A stretch of DNA of 64,000 nucleotides from Terriglobia bacterium. GTDB taxonomy: Bacteria > Acidobacteriota > Terriglobia > Acidiferrales > UBA7541. Shown here piece by piece: positions 1 to 64,000 of this stretch (positions within the stretch are counted from its first letter, which is position 1; the number at the start of each line of letters is the position of its first letter). The DNA is taken from positions 558,001 to 622,000 of the forward strand of contig JAIQGG010000002.1 in NCBI GenBank assembly GCA_020072785.1, in the 5' to 3' direction. The notes beneath the pieces are model-generated. The model did no database searches and was not told where the DNA came from. It saw only the letters and a program-made list of their open reading frames with translations. Position numbers and translations under genes: made by a program.

Positions 1-71
1 CCATCACGTACGACATTGAAATCGATATTGACGTGCTGAAAGCGGCGGAGCAGGCCCGGAGCAAGCGATGA
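1..71 (+). CDS. 3' end of an unidentified upstream gene (partial)
   Basis: An open frame enters from the window edge and ends at TGA 69-71, giving about 22 residues that end in AEQARSKR. Its stop overlaps the ATG of the next gene (ATGA), so it is probably the previous member of the same operon. In carboxylases of this type a small third subunit often sits beside the HyuA/HyuB pair, but too little sequence is present to identify it. Confidence 0.55.
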   Translation, partial: ITYDIEIDIDVLKAAEQARSKR

Positions 72-2317
72 GCATGCGGAAGACAGACTCCGGCGCCACA
101 ATCAGTATCGACGTCGGCGGAACCTTCACAGACTGTTATGTCACCTGCGGCGGACGTGTTTCCTGGGGTAAAGCCGCGACGACCCCCGATGACCTCTCGC
201 GCGGCTTCCTCAACGCACTTCTGGATGCCTGCAAGCTTCTGGGCATCGGGGTTGGCTCGATGCTCACTGCCACCGATATCCTGCGCTATTCCACGACCGT
301 GGCCCTCAACGCACTTCTGCAACGCAGTGGCCCGCGGCTCGGGCTGATCACCACGCGCGGACATGAAGATATGCTCTTTATCGGCAATGGCCGCGCCTGG
401 GGCGATGGCCTGCCCATCGCGGAGCAGCGGAAAGTCGCGCAAGCGCGCATGCCGGAAGGATTGGTCGAACGCGATATGGTGGTGGGGCTTCGCGAGCGCG
501 TGGACTCGTTCGGCAAGATCATCCGTCCATTGGATGAGAACGACGTGCTGGAAGCACTGCAATATCTGGTCGACCGCGGCGTGCAGGGCATTGTGGTTGT
601 TCTTCTCTGGAGCTCGGCCAATCCCGATCACGAACGCAAGGTACGCGAGATCATCCGCGAGGAGTACCCTGACGTTTACCTCGGAAACATTCCGGTGCTG
701 CTCTCGAGCGATATTGTCCCCAAGTGGCGCGAATACACCCGGGCCACGACCTCTCTTCTGACTGGCTTCCTGCATACCGAGCTCACCAACCAACTGCTTG
801 GCATTGGCGATCGCCTGCGGGATGGCGGTTACAAAAAACCGTTGCAGATGGTGCAGAACACGGGCGGCGTGGCCAAGCTCTCGCGCACCCGCGTGGTGGA
901 TACCTACCAATCGGGTCCTGTGGCGGGCGTCATGGGCGGCGCCTACCGCTGCCGCTCGCTAGGCATTGAAAGTGCCGTCTGCACGGATATGGGCGGCACG
1001 AGCTTCGATCTCGGCCTGATCGTTCGCGGCCAGCCGCGCTTTTATTCCGTGCGCCCGGTGATTGACCGCTGGGCGGTGGATCTGCCGCTCCTCGAGGTGA
1101 AGTCCATCGGTGCGGGCGGGGGTTCCATCGCCTGGCTCAATACGGCATTCGGCAACCGCCTGGAGGTCGGTCCGCAGAGCGCCGGTTCGATGCCCGGTCC
1201 AGCCTGCTACGGCATGGGCGGCACGCGTCCTACGGTGACCGATGCCGACGTGGTGCTGGGCTACGTCCCTCCGGACAATTTTCTCGGCGGTCGCATGAAA
1301 CTGGAGCCGGAGCGCTCCACGGAAGCCATTCGTCGGCACATCGCCAAGCCCGCCGGCATTTCCGTGGAGCAAGCGGCGTACTCGATCAAGCGTGTGGTGG
1401 ACGGGAAGATGGGCATGGAGATTTTCAAGGAAGTGGTGCTGAAGGGGTTCGACCCGCGGGAATTCGCGCTGTTTGCCTACGGTGGAGCGGGACCAACGCA
1501 CTGCTGCGGGTACGCGGAAGCGCTGGGTATCCGGAGGATCCTGCTGTTTTCGGAGTCCTCGGTGTTCTGCGCATATGGGGCTTCGACGCTGGACGTGACG
1601 CACGTGTACGAGCGGGCCCGACCGATGCCGCTCTACGATCCAATGTCCCGGGCATACTTGAGCGATCTGGAAGCGTTTAACCGGACGGTGGAGGAACTGG
1701 AGAGCGACCTGCGGCGCGACATGCAGGCCGAAGGACTGGATCTCTCCGGGATGAAGATGTCGCTGGAACTGGAGTTGCGCTACGGCTCTTCGCCGGTCAC
1801 GCAGAGGATCCACTGCAAGGAGTTGCGGCTGCGGGACCAGGAGAGCGCGCGCGAGCTCTACCAGGAGTTCCGCGAGCACCTGTTGGGGCTCAGCCTGGGG
1901 ATCGACCTTCCGGAAGCGCTGGTGCGCATCGAAACCTTCGTGCTGCACGGAAGCATCCCGACGCCGGGGCGTGCTGCCGTTGCGCGCGACGCGACGCCGG
2001 CGAAGCGGCGCAGGCAGCAGCCTCCGCCGGTCGGGCACCGCGAGGCGATCTGGGATGCCACACTGCAACGAGTGAAAACTCCGGTATTTGCGGTGGGAGG
2101 ATTGTCGGAAGGCGACGTTCTCACCGGCCCGGCAATCGGCGAGGCCCGCGACACGACTTACGTCGTACCGCCCGGCTGGGAGATGCAAATCCTGAAGGAC
2201 GAAGTCTGCGAGATGACACCGCTCGCCGGCGGGAAGCCATTGGCGTCCGTAGGATCTGCGAAACGCGCCGCCGGGAAGAGCAAGTCAGCCAAAACGACCG
2301 GGAAGAGGGGGCGTTAG
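68..2317 (+). CDS. Hydantoinase/oxoprolinase A-type protein; acetone/acetophenone carboxylase beta-like subunit
   Basis: A 749-residue protein of the HyuA/oxoprolinase family. The N-terminus carries the ASKHA ATPase phosphate loop (IDVGGTFTDCYV, about residues 14-25) and a second nucleotide motif (DMGGTSFDLG) near residue 310; FAYGGAGPTH is near 470. The length suits acetone or acetophenone carboxylase beta-type subunits and N-methylhydantoinase A. The start at 68 follows a GGAG seven bases upstream; ATG 74 is an alternative. It is followed after 2 bp by its HyuB partner. Its position in an operon with an SDR and an acyl-CoA ligase favours an ATP-dependent ketone carboxylase over a hydantoinase, but the substrate cannot be read from sequence. 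The last 30 residues are Lys/Arg/Ser-rich, which is unusual. Confidence 0.85.
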   Translation: MSMRKTDSGATISIDVGGTFTDCYVTCGGRVSWGKAATTPDDLSRGFLNALLDACKLLGIGVGSMLTATDILRYSTTVALNALLQRSGPRLGLITTRGHEDMLFIGNGRAWGDGLPIAEQRKVAQARMPEGLVERDMVVGLRERVDSFGKIIRPLDENDVLEALQYLVDRGVQGIVVVLLWSSANPDHERKVREIIREEYPDVYLGNIPVLLSSDIVPKWREYTRATTSLLTGFLHTELTNQLLGIGDRLRDGGYKKPLQMVQNTGGVAKLSRTRVVDTYQSGPVAGVMGGAYRCRSLGIESAVCTDMGGTSFDLGLIVRGQPRFYSVRPVIDRWAVDLPLLEVKSIGAGGGSIAWLNTAFGNRLEVGPQSAGSMPGPACYGMGGTRPTVTDADVVLGYVPPDNFLGGRMKLEPERSTEAIRRHIAKPAGISVEQAAYSIKRVVDGKMGMEIFKEVVLKGFDPREFALFAYGGAGPTHCCGYAEALGIRRILLFSESSVFCAYGASTLDVTHVYERARPMPLYDPMSRAYLSDLEAFNRTVEELESDLRRDMQAEGLDLSGMKMSLELELRYGSSPVTQRIHCKELRLRDQESARELYQEFREHLLGLSLGIDLPEALVRIETFVLHGSIPTPGRAAVARDATPAKRRRQQPPPVGHREAIWDATLQRVKTPVFAVGGLSEGDVLTGPAIGEARDTTYVVPPGWEMQILKDEVCEMTPLAGGKPLASVGSAKRAAGKSKSAKTTGKRGR

Positions 2318-2319
2318 CC

Positions 2320-4401
2320 ATGGCCCTGGACATCAGTTTTCTGCTGAACCGGCGGTATAAGCCGGAACCGATCACGGTGCGGCAGGCGCGGGCCATCCAG
2401 CTTGTTTCGCACGAGGACTACAGCATCTTCACACAGAGGCTGGCGAGCGCCTGCGAGGAAGGGAAGGAGATCCTGATCCGGCTGGGAATCTCCGGGCCGC
2501 TGCAGTCCGGGGATGTATGCCTGAGTTTTCACACGGCGGAGGGCGACCTGGCGCTGGCGGAAATGGGCACGTTTCTGCACGCTATCACCGCGGCCGTGCC
2601 GATGAAGTTCGTGCTGAAGCATTATCGCGATGAGCCCACGGTGGGGATCCACGACGGCGACGTGTTCTTCTGCAATGAGGCGGTGTATGGCGGGCTGCAT
2701 AATCCCGACCAGATCGTCTTTTTGCCCGTGTTTTATGAAGGAGAACTCATCGCCTGGGTCTCTTCCGCCGGGCACGAGCCAGAAACCGGAGCGACCGAAC
2801 CCGGGGGGCAGCCGGCCGACGCGCGCGACCGCTACGCCGAGGGATTGAAGGTGCCTCCGGTGCGCATCGGGGAAAAGTTTCGGCTGCGGCGGGACATGAT
2901 CGAGTTTTTCGAGAACATGGTGCGCTATCCGGAGATGATTGCCATCGACACGGCGGTGAAGCTGTCGTCATGCCTGCGGCTGCGCACGCGGCTGCTGGAG
3001 ATCGCCGAGGAGCGGGGCAAGGAGTTCGTGATCGGGCTGTGCCGCAAGGTGATCGAGGACAGCGCGGTGGCCGCGCGGCAGCGGGTGAAGAGCCTGCCCG
3101 ACGGGAAGTATCGCTGCGTGACTTTTCTGGATACTTATGGCCCGGCGGAAGCTCTGATCCGTGTGCCGTGCACCCTGATCAAGAAAGATGATTCGATGGT
3201 GGCGGATTTCTCCGGAGCGTCGCCGGAATTGCCCGGCCCGTACAACGCCTTCGAGCACATCATTTACGCGCACCTGACGTGCATGCTCTTCCAGTATTAC
3301 TTCTCGGATCTGCCCGGCAGCTCGGGGACGCTGGTGCCCTTCGACGTCACCTGTCCGAAGGACTCCTTCCTTAACGCCAATTCGCAAGCGGCCATCTCTA
3401 GCTGCACGGCCATGGCACCGATCACCGGAAACACTTTCATGCTTTGTCTGAACAAGGCCATGTACGCTGCGAATCAGCCGGAGATTTCAGCGAATATCGC
3501 GGTGCCGCCCGGGGCCAGCGTGCGCGCATTTTTCTTCGGAGGGATCAACCAGTTCGGCAAGGAAGTGGCGGGCGTTTCTCTCCGGCCCGGCAACACTGCG
3601 GGAATCGGCGCCCGTCCGGACAAGGACGGCGTGGATTGCGGTTCGTTCTGGTGGGTGGGGCGTGGCAACGCGGTGGATGTGGAGCATGAAGAGCTGCTCT
3701 ATCCCTACATGGGGGAGTACTGCAATTTTGCGCCCGATAATTCCGGGCCGGGGAAATTCCGCGGGGGTTCGAGCTTGACCTACGGCATCCGGATGCACAA
3801 CACGCCGGCGTTTTATGTACAGACGTTCGGTCTGGCCAGCCGCTTCCCGGCGAATCCGGGGCTGTTCGGGGGCTACGCTGCCAATGTGCGGCCGGGGATC
3901 CGCATTGTGAGGGCGGACTGGAAGAAGCTGGACGAGAATGCCAAGGTTCCGCCTCCGCGCAACGACTTCGAACTGTTGCGCGTGGCGCGGGAGCTAGGCA
4001 TGGAGGTGCAGCTCACGCCCATCCAGATTCCCGGGTCGCTGTTCAAGGAAGGGGACTTCGTGGGAGTGGTGGGGTCCGGAGCTTCCGGGTACGGGGATGT
4101 GCTGGAGCGCGAGCCGGAGGCCGTGGCGCGGGATGTGGTGCGGGGAATCGTCACGCGGTGGACGGCGGAGCATGTCTATTGCGTGGAGTTGCGCGAGGAC
4201 GGCACGCTGGACAAGGAGGCCACCGAAAAGCGCCACAGCGAAGAGCGGCGGAAACGGCTGGCCGAGGCCAAGCCATACGAGGAGTTCGTGCGGGAGTTTT
4301 CGCGATTGCAGCCTCCCGCGGAAGCGCTGAAGTTTTACGGTACGTGGCCCATTCCCCAAGACAAGCATAAAGAGCTGGAGATCGAAGAGGTCACCACCTG
4401 A
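2320..4401 (+). CDS. Hydantoinase B/oxoprolinase-type protein; acetone carboxylase alpha-like subunit
   Basis: A 693-residue HyuB-family protein and the obligate partner of the preceding HyuA-like subunit. Recognisable family blocks are DGDVFFCNEAVYGGLHNPD near residue 108, followed by a GHEPETG stretch, a GGINQFG segment near 410 and GKFRGG near 480. Together the two subunits would form the catalytic core that uses ATP to phosphorylate a carbonyl (enol) and bicarbonate in ketone carboxylases, or to open a lactam in hydantoinases. A GA/G-rich ribosome site lies just before the ATG, and the start is 2 bp after the previous stop, implying translational coupling. The carboxylase role is inferred from the neighbours. 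Confidence 0.85.
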   Translation: MALDISFLLNRRYKPEPITVRQARAIQLVSHEDYSIFTQRLASACEEGKEILIRLGISGPLQSGDVCLSFHTAEGDLALAEMGTFLHAITAAVPMKFVLKHYRDEPTVGIHDGDVFFCNEAVYGGLHNPDQIVFLPVFYEGELIAWVSSAGHEPETGATEPGGQPADARDRYAEGLKVPPVRIGEKFRLRRDMIEFFENMVRYPEMIAIDTAVKLSSCLRLRTRLLEIAEERGKEFVIGLCRKVIEDSAVAARQRVKSLPDGKYRCVTFLDTYGPAEALIRVPCTLIKKDDSMVADFSGASPELPGPYNAFEHIIYAHLTCMLFQYYFSDLPGSSGTLVPFDVTCPKDSFLNANSQAAISSCTAMAPITGNTFMLCLNKAMYAANQPEISANIAVPPGASVRAFFFGGINQFGKEVAGVSLRPGNTAGIGARPDKDGVDCGSFWWVGRGNAVDVEHEELLYPYMGEYCNFAPDNSGPGKFRGGSSLTYGIRMHNTPAFYVQTFGLASRFPANPGLFGGYAANVRPGIRIVRADWKKLDENAKVPPPRNDFELLRVARELGMEVQLTPIQIPGSLFKEGDFVGVVGSGASGYGDVLEREPEAVARDVVRGIVTRWTAEHVYCVELREDGTLDKEATEKRHSEERRKRLAEAKPYEEFVREFSRLQPPAEALKFYGTWPIPQDKHKELEIEEVTT

Positions 4402-4468
4402 TCACCGGGCGGTAGAGCTCGCCGGCAAAACCGGGAGAGCAGTTCGACGCGAAGCGAGGAGCTGCGTG

Positions 4469-5539
4469 ATGCGAGATCGGCTGGAGAAGTTTTCCATCGG
4501 CTATATGCCGGACACGAACTTCGGGCAGTATGGACGGCCGGAACCCGATGCCGAGACCATCAAGGGTTGCGTGGACCAGCTCGTGGCCGAGGCGCTGCTG
4601 GCGGAGCAGGCGGGGTTTGAAGGGGTCTTCATTCCGGAGCGTCACATGCGGACGGAGACTATGTTTCCCAATCCGCTCATTCTTCTTGCCACTCTGGCGA
4701 CTCTCACGAAGCGTGTGCGCCTGGGAACTTACGCTCTTGTCCCCACCTACGGTTGGGATCCGATGCACCTGGCGGAATCGTCCGCGTTGATCGATCAGCT
4801 CTCCGGAGGTAGGCTCAGCCTGGTGCTGGCCATGGGCGTGCTGCAGGATTCCTGGCGCATGTTCGGGGTGGACGGCAAGTACCGGCTGTCGCGCTTTCTG
4901 GAATGCGTCGAGGTGCTCAAGAAGGCCTGGACGTCGCACGAACCCTTCAGCTTCCACGGCAAGCATTTTCACTACGACAACGTCTATCTGACGCCCAAGC
5001 CCTACCAGCAGGATCCGCATCCGACGCTGTGGGGCGGCGGGCAGGCGGCGCCGGCGATCAAACGTTGCGGCACCTTCGCCAGCGGATGGTGCGGAGATCC
5101 TTTCCCGCTGAACATGGAGACTTGGAACCGGCAGACGGATGCGTTCCGGGAAGAGGCGCGGGCCAACGGCGTGGAAAACCCGAAGGTCATCCTGATGCGC
5201 GATGGGTTTGTGGCCGACAGCCGGGCAGAGGCAGAAAAGATCTACGGCGAAGCGTTTGTCGCCGAAATGCTGTACTACTACGACCTAGGGATCCTCGCGC
5301 ATCACGACCCGAACATCCAGTCGCGCAGCGACGTGACCATGCAGAAGCTGCGACAGTCGCTGGTGATCGGCAGCCCGAAGGACTGCATCGAGGCGCTGGA
5401 GATGTACCGCGACCAGTATCGCGTGGACTATGTGGTGATGCGCTTTCGGATGCCGCTGGGGCCGTCCTGGGAAGCCACGCGGAATTGCATCCGGATGTTC
5501 GGGGAGACTGTTCTTCCGCATTTTCACGGCGGCCGTTAG
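4469..5539 (+). CDS. LLM-class (luciferase-like) flavin- or F420-dependent oxidoreductase, copy 1
   Basis: A 356-residue TIM-barrel protein of the bacterial luciferase-like superfamily. Typical family segments are FEGVFIPERHMRTET near residue 50, VRLGTYAL near 80, HLAESSALIDQLSGGRL near 100 and TLWGGG near 185. Such enzymes use FMNH2 for oxygenation or F420 for hydride transfer; the sequence does not settle which. ATG 4469 is preferred over GTG 4466 because GAGGAG lies nine bases upstream. It is strongly similar throughout to the protein at 9041-10102, so the two are paralogues inside one operon. Likely roles are a desaturation, reduction or Baeyer-Villiger-like step on the operon's substrate. 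Confidence 0.85.
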   Translation: MRDRLEKFSIGYMPDTNFGQYGRPEPDAETIKGCVDQLVAEALLAEQAGFEGVFIPERHMRTETMFPNPLILLATLATLTKRVRLGTYALVPTYGWDPMHLAESSALIDQLSGGRLSLVLAMGVLQDSWRMFGVDGKYRLSRFLECVEVLKKAWTSHEPFSFHGKHFHYDNVYLTPKPYQQDPHPTLWGGGQAAPAIKRCGTFASGWCGDPFPLNMETWNRQTDAFREEARANGVENPKVILMRDGFVADSRAEAEKIYGEAFVAEMLYYYDLGILAHHDPNIQSRSDVTMQKLRQSLVIGSPKDCIEALEMYRDQYRVDYVVMRFRMPLGPSWEATRNCIRMFGETVLPHFHGGR

Positions 5540-5590
5540 GGTGCCAACGCAGTGGTCTTCGCGGTGAGGAAGAGTTAGGAGGAGGAAGCC

Positions 5591-6127
5591 ATGTTCAAGG
5601 ATGCCAAGGAATACAGCTCGGAAGAGCTGCTGCGGATGTGCCAGGACTTCTTCGGCGGGGCGTATTGGGCCTGGTACGAGGCTTCGCTGAAGACCGTAGG
5701 GGAAGCGGCGACGCACAAGATTCTCGATCAACTGGCCGACAGTTTTTCCGACCTGGAAGTGACGGCGATGAAGGCGTTATGGGGTGGGGAGTTCAACAAC
5801 CTGCAGGAGATGACACGCGCGCTGGACGTGGTGCACCGTGTGGTGGCCTATGAAGGCAAGACGCGCGGGTCCACGCCGGAATGGAAGATGGACGGCGTGA
5901 ACAAGGGGCACGAATCCATCAACCACTGCCCGATTCACGCCACAACGCCGGAGCAATTCAAGGACAAAGGGCCGACTGCGCTGTGCACCATCTACTGCCA
6001 CAACATCGGGCAGAAGTTCTACGGGAAGATGGGCTGCACGATCGTGCAGGATAGCTGGCTCACCAAGGGGCAATCGCACTGCGGCTACCAGATTGAGCGC
6101 AAGGTTGCGGGAAAGGCCAACCCGTGA
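5591..6127 (+). CDS. Small Cys-rich protein resembling the ATC-hydrolase / V4R family
   Basis: A 178-residue protein preceded by a very strong AGGAGGAGG ribosome site. The C-terminal half carries four or five conserved-looking cysteines (NHCPIHA, ALCTIYCHN, GKMGCTI, SHCGYQI). This layout resembles the L-2-amino-thiazoline-4-carboxylic acid hydrolase-like (ATC_hydrolase) family and, more loosely, V4R small-molecule-binding domains, which also end in a Cys-x-aromatic strand. The assignment is tentative. Its stop overlaps the GTG of the next gene, so it is co-translated with the SDR and is probably a true pathway member. Confidence 0.5.
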   Translation: MFKDAKEYSSEELLRMCQDFFGGAYWAWYEASLKTVGEAATHKILDQLADSFSDLEVTAMKALWGGEFNNLQEMTRALDVVHRVVAYEGKTRGSTPEWKMDGVNKGHESINHCPIHATTPEQFKDKGPTALCTIYCHNIGQKFYGKMGCTIVQDSWLTKGQSHCGYQIERKVAGKANP

Positions 6128-6930
6128 AATTCACAGGGAAAGTGGCTGTGGTCACTGGAGCGGCCCGCGGCATGGGCCGGACGGATTGCCTAGCGCTGGC
6201 GACCGAGGGTGCGTCGGTCGTCGCCAGCGACATTTGTCACGACATGTCCGCTGTCCCGTATTCGCTCGCGAAGAAAAGCGAGCTGGATGAAACTGTGGAA
6301 ATGGTAAGGGCCCAGGGTGGCAAGGCGATCGCCGTTGTTGCCGACGTCACCAAGGCTGCGGACGCCAGCAATCTGATGGAGACAGCGGTCCGGGAGTTCG
6401 GGCGGCTGGACATTCTGGTGAACAACGCCGGCGTGGCGCTGATCGGCGTGCCGGTGCAGGACGTCACCGAAGAGCAGTGGGACCGGATGATGAACGTGAA
6501 CGCCAAGGGGCCGTGGCTGTGCTCCAAATATGCGGTGCCGCACCTAATCAAGCAGCGCGGCGGCCGGATCATCAACATGTCGTCGCACTGCGGGCTGGTG
6601 GGGATCGCCACGCTGGCGCCGTATAACTGCTCGAAGCACGCGGTAGTGGGGTTGACGCGGACGCTGGCCGTGGAACTGGCGCCACATGGCATCACCGTGA
6701 ACGCCATCTGCCCCGCCGCGGTGAATACGCCCATGCTCAATGAAAGCTACAAGCTGCTGGGGATCACGCACGAGCAGGCGGAGCAGGAGTGGGGCGGAAG
6801 CGGGCTGGCGAGCGGCGTCATTCCGCCGGAAGATATCTCCAAGATCGTTGTGTGGCTGGCGTCCGAGGACGCGCGATACATCACTGGGCGCAGCCTGCTG
6901 GTGGGAGCGTCCACTGGATTGATTCCGTAG
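6124..6930 (+). CDS. Short-chain dehydrogenase/reductase of the mycofactocin-coupled type
   Basis: A 268-residue SDR with the Rossmann motif TGAARGMG (about residues 11-18), NNAG near 100, an active-site Ser in NMSSHCG and YNCSK (Y-x3-K). Between beta-2 and the following helix it has an insertion, DICHDMSAVPYSLAKKSELD, characteristic of mycofactocin-associated SDRs (TIGR03971-like), whose NAD is tightly held and re-oxidised by mycofactocin. It probably oxidises a secondary alcohol to a ketone, matching the carboxylase upstream. The start is GTG, overlapping the previous stop by four bases. No mycofactocin biosynthesis gene is in the window. Confidence 0.85.
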   Translation: MKFTGKVAVVTGAARGMGRTDCLALATEGASVVASDICHDMSAVPYSLAKKSELDETVEMVRAQGGKAIAVVADVTKAADASNLMETAVREFGRLDILVNNAGVALIGVPVQDVTEEQWDRMMNVNAKGPWLCSKYAVPHLIKQRGGRIINMSSHCGLVGIATLAPYNCSKHAVVGLTRTLAVELAPHGITVNAICPAAVNTPMLNESYKLLGITHEQAEQEWGGSGLASGVIPPEDISKIVVWLASEDARYITGRSLLVGASTGLIP

Positions 6931-6944
6931 ACGGAGAGAAGCCC

Positions 6945-7433
6945 GTGAGCTCACCGATTGAAGAACGGCTGCAGCAGATGGAAGCGCGGGTGCGCAACTT
7001 GGAGAACATCGAAGAGGTGCGCCGGGTGCTGGGTCAGTATTGCAAGGCGCTGGATGCGCGCGACGCGCAGGCCATGGGTGGACTGCTGAGCCGCGATGTG
7101 CAACTGGTGGTCGTTCCCTGGAATGTGGACATCAAGGGGCATAAGGGGGTCATGGAGTTTTTCGTGCAGTACTTCCGGTCGGATTGGAAGGAGCCGCGGC
7201 ACAACTGCGCCAACGAAAGCATCACCCCCGAGGGCGAGGGGTATCACTCGTTCTGCTATTTCCACGAAACGCTTGCGCGCGGGGAGGATTCGGTGATGGG
7301 CTGGGGCACGTGGGAAGATCGCTTCGTCCTCGAGGAGGGGCGCTGGAAGATCGGGCGGCGGCTAATCACGGTCATGGCGCTGACGCCGATCACGCGGGGC
7401 TGGGCGATGGCGGACAAGATCATGCCGCTATGA
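6945..7433 (+). CDS. SnoaL-like / nuclear-transport-factor-2 fold protein
   Basis: A 162-residue protein of the SnoaL_4 type. An N-terminal helix (EERLQQMEARVRNLENIEEV) is followed by VRRVLGQYCKALDARDAQAMGGLLSRDV, the usual helix leading into the cone-shaped alpha+beta barrel. Family members act as small cyclases, isomerases or dehydratases, or as binding subunits. The start is taken as GTG 6945 because GGAGA lies seven bases upstream; longer in-frame starts would run deep into the SDR gene. The stop overlaps the ligase ATG (ATGA). Confidence 0.7.
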   Translation: MSSPIEERLQQMEARVRNLENIEEVRRVLGQYCKALDARDAQAMGGLLSRDVQLVVVPWNVDIKGHKGVMEFFVQYFRSDWKEPRHNCANESITPEGEGYHSFCYFHETLARGEDSVMGWGTWEDRFVLEEGRWKIGRRLITVMALTPITRGWAMADKIMPL

Positions 7434-9007
7434 GTGCGATCCTAAAAAGCTGGGGCCGACACACGATCGTGGATCTGTTGCGGGAGACCGCGCGGAGCTC
7501 TCCGCAGAGGGCCTTCTTACGTTTTGCGGGGCGCGAGATTAGCTACGGCGAAATGGAGCAGGCTTCGGCGGAGTTTGCCAGGGTATTGCAGGCCGCCGGA
7601 GCGGGCCACGGCAGCCGGGTGGCGATTGCCATGGCTAACCGGCCCGCTTTTCTTGCAGCGTTTCTGGGAATCCTGCGCTGCGGCGCGACCGCGGTGCCGC
7701 TGAACACTTCCTACAAGGCCGACGAATATCTGTATGCGCTGGATCATGCGGGCTGCTGCGTGGTTGTGACGGAGGCGACGTTCGCAACCGCGCTCGCCGG
7801 CGTCTGCAAACGCACTCGGACGCCTGTTCCGCTGTTTCTGGCGAGCGACGACGCGGCGCTGCAATTCCGCGCGCAGGATGGAAGCATGCCCGCGCAGAGG
7901 AGCGGGGTGGCCGAGCCGCAACTCGCTCCGGAGGATATCGCCGGCATCTTTTATACCTCCGGGACGACGGCGCGGCCGAAGGGCGTGATGATCACGCACG
8001 GCAACCTGCTGTATTCGGCCGAGGTGACGATCCGGTGCCTGAGCCTTTGTTCGGAGGACGTGCCGGCGCTGGCGTTTCCCCTGTTTCACGCGAATTCGCT
8101 CTTCTATGGCGTGCTCACGGCCATTGTGCTCGGAGGCACGATCGGACTGCTGCCGGGTTTTTCCGTGTCGCGCTACTGGGAACAGGTCGGCGAAGCGGGG
8201 GCCACTTGGACGCCGGGTATTACCGGGCCGCTGATGCGCCTGCTGTTGCGCCAGGCGAAGAGCGCGGAGGAAGGACAGCACAAGCTGCGCTTTGCGGTGG
8301 GCGGAACGTTTCTCAGCCTGGAAGAGGTAGAAGAGTTCACGGCGCGTTTCGGGGTGAGACTATTTCCCGCCTGGAGCATGACAGAGACAGTCAGCCTAGG
8401 CACGTTGCATCCAAATCTGCGTGCGCTGCCCATTCCGACGACCACGGCCATCGGCTTTCCGACGCTGGGGCAGGAGATCCGTGTGGTGCGGGAGGACGGC
8501 TCCGACGTTGCGCCGGGGGAGCCGGGCGAGATTCTCTACCGCTCGCCCAGCCTGTTCGCCGGCTACCTGAACGATCCGGAAGCGACGCGCAATGCCTTCA
8601 CCGCAGAAGGCTGGCTGCGCACGGGCGACCTGGCGCGCATGGATGGCAGCGGGTATCTGAGCTTCGTGGACCGCAAGAAGGACATGATCAAGACGCGGGG
8701 CGAGAACGTGGCCGCCGCTGAGGTCGAGCGTGTGCTCAACGAACACCCGGGCGTCCTGGAGTCCGCGGTGATCGGGGTACGCTCCGAAGACGGGCTGCTG
8801 GGCGAGCGCGTGGAAGCCTATGTGGTAAAGAGCAATCGCGCCGAAGTGGATGCCGAGGAGCTTCGCCGGTGGACGGCGGAGAAGCTGGCGGACTTTAAGG
8901 TGCCGCAGGTGATCCACTTCGTGGAAATGCTGCCCAAGACGCCGCTGGGGAAAATCCAGCGGCAGGAATTGCGAAAGACGCGTGCGCCTTCTGCTGCGGG
9001 GGATTGA
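7430..9007 (+). CDS. AMP-forming acyl-CoA ligase (ANL superfamily)
   Basis: A 525-residue ANL enzyme. The P-loop motif YTSGTTARPKGVM is near residue 178, the aromatic gate/A5 region near 315 (WSMTET), GWLRTGDLA near 395, the hinge DRKKDMIKTRGENV near 415 and the catalytic lysine in TPLGKIQRQ near the C-terminus. It would convert a carboxylic acid, ATP and CoA to the acyl-CoA, AMP and pyrophosphate. Its place after a carboxylase and a ketone-forming SDR resembles the logic of acetophenone degradation, in which a 3-oxoacid is activated by benzoylacetate-CoA ligase. The start ATG overlaps the preceding stop; longer in-frame reading would cover the SnoaL gene. Confidence 0.88.
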   Translation: MSAILKSWGRHTIVDLLRETARSSPQRAFLRFAGREISYGEMEQASAEFARVLQAAGAGHGSRVAIAMANRPAFLAAFLGILRCGATAVPLNTSYKADEYLYALDHAGCCVVVTEATFATALAGVCKRTRTPVPLFLASDDAALQFRAQDGSMPAQRSGVAEPQLAPEDIAGIFYTSGTTARPKGVMITHGNLLYSAEVTIRCLSLCSEDVPALAFPLFHANSLFYGVLTAIVLGGTIGLLPGFSVSRYWEQVGEAGATWTPGITGPLMRLLLRQAKSAEEGQHKLRFAVGGTFLSLEEVEEFTARFGVRLFPAWSMTETVSLGTLHPNLRALPIPTTTAIGFPTLGQEIRVVREDGSDVAPGEPGEILYRSPSLFAGYLNDPEATRNAFTAEGWLRTGDLARMDGSGYLSFVDRKKDMIKTRGENVAAAEVERVLNEHPGVLESAVIGVRSEDGLLGERVEAYVVKSNRAEVDAEELRRWTAEKLADFKVPQVIHFVEMLPKTPLGKIQRQELRKTRAPSAAGD

Positions 9008-9040
9008 AGAAGAATAAATCTGGCGGCCGGGAAAAGTGGA

Positions 9041-10102
9041 ATGCGAGACAAACTGGTAAATTTCGGAATTGGATGCCTGCTGGACACGAACTTCGGGCCG
9101 TTCAACCAGCCGGTGCCTGGGCGCGAGCGCGTCAAGAAGGCCACGGACCAACTCGTTGAGGAAGGCGTGCTAGCCGAGCAGGTGGGATTTGAAGGGGTGT
9201 TCGTTCCGGAAAGTCACATGCGCACGGAGACCATTTTTCCGAATCCGCTGATGCTGCTGGCGGCGCTGTCGGGCCGGACCAGTCGGCTGCGGTTGGCCAC
9301 CTACGCGCTGATTCCGACCTACGGCTGGAATCCCATGCATCTTGCGGAGTCCACGGCGCTGGTGGACCAGCTTTCGAAAGGGCGTCTGACGTTGGTGGTG
9401 GCGCAAGGGCTGGTGGAGGAATCGTTCCGGATGTTCGGGGTGGACCCGAAGAAGAAGCTCTCGACGTTTGTCGAATCGATCGAGATTCTGAAGAAGGCTT
9501 GGACCTCGCACGATCCATTCAGTTTTGCCGGGAAGCGCTTTCAGTTCGACAACGTCTTCCTCACGCCGAAGCCGTATCAGCAGGACCCGCACCCGACGAT
9601 CTGGGGCGGCGGGCTTAGCGATGCGGCCATCCAGCGTGTGGGAACGTATGCGACGGGCTGGTGCAGCACGCCGTTTCCGATCAGGAAAGACGTGTGGGAC
9701 TGGCAAGTGAAGCTGTTCCGGGACGAGGCGCGCGCGCACGGCGTGGAGAACCCGAAGATTGTTCTGATGCGCGACGGGTTCGTGGCCAAAAGTAGGGAAG
9801 AGGCGGAGCGCATCTGCAGCAGCGCGTACATGCCGGAATGGCTGTACTACTTCGATGCCGGGGTGCTCAGCCAGCAGGATCCTACGATTCAGGGGCGCAG
9901 CGACGTATCTATTGCCAATATGCGGCGGCATCTGGTGGTGGGCAGCCCAGCGGACTGCGTGGAGGCCATCGAGCGCTTCCGCACGGAGTATCAGGCGGAT
10001 TACATCGTGATGCGCTTCCGCTCGGCGTGGGGCCCATCGCGCGAGGAAACTCGGCGCTGCATGGAACGGTTCGGCGAATCGGTGCTCAGCCGCTTTCGCT
10101 GA
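9041..10102 (+). CDS. LLM-class (luciferase-like) flavin- or F420-dependent oxidoreductase, copy 2
   Basis: A 353-residue TIM-barrel oxidoreductase and a close paralogue of the protein at 4469-5539. They share DTNFG near the N-terminus, FEGVF-P-SHMRTET, PTYGWNPMHLAES, WTSHDPFSF and PKPYQQDPHPT-WGGG. Divergence is spread evenly, suggesting an old duplication rather than recent conversion. Only a weak purine-rich ribosome site precedes the ATG. Two copies in one operon may form a heteromer or act on successive intermediates; the cofactor (FMN or F420) is unresolved. Confidence 0.85.
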   Translation: MRDKLVNFGIGCLLDTNFGPFNQPVPGRERVKKATDQLVEEGVLAEQVGFEGVFVPESHMRTETIFPNPLMLLAALSGRTSRLRLATYALIPTYGWNPMHLAESTALVDQLSKGRLTLVVAQGLVEESFRMFGVDPKKKLSTFVESIEILKKAWTSHDPFSFAGKRFQFDNVFLTPKPYQQDPHPTIWGGGLSDAAIQRVGTYATGWCSTPFPIRKDVWDWQVKLFRDEARAHGVENPKIVLMRDGFVAKSREEAERICSSAYMPEWLYYFDAGVLSQQDPTIQGRSDVSIANMRRHLVVGSPADCVEAIERFRTEYQADYIVMRFRSAWGPSREETRRCMERFGESVLSRFR

Positions 10103-10176
10103 GGACCGGCCGCAAGCCGAGTAGCCGGGGCAAGCAGGGAAGTGAACGCCCGAAGGGCGGATAAACAGATCAAGAT

Positions 10177-12795
10177 ATGCCCGAACCCTATATTTTGTTT
10201 TTTCATGAGTGCCGCCTGAAGGATGTCGCGTTGATGGGCGGCAAAGGCGCGAATCTGGGCGAACTCTCCGCCGCCGGCTTTCCCGTGCCCCCCGGATTCG
10301 GAGTGACCTCCGCCGCTTACGAGACATTTCTCTCGGCCAACCAGCTGAATGCGCCGTTGCGGCAACTGGCCGCATCCATTGATTTCACCGATCAGAGCAG
10401 CGTTGAGGAGATTACGGCGCGGATCCGCGAGCGCATGGCTGCCGCAACGCTTCCAGAAGCGGTGGCTGCGGAGATCCGACAGGCGTACGAAAAGCTGGGA
10501 TCCAACGCGCTGGTGGCGGTGCGCTCGTCCTCGGCGGTGCCGGAGATGCAGGTGAGCTCCTTTCCGGGGCAGATGGACACGTTCTACGACGTGCGCGGGC
10601 TGGAAGAGATTTTCCAGCAAGTGAAGCTCTGTTGGACGTCGGTGTGGACGGCGCGTGCCACGGCCAACCGCTGGAACAAAGGTATCGATCATTTCCGGGT
10701 GAAGGTTTGCGCGCTGGTGCAAAAAATGATCCCTTCCGAATTCTCCGGTGTGGCGTTTACGGTGAATCCGGTGACGCTGGCCGAAGAGATCGTGATTGAA
10801 GCGATACCCGGGCTGGGCGAGGCTCTGGTTTCCGGCAAAGTGGACCCCGACGCGTATGTGGTTTCGAAGGAGCAGTTGCAGCTGACCAGCCGGCCGGAGA
10901 AGTCCGGAGTGCCGGAAGGGATAATCCTGGAGGTCGCGCGGATGGCGCGGGAGATCGAAAAGCACTACGGCAAGCCGCAGGACGTCGAGTGGGCCTACGC
11001 CGGGGGAAAGCTGTATGCGCTGCAGTCGCGCGCGGTGAAGAAGAAAGATGCGGATCCGGATTATGCGGGTCTGGAGCGCTGGAACAAGCCGACGGAGGCC
11101 GATGAGGCGGAGATCGTCTGGACGCGGGCGTGGAGCGATGAAGTGCTCACCCGGGCCATCACGCCGCTCTTCTACTCCGTGCAGGCCGACCTCATCACCG
11201 TCACCTACGACTTCATCTATCGCTGCTACGGCCTGACAGACCTCCTGCCACTGAAGCTGATGCGCTTCCACAAGAACCGCGGCTACTTCAGCACGCGGTA
11301 CTTGAAGGAGTGCCTGCGTTACGCGCCGCAATTCGCGCGGACCAACGACGCGCTGAAATTCTTCACCCCCGAGCAGCAAGACGACGTCAAAACCATGCCC
11401 TTCCTGGTATGGCGCAAGATCATGAGCGAGTTGCGTCTCGCCGTTCTGCACCGCAATTACACCTTCACGAAGTGCCACAAAACCTATTACGAAGACTGGC
11501 TTCCAGAGTTATGCCGCCGCGTCCAGGAGCTGAACGCACTCGACCTGGAAAGCGCCGCGCCAGAGCAGCTGCAGACCTATTTCGAGGGCATGGACCGGCT
11601 GATGAAGCAGCACTGCGAGCCGATCGGCATCGGCGTGATGGTGCATACCTTCGCGTCGGTTTCCCTGCTGAGCACGCTGCTGAAACACTGGCTGGGCGAT
11701 GATGCCGCAGCCAGCACGCTGCTCAGCGGACTTCCGGGCAACAGCACGGTGGAGCTCAATCAGGAGTTGTGGAATCTTTCGCGGCGCATCAAGCATGCAC
11801 CGGAGCTGGTGGGTGCTTTCACCGACTATCCGGTCTCAGAGATTTTCGCGCGGCTGAAAGACTCGGAAAAAGGTAGAGCGCTCGCCGCCGAGCTAAAAAG
11901 CCTCTGTCGGACGTACGATTTCCGCGGCGCGGAGGACCGGGAGCTGTCCTTCCCTCGCTGGGGGGACGATGCGGAGTTGCTGCTGAATATGCTGAAGTTG
12001 TTCGTGCAGGCGGGGGACGAAGCGGCGCCCGATGCTGCGCTGGAAAAGAACCACCGGCGGCGTGAGGCGACCACGCGCAGCGTTGTGCAGCAGCTTTCAA
12101 ACCGGCCGTGGGGATTTCTGAAAAAGCGGGTCTTCGGCTTCCTGCTCAAATACGCACAGATTTACTCGCTGTTCCGGGAAAATCAGCGATTCGAGGTGGA
12201 CCGCGTCTTCTATGGCCAGAGGAAAGCTTTCCTGGCCATCGGCCGGCGGCTTGTGCAAATGAACCTTCTGGCGGATGCGGATGACATCTGGTTCCTTGCG
12301 AAGGAAGAGGTGTTCGACTTGATGTGCCGCCGCATGACGCCGCAGGATGCCCGTATCAGGGTTCTGCCCCGCAAGGCCGAGTATCGCCGCTATCTGCACA
12401 CTCCGCCTCCGATGTTTTTGCAGGGAGACCGGGAGTGGGATCTTGCTCCGGAAGCCGTGAATGCCGTAGATGCCAAATTCCTCACGGGTGTTCCGGCAAG
12501 TTCAGGTAGAGCCTCTGGAGTGGCGCGTATTGTTCGCGATATTCGCGAACTGAGCCGCGTGCGCGCCGGTGACATCCTGGTTACCAATAGCACAGATCCC
12601 GGCTGGACTCCTGTCTTTCTGCTGATCCGTGGCCTGGTTCTGGAAACGGGTGGCATCCTCGCTCACGGCACGGTGCTTTCCAGGGAATATGGCATCCCCG
12701 CCGTGACCTCGGTGAAAAACGCAACTGCTCTCGTCAAGGAAGGAGAACTGATTACCGTGGACGGCTCCCAGGGCACTGTAACCCTGCCCGCTTGA
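10177..12795 (+). CDS. PEP-synthase/PPDK-like phosphotransferase without the C-terminal barrel
   Basis: An 872-residue protein. Residues about 10-300 form the ATP-grasp (PPDK_N) domain: GGKGANLGEL near 22, VRSSS near 115, FSGVAFTVNP near 190 and a C-terminal strand ending in LQSRAV. Residues about 300-780 match no domain I recognise. Residues about 785-872 form the swivelling phosphohistidine domain, with the phospho-accepting histidine in ILAHGTVLSREYGIPAV (His830). The PEP/pyruvate-binding TIM barrel of true PEP synthase is absent. This ATP-middle-His layout is that of rifampin phosphotransferase and related enzymes that phosphorylate a small molecule. A small hairpin (10147-10159) lies 17 bases before the start. 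It could phosphorylate a pathway intermediate (inference). Confidence 0.8.
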   Translation: MPEPYILFFHECRLKDVALMGGKGANLGELSAAGFPVPPGFGVTSAAYETFLSANQLNAPLRQLAASIDFTDQSSVEEITARIRERMAAATLPEAVAAEIRQAYEKLGSNALVAVRSSSAVPEMQVSSFPGQMDTFYDVRGLEEIFQQVKLCWTSVWTARATANRWNKGIDHFRVKVCALVQKMIPSEFSGVAFTVNPVTLAEEIVIEAIPGLGEALVSGKVDPDAYVVSKEQLQLTSRPEKSGVPEGIILEVARMAREIEKHYGKPQDVEWAYAGGKLYALQSRAVKKKDADPDYAGLERWNKPTEADEAEIVWTRAWSDEVLTRAITPLFYSVQADLITVTYDFIYRCYGLTDLLPLKLMRFHKNRGYFSTRYLKECLRYAPQFARTNDALKFFTPEQQDDVKTMPFLVWRKIMSELRLAVLHRNYTFTKCHKTYYEDWLPELCRRVQELNALDLESAAPEQLQTYFEGMDRLMKQHCEPIGIGVMVHTFASVSLLSTLLKHWLGDDAAASTLLSGLPGNSTVELNQELWNLSRRIKHAPELVGAFTDYPVSEIFARLKDSEKGRALAAELKSLCRTYDFRGAEDRELSFPRWGDDAELLLNMLKLFVQAGDEAAPDAALEKNHRRREATTRSVVQQLSNRPWGFLKKRVFGFLLKYAQIYSLFRENQRFEVDRVFYGQRKAFLAIGRRLVQMNLLADADDIWFLAKEEVFDLMCRRMTPQDARIRVLPRKAEYRRYLHTPPPMFLQGDREWDLAPEAVNAVDAKFLTGVPASSGRASGVARIVRDIRELSRVRAGDILVTNSTDPGWTPVFLLIRGLVLETGGILAHGTVLSREYGIPAVTSVKNATALVKEGELITVDGSQGTVTLPA

Positions 12796-12823
12796 CCCCC
12801 GGCTTGATTCAGGCAGAGCAACT

Positions 12824-13702
12824 ATGATCCGACTGACCGACGACTTACGGCACCCGCCTTCTCCGGAGCAGAATTACAGCGAGAGCAAATGGTTCTCTTT
12901 TTACGACCAGGCGAGGGACATTTGGATATCCTCCCGAATCGGATTGGAGCCGAACCGGCGCACGGCAAATCGCTGGCTGGTGGTCGCCAATCATGGCACG
13001 GTCATTTACAAGGATCTCGCTGTGAACCTGTCTCTCCCCGACTCGGATTGGGACGCGATCGAGGTTAGCGGCTTCTCGATTCGCACGCTGAAGACCATGA
13101 AACAGTATGCCCTTTCGTTCCACAATCCCGAATTGCAGTTCGATGTCACCTGGCAGGCGGCTACCCCCGTTTTCGACTACAAGGACTGCTTTGCGCCTCT
13201 GCCGCCTTCCTTGGCCAGTGCTCATTACGAGCAGTCGGGGCAGGTGTCCGGCAACCTCCTCTATGAAGGCAGAAGCTACGCCATCGAAGGCGCCGGTCAT
13301 CGCGATCATTCCTGGGGGGTGCGCGACTGGGAGGGATTTCGTTCTTGGATCGCCTTCATGGCGCCCTTCGGAGGAGGATCATTTCTTCACGTCGAACAGT
13401 TCGACGAGCAGAACACCGGATTGACGCGGCACGGCTTCCTCTACCATGAGGGAAAGAACATAGCGTTGAAGGATGCCGATATCGAGCTCGATTTCCTGGC
13501 AGGACGCAGATTTCCCCACCGCTTTCTCATGAGGATCGAAGACGTCCAGGGGCACATCATTCCGGTTGTGGGGGAAGTGCGCGTGATTGCTCCGCTGGCC
13601 TTTGGGAGATGCACGGTGGGAGAGTCCTTCGGCACCTTTACGTGCGGAGGCGTCACCACGGCAGGCATCATCGAGTACGGTTTTACAGCGCGAAGTCGAT
13701 GA
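12824..13702 (+). CDS. DUF7064/7065-type lipocalin-like (AttH/CrtC-related) protein
   Basis: A 292-residue soluble, beta-rich protein without a signal peptide. The block GHRDHSWGVRDWEGF near residue 160 is the hallmark of a family loosely related to AttH and hydroxyneurosporene synthase (CrtC) proteins, usually annotated as DUF7064/DUF7065. Members occur in isoprenoid or steroid-like degradation clusters and may bind or hydrate hydrophobic substrates, but no catalytic function is established. It follows the PPDK-like gene by 28 bp, so it is likely the last gene of the operon. Confidence 0.6.
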   Translation: MIRLTDDLRHPPSPEQNYSESKWFSFYDQARDIWISSRIGLEPNRRTANRWLVVANHGTVIYKDLAVNLSLPDSDWDAIEVSGFSIRTLKTMKQYALSFHNPELQFDVTWQAATPVFDYKDCFAPLPPSLASAHYEQSGQVSGNLLYEGRSYAIEGAGHRDHSWGVRDWEGFRSWIAFMAPFGGGSFLHVEQFDEQNTGLTRHGFLYHEGKNIALKDADIELDFLAGRRFPHRFLMRIEDVQGHIIPVVGEVRVIAPLAFGRCTVGESFGTFTCGGVTTAGIIEYGFTARSR

Positions 13703-13903
13703 TATGAAGCGAAGGAGAGCCTTCGTCGTTGTCAGGGACCGCACAATCCGGCCCGGGTGGATGGGTCGATGACTCTTTGTCGGCGACAGCGGAGAGCAAT
13801 TCGGAAACCTTGCGGAGGGCCTTCTCTTCAGTTTTTTTGAGATTCCACCCATCGCCATAGCAGAGAAGATCTTCTGCCCCGCTTCCAGTTGAGGAAAAAA
13901 CTT

Positions 13904-14803
13904 TTATCGCCTTGCCTTCAGTTTCTCCAACTCGGGATATGACGACGTTTCCACGAAGGTGCATTCGGGCGGCTGGACTTGTGTTTCGATTGCGCGAACC
14001 AACATCCTAAGAGCAAGTTCCATAGTGAGTGATGTGATCACGGCGGCGGCCAGGACGTGCTCGTCTACCAAAGGTTTCACTTGGCTTGAAATACCAATGC
14101 CGACGAATGGCAATCCTAGCCATCTTTTCTTCTGTTCTTGATTGTCGATATTTTGGAATGCCTTCCTGGCCCCTAACGCAAGTTCATGAGAGTGGCCGGC
14201 CACCAAGTCAAACTTTTCTGCGCGCGAAGTCGCCAACCGCAGCCAGGTGCCTACACTTTGACAAGCGCCCTCCTCGCTCCATTTACTCCGGAGCGCTGTT
14301 AGCTGCACATTCCGCGGCTTGGTGCTTTCCATGCCCTCGTGTCGCTGGGCCGCAACGGAACTCATGCTCGGCCCCTGAATGTATAAGGCAGATCCCCCCT
14401 GAGGCAACAGTGCGGCAAGCTGTTTGCCTTGAAGCCGGCCAATTTCGTGTTGTGCTTGGGTCACCGTGAATACTGGAACCAGGGGGCTCTTGCGGAGTTG
14501 CTTGACATAATCAACATCGTTGTTACTTATCACCCATGCAATCCCCGCTGCAACCGCCGCTTCGGCGACAAGGCGCAGCCCCGTTCGGGTCATGGGCTCA
14601 ACCAAAAATGCGCTGGGCCGGGCTTCCGGACTGGATTGGATTATTTCCAGTAACTGCTGGCTTTGAGTTATGGAATCATCGTCGGCGTGGATGACTTGCA
14701 GATCGAGCCCCAGGCGTTCTCCGGCTGACTTCGCGACCACTCCCTGCTCGCGCTGGTACGCGTTGTCATTGGGAAGTGAAACGACGATTCGCAGTTTTTT
14801 CAT
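13904..14803 (-). CDS. Periplasmic-binding-protein-like sugar-binding domain protein without signal peptide
   Basis: A 299-residue type-I periplasmic binding fold protein resembling ribose/LacI-type binding domains. It starts directly with the first beta strand (KKLRIVVSLP), so it has neither a signal peptide nor a DNA-binding domain. Segments NDNAYQREQG, FLVEPMT, AAAGIAWVISNNDVD, GRLQGKQLAALLPQGG and YIQGPSMSSVAAQRHEGM follow the family order. It is convergent with the left operon and has no transporter genes beside it. It may be a cytoplasmic sensor or a decayed LacI-type regulator or binding protein. Confidence 0.65.
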   Translation of the reverse strand: MKKLRIVVSLPNDNAYQREQGVVAKSAGERLGLDLQVIHADDDSITQSQQLLEIIQSSPEARPSAFLVEPMTRTGLRLVAEAAVAAGIAWVISNNDVDYVKQLRKSPLVPVFTVTQAQHEIGRLQGKQLAALLPQGGSALYIQGPSMSSVAAQRHEGMESTKPRNVQLTALRSKWSEEGACQSVGTWLRLATSRAEKFDLVAGHSHELALGARKAFQNIDNQEQKKRWLGLPFVGIGISSQVKPLVDEHVLAAAVITSLTMELALRMLVRAIETQVQPPECTFVETSSYPELEKLKARR

Positions 14804-15125
14804 TTGCTGTTCCGCAAGGCAGTCAACATCGACAGTATAGGTCGTCCGGTTGCATCATCCTGAACTCTGGAACGTCATCGCCGCGAAAAAGTTAACGTGC
14901 TCGCTGCTGAAAACGAGCGTGCCGTGCCGCTGCCTGAACTTGGAAGATGGCGGACTAGACATAAACCCTCGGGTTTGTACCTAGAAGTATGCCGGAATTT
15001 GCGATTTGGACCTCTGGCTTGAAGCGAATTGAGTCCTGGTTAACGCGCAAACCGGACAATTGAATGCTGGATTGTTTTCATGTGGGTGGAGGGTGGATTT
15101 TGAGTTCGAAACGAACCAAAGGGTA

Positions 15126-15142
15126 TCAACGAAAATCGTTGA
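15126..15142 (-). terminator. Palindrome that may have terminated the original tRNA-Arg transcript
   Basis: TCAACGA and TCGTTGA flank a 3-base spacer, a perfect 7-bp stem. It lies 14 bases beyond the 3' side of the tRNA-Arg fragment. If the island hypothesis holds, this is the DNA originally downstream of the tRNA gene, and the hairpin could be its terminator. It lacks a clear U tract. Confidence 0.35.
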
Positions 15143-15156
15143 AACAAACTGCGCAA

Positions 15157-15214
15157 GGAAGTGGCGCGCCCGGGGAGACTCAAACTCCCGACTCTCTGCC
15201 TAGAAGGTAGACGC
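15157..15214 (-). repeat. Decayed tRNA-Arg 3' fragment; distal attachment-site copy
   Basis: The 58 bases match 47068-47125 at 54 positions in the same orientation, including a perfect 25-base run at 15157-15181. The match covers the anticodon arm, T-arm and acceptor 3' strand of tRNA-Arg plus the CCA complement; beyond 15214 the sequences diverge completely. All four mismatches are transitions. A 3' tRNA fragment directly repeated relative to an intact tRNA gene is the usual signature of an integrated element. Confidence 0.7.
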
Positions 15215-15506
15215 AGAAACGCTAAGTAGTTGGTTCGTCTAGCATTTTCCTATGTCTTGCATCACGGTTTGGCACAGTATTTGGCACTGTTTGTTCTCAA
15301 GTTGTTTTCAAGTTGGCCGACTGCACCCCTCGGATGAGACAGATTTCGAGGGGCACACTTGCCGTTGTGACCTGCCCCGCATTTTGAGACAGCCGCTGAG
15401 TTGAGTCCATGAAGGCGAAGCCGGAATTGCATCGCTCCGGCAAGTCAGGGAGCCTATCAGCAAGGAAGCCAAGCCGTAAGCCCGGCGGGCGGAGGGAACG
15501 CTGCTG

Positions 15507-16070
15507 TCAGGCGGCAAGCCAGTCTTCGAATAGGGTCCGTGCCTTGGCGCCTTCCATCCGGCGCCGCACCGCGTCCAGCACGTGGCACTTGAGCGCGCCG
15601 TCCGCGCCGTAGAAACCCAGCCAGTAGGGCATGTGGAAATCCAGCGGCATCCGCTGGATTTCAAGCCTCGGCTCGCGCACACGGAAAAAGCCTTGCTGAA
15701 ATACGATCCGGAGCACTTTTTCCGCCAGCAACGCCTGCCCGCGGGCTTCCTCGAGGCTTGCTTCCAGCCGGTTTCGCGTCTCCACGCGGAGAAGGTCTTC
15801 TTCGCCGGGAATGCGTGGAAACTCGAAAAGATCGAGCGTGCCTTGGGCCGCGTCGAGCGCAAACAGGCGTGTCTGCGCGGGCGCCTTCCCGCTCATCCCT
15901 GCCAGGCGCACCTGATAGAGGCGGTAGGGCACGTACGCGTCGGCCACCTGCAGCAGAAAATTCCGCAGTGCCGGAGCCAGCAGCCGGCGCAAGCCGCGCG
16001 GTTCAAGGATGCGAATGGCCTCTTCCCGCGTGACGTTCGGTTTTAGGGTGTAAATCGTCGCTGGCTGCAT
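15507..16070 (-). CDS. Hypothetical protein (187 residues)
   Basis: A protein without signal peptide or membrane segment. It is predicted alpha/beta with a charged central helix (NRLEASLEEARGQALLAEKV) and a C-terminal segment MPYWLGFYGADG followed by LDAVRRRMEG. I do not recognise the family. It starts 15 bp downstream of the symporter stop on the same strand, so it is probably co-transcribed with it. Codon use looks normal for the region. Confidence 0.55.
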   Translation of the reverse strand: MQPATIYTLKPNVTREEAIRILEPRGLRRLLAPALRNFLLQVADAYVPYRLYQVRLAGMSGKAPAQTRLFALDAAQGTLDLFEFPRIPGEEDLLRVETRNRLEASLEEARGQALLAEKVLRIVFQQGFFRVREPRLEIQRMPLDFHMPYWLGFYGADGALKCHVLDAVRRRMEGAKARTLFEDWLAA

Positions 16071-16085
16071 CGCGCGGACCCGTAC

Positions 16086-17771
16086 CTACCGGAAATAGAT
16101 CCACAGACCCAAAACGGCCGCGATCAGGAGCGCGGTGAACGCCAGATTCAAGGTGTGTTCCCGGCGGGTCTCCTTCGCGAGATAAACCGTGCGCAGATCC
16201 GTAGTTTCCAGCTTCTGATTCATGGTGGCAAAAGTCAATCCGGCGATCTTCTGTCGTGACGGCGCCGGATAGAGCAGGCTCACACCGACCAGCACCGCCG
16301 CGCACACCACCAACATGAAAATGGCGTAATGCAGGAAATTCATATCCACGGTCCAGCGCACCAGCGGCGACGTGAAGTGGTGCGTCTTATCCAGCACCTC
16401 AAGAACAAAGCGCGTTGCCCCCAGCACGAAGCCGAAAAGGAGCGAGCTGATTGCTCCTTGTCCGTTCAGGCGGGGCCATAGGATTCCAAAGATGAAGCAC
16501 GCCGCAATCGGCGGGCTGATGTAGGCCTGCACGCTCTGCAGATAGATGTAGAGCTGGGCGCTGAGGAGGTGAATGAAGGGCACCCAGAGAATGCCGAGAA
16601 CGACCATGACGCCGGTGGCGATGCGGCCGAAGAAGACGAGCTGCACCTCGGTGGCCTGGGGGCGGAACTTCTTGTAGAAATCGAGGGTGACCATGGTGGA
16701 GGCGGAGTTGAAGACCGAGCTCATGGCGCCCATGAGGGCGGCCAGAAGCGCGGCGATCATCAGGCCGACGAGGCCGACGGGGAGGAGGTTGACGATGAGC
16801 GTGGGATAGGCAATGTCGCCGTTGGTGACGTGGCCGTGATCGAGATGGAAAAGGGCCGGGTAGAGGGCGAAAGCGATGAGGCCGGGGAGGACCAGGATGA
16901 ACACCGGGAGGATCTTCAGGAAGCCGGCGAAGATGGTGCCGGCTTTGGCGTGGCCCTCATCCTTGGCGGAGAGTACACGCTGCACGATGACCTGGTCGGT
17001 GCACCAGTACCAGATGCCGAGGATGGGCGCGCCGAAGAAGATACCCGTCCAGGGGAATTCCGAATTGGCGGCGGGCTTTATCATGTGAAAGTAATCGGCG
17101 GGGACGGCGGCGCGCAGGCCGGCGAAGCCGCCGATTTTGTCCATGCCGATGACGGTGAGGATGACGGCGCCGGCGATGAGGATCAGGGTCTGTACCAGGT
17201 CGGTGTAGATGACTGCGGCGAGGCCGCCGGCGATGGTATAAACGCCGGTGGCGATGACCAGAATGACGGCGGCGGTGAGAGGGCTCCAGCCGACGACGCG
17301 CTCGAGGACGATGGCGGCGGCGTAGAGGTGCACGGAAATCTTGGTGAAGATGTAGGCGATGATGGAAATGCTGGCGAGGTAGGTGGCGCAGTGCCGGTTG
17401 AAGCGCCGCTCCAGAAATTCCGGCATGGTGAAAACATTCGAGCGCAAATAAAAGGGGACGAAGACCCAGCCGAGAATCAGAAGAATCAGGCACGCCAGCC
17501 ATTCGAAGTGTCCGACGGCCAGGCCGGAGCTCGCTCCGGAGCCCGCCAGCCCGATGAAATGCTCAGTCGAAATGTTCGACACGAAGAGCGAGGCGCCGAT
17601 CGCGAACCAGCCCACGTTACGGCTCGCCAGAAAATAGTCTTCCGAGGTGCGCTCCTTCCGCGAAAAATAGAAGCCAATGCCGAAGACGATCAGGAAGTAG
17701 ATTCCGATGATTGTAAGGTCCACAGGGGCGAGAGTCCTGTGGGTGATGGCCACCGCCGAAGCTGCAAGCAT
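16086..17771 (-). CDS. Sodium:solute symporter, SGLT-like (SSS family)
   Basis: A 561-residue inner-membrane protein with about 14 hydrophobic helices. Early segments (IGIYFLIVFGIGFYFSRKERTSEDYFLASRNVGWFAIGASLF and SNISTEHFIGLAGSGA) are typical of SGLT-type transporters in the SSS family, including the conserved Ser-Asn-Ile-Ser start of TM2 and the GGLAAVIYTDLVQ motif near residue 190. It would import a sugar with Na+. AAGGAGG lies six bases before the ATG. Beside a GH30 gene on the same strand, it is the likely uptake route for glucose or short beta-glucans released by the secreted hydrolases. Confidence 0.9.
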   Translation of the reverse strand: MLAASAVAITHRTLAPVDLTIIGIYFLIVFGIGFYFSRKERTSEDYFLASRNVGWFAIGASLFVSNISTEHFIGLAGSGASSGLAVGHFEWLACLILLILGWVFVPFYLRSNVFTMPEFLERRFNRHCATYLASISIIAYIFTKISVHLYAAAIVLERVVGWSPLTAAVILVIATGVYTIAGGLAAVIYTDLVQTLILIAGAVILTVIGMDKIGGFAGLRAAVPADYFHMIKPAANSEFPWTGIFFGAPILGIWYWCTDQVIVQRVLSAKDEGHAKAGTIFAGFLKILPVFILVLPGLIAFALYPALFHLDHGHVTNGDIAYPTLIVNLLPVGLVGLMIAALLAALMGAMSSVFNSASTMVTLDFYKKFRPQATEVQLVFFGRIATGVMVVLGILWVPFIHLLSAQLYIYLQSVQAYISPPIAACFIFGILWPRLNGQGAISSLLFGFVLGATRFVLEVLDKTHHFTSPLVRWTVDMNFLHYAIFMLVVCAAVLVGVSLLYPAPSRQKIAGLTFATMNQKLETTDLRTVYLAKETRREHTLNLAFTALLIAAVLGLWIYFR

Positions 17772-18100
17772 GCCAACCTCCTTCCCATCAGCCGGTCGCT
17801 GTTCCGGCTGGGTTCCGTTGCGCTCGGGAGAAAGGAATTTTCCCGGACGTTTCCGGGCCTTCGAGGGCCCGCGCGGAGTGACGCTTCAGTTGCCGATTCT
17901 CCGCGCATGCAGGCTTTTCCAAAAGTTCCCGAACTCTATACCAACTGGGCAGCAAGCTCAATCCCCGATTCCCGCCGCGGAACAGCTTTTCTGGATTTCT
18001 CCACGGGTGTTTGAAAGAGATTCAAGAATTCTCAAAGTTCATGACGTAGCCCGTTCATGGAAAGTTACCTCAGGGCAATCTTCCCGCCGTGATGTGCGTG
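17772..18100. other. Leader region between GH30 and symporter genes
   Basis: 329 bp with no gene. It contains a short perfect hairpin (17842-17847 with 17852-17857, stem CCCGGA) in the symporter's upstream region, which could be regulatory. No clear promoter hexamers were identified. Confidence 0.35.
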
Positions 18101-19546
18101 TCAGCGCCAAGCCAGGGTATTTACAGAATCTCGTTCGAGGGGAACGACGGCTGCCCAGTGCCCCATGCGAACCTCGCAATTTCTGGTGGGCCCGGGATTG
18201 GTGAGTACCAGCACACATTGTCCGTCCGGGTTCTCGAAGCCGGCGTGAGATAAGTCTTCCGCGGCACTCTGAGAGTCGAAGCGGTGGGCGCCGCGTCGAG
18301 CCAGCCGCGAATAATGGGCCAATGCCCAGAATTGGCCGCTATGGGAGATTTCCTTGGTAGTTGAGTTGATCGTGAGAAGTCCCCCGCAGTCAAATGGCCC
18401 GATATTGGGGCGGCCCTTTTCGTCGAGGGCGAAGTTCCAGGCGGTGACCGATCGGGACCAGTTGCGGAGAATGCCGGTGAAGGTCTTGCTCCACTCACTC
18501 CAGTCTTTGGAATAATCCTCGGCGGTGTAGTCCGGACCGCCTTCGGTCCAGTGCATCTCCACATCAGGGAATGCATCGTGGACCCTACCGATCCATTCCG
18601 GCTGGCCAGCATAACCGTGCCAGGCGATGGCGCTGGCATACTTGCGGACCCCGGGGGTCTCCAGTTCCGCGATCGCGCGCCCCCACAGGTTGTAGTTGTG
18701 GTCGATCAGCCAGATCTTCGTCTTGACGCCATTGCATTCAAAGAGCGGGCCCAGATAATGGCGGACAAAATCGGCCTCGTATTCCTGCGGCCAGATGCAG
18801 GCTGGCATGCGGCCGTCCTGGTCGGTATCGACTTCATTTTGAATGGTGACCGCCTGCACCAGGACGCCTTCGGCTTCATAGCCCTGCAGGAATTTCAGGA
18901 AATAGTCGGCATAGGATGGCATGTATTTGCGGCGCATGGAGCCGCCGAGCATTGTGCCATTGGCCTTCATCCAGCCCGGAGGGCTCCACGGGGAGGCAAA
19001 AAGAAATAAATCCGCATTCACCTTGCGTGCTTCGCGCAGCGCCGGGAGGATGTAAGCGCGGTCGTGGTCAATGGAAAAGCGCGCCAAGCCGGGATCCGCA
19101 TCGCCATCGTCGTAGCTGTAGAGCGCGGTCGAGTAATCACTCGCTCCCATGCAGATGCGGCAGACGGTCAGCCCCATTTCCGAAGGGTCGAACAGTTCAT
19201 GAAACAAGCGCTCCCGCGCGGAAGAAGAGAGCTGGCTGAACATGTAGCAGGCGGCATCGGTGAATGCGGCGCCGAAGCCCAGTATCGATTGAAACTTTCT
19301 GCCGGGATCCAGAACGACAGCATCACCGGCCGCCGGGCCGGAGGCCGGCCGCCAGGAAATCGAAGGAGCGCGCGAGAACCTCCGATTTTCACTTGTCACC
19401 CAAAGCGCCAAGTCGCTCGGGGCCGGGCTGGTTCCGGCCTGTTCCGTTGCCGGCGAGAATTCCGGGAAGGCGTGCGCGGCTGCGAGGGCAGCGATCCCCC
19501 CACCCGATGCTTTCAGGAATCCGCGTCGCGTACGGTCTCTGCCCAT
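18101..19546 (-). CDS. Glycoside hydrolase family 30 (glucosylceramidase/beta-1,6-glucanase-like), Tat-type leader
   Basis: A 481-residue enzyme. The N-terminus (TRRGFLKASGGGIAALAAAHA) is a twin-arginine leader. The (beta/alpha)8 barrel starts near residue 85 (FQSILGFGAAFTDAA), as in GH30. The predicted acid/base is Glu238 in TIQNEVD and the nucleophile Glu335 in HWTEGG, followed by the C-terminal beta domain. GH30 enzymes of this type cleave beta-1,6- or beta-glucosidic links. The start is ATG 19546, where GGAGG precedes by four bases; upstream in-frame codons are rejected. With GH16 and GH3 nearby it suggests digestion of beta-1,3/1,6-glucan such as laminarin or fungal wall. Confidence 0.88.
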   Translation of the reverse strand: MGRDRTRRGFLKASGGGIAALAAAHAFPEFSPATEQAGTSPAPSDLALWVTSENRRFSRAPSISWRPASGPAAGDAVVLDPGRKFQSILGFGAAFTDAACYMFSQLSSSARERLFHELFDPSEMGLTVCRICMGASDYSTALYSYDDGDADPGLARFSIDHDRAYILPALREARKVNADLFLFASPWSPPGWMKANGTMLGGSMRRKYMPSYADYFLKFLQGYEAEGVLVQAVTIQNEVDTDQDGRMPACIWPQEYEADFVRHYLGPLFECNGVKTKIWLIDHNYNLWGRAIAELETPGVRKYASAIAWHGYAGQPEWIGRVHDAFPDVEMHWTEGGPDYTAEDYSKDWSEWSKTFTGILRNWSRSVTAWNFALDEKGRPNIGPFDCGGLLTINSTTKEISHSGQFWALAHYSRLARRGAHRFDSQSAAEDLSHAGFENPDGQCVLVLTNPGPTRNCEVRMGHWAAVVPLERDSVNTLAWR

Positions 19547-19766
19547 TTTGCCTCCTTCCCCGAAGACGGAGCACATTACATGCAAAGATTTCAAAGCGCA
19601 ACGGTGCTTTGAAATCCCGGAGGCCTTCCTGAGCCTTTTTTCGGGGGGATCCCGGAAAGGAGGACCGGCTGGGGCTGCGAAGCTGAAGCAAGGTTTAGTC
19701 TTTTCCGCGGTCATGCTTTTCGGCTACCCTAGCCCTACGGTGTTGGAATCAGGCAACACATCCAAA

Positions 19767-21869
19767 ATGAACGGCCCGCGGTCTCGATTCATGGTGAAGC
19801 AGAAAGCAGCGCGAAGAGCGCACCTTCACACGCGTGCGGCCGCGGCGCGTCTGCTGTTGCAACTTGTCCTGCTGCTGTGCGCGTCGGGACGCGTTGCCCA
19901 GGCGCAACTGGCCCCGAAATCGCTCCCGGTCCTGACCCAGGCCGGTCAAGTGCGCCAATTGAGCCCGGAGCAAGCCGCGCGCGGCTATCCCGTGCACGTC
20001 CGCGGCGTCATTACCGGCGATGTGCCCTCGCCCGATTTTTTTGTCCAGGATTCCACCGCCGGCGTCTACGTCGAGGGCGACCAGTCGCATCTTTTCCCGC
20101 ACCACCTCGGCGACCGGGTTGAAATCGATGGCATCACCGGTCCCGGGAAGTTTGCTCCGGTCATCCGCGAGCGCAAGTTGCGTGTCTTGGGTAAGGGTGC
20201 CCTGCCCAAGTCCAGGCTCTATTCCTTCAGTGAGCTGGCCGATGGCCAGATGGACAGCCAATGGGTGCAAGTGCGCGGAATTGTCCGTTCGGTTTCCATC
20301 GACCGCACCTCTTGGCAGGAAATCACCCTGGCCATGCGCGTCGTCTCCGGAGCCGGGCAATTCACCGTCCGCGTGCCCATTTCCAAGGAAGGCGATTTCT
20401 CTTCATGGACGGACAGGGAAGTACTCTTGGAGGGCGTTTGCGGCAGCCTCTTTAATTACCAGCGCCAGCTCAGCGGCGTACTCTTTTATGTGCCGCGCCT
20501 GAGCTTCATCAAAGTGGATGCGCCTGCCCAGGAGGTCCCCTTCTCGGCTTTATTGCGCTTTTCCCCCACGGAAGGCGTCCGGCACCGCGTGCGCGTGCGC
20601 GGTGTGGTCAGCTATCAGCAGGTCGGCACCGCCCTATTCCTGCAGTCGCAGGGCAGGGGCCTGCGTGTGCTCAGCCCCCAGGACACGCGTCTGGAAATTG
20701 GCGACATCGTGGACGCGATGGGTTTCCCCGTGATGGGAGAATCCGCTCCGGTCCTGACCGACGCGGTTTTCCATCGCATCGAACACAGCGGGCCTCCCGA
20801 TCCGGTCAAGCTGAACCTGAGTTCTCCCTGGGAGCAGTACGACGGAGCTCTAATCACCACGGACGCCACCCTACTCGGCCGCCAGTTGCAGACCGGTGGT
20901 TTGCGCTTGGTGCTGCGCACGGGCGAAAACCTCTTCGACGCCACCGTGCAGCCCGCGGATTTGGCCGTGCGTCTCTCCTCCATCCCGCTCAACAGCGAAG
21001 TGCGTATCACCGGAATCTGCCTAGTGCGCAGCGGGGGCCTGTGGTCCTTGCCGCAGTCCTTCCGCGTGCTGTTGCGCTCTCCACAGGACGCCCTCGTTCT
21101 GCGCGCGCCTTCCTGGTGGAACTTGCGGCATACCCTTTGGCTCCTGGGAATCACCACGGCAGGGCTGCTGCTGGTGATGGCCTGGGTGGTCGTGCTGGGC
21201 GGGCGCTTGCGTGAGCAGATGTCCGTCCTGCGCCAGAAATTGCAGCATGGGGCGGTGCTCGAGGAGCGCAACCGCATCGCCCGCGAGCTGCACGACAACC
21301 TGGAACAGGAATTGGCCGGTATCAGCATGCAGTTGGACCTGGCCGCCGATTGCTTTCAGCAGGCCCCGCAGATTGCCCGCCAGGCCGTGGATGCGGCCCG
21401 CAACATGAGCCGCCACAGCATGATTGAGGCGCGCCGTTCCGTATGGGACCTGCGCTGCCACCTGCTGGAGAAAGGCGACCTGGGCTCCGCACTCACCGAA
21501 ATCGTGCAACCCTTGCTCGCCCGCAACGGTTCCCAGCTCGACCTTCGCATTGTCGGCCGTCCCGTGCGCCTGCCCGGCTCGGTCGAAATGAACCTCCTGC
21601 GCATCGGGCAGGAAGCCGTGGCCAATGCCGTCCAGCACGGCCAGGCCCGCAACATCACCATTTCCCTCGACTACGATACCGCCACGGTGCGCCTGTGCGT
21701 GAGTGATGACGGCTGCGGATTCAGCGCCGAGCAGTCTTCCTCCACGGGTCACTTCGGTCTTCTGGACATGCGCGAGCGTGCCCACTCCATGGGCTCCTCC
21801 CTGCGCGTGGACAGTCGGCCCGGCCAGGGCGCCAAGATCGCCGTGGAAGTTCCCGTGAAGGAACACTAG
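19767..21869 (+). CDS. Sensor histidine kinase with extracytoplasmic OB-fold-like repeats (HisKA_3 type)
   Basis: About 700 residues. It has an N-terminal signal/anchor (LLLQLVLLLCASG), then about 400 extracytoplasmic residues with three similar segments (VHVRGVITG, VQVRGIVRS, VRVRGVVSY), each followed by a strand such as FFVQDSTAGVYVE, resembling repeated OB-fold domains. One transmembrane helix (LWLLGITTAGLLLVMAWVVVLGG) precedes the H-box RELHDNLEQELAGI (His509) and a GHKL ATPase with DDGCGF. ATG 19767 is chosen over 19791 without a decisive ribosome site. The next gene, 7 bp downstream, is its response regulator. The pair probably senses beta-glucan products and drives the adjacent locus (inference). 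Confidence 0.85.
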   Translation: MNGPRSRFMVKQKAARRAHLHTRAAAARLLLQLVLLLCASGRVAQAQLAPKSLPVLTQAGQVRQLSPEQAARGYPVHVRGVITGDVPSPDFFVQDSTAGVYVEGDQSHLFPHHLGDRVEIDGITGPGKFAPVIRERKLRVLGKGALPKSRLYSFSELADGQMDSQWVQVRGIVRSVSIDRTSWQEITLAMRVVSGAGQFTVRVPISKEGDFSSWTDREVLLEGVCGSLFNYQRQLSGVLFYVPRLSFIKVDAPAQEVPFSALLRFSPTEGVRHRVRVRGVVSYQQVGTALFLQSQGRGLRVLSPQDTRLEIGDIVDAMGFPVMGESAPVLTDAVFHRIEHSGPPDPVKLNLSSPWEQYDGALITTDATLLGRQLQTGGLRLVLRTGENLFDATVQPADLAVRLSSIPLNSEVRITGICLVRSGGLWSLPQSFRVLLRSPQDALVLRAPSWWNLRHTLWLLGITTAGLLLVMAWVVVLGGRLREQMSVLRQKLQHGAVLEERNRIARELHDNLEQELAGISMQLDLAADCFQQAPQIARQAVDAARNMSRHSMIEARRSVWDLRCHLLEKGDLGSALTEIVQPLLARNGSQLDLRIVGRPVRLPGSVEMNLLRIGQEAVANAVQHGQARNITISLDYDTATVRLCVSDDGCGFSAEQSSSTGHFGLLDMRERAHSMGSSLRVDSRPGQGAKIAVEVPVKEH

Positions 21870-21876
21870 CCCTTCG

Positions 21877-22509
21877 ATGAAAAGCGCCAAGCCAATCCGC
21901 ATTCTGGTGGTGGACGATCACTTCATGGTCCGTATGGGGCTGTCGGCTTCCCTCAACATCGAAGCCGACATGGAGGTTGTGGGCGAGGTGAGCAGCGGCG
22001 AGGCGGCCCTGAGCGCCTATCGCAAACTCCGTCCCACTCTAATCCTCATGGATGTTCGCTTGCCGGTGATGAGCGGTGGTGATTCCGCCGCCGCCATTCT
22101 CCGCGAGTTTCCGGACGCCGCCATCCTGATGCTTTCCACGCACGCCGGGGAAGAAGAGGTCTATCGCGCCCTGCAGGCGGGTGCCCGCGGCTACGTCCTA
22201 AAAAGCGTTTTGCGCGAGGAGCTGCTCCATGCCATCCGGGAGGTGTTTGCGGGCCGCCGCTATGTCGACCCCAGCGTGGCTTCCGTGCTGGCTTCCCGCG
22301 CCGGGCATCGCTCCCTGACCAGCCGCGAGATTGAGGTCCTGCGCATGGTCGCCAAAGGGTTGGGCAACAAGGAGATCGCTGCGGCCCTGGACATCGCCGA
22401 AGCCACCGTGAAGCTCCATGTCAGCCACGTCATGGAGAAGTTGAATGTCAAAGACCGCACCGAAGCGGCCACGGCCGCCCTGCAGCGGGGCATTATCTCC
22501 CTGGGATAG
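21877..22509 (+). CDS. NarL/LuxR-family response regulator
   Basis: A 210-residue two-domain regulator: a receiver (residues 7-125) with phospho-acceptor Asp59 in LILMDVRLP and acidic pair DD13-14, then a LuxR-type helix-turn-helix (SREIEVLRMVAKGLGNKEIAAALDIAEATVKLHVSHV). It starts 7 bp after the kinase gene, so the two form a cognate pair. Likely targets are the TonB-GH3-GH16 genes just downstream and the divergent GH30-symporter genes. Confidence 0.9.
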   Translation: MKSAKPIRILVVDDHFMVRMGLSASLNIEADMEVVGEVSSGEAALSAYRKLRPTLILMDVRLPVMSGGDSAAAILREFPDAAILMLSTHAGEEEVYRALQAGARGYVLKSVLREELLHAIREVFAGRRYVDPSVASVLASRAGHRSLTSREIEVLRMVAKGLGNKEIAAALDIAEATVKLHVSHVMEKLNVKDRTEAATAALQRGIISLG

Positions 22510-22685
22510 GTTTCCTCCTGATTTTCGACCTATACGAAAGTAGTATGTCCAACCACGCCCACTGCCTTATGGACTTTCCCCTTCCCCCCGCAATAGGATG
22601 CGCCATTCGAAGGCACGGGTGGGGCTGGCGAGCGCTTGGTGGCAATTCCCGCGCGGTTCGCCGCAAGCATTCATAGGAGGGTGGG

Positions 22686-25600
22686 ATGTTCAGCGATCAA
22701 AGCAAAATTACACGGATCGTCCGTCAAAGCCTGGTGCTGGCATTGGTGCTGAGCGCCTGCGGAGCGGTCGTGTTCGCGCAGGTTACTTCCGGCACGATTT
22801 TCGGGGCCGTCAAGGATCCCAGCGGAGCCATGGTTCCGCATGCCACGGTTACGGCCACCAATGCCGCGGCGGGCATCACCCGCACCGTGTCCACGAACGA
22901 GGAGGGCGGGTTCGTGCTGCCCAATCTCGCCCCGGGCACCTATGCCATCACGGTCGAAACGGCGGGATTCAAAAAAATGGAAAAGACCGGCATCGTTCTG
23001 AGCGCGGCGGACCGCCTCAACGCCGGTGAATTTGTGCTTGAGGTGGGCGTGGCTACGGAAGAGGTCGTCGTCACCGCCGAAGCCGCCCAGATGCAGTTGC
23101 AGTCCAACTCCGGCGAGCGCTCCGACCTGATTTCCAGCAAGCAGCTCAATGATGTGGCCATGAACGGCCGCAACGTGCTGGATTACATGAAGCTGATTCC
23201 CGGAGTCATCAGCGGCTTTGACGGCCACGCCTCCGGCACCGGCGGCCTGGACTCCATGAACATTAACGGCACCCGCGCCAATCAGCACGAGTTCACCATT
23301 GACGGCGCCTCCAACGTGGACACCGGCAACAACGGCGGCACCCACGTCACCATCAACCCGGACGCCATTGAAGAAGTGAAAATTCTGACCTCCAACTACC
23401 AGGCCGAATTCGGCAAGGCCGCCGGCGGCCAGATCGCCATCGTCACCAAGGGTGGCACCAACGACTTTCACGGCAATGTGCGCCTCTTTCACCGCAACGA
23501 AGGCATGAACGCCAACGAATGGTTCGCCAATAGAGATCAAACGCCCATCGCCAAGTACCGCTACAATTACATCGGCTATCAATTGGGCGGCCCAGTGCTC
23601 ATTCCCGGCGCGGATTTCAACAAGAACAAGGACAAACTGTTCTTCTTCTGGAACCAGGAGTTCTACCGTCAGCTCATTCCGGTGGGGCGTTCTTCTTTTT
23701 ACACGCCGACGGCGCTGGAGCGTACGGGTGACTTCTCGCAGTCGGTTGACCAGGGCGGGAATCCTGTGGCGATCGCGGGAGCGGGAATCGTTCCCGGCAC
23801 GAACAAGATTGATCGCAATCTGCTCGATCCCACGCAACAGGTGGTGTTTGACCAGATGCTGACCTTGCTGAACCTTTTTCCCCTGCCCAACGTTCCAGGG
23901 TATGGCAGCAACGGAAATAACTACAATTACTCGGTCAATCCGTCCTACAGCAACCCGCGCCGCGAAGACATTCTTCGCGTGGACTATCAGATCACCTCCA
24001 ACCACCGTCTCTTTGGCCGCTGGATCCACAACTCCGACACTGCGACCTCCGGTCTTCTCCCCGGGGGGCTTGGCGTATTGGGCTGCGCCAGCGGCTACTC
24101 CATGACCGGCACTTGCTCTTCGAAGCATCCCGGCTGGAACCTCTCGGTGAACCTGGTGAGCACGATCCGGCAGAACTTACTGAATGAATTCTCTGTCGGA
24201 CCGAGCGTGACGAAGACCCGTGCGGGCGCCGATAGCGACTTTTTGTCGCGCGGCGTGAACAACATCACCATGCCTCTGTTCTATCCGCTCACGACCGGCG
24301 ATAACATTCCGGACGTGCAATGGTGGGATGAAAAGAACAGCCAATGGAATTGGAACTATCTGGGCGCCACTCCCTGGTACCAGGCCAATACCACCATCAA
24401 CGTCAACGACAACCTGACCTGGGTGAAGAATTCTCACACTCTCAAGTTTGGTCTTTTCTACCAGCGCAACCGTAAGGATCAAGTCGCCTGGGGCAACAAC
24501 AACGGCGAGTTCCAATTTGGAAATGGCCCCACCTCCCCGGGAGCCTGCCCGGCGAATACCTCCTGTGGCGATGCGTTTGCCAGTATGCTGCTGGGGAGTT
24601 TCGATAAATTCATCCAGACTAACGCGCGTCCAGTGGGCTACTTCCGCTACAATCAATTGGAGTTTTACGTCCAGGACACATGGAAGGTCACCTCGCGTTT
24701 CACGCTGGACTACGGCATGAGATTTGCCTGGATCCCCCCGCAGACCGATGCCAAGAACCAGATCGCCCTCTTCGACCCGGCCTCCTATATTCCGGCCAAC
24801 GCGGTCACGATCAATACCGACGGCTCGATCAACACTGCGGCCGGCGGCGATCCGCTCAACGGCATGACCTTCACCAATAACGGCACTGCCCCCGTGGGTG
24901 GATGGAACAGCCACGGCATCATGCCCGAGCCGCGCCTGGGCTTTGCCTATGACCTGTTCGGCACTCACAAGACCATCCTGCGCGGCGGCTTCGGCATGAT
25001 GCATGACCGCACCCAGGGCAATCTGATCTATAACACCGTTTTCGAAAACGCGGCGCTGGTGCAAACTCCGGTCGTGTATGGCAGCAACATCGCCGACCTA
25101 CCCACCTTGGCCGCCGCCGCTGCTGCTGGCTTGGCTACGCAGCCCCTCAGCAACGTCTATGGCGCCGCCCGGGACGGCAAGGTTCCCACGGTGTACAGTT
25201 TCAGCCTCGGCGTGCAGCGCGAAATCGCCCGCGGCACCACTCTCGATGTGGCCTACGTTGGGACGCTCTCGCGCCACCTGGTGACTGCGCGCGACATCAA
25301 TGCCATTCCCTACGGCTATGCATTCACTGCCGCTGCTCAGGATCCGGCTAACTATACGGACTACTGTGCAAGCCCGCTGCCGGGCGATCCCTGCACGAAC
25401 GGGATTCCCGCGGTGGAGCCGGGGCTTCCGCCGGTCTACGCGGCGGCGGGTTACAATTTCAGCGGCGCTTACGCTTACGGAAGACAGTCGTACTCGAATG
25501 CGCCGCTGGTCCCCTTTAAGGGGTATGGCCAGATTGAATATCTCCAGTTCGACGGCACTTCCAATTACAATTCGTTGCAAGTCTCGTTGCAGCGCCGCTT

Positions 25601-26339
25601 CACCAAGGGTCTGACCTTCGGGGCGGTCTACACCTGGTCGAAAGCGCTGACCACGGCCAATTCCGACGAGGACCTGCAGGATCCCTTCCTCCCCCGCTCG
25701 GTCGATTACCGGGCCGCTGGTTGGGATCGCACGCACGTCTTTGCTGCCAATTATGTTTACGACCTGCCGAAATTGGCGAAACGCTTTGGCGGATCGAAGT
25801 GGTTGTCCTATATCACGGATAACTACCAGTTGAGCGGCGTGACGCAGTTCATGAGCGGAACGCCGATTGATATGACCAATCATTGGGGGTGGGAGTCGGG
25901 TGCCGCGGATGGCTCGAACATGTGGGGAGCCATCCAGTATTACTACTCGCTCGACAGCAGCGGAAACCCGGTCCTGCCTGCAATCGGCACCGTCGTACGG
26001 GGAACGCGGGACCTGTTGCGAACCGGCGGCATGCAGAACTGGGACTTGTCCTTGTTCAAAAACATCCCGCTCGGGTCCAATGAACGGCGCTACCTCCAGA
26101 TCCGCCTGGAAGCGTTCAACGCGTTCAATCATCCCAACTTCAACAACAAGAGCTACAACTTGAACGTCGACGGGCCGTGGCAGTGGGCGTACGGTTCGCA
26201 GGCGGGGAGCGGGCCGGCCTCATGGTCGCCGAACTCTTTCTCCATATCGAAGGCTTCCAACTGGGGGACCAACGTGGACACTTACAGTGGCCTCGGCGGC
26301 CCGCGCGTCGTTCAACTTGGCGCCAAGCTGTACTTTTAA
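22686..26339 (+). CDS. TonB-dependent receptor with carboxypeptidase-regulatory-like plug (Oar-like)
   Basis: A 1,217-residue outer-membrane protein. The signal peptide ends near residue 31 (VVFAQ). An N-terminal carboxypeptidase-D-like beta-sandwich (about 34-115: GTIFGAVKDPSGAMVPHATV) precedes the plug (NGRNVLDYMKLIPGV near 160) and a long 22-strand barrel ending in an aromatic residue (GAKLYF). This architecture is especially abundant in Acidobacteriota. GGAGGG precedes the ATG. Upstream of GH3 and GH16 it is the likely importer of beta-glucan oligosaccharides. Confidence 0.92.
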   Translation: MFSDQSKITRIVRQSLVLALVLSACGAVVFAQVTSGTIFGAVKDPSGAMVPHATVTATNAAAGITRTVSTNEEGGFVLPNLAPGTYAITVETAGFKKMEKTGIVLSAADRLNAGEFVLEVGVATEEVVVTAEAAQMQLQSNSGERSDLISSKQLNDVAMNGRNVLDYMKLIPGVISGFDGHASGTGGLDSMNINGTRANQHEFTIDGASNVDTGNNGGTHVTINPDAIEEVKILTSNYQAEFGKAAGGQIAIVTKGGTNDFHGNVRLFHRNEGMNANEWFANRDQTPIAKYRYNYIGYQLGGPVLIPGADFNKNKDKLFFFWNQEFYRQLIPVGRSSFYTPTALERTGDFSQSVDQGGNPVAIAGAGIVPGTNKIDRNLLDPTQQVVFDQMLTLLNLFPLPNVPGYGSNGNNYNYSVNPSYSNPRREDILRVDYQITSNHRLFGRWIHNSDTATSGLLPGGLGVLGCASGYSMTGTCSSKHPGWNLSVNLVSTIRQNLLNEFSVGPSVTKTRAGADSDFLSRGVNNITMPLFYPLTTGDNIPDVQWWDEKNSQWNWNYLGATPWYQANTTINVNDNLTWVKNSHTLKFGLFYQRNRKDQVAWGNNNGEFQFGNGPTSPGACPANTSCGDAFASMLLGSFDKFIQTNARPVGYFRYNQLEFYVQDTWKVTSRFTLDYGMRFAWIPPQTDAKNQIALFDPASYIPANAVTINTDGSINTAAGGDPLNGMTFTNNGTAPVGGWNSHGIMPEPRLGFAYDLFGTHKTILRGGFGMMHDRTQGNLIYNTVFENAALVQTPVVYGSNIADLPTLAAAAAAGLATQPLSNVYGAARDGKVPTVYSFSLGVQREIARGTTLDVAYVGTLSRHLVTARDINAIPYGYAFTAAAQDPANYTDYCASPLPGDPCTNGIPAVEPGLPPVYAAAGYNFSGAYAYGRQSYSNAPLVPFKGYGQIEYLQFDGTSNYNSLQVSLQRRFTKGLTFGAVYTWSKALTTANSDEDLQDPFLPRSVDYRAAGWDRTHVFAANYVYDLPKLAKRFGGSKWLSYITDNYQLSGVTQFMSGTPIDMTNHWGWESGAADGSNMWGAIQYYYSLDSSGNPVLPAIGTVVRGTRDLLRTGGMQNWDLSLFKNIPLGSNERRYLQIRLEAFNAFNHPNFNNKSYNLNVDGPWQWAYGSQAGSGPASWSPNSFSISKASNWGTNVDTYSGLGGPRVVQLGAKLYF

Positions 26340-26363
26340 CCTGTAGTCGCTGTTATCAGCACG

Positions 26364-26388
26364 GGCCCGCAGCCACCCCCTGCGGGCC
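26364..26388 (+). terminator. Strong hairpin between TonB receptor and GH3 genes
   Basis: GGCCCGCAG and CTGCGGGCC form a perfect 9-bp stem with a 7-base loop, 24 bases after the receptor stop. There is no U tract, so it may be a partial terminator or an mRNA-stabilising element that gives the receptor and the hydrolases different expression levels. Confidence 0.5.
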
Positions 26389-26424
26389 TGCTACTCCTGC
26401 GCGCTCTAACAATCGAGGCCTTCT

Positions 26425-28941
26425 ATGAAACGCATACTCCAGTCGGTTCTTGTGCTCCTGCTCTTCGCTGCGTGGCCGGCCCACTGCCAGGCGCCGCAGA
26501 CGCCTTCAGCGGCGCCAGCGGCCATCGAAGCCCGGGTCGACTCCATGCTGCAGCAAATGAGCGTGGAAGAGAAAGTTGACCTGCTGGGTGGCGTGGATGA
26601 CTTTTACATTCGAGAGATCAAACACATCGGCCTGCCACGGTTGAAAATGGCGGATGGCCCGTACGGTGTCCGCAACTACGGCCCTTCCACCACCTTCGGC
26701 GGCATCGGCCTGGCCGCCACTTGGGATACCGATCTCGCTCAGCGTCTGGGCGCCGTCATCGGTCAGGACGCCCGCGCCCGCGGCGTGCATTTCCTGCTTG
26801 GCCCGGGCGTCAACATTTACCGGGCTCCCATGAACGGCAGGAATTTCGAATACTTCGGCGAAGACCCGTTCCTGGCCGCGCGCACCGCCGTCGCCTACAT
26901 CCGCGGCGTTCAGAGCCAGCGCGTGAGCGCCACCATCAAACACTACATGGGGAACAATCAGGAATATGACCGCCACAATATGGATTCCCAGATCGACGAG
27001 CGCACCCTGCGCGAGATCTATCTCCCCGCCTTCGAGGCCGCCGTGAAGGAAGCCCACGTGGGCGCCATCATGGACTCTTACAACTTCACCAACGGCATCC
27101 ACATGAGCCAGAACGGCTACCTGAACACGGATGTCGCCAAAAAAGAATGGGGCTTTGACGGAATCATGATGTCCGACTGGGATTCCACGTACGATGGCGT
27201 GGCGGCCGCGAATGGCGGACTCGATCTGGAAATGCCCTCCGGAAAATTCATGAACCGGGAGACGCTGCTGCCAGCGCTGCGCTCCGGCAAGCTCAGCCTG
27301 GCCACCCTCGACGACAAGGTCCGCCGCATCCTGCGCACCGCCGCCCGCTTCGGCTGGCTCGACCACGAGCAGACCGACTTGTCCATTCCCCTCCTGAATA
27401 TGGAGGGCCGCCACGTGGCCCTCGAGGCGGCCCGTTCCGCCATGGTCCTCTTGAAGAACGATGGCAATCTCCTCCCGTGGAGTAAGCAGACCATCAAATC
27501 CGTCGCCGTCATTGGACCGGACGCCTATCCCGCTCAGGTTGTCGGCGGGGGCAGCGCAGCAGTGCAACCCTTCGCCGCGGTGAGTTTCCTGGAGGGTTTG
27601 ACGAGTTACCTCGACGGCAGCGCCCAAGTGTATTACCAGCGCGGCCTACCCACTCCCTCGGAAATGGCCGATGGGACCACATTCACAATCGCTGCGAGCG
27701 GCGGACAGGCCGGAATCGAAGCGGAGTACTTCAACAATCCCAATCTCAGCGGCGCCCCGGCAATCCGTCGGACCGACCAGCACATCAACGCCGACCACAG
27801 CTTTGGCGACGGCACGTCCCAGAACGAAGTGTCGGCGCGCTGGGCGGGTTATTTCACGCCGAGCACTCCAGGGGAGTACCTGATCTTCGTGCAGGGACCG
27901 GGGGAAAACGGCGGCACCCGGCTGTACCTGGACGACAAGCTGGTCATCGACAATTGGGAACGGGCCAATGCGCTGCTCAGCCAGATCCGCGTGCCTTTGC
28001 GGGCTGGCCCGCACAAAATCAAGTTCGAATATTTTGTGCACTGGAGCTGGGGCGGGCCCAGCGTAAGACTGGGCATTGTGCGCCCGGAAACACTCATCAG
28101 TGCCGAAGCCAGGGAACTGGCCGCGCATTCCGATGCCGCCGTCGTCGCGGTGGGCTTCGATCCAGAGAGCGAGAGTGAGGGCGGCGATCGCACCTTCCAG
28201 CTTCCTCCCGGTCAAGCCGAGCTCATCAACGCCGTCGCCGCGGCGAACAAAAATACCATTGTGGTGGTTACCGCGGGCGGCGCGGTGGACACCAATGCCT
28301 GGCTCGACCATGTTCCGGCCCTGCTGCATTGCTGGTACCCCGGACAGGAGGGCGGCACGGCCCTCGCCCAACTACTTTTCGGCGACTACAGCCCCTCGGG
28401 AAAACTGCCCATCTCCTTCGAACGCCGCTGGGAGGACAGCGCCGTTTACCACAGCTATTACCCCGCGGGCAGCGAGAAGAAAGTCGCGTACAGCGAAGGA
28501 CTGTTTCTCGGCTACCGGCATTTCGACAAATCTGCTACCAAGCCCTTATTTCCCTTTGGTTTCGGGCTCTCCTACACCACCTTTTCCTACAAAAATCTTT
28601 CCGTGACCCCGCAGACGGTTGAAGGCGAACAGACGGTCACGGTCAGTTTCGATGTGAGCAATACCGGCAAGCGCGCCGGCGCGGAAGTGGCCGAGCTCTA
28701 CGTGGGCGACCGCCACGCCAGCGTCCCCCGGCCCGTCAAGGAACTCAAGGGCTTCGCCAAAGTCTATCTCCAGCCGGGGGAGACCCGCCGCATCTCGATT
28801 CTGCTCGATCGCCGGGCCTTCTCCTACTACGATGTCAAAGCACATCGCTGGACCGCCGCACCGGGCGATTTCGACATTTATATAGGGAGTTCCGCCGCGC
28901 AGATCGAGTTGACCGGCAAGCTCACGCTGCGCACGCCCTGA
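26425..28941 (+). CDS. Glycoside hydrolase family 3 beta-glucosidase with PA14 insert
   Basis: An 838-residue secreted enzyme with a signal peptide (LVLLLFAAWPAHCQA). The N-terminal barrel ends with the nucleophile Asp251 in IMMSDWDST; KHY and NNQE motifs near 172-180 are intact. A PA14 carbohydrate-binding domain sits inside the second domain at about residues 430-552 (EAEYFNNPNLSG to VRLGIV), as in many beta-glucosidases of this subfamily. A C-terminal fibronectin-III-like domain begins near 735. It would release glucose from the oligosaccharides produced by GH16 and GH30. Confidence 0.92.
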   Translation: MKRILQSVLVLLLFAAWPAHCQAPQTPSAAPAAIEARVDSMLQQMSVEEKVDLLGGVDDFYIREIKHIGLPRLKMADGPYGVRNYGPSTTFGGIGLAATWDTDLAQRLGAVIGQDARARGVHFLLGPGVNIYRAPMNGRNFEYFGEDPFLAARTAVAYIRGVQSQRVSATIKHYMGNNQEYDRHNMDSQIDERTLREIYLPAFEAAVKEAHVGAIMDSYNFTNGIHMSQNGYLNTDVAKKEWGFDGIMMSDWDSTYDGVAAANGGLDLEMPSGKFMNRETLLPALRSGKLSLATLDDKVRRILRTAARFGWLDHEQTDLSIPLLNMEGRHVALEAARSAMVLLKNDGNLLPWSKQTIKSVAVIGPDAYPAQVVGGGSAAVQPFAAVSFLEGLTSYLDGSAQVYYQRGLPTPSEMADGTTFTIAASGGQAGIEAEYFNNPNLSGAPAIRRTDQHINADHSFGDGTSQNEVSARWAGYFTPSTPGEYLIFVQGPGENGGTRLYLDDKLVIDNWERANALLSQIRVPLRAGPHKIKFEYFVHWSWGGPSVRLGIVRPETLISAEARELAAHSDAAVVAVGFDPESESEGGDRTFQLPPGQAELINAVAAANKNTIVVVTAGGAVDTNAWLDHVPALLHCWYPGQEGGTALAQLLFGDYSPSGKLPISFERRWEDSAVYHSYYPAGSEKKVAYSEGLFLGYRHFDKSATKPLFPFGFGLSYTTFSYKNLSVTPQTVEGEQTVTVSFDVSNTGKRAGAEVAELYVGDRHASVPRPVKELKGFAKVYLQPGETRRISILLDRRAFSYYDVKAHRWTAAPGDFDIYIGSSAAQIELTGKLTLRTP

Positions 28942-29001
28942 GGCCCTGCAACGCAGTTCCTCCGGGCGGCCACGGCAGCCCGGATTGCCTTCGAGGTCTC
29001 C

Positions 29002-29859
29002 ATGAGACGCCCATCCGCTCACGCGGCCGCCACCAGCCTCCTTGCTCTCTCCGTATCTCTGGGCATTGTCTGCCAGGCCCGCCAAGACGGTGCCCGTCCC
29101 AGCGATGGCAAGTGGGCCCTGACATGGGGCGATGAGTTCAATGGTCCCAATGGCTCGCCCGTGGACCCCTCCAAGTGGGTGTTCGACCTCGGCGGAGGTG
29201 GTTGGGGAAACCAGGAACTCGAATACTATACGGACCGGTTGAAGAACGCGCACCTCGAGAACGGCCACTTGGTGATCGAAGCGGATCGGGAAAATTACAC
29301 CGCGGCCGATGGCGTGACCTGGAACTTCACTTCAGCCAGACTGAAAACCCTCGGTAAATTCACGCAAGCCTACGGGCGCTTCGAGGCGCGCATCAAGCTC
29401 CCCTTCGGACAGGGAATGTGGCCGGCCTTCTGGATGCTGGGCGAGAATATGGATAAAACCGGCTGGCCCGATTGCGGCGAGATCGACATCATGGAAAATG
29501 TCGGCAAGGAGCCTTCCCGGGTCCATGGAACCATCCATGGACCCGGATATTCCGGAGCGGGTGGCCTCGGAGCCCCCTACACCCTGCCTGGCACTCAGCG
29601 TTTCGCCGATGAGTTCCATGTTTTTGCCGCGGAGTGGGAGCCCGGTGTCGTCCGCTTCTATGTGGACGATCTCCTCTATGCCACGCGCCTCCGCGCCGAC
29701 CTCCACCCGGGCCAAAAGTGGGTTTTCGATCATCCCTTTTTCCTGCTCCTCAATGTGGCCGTGGGCGGGGGCTGGCCGGGGAATCCCGACCCCTCCACCG
29801 TCTTTCCGCAAGCCATGCTCGTGGATTATGTGCGCGTGTATCAGCTATCGGCCCGGTAG
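29002..29859 (+). CDS. Glycoside hydrolase family 16 endo-beta-1,3-glucanase (laminarinase-like)
   Basis: A 285-residue enzyme with a signal sequence whose end (GIVC, Cys24) could act as a weak lipobox. The catalytic motif GEIDIMENVG gives nucleophile Glu160, Asp162 and acid/base Glu165; GNQELEYYTD and MWPAFWMLG are typical of bacterial laminarinases. It lies 60 bp after the GH3 gene and is probably the endo-acting enzyme of the beta-glucan locus. Confidence 0.92.
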   Translation: MRRPSAHAAATSLLALSVSLGIVCQARQDGARPSDGKWALTWGDEFNGPNGSPVDPSKWVFDLGGGGWGNQELEYYTDRLKNAHLENGHLVIEADRENYTAADGVTWNFTSARLKTLGKFTQAYGRFEARIKLPFGQGMWPAFWMLGENMDKTGWPDCGEIDIMENVGKEPSRVHGTIHGPGYSGAGGLGAPYTLPGTQRFADEFHVFAAEWEPGVVRFYVDDLLYATRLRADLHPGQKWVFDHPFFLLLNVAVGGGWPGNPDPSTVFPQAMLVDYVRVYQLSAR

Positions 29860-29943
29860 CACACGCGCCGGGGACGGGTACAAGAATCCCGGGTCAGGTC
29901 AACACGGTTGGTCTCTGGGCTCATCTCCACGGAGCAGCCTCGA

Positions 29944-31209
29944 TCAATCAGCAACCTCAGCAGACGCTTTCTTGAGACGAACGGTGGCATTGTTGATCAT
30001 CGGTCGTGCCCAGAAGCCAACGCTGAGGACAAACCCAAACGTGACGTAGAGAAAGGCCAAGCCGCTGCGTAGTCCCCAATAGTCTCCGATGCGTCCAATG
30101 ATCACCGGTACCACGGCGCCACCTATGATTCCCGTACCCAAAATGCCAGAGAGGGAACCGTGGTACTCCGCGACGGAATTGAGCGCAAGCGACACTACGA
30201 TAGGCCACATCACCGAAGCAAACAGGCCGACTGCGGGAAACGCAATGACGGAAATCTTTGCGGGGCCAAACAAAGCTGCAGACAGACAGAACAGAGCCCC
30301 TACGCATGCACCGATGAGCACATGACGACTGTCGAATATCTTCAGCAATAACATTCCTGCCAGACACCCAACCGTGAGCAAGCCCCAGAACCAGGATACC
30401 GCCGCCGCACCCGCGGAATGGGGGTCCAAACCGTGATACTGGCGCAGAAAACTCGACATCCAGTCAGCGGTTCCTTGTTCGCAACCGACGTAAGCAAACA
30501 TCGCTGCAAAGTAGAGCCACACGACCCGCTGGCGCGCCAAGGCCCGAAACATGTCCAAAGAGCCCACGTGTTCTTCGGCGGTGTACTGAATTTTTGGAAA
30601 CCTGGAAAAGGACAAAACAACCACCATCAGCATTGCGGAAACAGCGAAAATCCAGTAAATCGAGGCCCACGGCAACTCCGCCGGGGTCAGCTTTTGCAGG
30701 ATTCGCAAAACGATATTCTGATCGGGCGAAGGATCCTTGAGGTTGAGCACAAGATGCGAATAAATGCGCGGACTAATAAATGATGCGCTGCCGAAAACCA
30801 GTTGGGCCAAAGTCGAATTAAATGCGTAGTGTTCTTCCCCGCCGGCGACCCGTAACAACGGATTGATGGCCACCTGCAGAACGGCCATCCCGGCGCCGAT
30901 CGTGAAGTAGGAAATGATGGCTACGCGGTACCCGGGGAATAGAGCGAAACTCAGCGATCCCAGCGTCCCAGCCAAAAAAGCCAGCACCATCACGGGTTTT
31001 TCAGTGAATCGTTCCACTAAGAAACCGGCGGGGATGGACATCACTCCATAAGCAATGAAGAAAGCGAAGGCCAGAAATCCCGCTGCAGTCAGACTCACGT
31101 AAAAGCTGCTGATGATGTCCGGCACAAGGGGACCAAGAATATTGGTCAGCAAGGAGATCACGAAAAAAGTGAGGAAGACCAAGCTGACCGTATACCGGCT
31201 TCTCGCCAT
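29944..31209 (-). CDS. MFS transporter (sugar type)
   Basis: A 421-residue protein with 12 predicted membrane helices starting near residue 8 (VSLVFLTFFVISLLTNILGPLVPDI). The between-helix-2-3 segment is a variant MFS loop (PAGFLVERFTEKP). It resembles FucP/glucose-type proton-coupled sugar transporters. AAGG lies eight bases before the ATG. It is the last gene of a five-gene minus-strand operon with a ROK kinase, a SIS-domain protein, DUF1080 and Gfo/Idh proteins, so it is expected to import that pathway's sugar. Confidence 0.82.
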   Translation of the reverse strand: MARSRYTVSLVFLTFFVISLLTNILGPLVPDIISSFYVSLTAAGFLAFAFFIAYGVMSIPAGFLVERFTEKPVMVLAFLAGTLGSLSFALFPGYRVAIISYFTIGAGMAVLQVAINPLLRVAGGEEHYAFNSTLAQLVFGSASFISPRIYSHLVLNLKDPSPDQNIVLRILQKLTPAELPWASIYWIFAVSAMLMVVVLSFSRFPKIQYTAEEHVGSLDMFRALARQRVVWLYFAAMFAYVGCEQGTADWMSSFLRQYHGLDPHSAGAAAVSWFWGLLTVGCLAGMLLLKIFDSRHVLIGACVGALFCLSAALFGPAKISVIAFPAVGLFASVMWPIVVSLALNSVAEYHGSLSGILGTGIIGGAVVPVIIGRIGDYWGLRSGLAFLYVTFGFVLSVGFWARPMINNATVRLKKASAEVAD

Positions 31210-31346
31210 CTGCTACCTTTTACCTCATCGTTCGTGGAAGTGCGGTCCAACGTCGTGACGCTCTGCCAACGGATTGCGGCGTGTCCAGCAACGCCGGGGA
31301 TTGACTGAATTATGTCTCGCAAATGCTCGTCGCTCGCAACTGGAAA

Positions 31347-32294
31347 TCAGGAAGCTCGGCCGACTCCCTTCCTGAACCGATGGTGCCAGACGCGCGCTGC
31401 TCCAATGAGATTGGCGTCTTCGCCCAGCGAAGCCAGAGCCAGTTCCGTCTTTTCAAACGGAACGAATCGACATCCTCGGCGAATTACCCTTCGGATGCCG
31501 TCAAGAAAAAGGGCCGCGCTCTTCATTACGCTGCCACCTAAGACAATCATGTCCGGCACAAAGAGATTGATCAGATTAGCCAGACCGAGACCCAAGTAGT
31601 AAGCTTCCCGCTCAACCGCCCGGCGGGCCAGCTCATCTCCCTGTTGCGCAAGCTGGCAAATTTGTTTGGAGGTGAGCTCTGCGGGATATCCGTGATTACT
31701 TGCTGCATTCATTTTGAACCATGCAACCAGGACCGGACCGGCCGCTAGTGATTCCCAACACCCCCGGAAACCGCAAGTGCAAAGCGGCCCAGACGGGTCG
31801 ACCACATGGTGACCAATTTCGGGATGGGCCATATCCGCGCCGCGGTAAAGCTGCCCATCCAAGATGATCCCGCCGCCGATACCCGTACCGACCGTCACAT
31901 AGACCAATCGCGACTTATTCTTTCCAGCGCCCCAGCCTGCCTCCCCGAGGGCCGAGGCATCCGCGTCGTTTTCCAGGGCCACGGTCACGTGGAATGCCCG
32001 CGCCAGATCTTCCACCATGTTGTTCCCCTTCCATCCCGGTAGAAAGTCGACATCGCCAAACGCGCCGCTGAAGGGGTACACCATACCAGTGGATCCAATT
32101 CCGACGCCGGAGATTTCGACGCCGGCATCTCGCGCCGTTTCTCGGAGCATGCCAACAATTCGCTCGAGTCCGTTTGAGTAGCCATGTTCGGCATCGGTGG
32201 GAGACTCCAACTTGGACAACACCCTCCCGGTGTCATCCACCATGCCAACCGCGATCTTTGTTCCACCGATATCAACGGCTCCAATCACGATCAT
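31347..32294 (-). CDS. ROK-family sugar kinase
   Basis: A 315-residue kinase. The N-terminal phosphate motif DIGGTKIAVG (residues 8-17), the catalytic Asp in ENDADASALGE (near 110), VGTGIGGGII and the structural zinc motif CTCGFRGCWE (near 175) are all intact. It probably phosphorylates glucose, a hexosamine or a keto-sugar product. The drawn start is ATG 32294, but AAAAAGG abuts it; GTG 32288, six bases further, has better spacing and loses only two residues. It sits between the MFS and SIS genes. Confidence 0.85.
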   Translation of the reverse strand: MIVIGAVDIGGTKIAVGMVDDTGRVLSKLESPTDAEHGYSNGLERIVGMLRETARDAGVEISGVGIGSTGMVYPFSGAFGDVDFLPGWKGNNMVEDLARAFHVTVALENDADASALGEAGWGAGKNKSRLVYVTVGTGIGGGIILDGQLYRGADMAHPEIGHHVVDPSGPLCTCGFRGCWESLAAGPVLVAWFKMNAASNHGYPAELTSKQICQLAQQGDELARRAVEREAYYLGLGLANLINLFVPDMIVLGGSVMKSAALFLDGIRRVIRRGCRFVPFEKTELALASLGEDANLIGAARVWHHRFRKGVGRAS

Positions 32295-32347
32295 CCTTTT
32301 TGAGTCTCATTCCGTCTTATTCAGTGGTCCCCCCGAGGGCGCGTGTG

Positions 32348-33424
32348 CTACTTCTCATCCTTGGGGGCCCTGCCTTCTTCGCGTAACAGCCCGTACTCGT
32401 CTTCCACAATGAAGGAACAAAAACGAAAGGAATCGCAATCAACTTCGGAGAGCTGCGCCAGGCGTTCAGCCGCGAGTTGCACCGGGATGATGTCGATCAG
32501 GAACTGCCAATCGGGTGGCGTAGCAGGAAGTTGGAACACCAAATCCGCAGCATCCTTTGGCAGATCTTGGCCTATCAGCATGACGGAGGCTCCAAGTCGC
32601 CTCAGGTCCCTCGCCACGGCCAAGTCTTGGCCGCGCATACGCTCTCCGTCTATCCACATGCCAAAACGCGCATCTTTGGTAACCATTTCCTGCGGGCCAT
32701 GCCTAAAGCTGCCTGTGCCCATAGCGGTCGCAGGCGATTTGACGCCCTCCTCCCAAAGGAGCTTGGCCTCATGGCAACTCCCAAGACTTGAACCACGAGC
32801 GAGAAAGTAAGGAACGGCTCGGGGTGCAAGCCAAGGTGTGTGTGCAATCTGTGCCTGCCAGCCTGCAATGGCCCAGGCGGTTTTTTCGACGGCGCGTGTT
32901 AGCAAGGTTGCGAGATGGGCATCAAAGGAGCCCCGTACGGCGCTGGCCAGAACCCCTGCTGTCGCGGCTAATGTGGAAAAGGTGTTAACAGAAATTGCGT
33001 GATCCATTTCGGTGGAAACCACAATCGAAATCTGGGCCTCTCGCGCAAGCGGCCCGTCCTCCGAATTGGTGATGCCGATGACGGTCACGCGGCTGTTGTG
33101 CACTTTGGCAAGCAGATTGACAACCTCGATACTGCGACCGCTGCGCGAAATTACGATAACTACCGAATCCGGCGGAAGAGTAGGAAAATGGAGTAACTCG
33201 GAAACGTCCTGCATATAAACCGGACGGGCACCGAGGTGAAATAGGGGCCCAGCACCCAGAGCCGCGTGCCAACTGCTGCCCATTCCAGTCAGATAGACGT
33301 GGCGAGCGTTACGAATTGCAGTTGCCGCCCTGTCTAAAGCGGGCCGGCCCGCTCCCAAAAGAAAGTCGACCGTCCGCTGCAACTCTCTCGGCTGGCGAAG
33401 AATGTCGCGCAAGAAATGAGTCAT
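32348..33424 (-). CDS. Double-SIS-domain sugar isomerase/deaminase-like protein
   Basis: A 358-residue protein with two SIS folds: the first at about residues 35-165 (YLTGMGSSWHAALGAGPLF, ISRSGRSIEV) and the second at about 195-330 (YFLARGSSLGSCHEAKLLWEEG). The layout equals the isomerase half of GlmS without the glutaminase domain. Related proteins act on phosphorylated amino- or keto-sugars, such as AgaS or fructoselysine-6-phosphate deglycase types. No good ribosome site precedes ATG 33424. With the ROK kinase it suggests a phosphorylated sugar intermediate in this operon. Confidence 0.8.
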   Translation of the reverse strand: MTHFLRDILRQPRELQRTVDFLLGAGRPALDRAATAIRNARHVYLTGMGSSWHAALGAGPLFHLGARPVYMQDVSELLHFPTLPPDSVVIVISRSGRSIEVVNLLAKVHNSRVTVIGITNSEDGPLAREAQISIVVSTEMDHAISVNTFSTLAATAGVLASAVRGSFDAHLATLLTRAVEKTAWAIAGWQAQIAHTPWLAPRAVPYFLARGSSLGSCHEAKLLWEEGVKSPATAMGTGSFRHGPQEMVTKDARFGMWIDGERMRGQDLAVARDLRRLGASVMLIGQDLPKDAADLVFQLPATPPDWQFLIDIIPVQLAAERLAQLSEVDCDSFRFCSFIVEDEYGLLREEGRAPKDEK

Positions 33425-33451
33425 TGGTCGTTTAGGAGCGTGCCGCCCCTG

Positions 33452-34438
33452 CTAGTTCCTCGCTGGTGTGATGACGATATTTCGATAAGCTACGCGTCCT
33501 TTTTCACTTCCCTGAAGGTAAATGGGTCCCGACAATTCTTCGTGGCTGTCAAGGGCACCACCCGTAATACCCGGGATTTCCTTGTTATCGATGATAGTCT
33601 GGCCGTTTTGGGCGACGGTAATCCAGCGTCCGACCAGCGTGATATCGAAGCTCTGCCATTCTCCGGGTCTGCGAGGCAGTTCCGGCGAAGCAGCCAAGAA
33701 ACCGTAGACGCCACCCATGTGGTGACTGGGTGGTTCCTCGATGGAGTCTGTTTCGACCTGGATTTCATATCGGCCCCGCAAATAGACGCCACTATTCGAA
33801 TTGGCAGGGCAGTTGAATTCGATATGCAACTTGAAATCTTGGAATTTGGAATCATTGATCAGTTCAGAACCATTCCCAGGGCTCACCAAGTTACCGTCTT
33901 CGACCTTCCACACTGCCGCACCTAATTTGTTCATCTTCCATCCGGCCAGATCTTTTCCGTTGAACAACTGGATCGGCTTTCCCCACTCCGGGGCAGCGGT
34001 TCTCTTTAGAGCCGGCGCTCTCTGGCCGGTCCATTGCCAGGTGATTCCGTTCGGCCCGTTGGTAGTCCCCGACAGCGTCTTCCCAACTAGCGTTCCTTCG
34101 AAGACCATATCCTCGGGCCGGGCTTCCTCCTCTTTGGGAGAAACGAAAGTGAGGTGGCCATTCGACAGCTCAACTTTGGGAAGCGGTCTTGCGTTCCCCC
34201 AACGGCTCACCATCTGGGCCTTCAACTGTCCCTCTTCCTCACGTAGTTCCAACCAGGAGGGGTATTCCCGATCGGGTGCTTTCAACGTCAAATCCCAGCG
34301 GCCCAGAAACGCATTAATGGACTCGGCTGACGCCGAGGAGGAACTCATCTCGGAATTGCGGCGATGGGAATACCGCCCAGCGGACAATGACAATACGCCC
34401 AGCACTAGCGCGAAGAAGACGACTCTCCGAAGCTTCAT
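33452..34438 (-). CDS. Secreted DUF1080 protein (3-keto-disaccharide hydrolase family)
   Basis: A 328-residue protein with an N-terminal signal segment (VVFFALVLGVLSLSAG). An N-terminal beta-rich domain (about 45-145) is followed by the DUF1080 concanavalin-like fold beginning at LFNGKDLAGWK. Features include SNSGVYLRGRYEIQV, GGVYG and a C-terminal GPIYLQGS strand, all typical of the 3-keto-disaccharide hydrolase domain. Such proteins cleave or lyse 3-keto-glycosides formed by FAD-dependent glycoside 3-dehydrogenases; that dehydrogenase is encoded divergently at 36186-38483. Confidence 0.85.
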   Translation of the reverse strand: MKLRRVVFFALVLGVLSLSAGRYSHRRNSEMSSSSASAESINAFLGRWDLTLKAPDREYPSWLELREEEGQLKAQMVSRWGNARPLPKVELSNGHLTFVSPKEEEARPEDMVFEGTLVGKTLSGTTNGPNGITWQWTGQRAPALKRTAAPEWGKPIQLFNGKDLAGWKMNKLGAAVWKVEDGNLVSPGNGSELINDSKFQDFKLHIEFNCPANSNSGVYLRGRYEIQVETDSIEEPPSHHMGGVYGFLAASPELPRRPGEWQSFDITLVGRWITVAQNGQTIIDNKEIPGITGGALDSHEELSGPIYLQGSEKGRVAYRNIVITPARN

Positions 34439-34531
34439 AACGATGAATCCCTTCTCTTTAGCGCCGGACTATGGCTGCCGATTCAGCTTGCTTCCATTCC
34501 ACTTCGCAATCAAGCTGTGCTTGTCAGCGCA

Positions 34532-35884
34532 TTAGGACTTAATAGTCTGCGAAACGGAATCCCAATATACCGGACTCTTTCGGTAGTAAGACTCGTTCGC
34601 CATGTGACAGCCGAGCGCTGCGTTGTGACCGAACACAGCGTCCTGTACAACCGGTTTCCGCGACCTGACGGCCTGGAAGAAATTCCAAAGATGCGGCCGC
34701 AGATCGTCATAGTCGTTCCCGTGATAGCTTAACGTCTGCGGAGCAGGCTCATCCCCGGGTTTGGGATCGTGCTCCTTATGCCACTGCTTGAAATAGGCAT
34801 TCCTCAGACGACTCGGAAGTCCGTAGCAGTAATAGCTGGGCGCCAGGTCAATCCCAGGTTGAGGGGTGTAGCTCAGGCCAAACTCCGTAAGTTCGATGAT
34901 GCCTTTGGATCCCATGAACCGGGTGACTTCGGGAGTTTCCGTCCCCAGCGTCAAGCGCATATACACCGGGACATTGGCGTACTCAAAGAGAACCGGATGG
35001 ACGTCGGGCGTGTTGCGCCCGTCTTTCCAGCGGTAAATGCCGCCAAACGCCGACGCTCGTTCGGGAGCTTCATTGATTCCAAGGACAAATTGCATCCCGC
35101 TGATCAAGTGAACAAGCAAGTCTCCAGCCACCCCGGTTCCATATTCCTTCCAGCAACGCCAGCGCGCGAATAGATACGGGTCAAACGGCTTCTTCGGTGC
35201 GGTACCCAGCCACGTTTCCCAATCCAGGTTCTCGGGAGACAAATCTGCGGGTGGTGGATATTCCCAAGCCCCGGTGGGATCGTTGCGGCCCAAGCTCCCT
35301 TCGACAAGACTTAGTTCACCGATGGCTCCGCTTGCGTAAAGCTCTTTAGCTTTGGCGCACAACACGGAACTCGTCCGCTGTGCGCCAATCTGCACGATAC
35401 GATCAGTCTTCTTTGCGGCTGCGACCATTGCCACGCCATCCGCAGGGCTGTGCGACATGGGCTTCTCGCAGTACACATCCTTACCCGCGCCTACGGCGTC
35501 CACCACAACCTGTTTATGCCAGTGGTCGGGAACTGCAATAATAATAGCGTCTATCTCTTTGTCGTCGAGCAACTCTTTGTAGCGTCTTGTTGTCCGTATG
35601 GGTTTTCCGACAATTTCCCTCGCCAGTTCGTGACGGCCATCGTAAAGATCGCAAGCGGCTACGCACTCTACCCCGGGGAGCTGAACGGCAGTTGTCAGGA
35701 GCCCAGTGCCCTCCATCCCAACTCCTACAATCCCAAAGCGAACTCTGTCACTGGGGGCAGTCAATCGAGGTAAAGCAATCACGGGTTCAGGTTCCAGCAG
35801 AGCGGAGCCGCCGACAAGTGAAGCACCAGCTAATCCTGCACTTCTTTGCAAAAATTCGCGGCGCGAGTAACCAGACTTGGTCAT
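34532..35884 (-). CDS. Tat-exported Gfo/Idh/MocA-family oxidoreductase
   Basis: A 450-residue NAD(P)-type oxidoreductase. A twin-arginine leader (YSRREFLQRSAGLAGASLVGG) is followed by the Rossmann motif FGIVGVGMEGTG and the family signature CEKP near residue 155. The start is ATG 35884, since AGGAG lies ten bases upstream; a longer frame begins at 35935 but lacks a site. Secreted Gfo/Idh proteins with DUF1080 and GMC neighbours are associated with 3-keto-sugar interconversion. First gene of the five-gene minus-strand operon. Confidence 0.87.
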   Translation of the reverse strand: MTKSGYSRREFLQRSAGLAGASLVGGSALLEPEPVIALPRLTAPSDRVRFGIVGVGMEGTGLLTTAVQLPGVECVAACDLYDGRHELAREIVGKPIRTTRRYKELLDDKEIDAIIIAVPDHWHKQVVVDAVGAGKDVYCEKPMSHSPADGVAMVAAAKKTDRIVQIGAQRTSSVLCAKAKELYASGAIGELSLVEGSLGRNDPTGAWEYPPPADLSPENLDWETWLGTAPKKPFDPYLFARWRCWKEYGTGVAGDLLVHLISGMQFVLGINEAPERASAFGGIYRWKDGRNTPDVHPVLFEYANVPVYMRLTLGTETPEVTRFMGSKGIIELTEFGLSYTPQPGIDLAPSYYCYGLPSRLRNAYFKQWHKEHDPKPGDEPAPQTLSYHGNDYDDLRPHLWNFFQAVRSRKPVVQDAVFGHNAALGCHMANESYYRKSPVYWDSVSQTIKS

Positions 35885-36185
35885 CCTGCGATCTCCTTTG
35901 GCGCTGTTTGCGGCTTCAGTGCTCCTTGCGCGCACACCGGTGATATTCGCCTAATGTTTGAATTGAAAATTTGCAATCGGTCTCGAAAACCGGTTTCTTT
36001 CGCTCTTTTTATAGGCACTCGCCATGGCTTGTCAAGGCTCCTCTACCAACGTTTGCATCCGCAGACGGGCCACCCAGCAGGGCCCGCTCCCGGTGCGCGA
36101 CGAGCCAACCGCTTGCACGGTTCAGGGCTTTTGGAGAGAATCTGTCCGGCCCATTCCTCAAGATGATTCGGTTCAGGGGTGACGA
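35885..36185. promoter_or_regulatory. Divergent regulatory region of the 3-keto-sugar genes, with LacI-like palindrome
   Basis: 301 bp between divergent sugar-oxidation genes. AAACCGGTTT at 35987-35996 is a perfect 10-bp palindrome with the CG-centred form of LacI-family operators. The flanking AT-rich sequence (about 35950-36015) could hold promoters for both directions. No LacI regulator gene was found in the window. Confidence 0.45.
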
Positions 36186-36800
36186 ATGGCAGGGCAGGAC
36201 CTCCAACGCCGTGAAATCTTGCGCATCCTGGCTATAGCTGCGGTCGCGTCACACTATCCCGGGTTCACGAAATGGGTGTTTGCCTGCGCCCACCCGGGGG
36301 CGGCGGGCACACAGAAGATCAAGCCGGCGAAGTACACGCCACAGTTCTGCTCCGCGCAGGAGTACGCCCTGGTCGAGCGTCTAACGGAGCTGATCATTCC
36401 GAGTGATGAGAGGCCAGGAGCGCGCGAGGCCGGCGTGGCCGAATTTGTGGACTTCATGGTGGCATATGACCGCGAAAGGCAATACAAGTTCCGCACCGGA
36501 ATCACGTGGCTGAATGCGCATTCGGAGCGGCTGCGGGGTCAACCGTTTGTGGAGCTTTCTGAGGAACAGCAAGTGTCAATTCTTGAACCGCTCGCGTACA
36601 AGGCAAAGTACCGGGAGAGGGAGGAAGATGGGCGTGAGTTTTTTAGCAGCATCAAGGAGCTGACGGCGATGGGTTTCTATAGTAGCGAAATCGGGTACAA
36701 AGAACTGGACAATCCCGCGCTGAAGTTCTACCAGATATCTCCGGCGTGCCCGCATACGGACGATCCGGAGCACAAACATCTTCCACCTCCGAAATGGTGA
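36186..36800 (+). CDS. Gluconate 2-dehydrogenase subunit 3-family protein (small subunit of FAD sugar dehydrogenase)
   Basis: A 204-residue protein with a Tat-like or uncleaved N-terminal segment (RREILRILAIAAVASHYPG), then the subunit-3 domain from about residue 55 (EYALVERLTELIIPSDERPGAREAGVAEFVDFMV). This family is the hitchhiker or small subunit of periplasmic FAD sugar dehydrogenases. It is followed after 6 bp by the GMC catalytic subunit, its expected partner. Confidence 0.87.
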   Translation: MAGQDLQRREILRILAIAAVASHYPGFTKWVFACAHPGAAGTQKIKPAKYTPQFCSAQEYALVERLTELIIPSDERPGAREAGVAEFVDFMVAYDRERQYKFRTGITWLNAHSERLRGQPFVELSEEQQVSILEPLAYKAKYREREEDGREFFSSIKELTAMGFYSSEIGYKELDNPALKFYQISPACPHTDDPEHKHLPPPKW

Positions 36801-36806
36801 ACCGGC

Positions 36807-38483
36807 ATGCCGAATCAACTGTATGACGTGATCGTGGTTGGAACAGGGGCTGGCGGCGGCATGGCGATCAAGACGCTGTGCGAAGCAGGCCTGAAGGTCT
36901 GTGCCCTGAATGCTGGACGGAGACTCGATCCGCAGAAGGACTTCCGCAATCACCGCATGCCCTGGGAGATGAAGTTCCGCGGGTTCGGCAATCCCGACAA
37001 GCGGTCTGATGACCCCGGGTTCGTGGACGCCGAGTGGGGGGAAGGTGTCTGGGAACACGAAATTACTTTCACCACGGCTCCGGGGACAGTGTGGATGTGG
37101 CCAAGGTGTTTCGCCGTCGGTGGAAAGACAAACTTCTGGGGAAGGTCGTCGGCGCGGTTCGGCGATATCGATTTCCGTGCAGCGTCGCTCGATGGGTACG
37201 ACGTGGACTGGCCGGTTACGTATGAGGAGATTGCTCCTTATTATAGCCGTGTGGAGCGGATGATCGGCGTGTCCAGCACAGTGCAGAACCGGCCCAGCAA
37301 CCCCGATGGCGAGTACCTGCCGCCGTTCAACTTTCGCTGCTTGGATCACATTCTTCAAAAGGGCGCGGAAAAGATCGGAGTGCCGTACCTGCCGGACCGC
37401 ATCGCACAGCTCACGGAAGATCATGACGAACATCCGCAGTGCCACTTCTGCGGGGCGTGCACCTTTGGATGCGATACCGGCTCGTTCTTCTCCACGCCCT
37501 GGCGCTTTCTGCCGAAGGCTGAGGCGACCAAGAATCTCGAACTGCGGACGAATGCGCTGGCAAGAAACATTCTCGTGGATGAGAACGGAATGGCCAAGGG
37601 CGTGGCGTACATCGACCGCAAAACGAAGCAGGAAGTCGAGGTCTACGGCCGAGCAGTCATCGTGGCCGCGTCCTGCATTGAATCCACGCGCATTATGCTT
37701 AATTCGAAATCACGTCAATGGCCGAACGGCATAGCTAACTCGAGCCGCCAGTTGGGACGAAACCTCTGCGACCATCTCTATGGAGAGTCAGCGCGCGGCT
37801 ATTTGCCGCAATTGCTGGGGCAACCGAGCTTCCCGGACAGCGTCGGCGACAACACCGTGGTGTGGATGCCGCGCTGGCAGAACCTGAAGAATCCGCGGGA
37901 AGAAAAGTTTATTCGTGGGTATTCAGTGTACCCCGGGGGTGGTTGCACGGAATTTCCGTGGTACGCAATCCAAGCGGAGGGATTCGGTTTAGGGTACAAG
38001 CGCGAAGTCAAACGACGGTATCCCACTCCTGTGAGTTTCACCATTCAGGCGCCGACACTGCGGACAGATACCAACTACGTGGACATCGATCCCGAAGTAA
38101 AGGATGCCTATGGAATTCCCGTTGCACGCATTCATTTCCAATGGGATGAAAATGTTCTGAAAATGTGGGAGCATTCAAAAGAAGTATGCGCGGAGGTAAT
38201 TCGGTCGGCTGGAGGAGTGTACGAGGGATCGGCGAGCGAGCCCCACATTCCCGGCTGGAGCTTGCATGAGACCGGAACTTGCCGGATGGGCAACGATCCA
38301 AAGGGCGCTGTGACCAACCGCTTTGGGCAGACTCACGACGTGTCCAATCTCTATGTGTGCGACGCGAGCGTATTTCTGAACTGTACGGACAAAACGACCA
38401 CGATCAGCATAATGGCGTTTACGCTGCGAACGTGCGACCACCTGATCGAAAACTTTCGCCGGGGAGCGCACAAACGCACCTGA
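36807..38483 (+). CDS. GMC-family FAD sugar dehydrogenase (glycoside 3-dehydrogenase-like) with Fe-S cysteine motif
   Basis: A 558-residue flavoprotein. The FAD Rossmann motif GTGAGGG is at residues 12-18. A cysteine cluster QCHFCGACTFGCDTG (near 210) matches the 3Fe-4S motif of gluconate 2-dehydrogenase and bacterial FAD-glucose dehydrogenase large subunits. The C-terminal catalytic histidine region is LHETGTCRMG, followed by VCDASVFLNC. No signal peptide is present; co-export with the Tat-type small subunit is expected. Neighbouring DUF1080 and Gfo/Idh genes favour oxidation of glycosides at C3. It would donate electrons to a cytochrome or quinone not encoded here. Confidence 0.88.
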   Translation: MPNQLYDVIVVGTGAGGGMAIKTLCEAGLKVCALNAGRRLDPQKDFRNHRMPWEMKFRGFGNPDKRSDDPGFVDAEWGEGVWEHEITFTTAPGTVWMWPRCFAVGGKTNFWGRSSARFGDIDFRAASLDGYDVDWPVTYEEIAPYYSRVERMIGVSSTVQNRPSNPDGEYLPPFNFRCLDHILQKGAEKIGVPYLPDRIAQLTEDHDEHPQCHFCGACTFGCDTGSFFSTPWRFLPKAEATKNLELRTNALARNILVDENGMAKGVAYIDRKTKQEVEVYGRAVIVAASCIESTRIMLNSKSRQWPNGIANSSRQLGRNLCDHLYGESARGYLPQLLGQPSFPDSVGDNTVVWMPRWQNLKNPREEKFIRGYSVYPGGGCTEFPWYAIQAEGFGLGYKREVKRRYPTPVSFTIQAPTLRTDTNYVDIDPEVKDAYGIPVARIHFQWDENVLKMWEHSKEVCAEVIRSAGGVYEGSASEPHIPGWSLHETGTCRMGNDPKGAVTNRFGQTHDVSNLYVCDASVFLNCTDKTTTISIMAFTLRTCDHLIENFRRGAHKRT

Positions 38484-39292
38484 GTCAAGATTCTCCGATC
38501 TGCTCAAGACTGGAGTGAGTGGTACCGACCGATGCGAAAACTACTCGCAGTAGTCTTCCTTGACCCCATGCTGGTTTGGCGACCGCATAAAGGTCGTGAT
38601 TGGGCGCAATTTTCTTCAAAGCAACCGCGCTCGGTCAAAAATGCGCGGGTGGCCCAGCGTTTGGAATCGCTCTCCGCCACAACGCTCTGTCCACTTGAAC
38701 GGATGACGGCGCACTCGCTCGGCACTGGGCTGCCAGTTCTGCGAAACGGTCCAGAAGTCCCGTTGTGGGAAATGCAAGATTCACTTGGCTACCAGCAGAT
38801 AGGTTCTCGATAACGCGCTCCTGTTTACAAATCCCGTCCGATCACCATGCGTTCAGAAAACCCTAGAGCGGGGCGGCTTGGAAATGATTGAAATTCCAGG
38901 TCGAGGTAGAAGGCTTTTCAGGGTTCGGAATACATGTGATTTTCAAACAGCTCAACTGCCGAGTACGCCGTAATCCGATTGGAACCGAGCCGGGGGCGCA
39001 GCCGGTCACCCTCACTTCCCAGACTCGGACTTCTGGCTCGCTTCGCGGCATTCATATCTACGAGTAGCCTTTTATACGTCAACTTGCCGCGGTACTTGAG
39101 GTGGTTAGTCCTCATAAACCAGGAAAATATCTATGAGCCACGCGGATTTGCCAGTTTCGAGGAACTCAGGATAATCGAACCCACCAGGAAGTATACGACC
39201 GCGAACGCGCAAAGAACTCGAAACCGTTCGTCCATGGGCAGAGAAGCAGCGCGAGAAGTGCCTGCGGCGGAATCTTGTTGCGAGAAAAGCGG
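38484..39292. other. Gene-poor stretch
   Basis: 809 bp between convergent genes with no convincing coding region, tRNA or repeat. A 93-codon frame (38532-38813) has no ribosome site or recognisable domain. The stretch may be decayed island DNA. Confidence 0.4.
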
Positions 39293-40468
39293 CTAGCTGT
39301 GCGATGGGGACTCCCGTGAGGTGGACGGCCCCATCGAGCCGCCACCGCGCACCCATGAGGGTAGTGCGGCGATTTGGCGTTGATGGCGAGCTATAGTCAG
39401 CCAGGTTTCCGGCGGGATGCCCACGAATGCACTGACGACCTGCGGATCGAACAAGCGTCCTGACGCGTGGCGGATCACACTGAGTCCTGCCTCGAAAGAA
39501 AGGGCGCGACGATAAGGCCGGTCGGAAGTGATTGCGTCGAAGGTATCCGCGATGGCGAAGATTCTGGCACTAACGGGAATGTGTTCCACCTTTAGGCCCC
39601 GTGGATAGCCACTGCCGTCGCATCGCTCATGGTGATTCAGGATGAGCTCTGCTGCAGCAACGAGAAAAGGGATTTGCTTGACCAGATCATATCCCGTCAT
39701 CACGTGCTTCTGCATGATTTTTCGCTCTTCCGGGGTGAGGGGTCCTGGTTTGAGAAGAATGCCATCGGGGATCGCGAGTTTTCCGATGTCGTGAAGGTAG
39801 GCTCCCATCGCGATATTTCTGAGTTCCAGGTCGGAAAGGCTCAAGGTTTTGGCAATTTCGAGAGAATAACGGCATACGCGCCGTGAGTGGCCCTCGGTTG
39901 AGGCATCGCGGAGATCAATGGCTGCGCCGAGCGCTCCCAGCGTGTCCTCATAGCTGCGCTCGATCTGTTGGGTACGTTCGGTGACTATCTCTTCCAGGTG
40001 ATGGCGATAGCCTTCGACTTCTTGTTCCAGACGCTTTTTTTGCAGGGCGCGCTTGAGACTGGCGATGACCACTTCCTCTTGGAGGGGTTTTACGAGGTAG
40101 TCGTCGGCTCCCAACTTCATCGCCTGTATGCCCATCCGCACATCATCCACTCCGGTGGTGACCAGTAAAGCCAGGTAGGAATACTGACGGCGAACCGCAG
40201 CCAGAAGCTCCATGCCGGTCATCCCGGGCATGTTGAGGTCCGAGATCACAGCGTCTGGTTTCTCCCTCTGCAAGAGACCGAGCGCTGCTTCACCACTCGA
40301 CGCCGTTCCACAGGCAAAACCGGCCGCCGACAACAAGGTGGCCAAGAGCTTACAGGCTGCGGGTTCATCATCAACGATCAGGACACGCTCGGCTGGGCAA
40401 TGATCCAAGGTGGCTTTGTTCGTTGCGTTTTCCGGTCCCGGGGCCATAACTTCGTCAAGGGTGGTCAT
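39293..40468 (-). CDS. HD-GYP response regulator (cyclic-di-GMP phosphodiesterase)
   Basis: A 391-residue protein. The receiver domain (about 28-145) has DD33-34 and phospho-acceptor Asp77 in AVISDLNMPG. A coiled linker (about 150-185) leads to an HD-GYP domain with intact EGHSRRV, HDIGKL, HHERCDGSGYP and FDAITSDRPYR motifs, so it should hydrolyse cyclic-di-GMP. The start is ATG 40468, with GGAGG nine bases upstream; the longer ATG 40483 overlaps that site. It diverges from the TonB-YfiR-CHASE8 kinase genes and is a candidate output for that kinase. Confidence 0.88.
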   Translation of the reverse strand: MTTLDEVMAPGPENATNKATLDHCPAERVLIVDDEPAACKLLATLLSAAGFACGTASSGEAALGLLQREKPDAVISDLNMPGMTGMELLAAVRRQYSYLALLVTTGVDDVRMGIQAMKLGADDYLVKPLQEEVVIASLKRALQKKRLEQEVEGYRHHLEEIVTERTQQIERSYEDTLGALGAAIDLRDASTEGHSRRVCRYSLEIAKTLSLSDLELRNIAMGAYLHDIGKLAIPDGILLKPGPLTPEERKIMQKHVMTGYDLVKQIPFLVAAAELILNHHERCDGSGYPRGLKVEHIPVSARIFAIADTFDAITSDRPYRRALSFEAGLSVIRHASGRLFDPQVVSAFVGIPPETWLTIARHQRQIAALPSWVRGGGSMGPSTSRESPSHS

Positions 40469-41393
40469 GCGCGCGACCTCCAATTTGTGGGAAAAGGGCG
40501 AGGGACTGTGCTGGGCGCAAGTGTTCGGAACGGGATGTCAGAACTACTGCCAGCAACGGCAAAGCAGCGATCCCGAAGAAGGCCATAGGCCGAAGTGCAG
40601 AAGACATACTTGTGGGGAGATGGAGCAATTCTCAAACCACGGGTGTGCTTGTAAAGTGTTCAGAATCAGAGGAAGCTTTGGAGGGGATGTTTCGATCTGG
40701 TTCAGTCAAGCAGACTTGGAACAACCTCAGAGTTCGAGGAAACTCTGATAGACCTCTTGATCGCTCTGGATCGCAGTAAATACGTCCTTTTCGCGATTAC
40801 GCGCGCCAGCGCCAAAATCGCAGCGATTCCCTAGATCAAATTTGAGAGGGCCGGGCCGAAAAGCCGTCGAACATGGTGGGCTTGGCCCAAACGCATCAGT
40901 ATGGACAGGAACTGTATGCTTTGTGTGTGAAGCCATCATTGAAGCCCCGCGTGTACTACGCATCGCAGCGGGAGTTCGTGTCCCGCTGCAGCGAATTGTC
41001 TCCGCCACGTGGAGGCGCTCGCTTCGCTTGCTTCTCGAACGCGCTCAGTGGTCACAAGATCTTAAATTCCCAGTATCAGCGAAAACCTATTATAGCGGTT
41101 CAGGTCTCTCCAAACGTTAAGTTTATAATCCGTAATAACCATCGGCCAGAGAAAGGATTGCAGCTCAAGATGGGCGAATCGATGACACTCACACGCTCTC
41201 ACCGATCCGAGCATGAGGTGGCAGACAGAGTTCGATTCAGGCACACATGGGCGGATTCGGAACAGTCATTAAGGGGTGACTCCGTCATCTCGTGTTGAAC
41301 CCAGTTAAATTCTTGATTTTACAGCTCAAATTAGCCGCTCCGGAGTGCACTTCGGGCATTTGCGTGCCCAGATACGAGGGCGGAGCAATCGTC
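40469..41393. other. Long non-coding region upstream of receptor gene, with hairpin
   Basis: 925 bp without a credible gene. GCAGCGGGA and TCCCGCTGC (40965-40973 and 40981-40989) form a perfect 9-bp stem with a 7-base loop and no U tract. GGAG at 41382-41385 is the ribosome site for the receptor. Composition is more AT-rich than the flanking blocks. Promoters for both divergent units should lie here. Confidence 0.4.
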
Positions 41394-43541
41394 ATGATGT
41401 GCATCAGGAACCAAAGAACTAGCAGGCGGAGGGTGGACCCCGTTCGAGTATCTGACTCAAGGGACCAGAGCCGCATCGCTGTCGGGGCTCCCCATCGCTC
41501 CGAAAGCCGACTTTCGCGGCGAATCCGCGCAGCCTACTGGCTTCTCTCGCTCGTGATGCTCTGTGCTGGCTCAGTCGCGGCGCAGAAATCAGGCCAAGTC
41601 GACCTGGGCGGACTGAGCATCGAAGATCTTGCGAAGTTGAAGGTGGAGTCGGTTTACGGTGCTTCTAAGTTTCTCGAGAAGGCTGCGGATGCGCCCGCCT
41701 CGATAACCGTGGTCACGGCCGAGGAGATCCAGAAACACGGGTATCGGACCCTGGCAGACGTGCTGCGGAGCGTTCGCGGCTTCTACGTGATTAACGACCG
41801 CAATTACAGCTATGTAGGGGTACGCGGATTGTCAATGCCAGGGGATTACAACGCGCGCATTCTCTTCCTACTTGATGGCCATCGGGTAAACGACAATATT
41901 TTCGATGGAGCTTATGTAGGTACAGAATTCCCGGTCGATGTCGATCTGATTGAGCGCATTGAGATCATTCGGGGACCTAATTCCTCGGTTTATGGCACGG
42001 GAGCATTTGTCGCGGTCATCAACGTGATCACAATGCGAGGCCGCGATTTGAACGCCATCGAACTTTCTACCGAAGCCGGAAGCTGGAATTCCTACAAAGG
42101 CCGAGTGAGTTACGGCGGCCGTTTTGACAACGGCCTTGAAACGCTCCTCTCCGGCTCTTTCGTCAACAGCCAAGGGCACAGACGACTCTTCTTTCCGGAA
42201 TTTGACAGCCCTACCACCAACAACGGGATTGCTGAAAACGCCGACGGAGACAAGTCCTACAACATGTTTGCTGACATCATCTACCGGGATTTCAACATCC
42301 ATGTCGTTCAAGTCTCTCGCACCAAGCACATTCCGACCGCCTCATTCGGCACCGTTTTCAACGATTCACGGACCCGAACCACAGATGCCCGTACTTATGT
42401 CGATCTCCAGTACCACCACACGTTTGGATCATGGGAGACGCTGGGACGGGCCTCCTACGATTGGTACGACTATCACGGAATCTACATTTACGACTATGCG
42501 GGCAAAGGCATCCCGCCGTACACGGAGAACTACGACGCTGCCAGCGGAAGCTGGTGGGATTTTCAGGGCGATGCTTCCAGAGTCTTTTTCAAACGACATA
42601 AGGTCACGCTCGGCACCGAACTCCGCCAGGATATTCAGCAGCAGCAGGTGAACTACGATATCCAGCCTTATTATCTCTACCTTGACGATCACCGTTCTGC
42701 CCGGGTCTGGGCATTGTATTTTCAGGACAAGTACTCCATTCGCAAGAACCTGGCCTTGGTGGCGGGCCTGCGCAGCGACTGGCATCAAAAATTTGAAAAC
42801 ACACTGAGTCCACGAGTAGGTCTACTCTTTACGCCAAAGCCGAACACGGACGTCAAGGCGAGCTACAGCTGGGCGTTCCGTGCACCTAACAACTATGAAA
42901 GCTTCTATGCCGGCAACAAGAGCAATACACCAAACCCTTCATTGAAACCGGAGAGGATTCGCAGCTGGGAATTGGGCGTCGAGCATCGGTTCGGGAAGAC
43001 GTATTACGTGTCGGGTGCGGGCTTTTTGAATCGGATTGACGATCTGATCGAGCAGGAAGAGGACCTAGTCACAGACCGCCCTGTCTATACGAATTCAGCC
43101 CCAGTGCAAACGAAGGGAATCGAAGTCGAGCTGGGAGCAAAATGGCCGGGCGGTCTGGAAGGTGCAATATCGCATTCCTTACAAGACTCGCGGAACGTAG
43201 TGACCGGAGACGTGCTGACTAATTCTCCGAAGCAATTGGCCAAGGTGAATCTCAGCGTTCCTCTGGTGAAGAAGAAGCTCTTTGCCAGCGTCGATGCCCA
43301 ATACGTGAGCCGGAGAAGAACGATCGCGCAAACAGAATTGGGCGGCTTCTTCATCATAAACCTGACCTTTTTCACCCGCAAAATAACGGAGAAGTTCGAC
43401 TTTTCCGGCGGTTTCTACAATCTTCTTGATAAGCGGTACGCCGACTCGGGGGGCCTCGAACATGTGCAAACCTCGATTCCTCAAGACGGGCGAAGCTTTC
43501 GGATAAAACTGACCTATCGGCCTCATTTGCGTACGAAATAG
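41394..43541 (+). CDS. TonB-dependent outer-membrane receptor of a signalling locus
   Basis: A 715-residue receptor. After a long basic leader and signal segment (YWLLSLVMLCAGSVAAQ) a short N-terminal region carries LGGLSIEDLAKLKVESVYGASKF, a conserved motif of receptors paired with signalling proteins. The plug (PASITVVTAEEIQKHGYRTLADVLRSVRG) and barrel follow, ending RIKLTYRPHLRTK. ATG 41394 is chosen because GGAG lies eight bases upstream; an earlier GTG at 41292 has no site. It lies 21 bp before yfiR-like and the hybrid kinase, suggesting signal input or an outer-membrane anchor rather than simple nutrient uptake. Confidence 0.88.
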   Translation: MMCIRNQRTSRRRVDPVRVSDSRDQSRIAVGAPHRSESRLSRRIRAAYWLLSLVMLCAGSVAAQKSGQVDLGGLSIEDLAKLKVESVYGASKFLEKAADAPASITVVTAEEIQKHGYRTLADVLRSVRGFYVINDRNYSYVGVRGLSMPGDYNARILFLLDGHRVNDNIFDGAYVGTEFPVDVDLIERIEIIRGPNSSVYGTGAFVAVINVITMRGRDLNAIELSTEAGSWNSYKGRVSYGGRFDNGLETLLSGSFVNSQGHRRLFFPEFDSPTTNNGIAENADGDKSYNMFADIIYRDFNIHVVQVSRTKHIPTASFGTVFNDSRTRTTDARTYVDLQYHHTFGSWETLGRASYDWYDYHGIYIYDYAGKGIPPYTENYDAASGSWWDFQGDASRVFFKRHKVTLGTELRQDIQQQQVNYDIQPYYLYLDDHRSARVWALYFQDKYSIRKNLALVAGLRSDWHQKFENTLSPRVGLLFTPKPNTDVKASYSWAFRAPNNYESFYAGNKSNTPNPSLKPERIRSWELGVEHRFGKTYYVSGAGFLNRIDDLIEQEEDLVTDRPVYTNSAPVQTKGIEVELGAKWPGGLEGAISHSLQDSRNVVTGDVLTNSPKQLAKVNLSVPLVKKKLFASVDAQYVSRRRTIAQTELGGFFIINLTFFTRKITEKFDFSGGFYNLLDKRYADSGGLEHVQTSIPQDGRSFRIKLTYRPHLRTK

Positions 43542-43562
43542 GAACGGAAAAATATCAGCCAC

Positions 43563-44348
43563 GTGAGCAAAATGCAGCAGCAAAGCAACCCAGTGAACAA
43601 GCCGCGCGCACGGCCAGCGGGCAAACTTCCTGCCCGCCCGATACGTGGACTGCTCCGCGTGCCCCTGGTTTTCTGCCTGCTTCTGGTGCAGGTCATGGCT
43701 CCCAGGATGGCCGCCGGCCAGGGGGACTACGCGGGTGAGTACGAATTGAAAGCTGCTATGCTCTATAATCTAATGCGCTTCGTTGAATGGCCACCCTCGG
43801 CCTACCTCGATCCGCAAGCCCCGATCCTTCTGTGCATCCTTGGGAGAGATCCATTCGGAAGCTCTTTGACATCCATAGTCTCCAAACAAACCCTTAACGG
43901 CAGGCCTGTGCTGATTCGCCACCCTCAAAATGGCAAGGAAGTCCGGGGTTGCCACGTCCTCTACATCAGCTCTTCCGAGAGGAAAACCACCGCTCAGATC
44001 TTCTCAACTCTGAAAGGATCCAGCGTCCTCACGGTCGGAGAGATGACGCAGTTCGCTGCGCATGGCGGCATGATTCAATTCTCCCTGGAAGATCAACAGG
44101 TGCGCTTCGATATCAACCTGAATGCGGCCTCCCAGGCGAAGCTCAAGATCAGCTCAAGGCTGCTGGTGCTGGCGCGAATCATCAAAGACCAAGGGCATGA
44201 TCCCGATGGCACGGGAGAACTCGCGGCTGCCGCGCCAGTGGCAATGGCAAGCGCCTTCTTCCCGCCATCCGCCGGGCCGGAACATGGGGCAGGTGGCGAG
44301 ACGTTCGCGAACACTGCAGGTAAGACGCCCGGGAGCCAACAAAAATGA
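43563..44348 (+). CDS. YfiR-family periplasmic protein (DUF4154)
   Basis: A 261-residue protein with a signal segment (LLRVPLVFCLLLVQVMAP). The YfiR domain runs from about residue 60 to 205 (EYELKAAMLYNLMRFVEWP, PILLCILGRDPFG, GCHVLYISSSE, VLTVGEMTQFAAHGGMIQF, FDINLNAASQAKLKISSRLLVLARII). In Pseudomonas, YfiR represses the CHASE8 domain of the diguanylate cyclase YfiN. Here the adjacent CHASE8 protein is a histidine kinase. Its stop overlaps the kinase ATG (ATGA). The start is GTG 43563; ATG 43572 is possible. Confidence 0.88.
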   Translation: MSKMQQQSNPVNKPRARPAGKLPARPIRGLLRVPLVFCLLLVQVMAPRMAAGQGDYAGEYELKAAMLYNLMRFVEWPPSAYLDPQAPILLCILGRDPFGSSLTSIVSKQTLNGRPVLIRHPQNGKEVRGCHVLYISSSERKTTAQIFSTLKGSSVLTVGEMTQFAAHGGMIQFSLEDQQVRFDINLNAASQAKLKISSRLLVLARIIKDQGHDPDGTGELAAAAPVAMASAFFPPSAGPEHGAGGETFANTAGKTPGSQQK

Positions 44349-46735
44349 AATTGTTCCGGAATTTGTCGATCCAGCGGAAATTAGCAGCAGTGATCTTAGC
44401 GACGAGCTGTTTGGCACTTGCTCTGGCGAGCGTGGGATTTGTGATTTACCAACGTGCCAGCTTTCGCACCACCATGATTAGCGAGCTTTCAACGCTGGCA
44501 GACACTCTGGGTGCCAATACGGCTGCGTCACTAATGTTTAACGACCGGAAGTCGGCTCACGACATGCTTGGTGCGCTGGGAGGTGAGAAACATATTATTG
44601 CCGCTTGCTTATACGATAACGAAGGAAAGATTTTTACAGAATACCGCCGACCGGAACTCGCAGATTCTTTTGAGATGCCGGCATCGCAGGGAGATGGCGC
44701 GCAGTTTGACTCGGAGCATCTGAGGCTGTCACGGAATGTTTCACTCCAGGGGACTAAGGTGGGTTCGATCACCATCATTTCGGATCTTGGTCTGCTTCAT
44801 ACCGCATTTCGGCAATATGCTCGAATTTCCGCGCTCGTTCTCGTGGTGTCAATATTCCTGGCGTTTGTTGTTTCTTCCCAGCTTCTCCGGGTGATCACGG
44901 CGCCAATTCTCGAGCTTGCCAGGATTGCCGGCGGGGTTTCCACACAGAAAGACTACTCATTAAGGGCGGTGCCACGGGGAAATGACGAAGTCGGCACGCT
45001 TGTAAGCTCATTTAACCAAATGTTAGAGGACATTCAGCAGCGAGATGCTGCCCTGCAGAGTGCGAATGAAGAGCTGGAAAATCGTGTCTTGAAGAGAACA
45101 GAAGAGATGCGAAGGGCAAAGGACGCCGCCGAAGAAGCCAGCCGCGTAAAGAGTGAATTCCTGGCCAACATGAGCCATGAGATCCGGACGCCGTTGAACG
45201 GCATCATGGGAATGACGGATTTGGCGCTCGGAACAGAAATTACCACGGAACAGCACGAATATTTGGATACGGTCAAACAATCAGCTGATTCACTGCTGGT
45301 TGTCATTAACGACATCCTGGACTTTTCCAAGATCGAAGCGGGGAAAGCCGATCTTGAAGTGGTCGACTTCAATCTCCGCAATTGCCTGGAATCTACAATG
45401 AAGATGCTCGCCTTCCGTGCAGATGAAAAAGGGCTGGAGCTACTGTGCGAGATAGCTCCGGAAGTTCCGGAGGTGGTGCGGGGAGATTCCAGCCGGCTTC
45501 GACAAATTGTGACTAACTTGGTAGGAAACGCCATCAAGTTTACGAATGAAGGTGAAGTGGCGATGAAAGTTGAGGTAAAGTCGCAAGGCGACGACAACCG
45601 CACACTGCAATTCACTGTGTCTGACACAGGGATTGGGATTCCCCCGGAGAAGCAAGCTCTAATCTTTGCTCCGTTTTCCCAGGCGGATACCTCGACGACA
45701 CGGAAGTATGGCGGAACGGGATTAGGCTTGACGATTTCGGCGCGCCTTGTAGAACTGATGGAGGGGAGGATTTGGCTGGAAAGTGAAGTTGGGCGAGGAA
45801 CTCACTTCTTCTTTACCGTGCAGCTGAAGAGTTCAGAAATGCCAAGCGCGGTTGGAAACATCGCTCCGCCTGAGATCCTGCGCGGGGTAAAGGTCCTGGT
45901 CGTAGATGACAACAGCACGAACCGGCGAATTCTGGATGGGATGCTGAGGCGCTGGGAGATGAGGCCGACTCTGGTTGAAGGGGGAGAAGGAGCGCTCGCG
46001 GAATTGTCTGCTGCGCGAGAAGCTGTGGAGCCATACGGGCTAATTTTGACGGACATGCATATGCCGAAAATGGATGGTTTTTCCTTGGTAGAGCGGATCC
46101 GGCAGAGGCCGGAGCTGGCCACGGCAACGATCATGATGTTGACCTCCGCGGGTCATCGAGGAGATGCGGAGAGGTGCAAACAGTTGGGTGTTGCGGCTTA
46201 CCTATTGAAACCCATCCGCCAATCGGAATTGCGCGAAGCCATTGCCCAAGTCCTGGGCGCGCGCGAACAGACTGGCGCGATTCCACTGGTCACGCGGTAC
46301 TCCTTGCAAGATGCGCGCGACCCCATGACGGTCCTGCGAATATTGGCCGCGGAAGACAACCCCGTGAACCAACTGCTGATGATACGTTTGCTTGAGAAGA
46401 GAGGACATCGCGTCGTGTTGGCGGTCGATGGGCGACAAGCCATCGAGGCACTCAACCAAGGAAGCTTTGACCTGGTTCTAATGGACGTGCAGATGCCGGA
46501 GATGGACGGGCTTGAGGCGACCGCGATCATCCGGGAAAAAGAAAAAAAGACCGGGAAGCACCAACCGATCATCGCCTTGACTGCCCATGCCATGACAGGC
46601 GACCGCGATCGATGCCTGGCCGCGGGAATGGATGGTTACCTGACGAAACCCATCCGGCCGCAGGAACTCGATCAGATCCTGGAGAGTTATGTGAATCGGC
46701 GGATTTCAGTGCCTGAGGTGCTCAATACCAAGTAG
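44345..46735 (+). CDS. Hybrid histidine kinase: CHASE8-HAMP-HisKA-HATPase-REC-REC
   Basis: A 796-residue membrane kinase. TM1 is at about 12-36 and TM2 at about 160-180. Between them lies a CHASE8 sensor (LADTLGANTAASLMFNDRKSAHDML, followed by IAACLYDNEGKIFTEY), the same type as in YfiN. HAMP spans about 180-235, a coiled coil about 235-270, and the HisKA H-box has His278 in NMSHEIRTPLNG. The GHKL ATPase extends to about 510. Two receivers follow, with Asp570 (LILTDMHMPKMDG) and Asp714 (LVLMDVQMPEMDG). There is no Hpt or DNA-binding domain, so phosphate must leave to another protein; the divergent HD-GYP regulator is the obvious candidate. Confidence 0.92.
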   Translation: MKLFRNLSIQRKLAAVILATSCLALALASVGFVIYQRASFRTTMISELSTLADTLGANTAASLMFNDRKSAHDMLGALGGEKHIIAACLYDNEGKIFTEYRRPELADSFEMPASQGDGAQFDSEHLRLSRNVSLQGTKVGSITIISDLGLLHTAFRQYARISALVLVVSIFLAFVVSSQLLRVITAPILELARIAGGVSTQKDYSLRAVPRGNDEVGTLVSSFNQMLEDIQQRDAALQSANEELENRVLKRTEEMRRAKDAAEEASRVKSEFLANMSHEIRTPLNGIMGMTDLALGTEITTEQHEYLDTVKQSADSLLVVINDILDFSKIEAGKADLEVVDFNLRNCLESTMKMLAFRADEKGLELLCEIAPEVPEVVRGDSSRLRQIVTNLVGNAIKFTNEGEVAMKVEVKSQGDDNRTLQFTVSDTGIGIPPEKQALIFAPFSQADTSTTRKYGGTGLGLTISARLVELMEGRIWLESEVGRGTHFFFTVQLKSSEMPSAVGNIAPPEILRGVKVLVVDDNSTNRRILDGMLRRWEMRPTLVEGGEGALAELSAAREAVEPYGLILTDMHMPKMDGFSLVERIRQRPELATATIMMLTSAGHRGDAERCKQLGVAAYLLKPIRQSELREAIAQVLGAREQTGAIPLVTRYSLQDARDPMTVLRILAAEDNPVNQLLMIRLLEKRGHRVVLAVDGRQAIEALNQGSFDLVLMDVQMPEMDGLEATAIIREKEKKTGKHQPIIALTAHAMTGDRDRCLAAGMDGYLTKPIRPQELDQILESYVNRRISVPEVLNTK

Positions 46736-46800
46736 CCTGCAATCTGTGGGCCTCCAGATCCCTACACACTGGGGCACGTAGAAGTTGTGCCGGAGACAAG

Positions 46801-47070
46801 GGGGCAAGGATTCCCCGGGTGTCGTGGCATAATGTTCGCTACTCGTATTCCACTTGGGCGAATCCGTCTGGCGAGAGCATCAAGGCATTACAAGCGCAGT
46901 TGGGGCATACGGATTCGCGACTCACGCTTTCGGTGTATACGCAACCGATGCCGGAAGCGCAGAAGCTGCTGGCATGTAAGATCTCCAGCGTTTTGCTCCG
47001 TTCTGCTCCCAAATCCGAAGTGCAACGGGCAGAGGCAGAAGTCGTAATTCCATCATTGGCAAAGGTTGGA
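46801..47070 (+). pseudogene. C-terminal remnant of a tyrosine recombinase (integrase)
   Basis: The frame reads ARIPRVSWHNVRYSYSTWA, then IKALQAQLGHTDSRLTLSVYTQP, the catalytic end of phage-type tyrosine recombinases: the HxxR box (His-Asn-Val-Arg), the LGH histidine and the nucleophile Tyr. Nothing upstream resembles the rest of an integrase, and the kinase gene ends at 46735, so at least two-thirds is lost. It runs directly into the 3' end of tRNA-Arg, the usual position for an element that integrates there. Confidence 0.8.
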
Positions 47071-47125
47071 AGTGGCGCGCCCGGGGAGACTCGAACTCCC
47101 GACCCTCTGCTTAGAAGGCAGACGC
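47068..47125 (-). repeat. Attachment-site copy inside tRNA-Arg (direct repeat of 15157-15214)
   Basis: 54 of 58 bases match the copy 31,911 bp to the left in the same orientation. This copy is the functional 3' portion of the tRNA gene (anticodon arm to CCA) plus five bases beyond. Confidence 0.7.
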
Positions 47126-47149
47126 TCTTTCCGGCTGAGCTACGGGCGC
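47073..47149 (-). tRNA. tRNA-Arg (anticodon TCT)
   Basis: Read on the minus strand, the acceptor GCGCCCG pairs with CGGGCGC, the D stem GCTC pairs with GAGC, the anticodon stem TCTGC pairs with GCAGA around loop CTTCTAA (anticodon TCT), and the T stem GGGAG pairs with CTCCC around TTCGAGT. All stems are perfect and CCA is encoded (47073-47075). It is intact and should be functional. A truncated integrase abuts its 3' end. Confidence 0.95.
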
Positions 47150-47212
47150 TCTCCCTTAATTTCTCACATTACAAGCACTTACACCAGAACCTCTTCTGCT
47201 TCATAAACCCCC

Positions 47213-47248
47213 GTTTTCGGTACCTTCGGTACATCTGAAGCCGAAAAC
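47213..47248. other. Inverted repeat between tRNA-Arg and transposase remnant
   Basis: GTTTTCGG (47213-47220) and CCGAAAAC (47241-47248) are exact inverted repeats, with a nested CTTC/GAAG pair inside, forming an extended hairpin. It could be a terminator, part of a lost insertion-sequence end or a fold upstream of the tRNA promoter. No target-site duplication was seen. Confidence 0.4.
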
Positions 47249-47335
47249 AAGTCGCGTAGTTTGAACCCTACCCAATTGCTTCCCCGATTTCCTCGCGGAA
47301 CTTCACGTTCTGCTTGTAGCCTTTCTCCGTACATT

Positions 47336-47536
47336 CATGAGCGTTCCAACAAGCGTGCGATCGCCCGGTGGATCGAGAAGTATAATCACGGCCGCCCTCA
47401 TCGCCGCATGGGGAATCGCACCCGGCGCGAGGCGCTCCTGGTTCTTGCAGCGGTACCGACTTCCGAGGCCCTGACTGTCCAAATTATGGAGGAGCACTAC
47501 ACCCGTCATCCTCTGCGGTTCAATGCGCCTCACTAG
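47336..47536 (+). pseudogene. Transposase C-terminal fragment (rve/IS3-IS481-like integrase core)
   Basis: The frame contains NKRAIARWIEKYNHGRPHRRMGNRTRREALL, matching the end of DDE integrase-core transposases (W-x5-YN-x-x-RPH, then N-x-T-x-x-EAL). The DDE catalytic region is absent and no terminal inverted repeats were found, so this is an old insertion-sequence remnant at the island edge. Confidence 0.65.
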
Positions 47537-47656
47537 CGTCGCGAATTCTTGCGGCTTATACTCCTTGCTTCACGGGACCGGCGGTCTTCTTCCCAGTTTG
47601 CTGCTCGCTGCGGCGGACAAAGAAGTCTCCGGTCAACTTGTGCAGGTTAAGGTGCC

Positions 47657-48673
47657 ATGATGCAAATAGTCTCGGGCGAGCTGGGCAGTCGGCTGCTTTA
47701 CTACATGAAGCTCATGAGGGCATTGGAGCATCGGATTGAAAAGCTTTATCGCCAAGGAAAGATCGTAGGCGGCGTCTTCTTTGGACGCGGTCAGGAAGCG
47801 ATCTCCGCGGGCAGTGCCATTCTCACCGAGCCCGCCGACGTCGTCTGTCCTTCGCACAGGGATCTGGCGGCGTTCTTGATTCGCGGCATGGAACCGTGGG
47901 TGATCGTCGCCCATTATCTGGGGCGGCGCGACGGGCCGACCCGCGGGCGCGACGGCAACACGCACATGGGATCGCTAAAGCACCATATCATTTCCTATAT
48001 CAGCTCGATGGCGGCCATCGTTCCGGTGGCCAATGGAGTGGCCTTCTCCTTCCAATATCGGAAGCAACCCAATGTCGTGCTTTGCTACTTCGGCGACGGA
48101 GCAACGAGCCGGGGAGAATGGCACGAAGCGATGAATTTCGGCGCCGTCTTCAATTTGCCCATCGTCTACATCTGCAATAACAACCAGTATGCGTATTCGA
48201 CGCCGGTCAGCCGGCAGATGGCGGTTCCACACATTACGGACCGGGCCGCTGGTTATGGTTTCCCCTGTCACCGCGTGGATGGCAACGATGTGCTGGCGGT
48301 TCACGAAGCGACCAAGGAAGCGATGGCGCGCGCACGCCGCGGGGAAGGGCCGACGCTGTTGGAGTGCGAAACATTTCGCATGAGCGGGCATTCCGCACAT
48401 GACGGAGCGGAATACGTGCCCAAGGAACTGTTCGAGCAATGGGCCCGAAAGTGCCCGATTGTTCACTTCGAGAAGGTTCTGCTGGAGGCGTCGGTCCTTT
48501 CCCGCGCCGAAATAGAGCAGATCGATCAGCGCGTGGCAGCAGATGTGGAGGAAGCGGTCCGCCGAGCCGAACTGTCTCCTTACCCCGATCCCGCGGAATT
48601 GTTGCTAAACGTTTTTGCGGATGGAAGTGAGACGCAATCGCCGGTTGCCATGCCGAAGGCAGAAGGGAACTGA
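47657..48673 (+). CDS. 2-oxoacid dehydrogenase E1 component, alpha subunit
   Basis: A 338-residue ThDP-dependent E1 alpha subunit of the pyruvate/branched-chain/acetoin type. The Mg-ThDP motif is GDGATSRGEWHEAMNFGAVFNLPIVYICNN (near 145-175). The N-terminal GGVFFGRGQEAISAG and the C-terminal ETFRMSGHSAHD loop are conserved. It is separated by 3 bp from the beta subunit. Substrate (branched-chain oxoacid, pyruvate or acetoin) is undetermined. No E2 or E3 gene accompanies the pair, so they must be supplied elsewhere or the E1 works without them. Confidence 0.9.
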   Translation: MMQIVSGELGSRLLYYMKLMRALEHRIEKLYRQGKIVGGVFFGRGQEAISAGSAILTEPADVVCPSHRDLAAFLIRGMEPWVIVAHYLGRRDGPTRGRDGNTHMGSLKHHIISYISSMAAIVPVANGVAFSFQYRKQPNVVLCYFGDGATSRGEWHEAMNFGAVFNLPIVYICNNNQYAYSTPVSRQMAVPHITDRAAGYGFPCHRVDGNDVLAVHEATKEAMARARRGEGPTLLECETFRMSGHSAHDGAEYVPKELFEQWARKCPIVHFEKVLLEASVLSRAEIEQIDQRVAADVEEAVRRAELSPYPDPAELLLNVFADGSETQSPVAMPKAEGN

Positions 48674-48676
48674 GGT

Positions 48677-49651
48677 ATGTCGGAGCTTACCTATCTGGAG
48701 GCAATCCGCGAGGGAATCTGGGAGGAGATGGAGCGAGATGACCGCGTCTTCATGCTGGGCGAGGATATCGGGGCCTATGGGGGGGCCTTCAAACTTTCTG
48801 CCGGAATGCTGGAGCGTTTTGGTCCGCGCCGCATTGTAGATACTCCTCTGGCGGAAAATGCTTTTTTGGGAGCGGCCATTGGGGCCGCCATGATGGGGTT
48901 GTGTCCCATCGTTGAATTGCAATTTGCGGACTTCATTACCACCGCCTACGACCAGATCGTGAACTATGCCGCCAAAGCACGCTATCGCTGGGGTGCGGGC
49001 GTTCCCATGGTGATTCGCGGTCCTTCTGGCGGGGGAGTGCATGGCGGACCATTTCACTCTAATAACCCGGAAATGCCATTTGTGCATACGCCCGGTTTGA
49101 AGGTGGTGGTTCCGGCGAGTGCTTGCGACGCCAAGGGACTGATCAAGGCGGCCATCCGTGATCCCGATCCGGTGCTCTTCTTTGAACACAAGCTGCTTTA
49201 CCGCAGGATTAAGGAAGAGATTCCGCGCGAGGACTTCGTAGTCCCTCTCGGCAAGGCCAGGATTGCGCGTGCGGGCAAAGACGTTTCTGTCATCACCTAC
49301 GGCGCGATGGTATTTGTTGCCCTGGAAGCGGCGGAGGCGCTGGCGCGGGAAGGCCTGGACGTGGAAGTCATCGATCTTCGCTGCCTCGTTCCACTGGATG
49401 AAGCGGCAGTGCTGGCCAGTGTCCGGAAAACCAATCGCGCGATCCTGTTGCACGAGGATACCCGGAATGGCGGGTTTGCCGGAGAGCTCGCTGCCCGGAT
49501 CGCGCAGCATGCCTTTGCGGATTTGGAAGCGCCGGTGATGCGCGTGACCGCGCCGGATTGCCCCGTGCCCTTCAGCACTCCCCTGGAAGAAGCTTTTCTT
49601 CCGCAAGCGAAGGATGTCATCGAGGCCGCACGCCAGCTGAAGGCCTATTAG
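48677..49651 (+). CDS. 2-oxoacid dehydrogenase E1 component, beta subunit
   Basis: A 324-residue E1 beta subunit of transketolase-like fold. Typical segments are TYLEAIREGIWEEMERDDRVFMLGEDIG at the start, DTPLAENAFLGAAIGAAMMGL near 55, QFADF near 80, and a C-terminal domain with DVSVITYG and EDTRNGGFAGELAARI. It forms the alpha2-beta2 tetramer with the preceding subunit, 3 bp away. The next gene on the strand is a PaaX-type regulator after a terminator-like sequence. Confidence 0.9.
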   Translation: MSELTYLEAIREGIWEEMERDDRVFMLGEDIGAYGGAFKLSAGMLERFGPRRIVDTPLAENAFLGAAIGAAMMGLCPIVELQFADFITTAYDQIVNYAAKARYRWGAGVPMVIRGPSGGGVHGGPFHSNNPEMPFVHTPGLKVVVPASACDAKGLIKAAIRDPDPVLFFEHKLLYRRIKEEIPREDFVVPLGKARIARAGKDVSVITYGAMVFVALEAAEALAREGLDVEVIDLRCLVPLDEAAVLASVRKTNRAILLHEDTRNGGFAGELAARIAQHAFADLEAPVMRVTAPDCPVPFSTPLEEAFLPQAKDVIEAARQLKAY

Positions 49652-49818
49652 AGCCATACGCCGGATCAGGAATGCGGTCCTCGCTGGCAGAAACGATCAC
49701 TGCAACTTGCGAGGCTTCCCGGCCGCTCTTTGGAACCGGCCTGTCTCTTGCCCGCTGCGAGTGCCGCACGTATTACACCGTATGAACTAGAGCTAAGATA
49801 ATGCTATATTGATTTTAA

Positions 49819-49859
49819 GAAGCGGAGTTCGGCGCCGCTTCAGCCGGGCCCTTTTTTTT
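49819..49859 (+). terminator. Terminator/attenuator-like hairpin with T tract before PaaX gene 1
   Basis: GAAGCGG and CCGCTTC (49819-49825, 49835-49841) can pair, and alternatively CGGC with GCCG (49830-49833, 49843-49846). Eight consecutive T residues follow at 49852-49859. It probably ends E1 transcription; the two mutually exclusive stems and the position 50 bases before the next gene also allow attenuation. Confidence 0.45.
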
Positions 49860-49909
49860 GCAGGCCAAAGAAAGGGGCTATTGGGCTGAAATCGCAGAGG
49901 TGAAACTAC

Positions 49910-50824
49910 GTGAAAGCCCGCTCTATGGTGTTTACTCTCTACGGGGATTACATCCGCCACTTTGGGGGCACCATCTGGAGCGGGAGTCTGGTCACCCTCA
50001 TGGGGGAGTTGGGATTTTCCTCCGGTGCGGTTCGAACGGCGCTGTCGAGGACCTGCCAGCAGGGCTGGCTCAAAGCCGTCCGCGACGGCAAGAATAGCTT
50101 CTACAGTCTGACCAAACTTGGGGAAGAGCGCATGGAAGAAGCAGCCCGGCGAATCTTTCATCCGCGCTCGGGCGTTTGGGATGGGCAATGGACCGTCATC
50201 ACCTATGGCCAGCCGGAAACAAAGTCGGCGCAGCGCGGGCGCTTGCGGGGCGAACTGCAGTGGCTGGGATTCGGCCGTTTGATTCCGGGAGTGTGGATAT
50301 CGCCCAATCCGCTCGGGCGGATTGCCCTGAACCACCTTCGCTTACAGGGGATGAAGGCCTCCGTAGAGGTCTTCACCGCCCGGCACATTGGCAATGCCAG
50401 CAGCGAAGAACTGGTGCGGCGATGCTGGGACATTTCGGCGATCAACCGCAGCTACGAACAGTTCATCCGAACCTGGCAGCCGCGCTGGAAGGCCTGCCAG
50501 GGGGAGGTGGCTCGCGGCGCTTCCGTGTCCAATCGGATCTGCTTTGCGGACAAGACCTGGCTGGTGCACGAGTATCGCAAATTTCTGTTCATAGACCCCG
50601 GCTTGCCTGCCGAATTGCTGCCCAAAGCATGGGCCGGAGCTGCTGCCTGGCGCCTGTTCCGGGACTACTACCAACTTCTCGTCGACGGGGCCCTTGGTTT
50701 TTTTGAGCAGGTCTATAAAGCGCCCTCCGAAACCCGCTGGGATGCCACACAGGCACGCCTGCGGGCCCTCCAGAACCCATTTGAAACCTCCTGGGAAAAA
50801 GCAGAAACCGTGTCCGTACGCTGA
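49910..50824 (+). CDS. PaaX-family transcriptional regulator 1
   Basis: A 304-residue protein of the PaaX family: an N-terminal winged helix (ARSMVFTLYGDYIRHFGGTIWSGSLVTLMGELGFSSGAVRTALSRT), a central Cas2-like fold starting WDGQWTVITYG and the C-terminal PaaX domain (ELVRRCWDISAINRSYEQFI). PaaX represses phenylacetate genes and is released by phenylacetyl-CoA. The start is GTG 49910, with GAGG about ten bases upstream. It precedes iorA by 144 bp containing a long inverted repeat. Two paralogues lie at 57087 and 63019. Confidence 0.9.
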   Translation: MKARSMVFTLYGDYIRHFGGTIWSGSLVTLMGELGFSSGAVRTALSRTCQQGWLKAVRDGKNSFYSLTKLGEERMEEAARRIFHPRSGVWDGQWTVITYGQPETKSAQRGRLRGELQWLGFGRLIPGVWISPNPLGRIALNHLRLQGMKASVEVFTARHIGNASSEELVRRCWDISAINRSYEQFIRTWQPRWKACQGEVARGASVSNRICFADKTWLVHEYRKFLFIDPGLPAELLPKAWAGAAAWRLFRDYYQLLVDGALGFFEQVYKAPSETRWDATQARLRALQNPFETSWEKAETVSVR

Positions 50825-50860
50825 GCAGGCTGCGATGTTCTGGAAAAGGCTGGAGAGTGA

Positions 50861-50922
50861 ATTTGTACTTGACAAGGGGGATGCTCTGCGCGAAAGTATG
50901 TTACAGAAATATAAGTACAAAT
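50861..50922 (+). promoter_or_regulatory. Promoter/operator region of the ior-kor operon with 10-bp inverted repeat
   Basis: ATTTGTACTT (50861-50870) and AAGTACAAAT (50913-50922) are exact reverse complements, centred 52 bp apart, about five helical turns. The left arm overlaps a TTGACA hexamer (50869-50874); a TAATAT hexamer lies nine bases after the right arm (50932-50937). This fits a two-site operator, most simply for the adjacent PaaX-type regulator, but binding is not shown by sequence alone. Confidence 0.5.
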
Positions 50923-50968
50923 AGAAAAGTGTAATATACTAAACGCTCTTCTCGGGGAATGTCAGGCG

Positions 50969-52792
50969 ATGGCGACCACGACTTTGACACCGGCTAAAGA
51001 GCTGCTTTCCGGCAACGAGGCCATAGCGCGGGGAGCCCTGGAAAACGGAATCCGCGTGGCTACCGGCTATCCCGGGACGCCCAGCACGGAGATTCTGGAA
51101 ACCCTGGCGCGGTACGATACGGAACACTACGTCTCCTGGTCGCCGAACGAGAAGGTGGCGCTGGATGTCGGGGTAGGCGGCGCTTTGGCAGGCTCCCGGA
51201 CACTGGTCACCATGAAGCATGTGGGCCTGAACGTGGCTGCGGACACCCTGATGAGCGTAGCGTACACCGGGGTGCGCGCCGCCCTGGTCATCGTCACGGC
51301 GGACGACCCCGGCGTGCATAGTTCCCAGAACGAGCAGGACAACCGCATTTATGCCCGGTTTGCGGAAATCCCCTTGCTGGAACCCTCCGACAGTCAGGAA
51401 GCCAAAGATTTTGTGCAGCAGGCCTGCGAGATTAGCGAGCGCTTTGATACTCCCGTGCTGTTGCGCAGCACCACGCGACTCTCTCACACCAAGGGGATGG
51501 TTACTCTGGGACCGATCGCACCTCCCGCGGTACTCGGCTATGAGCGGAATCTCGCCAAAAACGTGCTGGTACCCAGCAATGCGCGGGTCCGGCACGAAAA
51601 GGTGCTGGAGCGAGCGGCGCGCTTGCGCGAGTTTGCCGAAGAGAGTTCGTTGAACCGCTGGGAGCGGGGTGGCAACGCCGTGGGCGTGATCACCAGCGGC
51701 ATGGCCTACCAGTACGTCAAGGAGGTTTTGCCGGAGGCCAGTATTCTCAAACTCGGACTCATCCACCCGCTGCCGCTCGATCTTCTGCGGAAGTTTGCCG
51801 GCAGCGTGCAGCGCCTGCTGGTCGTGGAAGAGCTGGAACCGGTCATTGAAGAGCAATTGAAGGCCGCCGGCATCGCGGTGGAAGGGAAAGAGTTTTTCCC
51901 GCGCCTGGGTGAGTTCAGTCCGGAACGCGTGCGCCAGGGATTTCAGAAGGCCGGCGTGCTCCCTAGCCCCCCCAGAAATGCGGAACCGGAGAAGAGCCTG
52001 GCGGTGCAGGAAAATCTGTTCCGGCCTCCGGCTCTGTGTCCCGGCTGTCCGCATACCGTGCCGTATCTGGTTTTGAAAAAGCTGAATGCGCTGGTGGTCG
52101 GCGATATCGGGTGTTACACGCTGGCGGTTTACGAACCTCTGGCCGCCATCGAGACTACTTTGGCGATGGGTTGCAGCATCGGCATGGCCGTGGGTCTGCA
52201 AAAAGGCGGGGATGGTGCCCGGCCGATCGTGGCCACGATCGGCGATTCCACGTTTTTTCACTCGGGCATCCCTCCTCTGATCGATGCGCTCTACAACAAC
52301 GCCAGGATTACCGTTCTCATTCTCGACAATCAGACCACGGCCATGACCGGTGGCCAGGAGCATCCGGGAACGGGCAAGAACATTCGGGGAGAAAAGGTCC
52401 GTACCATCGAGATTGCCAAGCTCTGCAAAGCGCTGGGTGTGGAACACGTCCAGGTGGTGGACCCTTACGATGTCGCAACCGTCTACCGTACATTGAAATC
52501 AGCCATCAACCATGACGGCGTTTCCGTGGTCATCACCAATCGTCCGTGTGTGGTATCTCCGGTAACCATACGAACCATACCGTATGCCGTGAATGCGAAA
52601 GACTGCGATGCCTGTCAGATCTGCATGAATCTCGGCTGCCCGGCGATCGTCTGGACCGAAGAGATCTACCAAGGGCAGCACAAGGTGACGATTGACGCGC
52701 GGACCTGCATGGGCTGCGCGGTCTGTGCGTTGCTGTGTCCCACCGAAGCCATTGTGGCCCTTGCGAATGATCCGGCACGGCGCGCCGTCTGA
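50969..52792 (+). CDS. iorA: Indolepyruvate ferredoxin oxidoreductase, alpha subunit
   Basis: A 607-residue ThDP enzyme subunit. N-terminal GNEAIARGALENGIRVATGYPGTPS and WSPNEKVALDVGVGGALAG belong to the pyrimidine-binding domain. The ThDP domain contains CPGCPH near 360 and GDSTFFHSGI near 425. The C-terminal ferredoxin region has CDACQICMNLGCPA and CMGCAVCALLCP, two 4Fe-4S motifs as usual for IorA. The enzyme oxidises arylpyruvates (indolepyruvate, phenylpyruvate) to aryl-acetyl-CoA and reduced ferredoxin. First gene of a five-gene ior-kor operon. Confidence 0.92.
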   Translation: MATTTLTPAKELLSGNEAIARGALENGIRVATGYPGTPSTEILETLARYDTEHYVSWSPNEKVALDVGVGGALAGSRTLVTMKHVGLNVAADTLMSVAYTGVRAALVIVTADDPGVHSSQNEQDNRIYARFAEIPLLEPSDSQEAKDFVQQACEISERFDTPVLLRSTTRLSHTKGMVTLGPIAPPAVLGYERNLAKNVLVPSNARVRHEKVLERAARLREFAEESSLNRWERGGNAVGVITSGMAYQYVKEVLPEASILKLGLIHPLPLDLLRKFAGSVQRLLVVEELEPVIEEQLKAAGIAVEGKEFFPRLGEFSPERVRQGFQKAGVLPSPPRNAEPEKSLAVQENLFRPPALCPGCPHTVPYLVLKKLNALVVGDIGCYTLAVYEPLAAIETTLAMGCSIGMAVGLQKGGDGARPIVATIGDSTFFHSGIPPLIDALYNNARITVLILDNQTTAMTGGQEHPGTGKNIRGEKVRTIEIAKLCKALGVEHVQVVDPYDVATVYRTLKSAINHDGVSVVITNRPCVVSPVTIRTIPYAVNAKDCDACQICMNLGCPAIVWTEEIYQGQHKVTIDARTCMGCAVCALLCPTEAIVALANDPARRAV

Positions 52793-52802
52793 GCAGGAGA
52801 GT

Positions 52803-53651
52803 ATGGAAAGCCCGGCAACACAAAACGTGCTCATCGTAGGCGTCGGAGGCCAGGGAGTTCTGCTGGCCAGCGACATCCTGGGAACCGTCTGTCTGGGGCG
52901 CGGTTATCAGGTCAAGAAGAGCGAAGTGCACGGCATGGCCAAGCGGGGTGGTGTGGTTTACAGCCATGTCCGCTACGGCACCCAAGTCCTTTCTCCGACG
53001 ATCGAACCGGGTACCAGCGATGTGCTTTTGGCTTTCGAGCCGGCCGAAGCCCTGCGCTGGAGCAAGTACGTAAAGCCGACCGGCACGGTGATCGTAAACA
53101 CCCAGAAGCGCATCCCCCCGGCCGCTTGTCAGGATCGCCGTCCCGACGCGCTCACGCGCTACCCGCGAGGGATTGAACAGACGCTGCGAAGCCAGATTGA
53201 GGATGTGCGGCGGTTCGATGCGGAATCGCTGGCCTTCGAATTGGGCGACCTCCGGATGTGCAATACCGTGCTTCTTGGCGCGCTCTCCCGGGTTTGCGAA
53301 TTTTCCGCCGAGGAATGGCTTTCCGCCATTGAAAAAAGCGTAAAGCCAAAAACCGCGGAAATGAACCGGCGCGCGTTCCTGGCTGGCCGCAGCGTGGAGT
53401 TTCCCTGTGCCGGGGAGCCGCAAGCCGAGGAGCCGCTCTTCGAGAGAAGGGAAGCGGCCCACGCCGAAGCTCCGTTCATTGAAATTCGGCAGAATTGGTG
53501 CAAGGGATGCGAAATCTGCGTGCGCATCTGCCCGCAGAACTGTCTGGCAATGAACGGCAGTAAACTTGCGGAAGTGGTCAAGGCCGAAACCTGTATCCGG
53601 TGCATGCTTTGTGAATGGTTATGCCCGGATCTGGCGGTCAGCGTCCACTAG
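52803..53651 (+). CDS. iorB: Indolepyruvate oxidoreductase beta subunit fused to a 2[4Fe-4S] ferredoxin
   Basis: A 282-residue protein. Residues about 8-200 are a normal IorB/gamma-type domain (VLIVGVGGQGVLLASDILG, EVHGMAKRGGVVYSHVR). Residues about 225-282 form an extra ferredoxin with NWCKGCEICVRICPQNCL and CIRCMLCEWLCPDLAV, the exact style of the KorD/PorD delta subunit. The kor genes that follow lack a separate delta subunit, so this domain may serve KorABC. ATG 52803 is chosen (GGAG four bases upstream); earlier in-frame codons would overlap iorA heavily. Confidence 0.9.
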   Translation: MESPATQNVLIVGVGGQGVLLASDILGTVCLGRGYQVKKSEVHGMAKRGGVVYSHVRYGTQVLSPTIEPGTSDVLLAFEPAEALRWSKYVKPTGTVIVNTQKRIPPAACQDRRPDALTRYPRGIEQTLRSQIEDVRRFDAESLAFELGDLRMCNTVLLGALSRVCEFSAEEWLSAIEKSVKPKTAEMNRRAFLAGRSVEFPCAGEPQAEEPLFERREAAHAEAPFIEIRQNWCKGCEICVRICPQNCLAMNGSKLAEVVKAETCIRCMLCEWLCPDLAVSVH

Positions 53652-53665
53652 TCACCGAGAGTCCC

Positions 53666-54820
53666 ATGGAGAAGATGACCAAACCAGTTCAATTGCTGCA
53701 GGGGAACATGGCTTGTGCGCGGGCGGCGATCGCCGCGGGATGCCGCTTCTATGGCGGCTACCCCATCAGTCCTTCCTCGGAAATCGCGGAAACCATGGCC
53801 AAGCTTCTCCCGCGGGCGGGCGGCAAGTTCATTCAAATGGAAGATGAGATTGCTTCCCTGGCCGCGGTCATCGGCGCGTCCCTGGCGGGCATGAAGGCCA
53901 TGACGGCCACCAGCGGTCCGGGGTTTTCCCTGATGCAGGAGCATATTGGTTTTGCCTGCTATACCGAAGTGCCTTGTGTTGTGGTGGACGTGATGCGGGG
54001 CGGCCCGAGCACCGGATTGCCCACCTCTCCTTCCCAGGCCGATGTCATGCAGGCGCGCTGGGGGACGCACGGCGACCATCCGGCAATCGCCCTGTGCGCC
54101 AGCTCGCCCAGCGAAGTCTACGAACTCACCGTGCGCGCATTCAATCTGGCCGAGCGGCTGCGCACGCCGGTGATCTTGCTCCTCGATGAAGTCGTAGCGC
54201 ACATGTACGAGAAGGTGGACCTGGGCCGCCTGGCCGGGCTTCCCGTGGAAAATCGCAGGAAACCAAACGGCTCGCCGGGGAAGCTGGAAGCCTATGCCGC
54301 CGGAGAGGATGGAGTACCAACGATGGCGCCTTTTGGAGAGGGCTATCGTTACCATGTGACCGGCCTGGCCCACGACTCGCGGGGATATCCGACGCAGGAT
54401 CCCGCAATTGTGGAGACGACGCAAAGGCGCTTGCAGCTGAAAGTGGACCGCTGCCGCAAGGAGATTGTCAGCTACGAGCTCCTGCAGTGCGAGGATGCCG
54501 AGGTAATCGTCTTTGCTTACGGAATTGTGGCCGCGGCGGCGCGACAGGCGGTGCGGCAGGCGCGGGAACGGGGGATTCGGGCGGGATTGTTTCGCGCCAT
54601 CACCTTGTGGCCGTTTCCGGGGGAAGAGTTAGTCGCCGCGGTGAAGCCCGCCACCCGCATCGTGGTGGCGGAAATGAATCTGGGGCAAATGGCGGGAGAA
54701 GTGGAGCGGGCGGTAGGAAAGAAGAAGGCGGTCAAGACCTGCTTGAAGGCGAACGGAGAAGCCATCACCCCCGATGAGATTTTTTCCGCACTGCAAGCCG
54801 AGGATGCCTGCCATGTTTGA
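53666..54820 (+). CDS. korA: 2-oxoacid:ferredoxin oxidoreductase, alpha subunit (KorA type)
   Basis: A 384-residue protein. It opens with LLQGNMACARAAIAAGCRFYGGYPISPSSEIAE and contains QMEDEIASLAAVIGASLAGMKAMTATSGPGFSLM and a MRGGPSTGLPT loop, all typical of the 2-oxoglutarate/2-oxoisovalerate oxidoreductase alpha subunit. ATG 53666 is used rather than upstream GTG codons that overlap iorB. The start of korB lies inside its last codons (8-bp overlap). The substrate is a 2-oxoacid yielding an acyl-CoA. Confidence 0.9.
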   Translation: MEKMTKPVQLLQGNMACARAAIAAGCRFYGGYPISPSSEIAETMAKLLPRAGGKFIQMEDEIASLAAVIGASLAGMKAMTATSGPGFSLMQEHIGFACYTEVPCVVVDVMRGGPSTGLPTSPSQADVMQARWGTHGDHPAIALCASSPSEVYELTVRAFNLAERLRTPVILLLDEVVAHMYEKVDLGRLAGLPVENRRKPNGSPGKLEAYAAGEDGVPTMAPFGEGYRYHVTGLAHDSRGYPTQDPAIVETTQRRLQLKVDRCRKEIVSYELLQCEDAEVIVFAYGIVAAAARQAVRQARERGIRAGLFRAITLWPFPGEELVAAVKPATRIVVAEMNLGQMAGEVERAVGKKKAVKTCLKANGEAITPDEIFSALQAEDACHV

Positions 54821-55631
54821 TATTCAAAAGTACCTGCGGTTGGAAATGTTCCCGCACATGCTCTGTCCGGGATGCGGACACGGCATTGTACTGGGAGCTC
54901 TGTTGCGGGCCATCGACTCCCTGAAGCTCAGTCAGGATGAAGTCGTGGTCGTTTCCGGGATTGGCTGTTCCAGCCGGCTCTCCGGCTATGTGGACTTTGA
55001 TACCCTGCACACGACGCACGGGAGGCCCCTGGCGTTTGCCACGGGCATCAAGATGGCGCGGCCGGAGCTCACCGTGATTGTCATCACGGGGGACGGCGAC
55101 GGCTTGTCTATTGGCGGCAACCACCTGATCCATGCGGCCCGGCGGAATGTGGGTCTGACTTGCCTGCTTCTGAACAATGAAATCTACGGAATGACGGGCG
55201 GTCAGGCTGCACCCACAACCCCCCAGGGAAAGAACAGTACTACGGGTCCAACGAGTCCCTTTGAGACTCCCTTTGATTCCTGCCGGCTGGTGGAGGCGGC
55301 GGGAGCCAGTTTTGTGGCGCGGGGCATCACCTATGAGCCGACTACACTGGAAAAACTGATCGTCGCCGCCATTCAGAATCCGGGGTTCTCTTTCCTGGAA
55401 ATCATCAGCGACTGTCCGGAATTCTTCGGGCGCTTCAACCGGATGGGCAACCCGGCGGATCAAATTCTCGCCCAGAAGCAGAACGTCGTGGATGCCAAGA
55501 CCGCGGCCACTCTGCCTCCGGAGAGACTCAAAGGAAAAATGCTGACGGGCATCCTGCATCACGAACCCCGGCCCGAATATGCGGCGAGTTACCAGGAGAG
55601 CTTCGCGCATCTGGGCGCACAGGCCCGGTGA
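54813..55631 (+). CDS. korB: 2-oxoacid:ferredoxin oxidoreductase, beta (ThDP) subunit
   Basis: A 272-residue ThDP-binding subunit: CPGCGHGIV near residue 20, GCSSRL near 55, and the Mg-ThDP motif GDGDGLSIGGNH near 95 followed by NNEIYGMTGGQ. ATG 54813 has GAGG nine bases upstream and overlaps the end of korA; earlier ATGs (54774, 54804) lack this spacing. It pairs with KorA and KorC. Confidence 0.9.
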   Translation: MFDIQKYLRLEMFPHMLCPGCGHGIVLGALLRAIDSLKLSQDEVVVVSGIGCSSRLSGYVDFDTLHTTHGRPLAFATGIKMARPELTVIVITGDGDGLSIGGNHLIHAARRNVGLTCLLLNNEIYGMTGGQAAPTTPQGKNSTTGPTSPFETPFDSCRLVEAAGASFVARGITYEPTTLEKLIVAAIQNPGFSFLEIISDCPEFFGRFNRMGNPADQILAQKQNVVDAKTAATLPPERLKGKMLTGILHHEPRPEYAASYQESFAHLGAQAR

Positions 55632-55637
55632 GGGGAT

Positions 55638-56207
55638 ATGGATCGCTACGAAATTCGACTGAGTGGAGAAGGCGGACAAGGTCTGGTCCTGGCGGGGGCC
55701 ATACTGGCCCAAGCAATGGGCATCCATTGCGGCAAGCATGTGGCTTATACCCAGTCGTACGGGCCGGAGTCCCGTGGTGGAGGCTGCCGCTCCGATCTGG
55801 TCATCAGCGATCAGCCCATTGATTATCCGATCTGCTCGCAACTGGACTTGCTTTTATGCCTGACGCAGAAGGCCTGCGACAAATATTGGGTCCAGCTCAA
55901 GAAAGGCGGGTTGCTCATCGTTGATTCGACGCGGGTGACCCGCTTGCCCTCCGGTTCGTTCGAAGTGGCCAGTGTCCCCATCTTGCAGACGGCCAGTGTC
56001 ACGCTGGGGCGGGAAGTCGTGGCCAACATGGTATGCCTCGGCGTGATCGCCAATCTTTCCGGCCTCATCCCCCGCGAGGCGCTCCAGAAAGCTCTTCTGG
56101 AAAGAATTCCCAAAGGGACCGAACAGATCAATCAGCGCGCGTTGGAAGCGGGATATGGACTAACCGGTGCTCTTACCCCCGCGCTGACACACGCACCTCT
56201 CCCGTAG
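55638..56207 (+). CDS. korC: 2-oxoacid:ferredoxin oxidoreductase, gamma subunit
   Basis: A 189-residue protein with the gamma-subunit CoA-domain motifs: IRLSGEGGQGLVLAGAILAQA at the start, then AYTQSYGPESRGGGCRSDLVIS near residue 40. It begins 6 bp after korB and ends the operon; the next gene is convergent. A delta (ferredoxin) gene is missing, consistent with the ferredoxin domain on IorB taking that role. Confidence 0.9.
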   Translation: MDRYEIRLSGEGGQGLVLAGAILAQAMGIHCGKHVAYTQSYGPESRGGGCRSDLVISDQPIDYPICSQLDLLLCLTQKACDKYWVQLKKGGLLIVDSTRVTRLPSGSFEVASVPILQTASVTLGREVVANMVCLGVIANLSGLIPREALQKALLERIPKGTEQINQRALEAGYGLTGALTPALTHAPLP

Positions 56208-56269
56208 TTCCGCCGGCCAAGATCGCCCTCCGTATTTACCGCGCGGCCCTCCCCCTCTTAATACCGCTC

Positions 56270-57031
56270 TTAATAGCGGGGCTCCCTTTTTTCGCGTTGC
56301 GCCAGCATGGCCTCTTTGTGGTTTTCCGAGGATACCGCCGCGATCTGGCTGATCATGTACTCTTCCAGAAAAGAGGCCCAGTCCAGTTTGAATGCCAGGT
56401 CGAGGAGCCGCTTGGACTGCCGCTGCCCTTCCGAGGCCGCCCGCAGGTAGACTTCCGTGATTTCCTCCACGCGGCGCTTGAAATCGGCGTCGGGAACCAG
56501 ATAATCCACCAGGCCCATGGTATGCGCTTCTCTTGCGTCAATGAAATCACCGGACAGGATGATGCGTTTGGCTCGTCCCAGGCCGATATAACGGGCCAGG
56601 CGATAGGTCCCCATTCCGGGAACGAGGCATTCCTTGACGGCCGTCAAGGCAAACTTCGTGTTCTCGGTAACAATTCGGATGTCGCTGGCCAGGGCCACCT
56701 GCATGCCGCCGCCGATGCAGTAACCGTGGATCGCGCTGATCACGATCTTATCCAGCAATTCCAAGGAGCGCAGGGCGCGCTCGACATCGCGAAACCACTC
56801 CAGGGGAAACCCGCCTTGCGAGAGAACCTTCAGGTCGATCCCGCTGGAAAATCCCCGTCCGGTTCCGGAAATGACCAGGACCCGCACTTGCTTCTCGCGG
56901 GCCAGCGCTTCCGTAATCTTCAGGAAATCCTGTGGCCAGGGTACGTTCATGGCATTGATGACTTCCGGACGATTGAAGGTTAGCTGCGCGACAGCGCCTT
57001 CAATCTTGCAGTGCATGGTGGTCAGTTCCAT
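56270..57031 (-). CDS. Enoyl-CoA hydratase/isomerase (crotonase) family protein lacking both catalytic glutamates
   Basis: A 253-residue crotonase-fold protein: SGTGRGFSSGIDL near residue 55, oxyanion-hole segment IHGYCIGGGMQ near 101-111. Aligning with rat mitochondrial hydratase, the position of Glu144 is Gln111 and that of Glu164 is Ala131; a nearby Glu134 exists. Ordinary hydration is therefore unlikely; an isomerase, ring-cleaving, decarboxylating or other crotonase reaction is possible. GAGGAG precedes the ATG. It is 55 bp downstream of PaaX gene 2 on the same strand. Confidence 0.85.
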   Translation of the reverse strand: MELTTMHCKIEGAVAQLTFNRPEVINAMNVPWPQDFLKITEALAREKQVRVLVISGTGRGFSSGIDLKVLSQGGFPLEWFRDVERALRSLELLDKIVISAIHGYCIGGGMQVALASDIRIVTENTKFALTAVKECLVPGMGTYRLARYIGLGRAKRIILSGDFIDAREAHTMGLVDYLVPDADFKRRVEEITEVYLRAASEGQRQSKRLLDLAFKLDWASFLEEYMISQIAAVSSENHKEAMLAQREKREPRY

Positions 57032-57086
57032 CGTCTGTCACTCCTCGTGGTTTTTAGCTTTCCTGTAAGTTCTCGGCAGGCCTGCG

Positions 57087-57974
57087 CTAGGTCAGTTCGA
57101 GCACACGATGCATAACCCTCTCGTGCCCCTTGCGCTTTTCCGCTTCCGTGTGAGGTGGACCTTGAAAATTCTCTTCGAAAAAGGCTAGAGCCCGTTCGGC
57201 CAGCAGGAAGTAACAGTCGCGAAAGACCCGCCAAGCGTCGTTGGCCAGCCAGCCTTCGGGCAGAAGTTCCGAAGGCAGTCCCGGGTCCAGATAGAGGAAT
57301 CTGCCATATTCATAGAGCAGCCGCATTTTGGAAGCGAAACACACATTGTCGGAGGGCGGGTGACCGGCGTTGAAGCGCGATTGGTAAGACCGCCACACGG
57401 GCTTCCACGCTCTGATGAAGTCGCGGTGGCACGCCTGCACGGCGCTCAGATCCCAGCATCTGGCGACCAGATCCGTGCCGGCCTGCGAGTTGACGTGTCG
57501 TGCTCGAAACAGGTTGACGTACTTATCGAGACGCCGCTCCGCGAGATGCTTGAGGGTAAGCTCCACCGCGGGTTTCGGTATGATCCAGCTGGCCGGGGTT
57601 AGCGAACCAAAGCCCAGCCAGATCAATTCCCGCCGCAGCCGCTCGCGATGCTGGCGCAGCTTTTCCGGCAGCGAATAGCTCAGGATTGTCCACTGGCCAT
57701 CCCACTTCTCGGCCCGGGGAGCAAAAATCCGGGGGGCGGCTTCTTCCACCCGGTCCCGGCCCATTTGCGTCAGCGCATAGTAGCTCTTCTTGTCAAACAC
57801 GGAACGCTCCAGCCAATCCTGCTGGGCCAGGCGGCAGAGGGCGGCACGTACGGCCACCGCAGAAAATCCCATCTCTTCGCAGAGCCGCAGCAGGCTCCGC
57901 ACGTGGATGGCGCCGCCGTAATGCTGGACGTAATCGAGATAGATCTCAAAAACAGCCCTGCGCGCCTTCACCAT
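57087..57974 (-). CDS. PaaX-family transcriptional regulator 2
   Basis: A 295-residue PaaX-type regulator. The winged helix starts at VKARRAVFEIYLDYVQHYGGAIHVRSLLRLCEEMGFSAVAVRAAL; the central domain starts WDGQWTILSYSLPE; the C-terminal domain contains LVARCWDLSAVQACHRDFI. AAGGAG lies five bases before ATG 57974. It is clearly closer to regulator 3 (63019) than to regulator 1. It is probably co-transcribed with the crotonase gene and diverges from the U32 protein genes. Confidence 0.9.
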   Translation of the reverse strand: MVKARRAVFEIYLDYVQHYGGAIHVRSLLRLCEEMGFSAVAVRAALCRLAQQDWLERSVFDKKSYYALTQMGRDRVEEAAPRIFAPRAEKWDGQWTILSYSLPEKLRQHRERLRRELIWLGFGSLTPASWIIPKPAVELTLKHLAERRLDKYVNLFRARHVNSQAGTDLVARCWDLSAVQACHRDFIRAWKPVWRSYQSRFNAGHPPSDNVCFASKMRLLYEYGRFLYLDPGLPSELLPEGWLANDAWRVFRDCYFLLAERALAFFEENFQGPPHTEAEKRKGHERVMHRVLELT

Positions 57975-58157
57975 GACTCTCCTTCAACGCGTGCAACACC
58001 AGCCGGCATTCCAGCTCCCGCGTGCCTCGCAGCATTCCAGTACCGGCACCGCAGAGAAGCTCCTTGACACGAAATGCTCGGAATTATATCGTTGCATTCC
58101 TCCACGTGTACACATAAAGTTTGTAACAAATTTGAGCAGGCTTGTGGGTGTGAAACG
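57975..58157. promoter_or_regulatory. Divergent control region between PaaX gene 2 and the U32 operon
   Basis: 183 bp. It contains TTGACA (58062-58067 area), the 8-bp palindrome GTGTACAC (58107-58114) and TTTGTAACAAA (58121-58131), a near-palindrome. TTTGTA also occurs in the arms of the repeat upstream of iorA, so shared PaaX-type recognition is possible. No experimental or comparative support is available. Confidence 0.4.
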
Positions 58158-59087
58158 ATGGAGTGGGCCATCCACCTCGGCGACGGCAGTCGGGCGAAAG
58201 ATTGGGGCGAACTTTTCCCTGGCCGGCCCCCGCGCTCGTGGGAATCTCCGCTACTGGAGTCTCCAGCAGCTGTTGCCCAATTGCTGGAGCGGGTGGCCGG
58301 CCGAATTTCCCCGCGGCGCGCCTATGTCGGGAACGAATTCTGCCAGAGCTTGATTCCCACGCCGGAGCATCTTTCCCGGATTTGCCGCACTCTCTGGAAG
58401 TCGGGCGTGGACATAACCTTTCTGACCCCTCCGGTCACGGATGAAGGCCTGAATAAATTGCGAATTTTATTTTCCTGGCTGGTCCGGCAGGAACACCCCA
58501 TCGAAGTTGTCTTCAACGACTGGGGCGCGCTGGAGCTGCTGCATCAGGAATTTCAAAAGCTGGACCCCGTTCGCGGCCGCCTCCTGAACAAAATTCTGCG
58601 CGATCCTCGTGTTACTCCTCTGTACAATTCGCCGGCTGCACCTGCGGGGATACGAGCCGCTTTGCAGCCAGGCAGTCTCGATACGCCGTTTCTGCAGCAC
58701 TTGATGAGCCGGTACGGAGTACGAACCGTGGAGTTGGACATCCTGGTGCTCAGCCCGGATGCGGACTTTCGCCACCTGCCCTTTGCAGTGTCTTTCTACT
58801 TTCCTTACGGTTTTGTTACGACAGGGCGGCAATGCATGACGGGTTCGCTCCGCCTGAAGACTGCCGGGCGATTTCAGCCCGGCCTCTCCTGCCAGCGTGA
58901 GTGCCGGCTGTACCTCACGGAACATCGGTTTTCCGGTACCACGCTGGAGACCAATGGAACATTGTTTTTTCAGCGCGGAAACACGTTTTTTTATTGCCCC
59001 CAGCCAGATGTGCTCGAGAATTTCTTGGAACGGGCTGAGAAAAATGGGGTGAGCCGTGTGGTGTATGAACCTGGCTTGCCCATGTGA
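58158..59087 (+). CDS. U32-family Fe-S protein, UbiV-like
   Basis: A 309-residue protein of the peptidase-U32 superfamily. Cysteines are placed as in UbiV: Cys62 in AYVGNEFCQSL (compare the single N-terminal cysteine of UbiV) and Cys226, Cys245 and Cys249 (C-x18-C-x3-C); E. coli UbiV uses Cys39, 180, 193 and 197 for its 4Fe-4S cluster. UbiU/UbiV perform oxygen-independent ring hydroxylation in ubiquinone synthesis. ATG 58158 is chosen because homology begins there; an upstream ATG at 58074 is possible. It lies 4 bp before its probable partner. Confidence 0.7.
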   Translation: MEWAIHLGDGSRAKDWGELFPGRPPRSWESPLLESPAAVAQLLERVAGRISPRRAYVGNEFCQSLIPTPEHLSRICRTLWKSGVDITFLTPPVTDEGLNKLRILFSWLVRQEHPIEVVFNDWGALELLHQEFQKLDPVRGRLLNKILRDPRVTPLYNSPAAPAGIRAALQPGSLDTPFLQHLMSRYGVRTVELDILVLSPDADFRHLPFAVSFYFPYGFVTTGRQCMTGSLRLKTAGRFQPGLSCQRECRLYLTEHRFSGTTLETNGTLFFQRGNTFFYCPQPDVLENFLERAEKNGVSRVVYEPGLPM

Positions 59088-59091
59088 GTGG

Positions 59092-60108
59092 ATGATGAAA
59101 ATCCTGGCGCCTTTGAATTCCCCTGACGAGACGCAGATGCTCCTGGCCAACGGCGCCGAGGAGCTCTATTGCGGACTGGTGCCCGAGGAATGGGTGGCCC
59201 GCAACACCGGTGCCCTCTGGTTGAACCGGCGCAGCCCGGCGGGTGGCAACCTGCGCAGTTTTTCCGATCTCGCGCGAGTGGTTGAAGAGGCCCATGCGTG
59301 GTCCGTTCCCGTCTTCGTGACTCTGAACGCGCAGGGCTACACGGCGGGACAATTGCCCCAGGTCCTGGAGCTGGCCCGCCGTTATGTCGAAGAAGCCCGC
59401 GTCGATGCTTTGATCGTGTCCGATCCGGCACTAATCGTGGCCTTGGCAGAAGAGAGCCTGGCCTGTGCCCTGCATCTCAGCTCTATTGCTGCGTCCTTGA
59501 ATGTGGGAGCCATCCGCTTCTTCCGCTCCTTGGGTATCCGCCGTGTCATTCTGCCGCGTTCTGTGACCTTGGGGGAAATCAGGCAAATGTCCTCCAGTGT
59601 CGGTCCGGAAGTTGAGCTCGAAGCATTTATTCTGAACGATGGATGCATTTTCGAGGAAGGGAACTGCCTCACCACGCATCATCACTCCGTCGGCGCATTC
59701 TGCACCGGCCTGGCCCGGATGGATTCTCGGCCGGTAAAGATTTCCGGAGCCCCCTGGCTTCCCGGGGAGAAGGAAATCGTCGACGCGCTCCTCGAAGAGT
59801 TTCATCAGCAAATCCATATGCTTACCAATGCCGATGCCACCCAGGCAGCAGGACTCCCCGGGCCCTGCGGGCTATGTGCGATTCCCTTCTTTCAGCGTGC
59901 CGGTATCTCCTCTCTCAAGATTGTCGGACGCGAAGCCTCCGCCTTGCGAAAGTTGATGAGCCTGAAACTGGTGCGGGCCGTTGTAGATAAGGTGCGGCGC
60001 GGGATTCCCGAAGCGGCCGTGCAGCAATATGCGCAGGCCCTTCGCGGCGGAGCGTCAGCGTGCGTCCCAGGCAAAATGTGCTATTACGACCTTGGAGAAA
60101 CTGCATGA
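59092..60108 (+). CDS. U32-family Fe-S protein, UbiU-like
   Basis: A 338-residue U32-superfamily protein. The N-terminal strand LAPLNSPDETQMLLANGAEELYCGL is typical. The cluster-binding cysteines are Cys185 and Cys192 (C-x6-C, the spacing in UbiU), then Cys204 and Cys259 in LPGPCGLC. ATG 59092 or 59095 starts just after the upstream gene's stop. With the UbiV-like protein it probably forms a heterodimer. The pathway is unknown; Acidobacteriota generally use menaquinone, so ubiquinone synthesis is not expected. The stop overlaps the next start. Confidence 0.78.
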   Translation: MMKILAPLNSPDETQMLLANGAEELYCGLVPEEWVARNTGALWLNRRSPAGGNLRSFSDLARVVEEAHAWSVPVFVTLNAQGYTAGQLPQVLELARRYVEEARVDALIVSDPALIVALAEESLACALHLSSIAASLNVGAIRFFRSLGIRRVILPRSVTLGEIRQMSSSVGPEVELEAFILNDGCIFEEGNCLTTHHHSVGAFCTGLARMDSRPVKISGAPWLPGEKEIVDALLEEFHQQIHMLTNADATQAAGLPGPCGLCAIPFFQRAGISSLKIVGREASALRKLMSLKLVRAVVDKVRRGIPEAAVQQYAQALRGGASACVPGKMCYYDLGETA

Positions 60109-61190
60109 AAAGGGGAACTGGAGACTATTCAACGGTGTTTGCCTTGCTGGCGGTGATGCTCACGTTCTTCTTCGTCTCCGCGGGGACGCCGGCGCAAGCG
60201 CAAGGACCGGAGTTGTACGCGGTCGCCATGCATCCTCGCTCCCTGCTCCTGTTCGACGGCAGCCGCGATGAAATTATCGGGGAGATCCAGACTCGCGGGC
60301 GCAATCCGAGAGAGGTTGTCCCGTCCCCGGATGGCAGGTTTGTGTATACGACCACAGAAGGGCGATCCCAGTTGGAGGTGATCGATCTGCAGACTCGCAA
60401 AGTGGAGCGGGTTTTCAACCTCGCGCCTCCAGGTTACCGGCTGACGATTTATGGAGTAGCGATCAACAGCAAGGGAGACCGGTTGTACCTGCACGTCAAA
60501 CTGGTGCGCGAACTGGTGGACGAGTACAAAGTGGATCCTCCCCAGATCTGGTCGCTGGACGTGCATACGGGAAAGAGCGAGAAAATCGTGGAAGTGCCGC
60601 AGGGCGTGGCCGCGCTGGTCATGACAAGAGACGGACGGCGCCTCATCGCGTGGGGGCGCGATCTCTATTACATTGATCTGGCCCAGGGCCGCATCATGGA
60701 AACAGTTCCTTTGTTCAACCGCAATCTGCCCGGCCAGGGACCGCTCGACACCCTGCCGCTGTTCATTGAATATGCGCGCAGCGGCGTCCTGAGCTGCCCG
60801 TATTACACGACGGATCCGATTCTCAAGAAGACTCTTTTTGGTTTGGCAAACCTCGATCTGAACACCGGCAAGTTGGATCTGGTAGAACTGGGCCCGGCCA
60901 TCCCGCTCTATTCGAGCGTGGTGTCTGGGGACCGCCAGCGGGCCTACGGGGTGATGAACCAGTTGGTGGCGGTGGACTTGCCTGCAGGAAGAGTCCTGAA
61001 TGTGCAGGATCTGGAGCGCACCCAGTACATCACCAATATCAGCCGGGACGGCAAGAAACTCTATGTTTCCGGTGCATCCTATTTCATCCATGTCTACGAT
61101 ACCGGGACATTGAAGTTGATCAAGACAATTAAACTGTCCGGTGATGCCAGCATCGCTTTCAGCGCCATACCAGCGGCCGCGGTGCATTGA
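60105..61190 (+). CDS. Secreted beta-propeller protein resembling quinohemoprotein amine dehydrogenase beta subunit / YncE
   Basis: A 361-residue protein with a signal peptide (FALLAVMLTFFFVSAGTPAQA). Repeated seven-bladed-propeller strands follow: VVPSPDGRFVYTTTEG, VAINSKGDRLYLHVK, VMTRDGRRLIAWGRD, VVSGDRQRAYGVMN, ISRDGKKLYVSG. The order and loop VRELVDEYKVDPPQIWSLD resemble QhpB. No QhpA, QhpC or QhpD gene is in the window. ATG overlaps the UbiU-like stop by four bases, so it is co-translated. It might bind a periplasmic redox partner. Confidence 0.7.
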   Translation: MKRGTGDYSTVFALLAVMLTFFFVSAGTPAQAQGPELYAVAMHPRSLLLFDGSRDEIIGEIQTRGRNPREVVPSPDGRFVYTTTEGRSQLEVIDLQTRKVERVFNLAPPGYRLTIYGVAINSKGDRLYLHVKLVRELVDEYKVDPPQIWSLDVHTGKSEKIVEVPQGVAALVMTRDGRRLIAWGRDLYYIDLAQGRIMETVPLFNRNLPGQGPLDTLPLFIEYARSGVLSCPYYTTDPILKKTLFGLANLDLNTGKLDLVELGPAIPLYSSVVSGDRQRAYGVMNQLVAVDLPAGRVLNVQDLERTQYITNISRDGKKLYVSGASYFIHVYDTGTLKLIKTIKLSGDASIAFSAIPAAAVH

Positions 61191-61265
61191 TGCGCGGCGT
61201 TTTCATCCTGGAAAGAAAGCCGCGGGGGAAAGAAGTAATAAATCTGCGTGCGGGATGAGCCAATT

Positions 61266-62990
61266 ATGACGGTGGGAAACTCAACCAATAATCGTTTGAG
61301 CTATTGTCACGGAACGGGGCCGCTTCCCCTCCTGGGGCTTTGTGTGGGGCAGGTGCTGGACGATACGGTCCAAGCGCACCCGGACAATCCGGCGCTCATC
61401 GCCCGGCACCAGAACAAGCGCTTTACCTACCGGGAACTCCTGCGCGAGGTTGAACAGGCAGCAAGAGGACTATTGCGGCTGGGAGTACAGAAGGGTGATC
61501 GGATTGGAATCTGGTCCACCAACTGTGCGGAATGGGTGGTGGCACAGTTTGCCGCGGCCAAGATTGGGGCGATCCTGGTCAGCATCAATCCCGCCAATCG
61601 TGCATTCGAACTGGAACATGTCTTGAGGCACTCCGAATGCCAGACACTCGTGCTGGCCCGGAGTTTTCGCGATTGCGACTACCTGGAGACGTTGTGGCGT
61701 CTCTGTCCGGAATTGGTTCGCAGCCGGCCCGGTGGCTTGCAGTCCGCCAGGCTGCCCAGCCTGAAGAATCTGATCCTGATCGGAGAGGGGCCAGTCCCGA
61801 ACTGCATGTATCGTTGGGAAGAACTGTCCGATATGGGGAAAGCTTTACCCGCCGGAGAGCTGCAGGAACGCGAAGCATCCTTGGAGTTCGACGATCCCAT
61901 CAGCCTCCAGTACACCTCAGGCACTACCGGCATGCCCAAAGGGACCATGCTCACCCACCATAATATGGTCAACAATGCTTTTTTTGCCGGTGCCAGCATG
62001 AACTTGACACACCGTGACCGGCTCTGCATTCCGGTCCCTTTCTACCATTGTTTCGGCATGGTCCTGAGCAACCTGCTGTGCGTGTTGTCCGGAGCGACGA
62101 TGGTTCTTCCCGCCGCGCATTTCGACGCTTTGGAAACTCTGCGGGCAATAGCCGAGGAACGCTGCACGGCAGTGCATGGTGTGCCGACCATGTTTATCGC
62201 GCAACTGGAGCACCCCGAGTTCAGCCGCTTCGATCTGAGCATGCTGCGCACTGGAATTGTCGGCGCTTCCCCCTGTCCGATCGAGGTGATGAAGCGCGTG
62301 GTGCAGTCCATGCACTTGCGGGACTTAACGATTGCCTACGGCCTCACCGAGGCTTCTCCCCTGATCACACAAACCAGCACCGGCGTTTCCGTGGAACTCC
62401 TGGTTACGACTGTGGGCCAGGCGCTGCCGCACACCGAAGTGAAGATTATTGATGTAGGGACAGGGATGACTGTCCCGGTTGGCGTGCAGGGAGAGCTGTG
62501 TGTTCGCGGATACATGGTGATGAAAGGCTATTACAAGAACGCCGAGGCCACCCGGCTGGCGATTGACGAAGACGGCTGGCTGCATACGGGAGACCTCGCC
62601 ACGCTGGGCGATGACGGATATTTCAGGATCACCGGACGAGCCAAGGACGTCATCATCCGGGGCGGGGAAAATATTTATCCGGGGGAAATCGAGGAGTTCT
62701 TGTACACATGTCCCGGCGTCAGCAACGCGCAGGTGATCGGCGTGCCGGACGCGAAGTATGGAGAGCGCATCGTCGCATGGGTAAAACTGGAACCCGAGGC
62801 CAAGTTGACCGCGGAAGAGATCATGAAGTTCTGCGAAGGCAAAATCGCCGCGTACAAGGTTCCCAAGTTCGTCAAGATTGTTGATTCTTTCCCGATGACC
62901 CTGAGCGGGAAAATCCAGAAGTTCAAGATGCGCGAAATGACCATCCAGGAACTACAGTTGAAGGGAACGGCTAATACGGGGAGTTCCTGA
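61266..62990 (+). CDS. AMP-forming acyl-CoA ligase (fatty acid/aryl-CoA type)
   Basis: A 574-residue ANL enzyme: YTSGTTGMPKGTML near residue 217, YGLTEASPL near 360, GWLHTGDLATLGDDGYFRITGRAKDVIIRGGENIYPGEIEEF near 437-480 and catalytic lysine in LSGKIQKFK near the end. It is more like FadD-type medium-chain or aryl-CoA ligases than the ligase at 7430. ATG 61266 is favoured. It follows the propeller gene by 75 bp and precedes a convergent PaaX gene, so its acyl-CoA product could be the PaaX ligand. Confidence 0.9.
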   Translation: MTVGNSTNNRLSYCHGTGPLPLLGLCVGQVLDDTVQAHPDNPALIARHQNKRFTYRELLREVEQAARGLLRLGVQKGDRIGIWSTNCAEWVVAQFAAAKIGAILVSINPANRAFELEHVLRHSECQTLVLARSFRDCDYLETLWRLCPELVRSRPGGLQSARLPSLKNLILIGEGPVPNCMYRWEELSDMGKALPAGELQEREASLEFDDPISLQYTSGTTGMPKGTMLTHHNMVNNAFFAGASMNLTHRDRLCIPVPFYHCFGMVLSNLLCVLSGATMVLPAAHFDALETLRAIAEERCTAVHGVPTMFIAQLEHPEFSRFDLSMLRTGIVGASPCPIEVMKRVVQSMHLRDLTIAYGLTEASPLITQTSTGVSVELLVTTVGQALPHTEVKIIDVGTGMTVPVGVQGELCVRGYMVMKGYYKNAEATRLAIDEDGWLHTGDLATLGDDGYFRITGRAKDVIIRGGENIYPGEIEEFLYTCPGVSNAQVIGVPDAKYGERIVAWVKLEPEAKLTAEEIMKFCEGKIAAYKVPKFVKIVDSFPMTLSGKIQKFKMREMTIQELQLKGTANTGSS

Positions 62991-63018
62991 GGAGGATACG
63001 ACAAGCCGATCTCTCCGG

Positions 63019-63960
63019 CTATACCGCCTCGTAAAATCCTTGTAGCACCCTTTGGCGCCCCTCTTGCTGCTCTTTCTGAGTATGAGACGGCCCCACAAAG
63101 ATGTGTTCGAAATAGTGCAACGCCCGCTCGGCGAGCAAAAGATAACAATCACGGAAGATGTGCCAGGCTTCATCGCCTAACCAGCCTTCGGGCAGGAGTT
63201 CGGAGGGGAGCTCGGGATCGTTGTGCAGAAACTCGCCGAACTGGTGCAGCAGATGGATTCGGGTGGCGAAGCAGACGTTCTCTGGCGGGGGCTGGCCGCG
63301 GCGGAATTTAGCCGCGTAATCCTGCCTGCGAGGTTCCCAAGCATTAATGAAGTGACGGTACTGAGTCTGTATGGCGTCCAGATCCCAGCACCTTCTAACC
63401 AACGCGGTATTTGTCAGGCCGCTCACTTGGTGGCCGCGGAAGATCTGTACGTGTGCATCCAGCTTGCGGATGGCCAGGTGCCGCAAGGTGACCTCGACGA
63501 CAGCTTTTGGACTGATCCAGGTGGCCGAGTTTAGAGGACCGAAGCCCAGCCAGTTCAATTCATGGCGAAGGCGGTCCCGGTGATGGCGCAGCCTCTCCGG
63601 CAGGGAGTAGGTCAGAATCGTCCACTGCCCGTCCCACCGGCTGCTGTGATGAGCAAAGATTCTGGGACGCGCCTCCTCGAGTCGCTCACGCCCCATTCTT
63701 GTCAGTGCGTAGTAACTGCGGTTGTTTTCGACGCTCCGTTCGAACCAACCTTGGGAAGTCATTCGGCACAGTGCGCTGCGAATCGTACTTACGGGCAGGC
63801 CCAGCTCGGAGGTCAGCTGGAGCAAGCTGGCGATGTAGATGGAGCCGCCGTAATGTTGCACGTAGTCGAAATAGACTTCGAAAATAGCCCGGTGTGCTTT
63901 GTATGATGTCACGGACGAGGTCGTGTTCATTACGCAATGCACGCTACGAGAAAAGCGCAC
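63019..63960 (-). CDS. PaaX-family transcriptional regulator 3
   Basis: A 313-residue PaaX-type regulator: winged helix SYKAHRAIFEVYFDYVQHYGGSIYIASLLQLTSELGLPVSTIRSALCR, central WDGQWTILTYSLPERLRHHRDRL, and LVRRCWDLDAIQTQYRHFI. It is closely similar to regulator 2. The start is uncertain: GTG 63960 has GGGAGG about 11 bases upstream, while ATG 63930 is nearer to the conserved domain but has no ribosome site. Confidence 0.88.
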   Translation of the reverse strand: MRFSRSVHCVMNTTSSVTSYKAHRAIFEVYFDYVQHYGGSIYIASLLQLTSELGLPVSTIRSALCRMTSQGWFERSVENNRSYYALTRMGRERLEEARPRIFAHHSSRWDGQWTILTYSLPERLRHHRDRLRHELNWLGFGPLNSATWISPKAVVEVTLRHLAIRKLDAHVQIFRGHQVSGLTNTALVRRCWDLDAIQTQYRHFINAWEPRRQDYAAKFRRGQPPPENVCFATRIHLLHQFGEFLHNDPELPSELLPEGWLGDEAWHIFRDCYLLLAERALHYFEHIFVGPSHTQKEQQEGRQRVLQGFYEAV

Positions 63961-63973
63961 CCATGATACATCC

Positions 63974-63988
63974 TCCCTGTTTCAGGGA
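63974..63988 (-). promoter_or_regulatory. Hairpin overlapping the ribosome site of PaaX gene 3
   Basis: TCCCTG and CAGGGA form a perfect 6-bp stem with a 3-base loop. On the minus-strand transcript the 3' arm includes part of the GGGAGG ribosome site, so folding could limit translation. It may equally be an operator. Confidence 0.35.
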
Positions 63989-64000
63989 AAGGAAAATCAG

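Follow-up and report, generated by a model that had tools for sequence, protein, structure and literature searches.

What enters, and what leaves, a YfiR-CHASE8 module whose CHASE8 protein is a hybrid histidine kinase and whose operon includes a TonB-dependent receptor (TBDR)? The question is raised by a locus in the 64,000-nucleotide stretch of DNA analyzed here (the window), for which a sequence-only reading had proposed a circuit running from an outer-membrane signal, through YfiR release and the kinase, to cyclic-di-GMP hydrolysis by a neighboring HD-GYP regulator. Our analysis supports two parts of this circuit, the coupling of YfiR to the CHASE8 kinase and the partnership with the TBDR, but not the HD-GYP step.

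Gene Layout and Domain Composition of the Locus

Gene calls and Pfam searches agree with the positions and identities originally assigned to the four genes (Table 1). The REC-HD-GYP gene is divergent to the TBDR-YfiR-kinase genes, and the YfiR stop codon overlaps the kinase start as ATGA (44345–44348, read from the sequence), which, together with the domain calls, bears out the proposed coupling of YfiR to a CHASE8 histidine kinase with two receivers. The kinase and receiver domains are complete in sequence, and no Hpt domain was reported by the Pfam scan of this protein. The divergent neighbor does encode an intact HD-GYP domain, as proposed: its motifs (SDLNMP, HDIGK and HHERCDGSGYP) and its receiver are intact, as in RpfG-type HD-GYP phosphodiesterase response regulators.

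Table 1. Coordinates of the features of the locus within the window
Feature	Position	Strand	Evidence
REC-HD-GYP response regulator	39293–40483	minus	Pfam HD_5 143 bits, Response_reg 98 bits
TBDR: signal peptide, short N-terminus, plug, barrel	41394–43541	plus	Pfam Plug 76 bits, barrel 157 bits
YfiR-like periplasmic protein (DUF4154, residues 60–205) with Ala/Gly/Pro-rich C-terminal tail	43563–44348	plus	Pfam DUF4154 161.6 bits, across the full model
Hybrid histidine kinase TM-CHASE8-TM-HAMP-HisKA-HATPase-REC-REC	44345–46735	plus	Pfam
CHASE8 periplasmic sensor domain	44465–44776	plus	Pfam PF17152, 60.9 bits (cut-off 27), kinase residues 41–144
ASLMF motif in CHASE8	44525–44539	plus	Likely counterpart of YfiN AAVVF

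The three plus-strand genes resemble an NCBIfam trio in which YfiR (NF053591, TOL_0243 family YfiR-like protein; 159.4 bits, curated cut-off 125) and the kinase (NF053592, “sensor histidine kinase, YfiR-like protein-associated”; 214.2 bits over residues 8–232, cut-off 194) both exceed their cut-offs, whereas the TBDR scores far below that of its own family (NF053590, TOL_0244 family; 134.6 bits, curated cut-off 645). The AlphaFold (AF2) model of the window YfiR has a pLDDT of 89.4, and when it is compared with the PDB by Foldseek, every top match is a structure of P. aeruginosa YfiR (E ~1e-8). The AAVVF motif of P. aeruginosa YfiN is the YfiR-binding site (Malone et al., 2012; PMC3375315). Among 83 aligned cassettes the Phe of the equivalent CHASE8 motif is invariant (83/83), a loose form of the AAVVF-type motif is present in 65, and the YfiR hydrophobic patch (V160, F162 and L183 equivalents) is mostly conserved. 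Of the two P. aeruginosa YfiR cysteine pairs (71–110 and 145–152), the window protein keeps the first, whereas the positions of the second are occupied by Ala and Gln. The YfiR domain is followed by an Ala/Gly/Pro-rich tail of ~50 residues (44190–44345), which is missing from a close relative at locus L187.

No STN domain was matched in the window TBDR by Pfam at E values up to 0.1. On a profile built for cassette TBDRs, these proteins score 184–834 bits; the 12 other plug proteins encoded in the same genome reach no more than 57 bits, apart from one with 217 bits, and in the tree the genome's two other best plug proteins are well separated from the cassette TBDRs. A scan of the proteins encoded around the cassette gave no OmpA-like (YfiB-type) domain. 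The divergent intergenic region gave no promoter signal exceeding that of shuffled sequence, and a search 5′ of the TBDR for a riboswitch, as a clue to its ligand, found nothing over Rfam noise except the tRNA.

Downstream of the cassette, part of a tyrosine recombinase C-terminus (46819–47149) ends immediately before a tRNA-Arg gene, and a broken tyrosine-recombinase-like reading frame was seen by eye near the cassette at L187. The fragment and tRNA-Arg gene in the window possibly mark an old integration site; a search for attachment-site repeats flanking the cassette found no convincing pair.

Conservation and Co-diversification of the Receptor, YfiR and CHASE8

A survey for DUF4154 in 297 genomes sampled across the phylum found it in 68. 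Using purpose-built profiles, we annotated the neighborhoods of about 100 DUF4154 loci, plus another 80 taken from named records across many phyla, the YfiR contig scan being made from a closer subset of YfiRs; dropping near-identical YfiRs left 171 non-redundant loci. Gene order was counted in the 123 of these that are flanked by 3.5 kb or more on each side. CHASE8 lies directly 3′ of YfiR in 107 of the 123, a same-strand TBDR directly 5′ in 80, and 75 have all of TBDR-YfiR-CHASE8 in this order. Such counts establish the trio as a genuine unit of wide distribution, represented in Acidobacteriota, Verrucomicrobiota, Bacteroidota, Nitrospirota, Gemmatimonadota, Proteobacteria and other phyla. 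Receptor, YfiR and CHASE8 kinase occur in this arrangement far more often than by chance. Rare adjacency, which the sequence-only reading had named as evidence against its proposal, is thus not what the survey found for the trio. CHASE8-GGDEF proteins stand behind YfiR at five non-redundant loci. Four loci (L078, L079, L085 and L121) have YfiR followed by a TBDR, with no CHASE8 protein recognized nearby.

Co-diversification was assessed from pairwise distances over 83 complete cassettes, using simple identities, without a species tree, and 500 permutations. Distances of YfiR correlate with those of CHASE8 (rho 0.66, 0/500 permutations) and of the TBDR (rho 0.33, 0/500 permutations), the latter value rising to 0.66 when limited to pairs with TBDR identity >0.3; the outer-membrane slot assigned to the receptor is thus filled by a recurrent, co-diversifying partner. 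The correlation between TBDR and CHASE8 drops to 0.08 when YfiR is controlled for, as expected if the chain is TBDR-YfiR-CHASE8. YfiR does not correlate significantly with the kinase core (rho 0.04), and the TBDR likewise does not track the core fused to CHASE8. These are correlations of neighboring genes, and joint transfer without contact can also yield them.

A comparison with L187, a locus of another species, agrees with this pattern. The TBDR-YfiR block there (L187:5586–8441) has 85.5% DNA identity to window 41313–44180 and is followed by a different CHASE8-PAS kinase, which suggests that the pair has been transferred or exchanged as a block between the two genomes. The adjoining kinase and HD-GYP genes of the two loci are unrelated or paralogous. 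Judged from these alignments and distances, the sensory front end is conserved as a unit, and its outputs are exchanged.

The HD-GYP Neighbor and Alternative Signal Paths

Genes for cyclic-di-GMP enzymes occur near the cassettes more often than expected, although the expected counts derive from gene densities in 60 Acidobacteriota genomes only, and some loci are from other phyla. GGDEF genes number 31 versus 2.8 expected, the neighbor being a REC-GGDEF protein in 25 of 27 loci and on the same strand in 25 of 27; HD-GYP, found within 5 kb of 8 of the 171 non-redundant cassettes versus 1.26 expected, is a far less common neighbor. The same genome carries a second cassette (L005:9383–15658, C2:369–376 kb), in which YfiR is followed by a 1543-residue CHASE8-PAS-HK-REC-REC-Hpt protein and, directly behind this kinase, by a REC-GGDEF gene; no TBDR was recognized within 9 kb on either side. 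At the level of the family, the output is often a cyclic-di-GMP enzyme, mostly REC-GGDEF.

The complete circuit, in which a TBDR signal changes YfiR and the CHASE8 kinase then transfers its phosphoryl group to the adjacent REC-HD-GYP protein to bring about cyclic-di-GMP hydrolysis, draws support from the intact receiver and HD-GYP motifs of that neighbor and from the excess of HD-GYP genes near cassettes, an excess that depends on the Acidobacteriota background density. Same-strand REC-HD-GYP genes downstream of the operon at L109, L128 and L234 are also consistent with it, as is L187, where, beside a near-identical TBDR-YfiR pair, a REC-HD-GYP regulator occupies the same divergent position. 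The latter protein is only 45% identical to that of the window, and we accordingly rejected conservation of this adjacency by orthology; furthermore, homology between the two loci starts at 41313, leaving the divergent intergenic region unconserved. The genus itself points elsewhere. Orthologs of the window HD-GYP protein in its other genomes (61–64% identity over 339–386 residues) adjoin, in the nearest cases, a PAS-PAS-HisKA-REC kinase and a small REC or REC-PilZ protein, and one further ortholog was assigned to this type of locus by its common flanking genes. The possibility that the HD-GYP gene of genome G304 adjoins its cassette across a contig break was judged unlikely, as its downstream genes match the PAS-kinase locus of G307. 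In the window's own genome, this PAS-PAS-HisKA-REC kinase, followed by REC-PilZ, is retained without HD-GYP at C2:57–60 kb (L186:6978–9943), ~540 kb from the window HD-GYP gene, and no HD-GYP gene lies in the examined flank of an orthologous cassette from the genus (L056). Most simply read, these gene neighborhoods would indicate relocation of the HD-GYP gene, with its older PAS kinase partner still in the genome; it is to this kinase, encoded elsewhere, that the HD-GYP protein of the window more likely belongs. The last step of the proposed circuit, from the kinase to the adjacent HD-GYP protein, is thus not borne out, and with a kinase that also lacks Hpt, we regard the circuit as a whole as quite improbable.

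A different objection concerns the input. YfiR and the CHASE8 kinase might by themselves sense envelope redox state or stress, the TBDR being a co-transcribed transporter, regulated and not itself the input. About one quarter of the loci have no TBDR directly adjoining YfiR, and parts of the P. aeruginosa work (PMC4655355) can be counted in support. However, the TBDR and YfiR co-diversify and are common, as one block, to genomes with differing kinases, and the first YfiR cysteine is present in only 29 of 83 cassettes. On balance we consider it unlikely that the TBDR stands outside the signal path.

Probable Signal Path and Relation to Known Systems

We therefore favor, as the rather probable account of the locus, a trans-envelope signaling cassette in which the TBDR-yfiR-kinase operon passes a signal from the TBDR to YfiR and on to the CHASE8 kinase. 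In this cassette, YfiR would bind CHASE8 and hold the inner-membrane kinase in one state, as with YfiN, and the TBDR, depending on its ligand or transport state, would alter the availability of YfiR at the inner membrane. Since the kinase lacks Hpt, its output probably leaves by way of a distinct phosphotransfer protein or a further receiver.

The TonB receptor as the input of a trans-envelope signal has a precedent in FecA-type receptors, whose partners are FecR and a sigma factor. The likeness is one of analogy: the window TBDR has no reported STN domain, on which ground FecA-type signaling was rejected for it, and its partners are YfiR and a kinase. The closer comparison is with P. aeruginosa YfiBNR (TpbB), in which a periplasmic DUF4154 protein with the YfiR fold likewise stands beside a CHASE8/PAS-HAMP membrane protein bearing an AAxxF-type motif (YfiR-binding in P. 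aeruginosa), and an outer-membrane partner is encoded in the operon. The window differs from that system in its output, a HisKA-HATPase-REC-REC hybrid kinase instead of the GGDEF domain of YfiN, in its outer-membrane partner, a TonB receptor instead of the OmpA-like lipoprotein YfiB, and in its YfiR, which lacks the second disulfide pair.

YfiR/YfiN cores with histidine-kinase outputs, from sensor or hybrid kinases, have been described as a widespread modular system in which the majority of distant members lack yfiB, and the published alignment includes the acidobacterium Ellin345 (Malone et al., 2012; PMC3375315); the window locus, a YfiB-less YfiR and CHASE8-like core joined to a hybrid kinase, is of this kind. 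The link between YfiR, CHASE8 and kinase is thus already known from that work and from NCBIfam families named for the neighborhood. Of the parts of the module, the TBDR input has been documented least: TonB has no occurrence in the main text of Malone et al. (2012; PMC3375315), and our searches for a link between TonB or TBDRs and YfiR gave nothing in the body of literature covered.

The YfiR-CHASE8 core is otherwise known from one well-studied three-protein switch, in which the outer-membrane input is YfiB, and across many phyla it travels with a TonB receptor instead. It is conceivable, although we advance it tentatively, that TonB receptors are the outer-membrane input of a widespread YfiR-CHASE8 relay, in which the state of the receptor acts through YfiR on outputs that can be swapped, whether kinase cores or GGDEF, thus tying nutrient-receptor occupancy to cyclic-di-GMP in many lineages. 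If the receptor is the input, the relay would be another general route, besides FecA/FecR, by which TonB receptors signal across the envelope, and the question of what replaces YfiB becomes directly testable.

Follow-up and report, generated by a model that had tools for sequence, protein, structure and literature searches.

The window is a 64,000-nucleotide stretch of a 3.7-Mb genome and covers contig positions 558001-622000. Near its end are three co-directional genes, here called V, U and B1, that translate cleanly at the coordinates in Table 1. V and U are separated by 4 bp, and the start of B1 overlaps the stop of U in an ATGA. B1 begins with a stretch that resembles a signal peptide. It is homologous to QhpB, the beta subunit of quinohemoprotein amine dehydrogenase (QHNDH), over nearly its full length, and its best PDB match is the beta subunit structure 1jju_B (E 4e-32). 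It differs from QhpB in being a second copy that sits in the V-U operon, and its score against TIGR03907 (E 1.5e-48, 165.7 bits) is below the curated cut-off of 223.2, which leaves it outside the equivalog. The original prediction coupled a U32 pair to a QhpB-like propeller, and both the overlap and the homology of B1 bear this out.

Table 1. Coordinates of the V-U-B unit, its neighbours and the related genes discussed in the text
Feature	Sequence	Position	Strand	Basis
PaaX-type regulator	window	49910..50824		
PaaX-type regulator, divergent from V-U-B	window	57087..57974	-	PaaX domains; same place in L019
V: UbiV-like U32-type protein, proposed QhpV	window	58158..59087	+	309 aa ORF
U: UbiU-like U32 protein, proposed QhpU	window	59092..60108	+	338 aa; PF01136
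B1: QhpB-like secreted beta-propeller, QHNDH beta subunit paralog	window	60105..61190	+	TIGR03907, 1jju_B
Acyl-CoA synthetase, downstream of unit	window	61248..62990	+	AMP-binding PF00501; order kept in sister genome L019
PaaX-type regulator adjoining unit	window	63019..63960	-	PF07848, PF20803, PF08223
QhpD	contig	627503-628954		above its cut-off
QhpB2, in main qhp cluster	L012	11188-12411		
QhpG-like protein	L124	4060-5076		middle of QhpG profile
QhpG-like protein	L125	14175-15203		middle of QhpG profile
QhpG-like protein	L126	14224-15228		middle of QhpG profile

Three PaaX-type regulators lie within 14 kb around the unit, and indolepyruvate and 2-oxoacid ferredoxin oxidoreductases are interleaved with them. 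This arrangement is largely kept in the sister genome L019 and partly in L022, which also has the PaaX-type gene upstream of V-U-B. The genes around the unit, which encode CoA ligases and PaaX regulators as well as these ferredoxin oxidoreductases, hint at the breakdown of an aromatic amine or an amino acid at low oxygen.

A U32 profile search of the genome picks out U alone, and U is a clear member of PF01136 (E 2e-35, 122.7 bits with a cut-off of 22.4). Its best PDB match in a fold search is the U32 structure 5D88. Comparison with UbiU by hhalign gives a probability of 99.9%, and Cys185-x6-Cys192 and Cys204 of U align to UbiU C169/C176/C193. There are four more invariant cysteines in U, at 259, 262, 324 and 330. 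Judging from the sequence, the fourth ligand of a UbiU-type cluster is probably C259 or C262. The extra cysteines, three or more beyond the UbiU set, may hold another Fe-S cluster. Seven cysteines of U are invariant in 40 homologs, and an eighth, C27, is present in 36 of these.

Searches of V against Pfam (PF01136 included) and NCBIfam give no match, and BLAST against E. coli UbiV gives nothing significant. When profiles are compared it matches UbiV (hhalign probability 93%, E 3e-7) and gives no alignment with UbiU. The structure model of V is alpha/beta and confident (pLDDT 87); a fold search returns weak TIM-barrel matches and nothing stronger. V has Cys62 followed by Cys226-x18-Cys245-x3-Cys249, and all four are in register with UbiV C39/C180/C193/C197 in the profile alignment. 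They are invariant in 7 homologs and also in a set of 40, where Cys62 is kept in 39 of the 39 that align. C62, C226, C245 and C249 are therefore the predicted ligands of a [4Fe-4S] cluster. The UbiV layout claimed for V thus holds at all four positions, and the UbiU layout claimed for U holds at three and probably at the fourth.

U is 24% identical to TrhP, about as much as to UbiU, and it shares the U32 domain and a similar cysteine pattern with both TrhP and RlhA, so the pair could conceivably modify RNA as those enzymes do. We consider this exceedingly improbable. TrhP and RlhA are single proteins that act on RNA. In the U tree the pair forms a clade of 49 rows (SH-aLRT 95) that lies apart from UbiU, TrhP and RlhA of E. 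coli, and the split from these references has a support of 100, though with long branches. The original prediction named this phylogeny as a check, and U is not on the branch of the RNA-modifying enzymes; it does not group with UbiU either. The pair also co-occurs with QhpD, as discussed below, and is otherwise rare.

One could also argue that the pair hydroxylates ubiquinone or another respiratory quinone and lies near qhp by chance, since its sequences and cysteines are of the UbiU/UbiV type. UbiU-UbiV of E. coli are likewise encoded by two adjacent U32 genes, with U resembling UbiU, V resembling UbiV and the cluster cysteines in the same places (PMC6747719). However, the identity in profile alignments is about 25% for U and about 22% for V, and U is on a separate, long and fully supported branch. 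It scores 84.6 bits against the UbiU equivalog, which has a cut-off of 440. The pair here is linked to qhp and not to ubiT, its order is V-U and not U-V, and U has extra invariant cysteines. The bacteria that carry it include Bacillota, Acidobacteriota and sulfate reducers, which use menaquinone. A role in respiratory quinone synthesis is highly improbable on these grounds.

The original prediction placed the pair outside quinone synthesis altogether. That is right as far as ubiquinone is concerned, but it overlooks a full qhp cluster just past the window, which serves QHNDH and its tryptophan-derived cofactor cysteine tryptophylquinone (CTQ). The genes qhpA-D-C-B-F-E are on the same contig, 3.7-11 kb beyond the window end, and about 6.5 kb separate the end of the V-U-B unit from qhpA. 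The complete run consists of a TonB-type receptor, QhpA, QhpD, QhpC, a second QhpB, QhpF, QhpE, two acyl-CoA synthetases and QhpG (288 bits). QhpA has four QHNDH alpha domains and two CxxCH motifs, QhpE is a subtilase and QhpF is an ABC exporter. QhpC keeps the CTQ residues Cys37 and Trp43 as well as all three thioether crosslink pairs. With QhpA, B, C, D, E and F in one locus, this genome has the qhp gene set.

A V-profile scan of GTDB genomes gave 80 loci. Of the 49 rows of the supported U clade, 30 have qhp genes at the pair's locus, either around the pair or next to it. The order up to the acyl-CoA synthetase is the same in L019. Linked pairs occur in Acidobacteriota, Bacillota, sulfate reducers and Pseudomonadota; qhp genes adjoin V-U in Brevibacillus, Aneurinibacillus, Neobacillus, Desulforhabdus, Desulfobacterales, Thauera and Sedimenticola. 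G259 and G289, both Acidobacteriota, have the pair within the operon, in the order A-D-C-B-V-U-(F)-E.

This distribution bears on the pathway that was first proposed, in which the pair hydroxylates a small molecule of nearby catabolism. That proposal is in keeping with the genes near the pair, namely those for PaaX regulators, acyl-CoA ligases and the indolepyruvate and 2-oxoacid ferredoxin oxidoreductases, all of them kept in sister genomes. Beyond close relatives the catabolic neighbours vary but the qhp genes stay, which makes a catabolic substrate very unlikely. Hydroxylation independent of O2 survives from the first proposal by homology and synteny; the pair probably acts on the quinone cofactor of a protein and not on a catabolite.

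Co-occurrence was examined in 297 Acidobacteriota genomes and in 151 genomes of Thauera's family, the latter sampled at family level because class-level sampling is too sparse. V is in 7 of the Acidobacteriota and QhpD is in 20, and all 7 V genomes have QhpD. In Thauera's family the corresponding numbers are 14 and 21, and again every V genome (14/14) has QhpD. The hypergeometric probabilities are 2e-9 and 6e-15, respectively, computed as if genomes were independent although both sets are samples of relatives and some MAGs are incomplete. Two genomes (G637 and G321) have two QhpD and two V each, and every V is within 12 kb of one QhpD on the same contig. G572 has two QhpD and no V. Synteny and co-occurrence together tie the pair to QHNDH maturation, and we regard its involvement there as very likely.

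The next argument comes from QhpG, a FAD monooxygenase that dihydroxylates the QhpC tryptophan with both oxygens coming from O2 (PMC7876137). All 41 QhpD genomes have either qhpG (or a qhpG-like gene) or the V-U pair, and none is without both. QhpG or a QhpG-like gene is present in 20/20 of the QhpD genomes that lack V. Among the 21 that have V, 9 also have QhpG (five sampled Acidobacteriota and four from Thauera's family) and 12 are without it, a call that depends on the profile used and on MAG completeness. The complementarity gives a Fisher probability of 5e-5 with relatedness ignored. G259 is counted as having no QhpG, its best match to the profile being a GoxB/LodB-type protein. Gains or losses of QhpG number at least 7 on the QhpD tree, and tree-based independent pairs average 2.2 in the same direction and 0 in the opposite one, too few for significance. 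Strict mutual exclusion of the pair and QhpG is rejected, since our genome and several others carry both.

The QhpG match is weak and short in three of the 20 V-less genomes (G187, G225 and G241), where it lies beside qhp. The QhpG-like proteins in Table 1, of 334-342 aa and also beside qhp, match the middle of the profile only and represent a divergent form of QhpG.

The operon position agrees with the complementarity. In several pair-only clusters of Thauera's family V-U comes directly after qhpE, and in V-less clusters of the same family it is qhpG that follows qhpE, directly or 2-3 kb on. QhpC from pair-only genomes or loci keeps the CTQ Cys and Trp in 24 of 25 cases, the remaining one being gapped, so CTQ is presumably still made there. 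It must be said that aerobic or facultative Bacillota are pair-only too, so strict anaerobiosis cannot be the explanation everywhere.

In many pair genomes the sole maturation step otherwise without an enzyme is the dihydroxylation of the CTQ tryptophan, and we therefore assign the pair to it. We argue that V-U is quite probably a dedicated O2-independent hydroxylase for QHNDH maturation, hence QhpU and QhpV, that replaces QhpG or backs it up. We infer the hydroxylation of Trp from co-occurrence and from complementarity with QhpG. The two systems would have the same substrate and product and can occupy the same operon place, but QhpG is an unrelated protein that needs O2 and reduced FAD, whereas the predicted chemistry of the pair relies on Fe-S clusters and dispenses with O2.

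Another possibility is that the pair acts in QHNDH maturation at a different step, by hydroxylating other residues, by passing electrons to QhpD or QhpG or by completing the Cys-Trp bond. This would produce the same co-occurrence with QhpD and would suit the nine genomes that keep both QhpG and the pair. We consider it unlikely, because D, E and F cover the known steps and only G is missing in 12 of the 21 pair genomes. The known chemistry of U32 oxidases is also hydroxylation (PMC11574389). These enzymes need no O2 to hydroxylate a ring; they use Fe-S clusters, and their donor is apparently prephenate (PMC11574389; PMC6747719).

In the scheme that we favour, maturation would begin in the cytoplasm, where QhpD crosslinks the gamma subunit QhpC by three Cys-Asp/Glu thioethers. 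V and U, as a heterodimer carrying [4Fe-4S] clusters, would then dihydroxylate the CTQ tryptophan (the equivalent of Trp43). The oxygen donor would probably be organic, for example prephenate, which has been proposed for other U32 hydroxylases. After QhpE had clipped the leader, QhpF would export QhpC to the periplasm, where it would assemble with QhpA and QhpB. In our genome the pair would be a second route beside qhpG, and in other genomes it would be the only one.

CTQ formation is known only with O2 through QhpG, yet a title cited in PMC11231019 reports two QHNDHs in anaerobic use in Aromatoleum aromaticum, and qhp genes are present in sulfate reducers. If our assignment is true, the U32 pair answers how CTQ can form without oxygen. 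V-U is likely a U32 oxidase that hydroxylates a protein side chain, which would make it the first O2-independent peptidyl-tryptophan dihydroxylase, making CTQ in anaerobes and working alongside QhpG in facultative bacteria. U32 chemistry would then include proteins as well as quinones and RNA, and a soluble, genetically defined protein substrate would be at hand for studies of the U32 mechanism, which is poorly understood. A literature search, with bioRxiv and most subscription papers outside its coverage, returned no paper linking U32 proteins to QHNDH.

The 19 clade rows without local qhp are of more than one kind. Several have a qhp cluster elsewhere in the genome. Eight from the Desulfosporosinus group and two from the Myxococcota are without QhpC, which means that in these groups the wider family is used for something else. 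The stand-alone pairs of Desulfosporosinus-type Bacillota (L034, L035, L039, L040, L041, L045, L048 and L049) have no QhpC or other qhp genes. A QhpD-like radical SAM match of about 240 bits in such genomes was considered as a qhp link and rejected, since qhp genes and QhpC are absent; we take this protein to be possibly a SCIFF-type maturase. In L020 and L024 the order is qhpA-C-B-V-U; qhpD is missing between A and C in the 20 kb that the locus spans. In our own genome the two QhpB paralogs, B1 in the V-U operon and QhpB2 in the main qhp cluster, are 57% identical.
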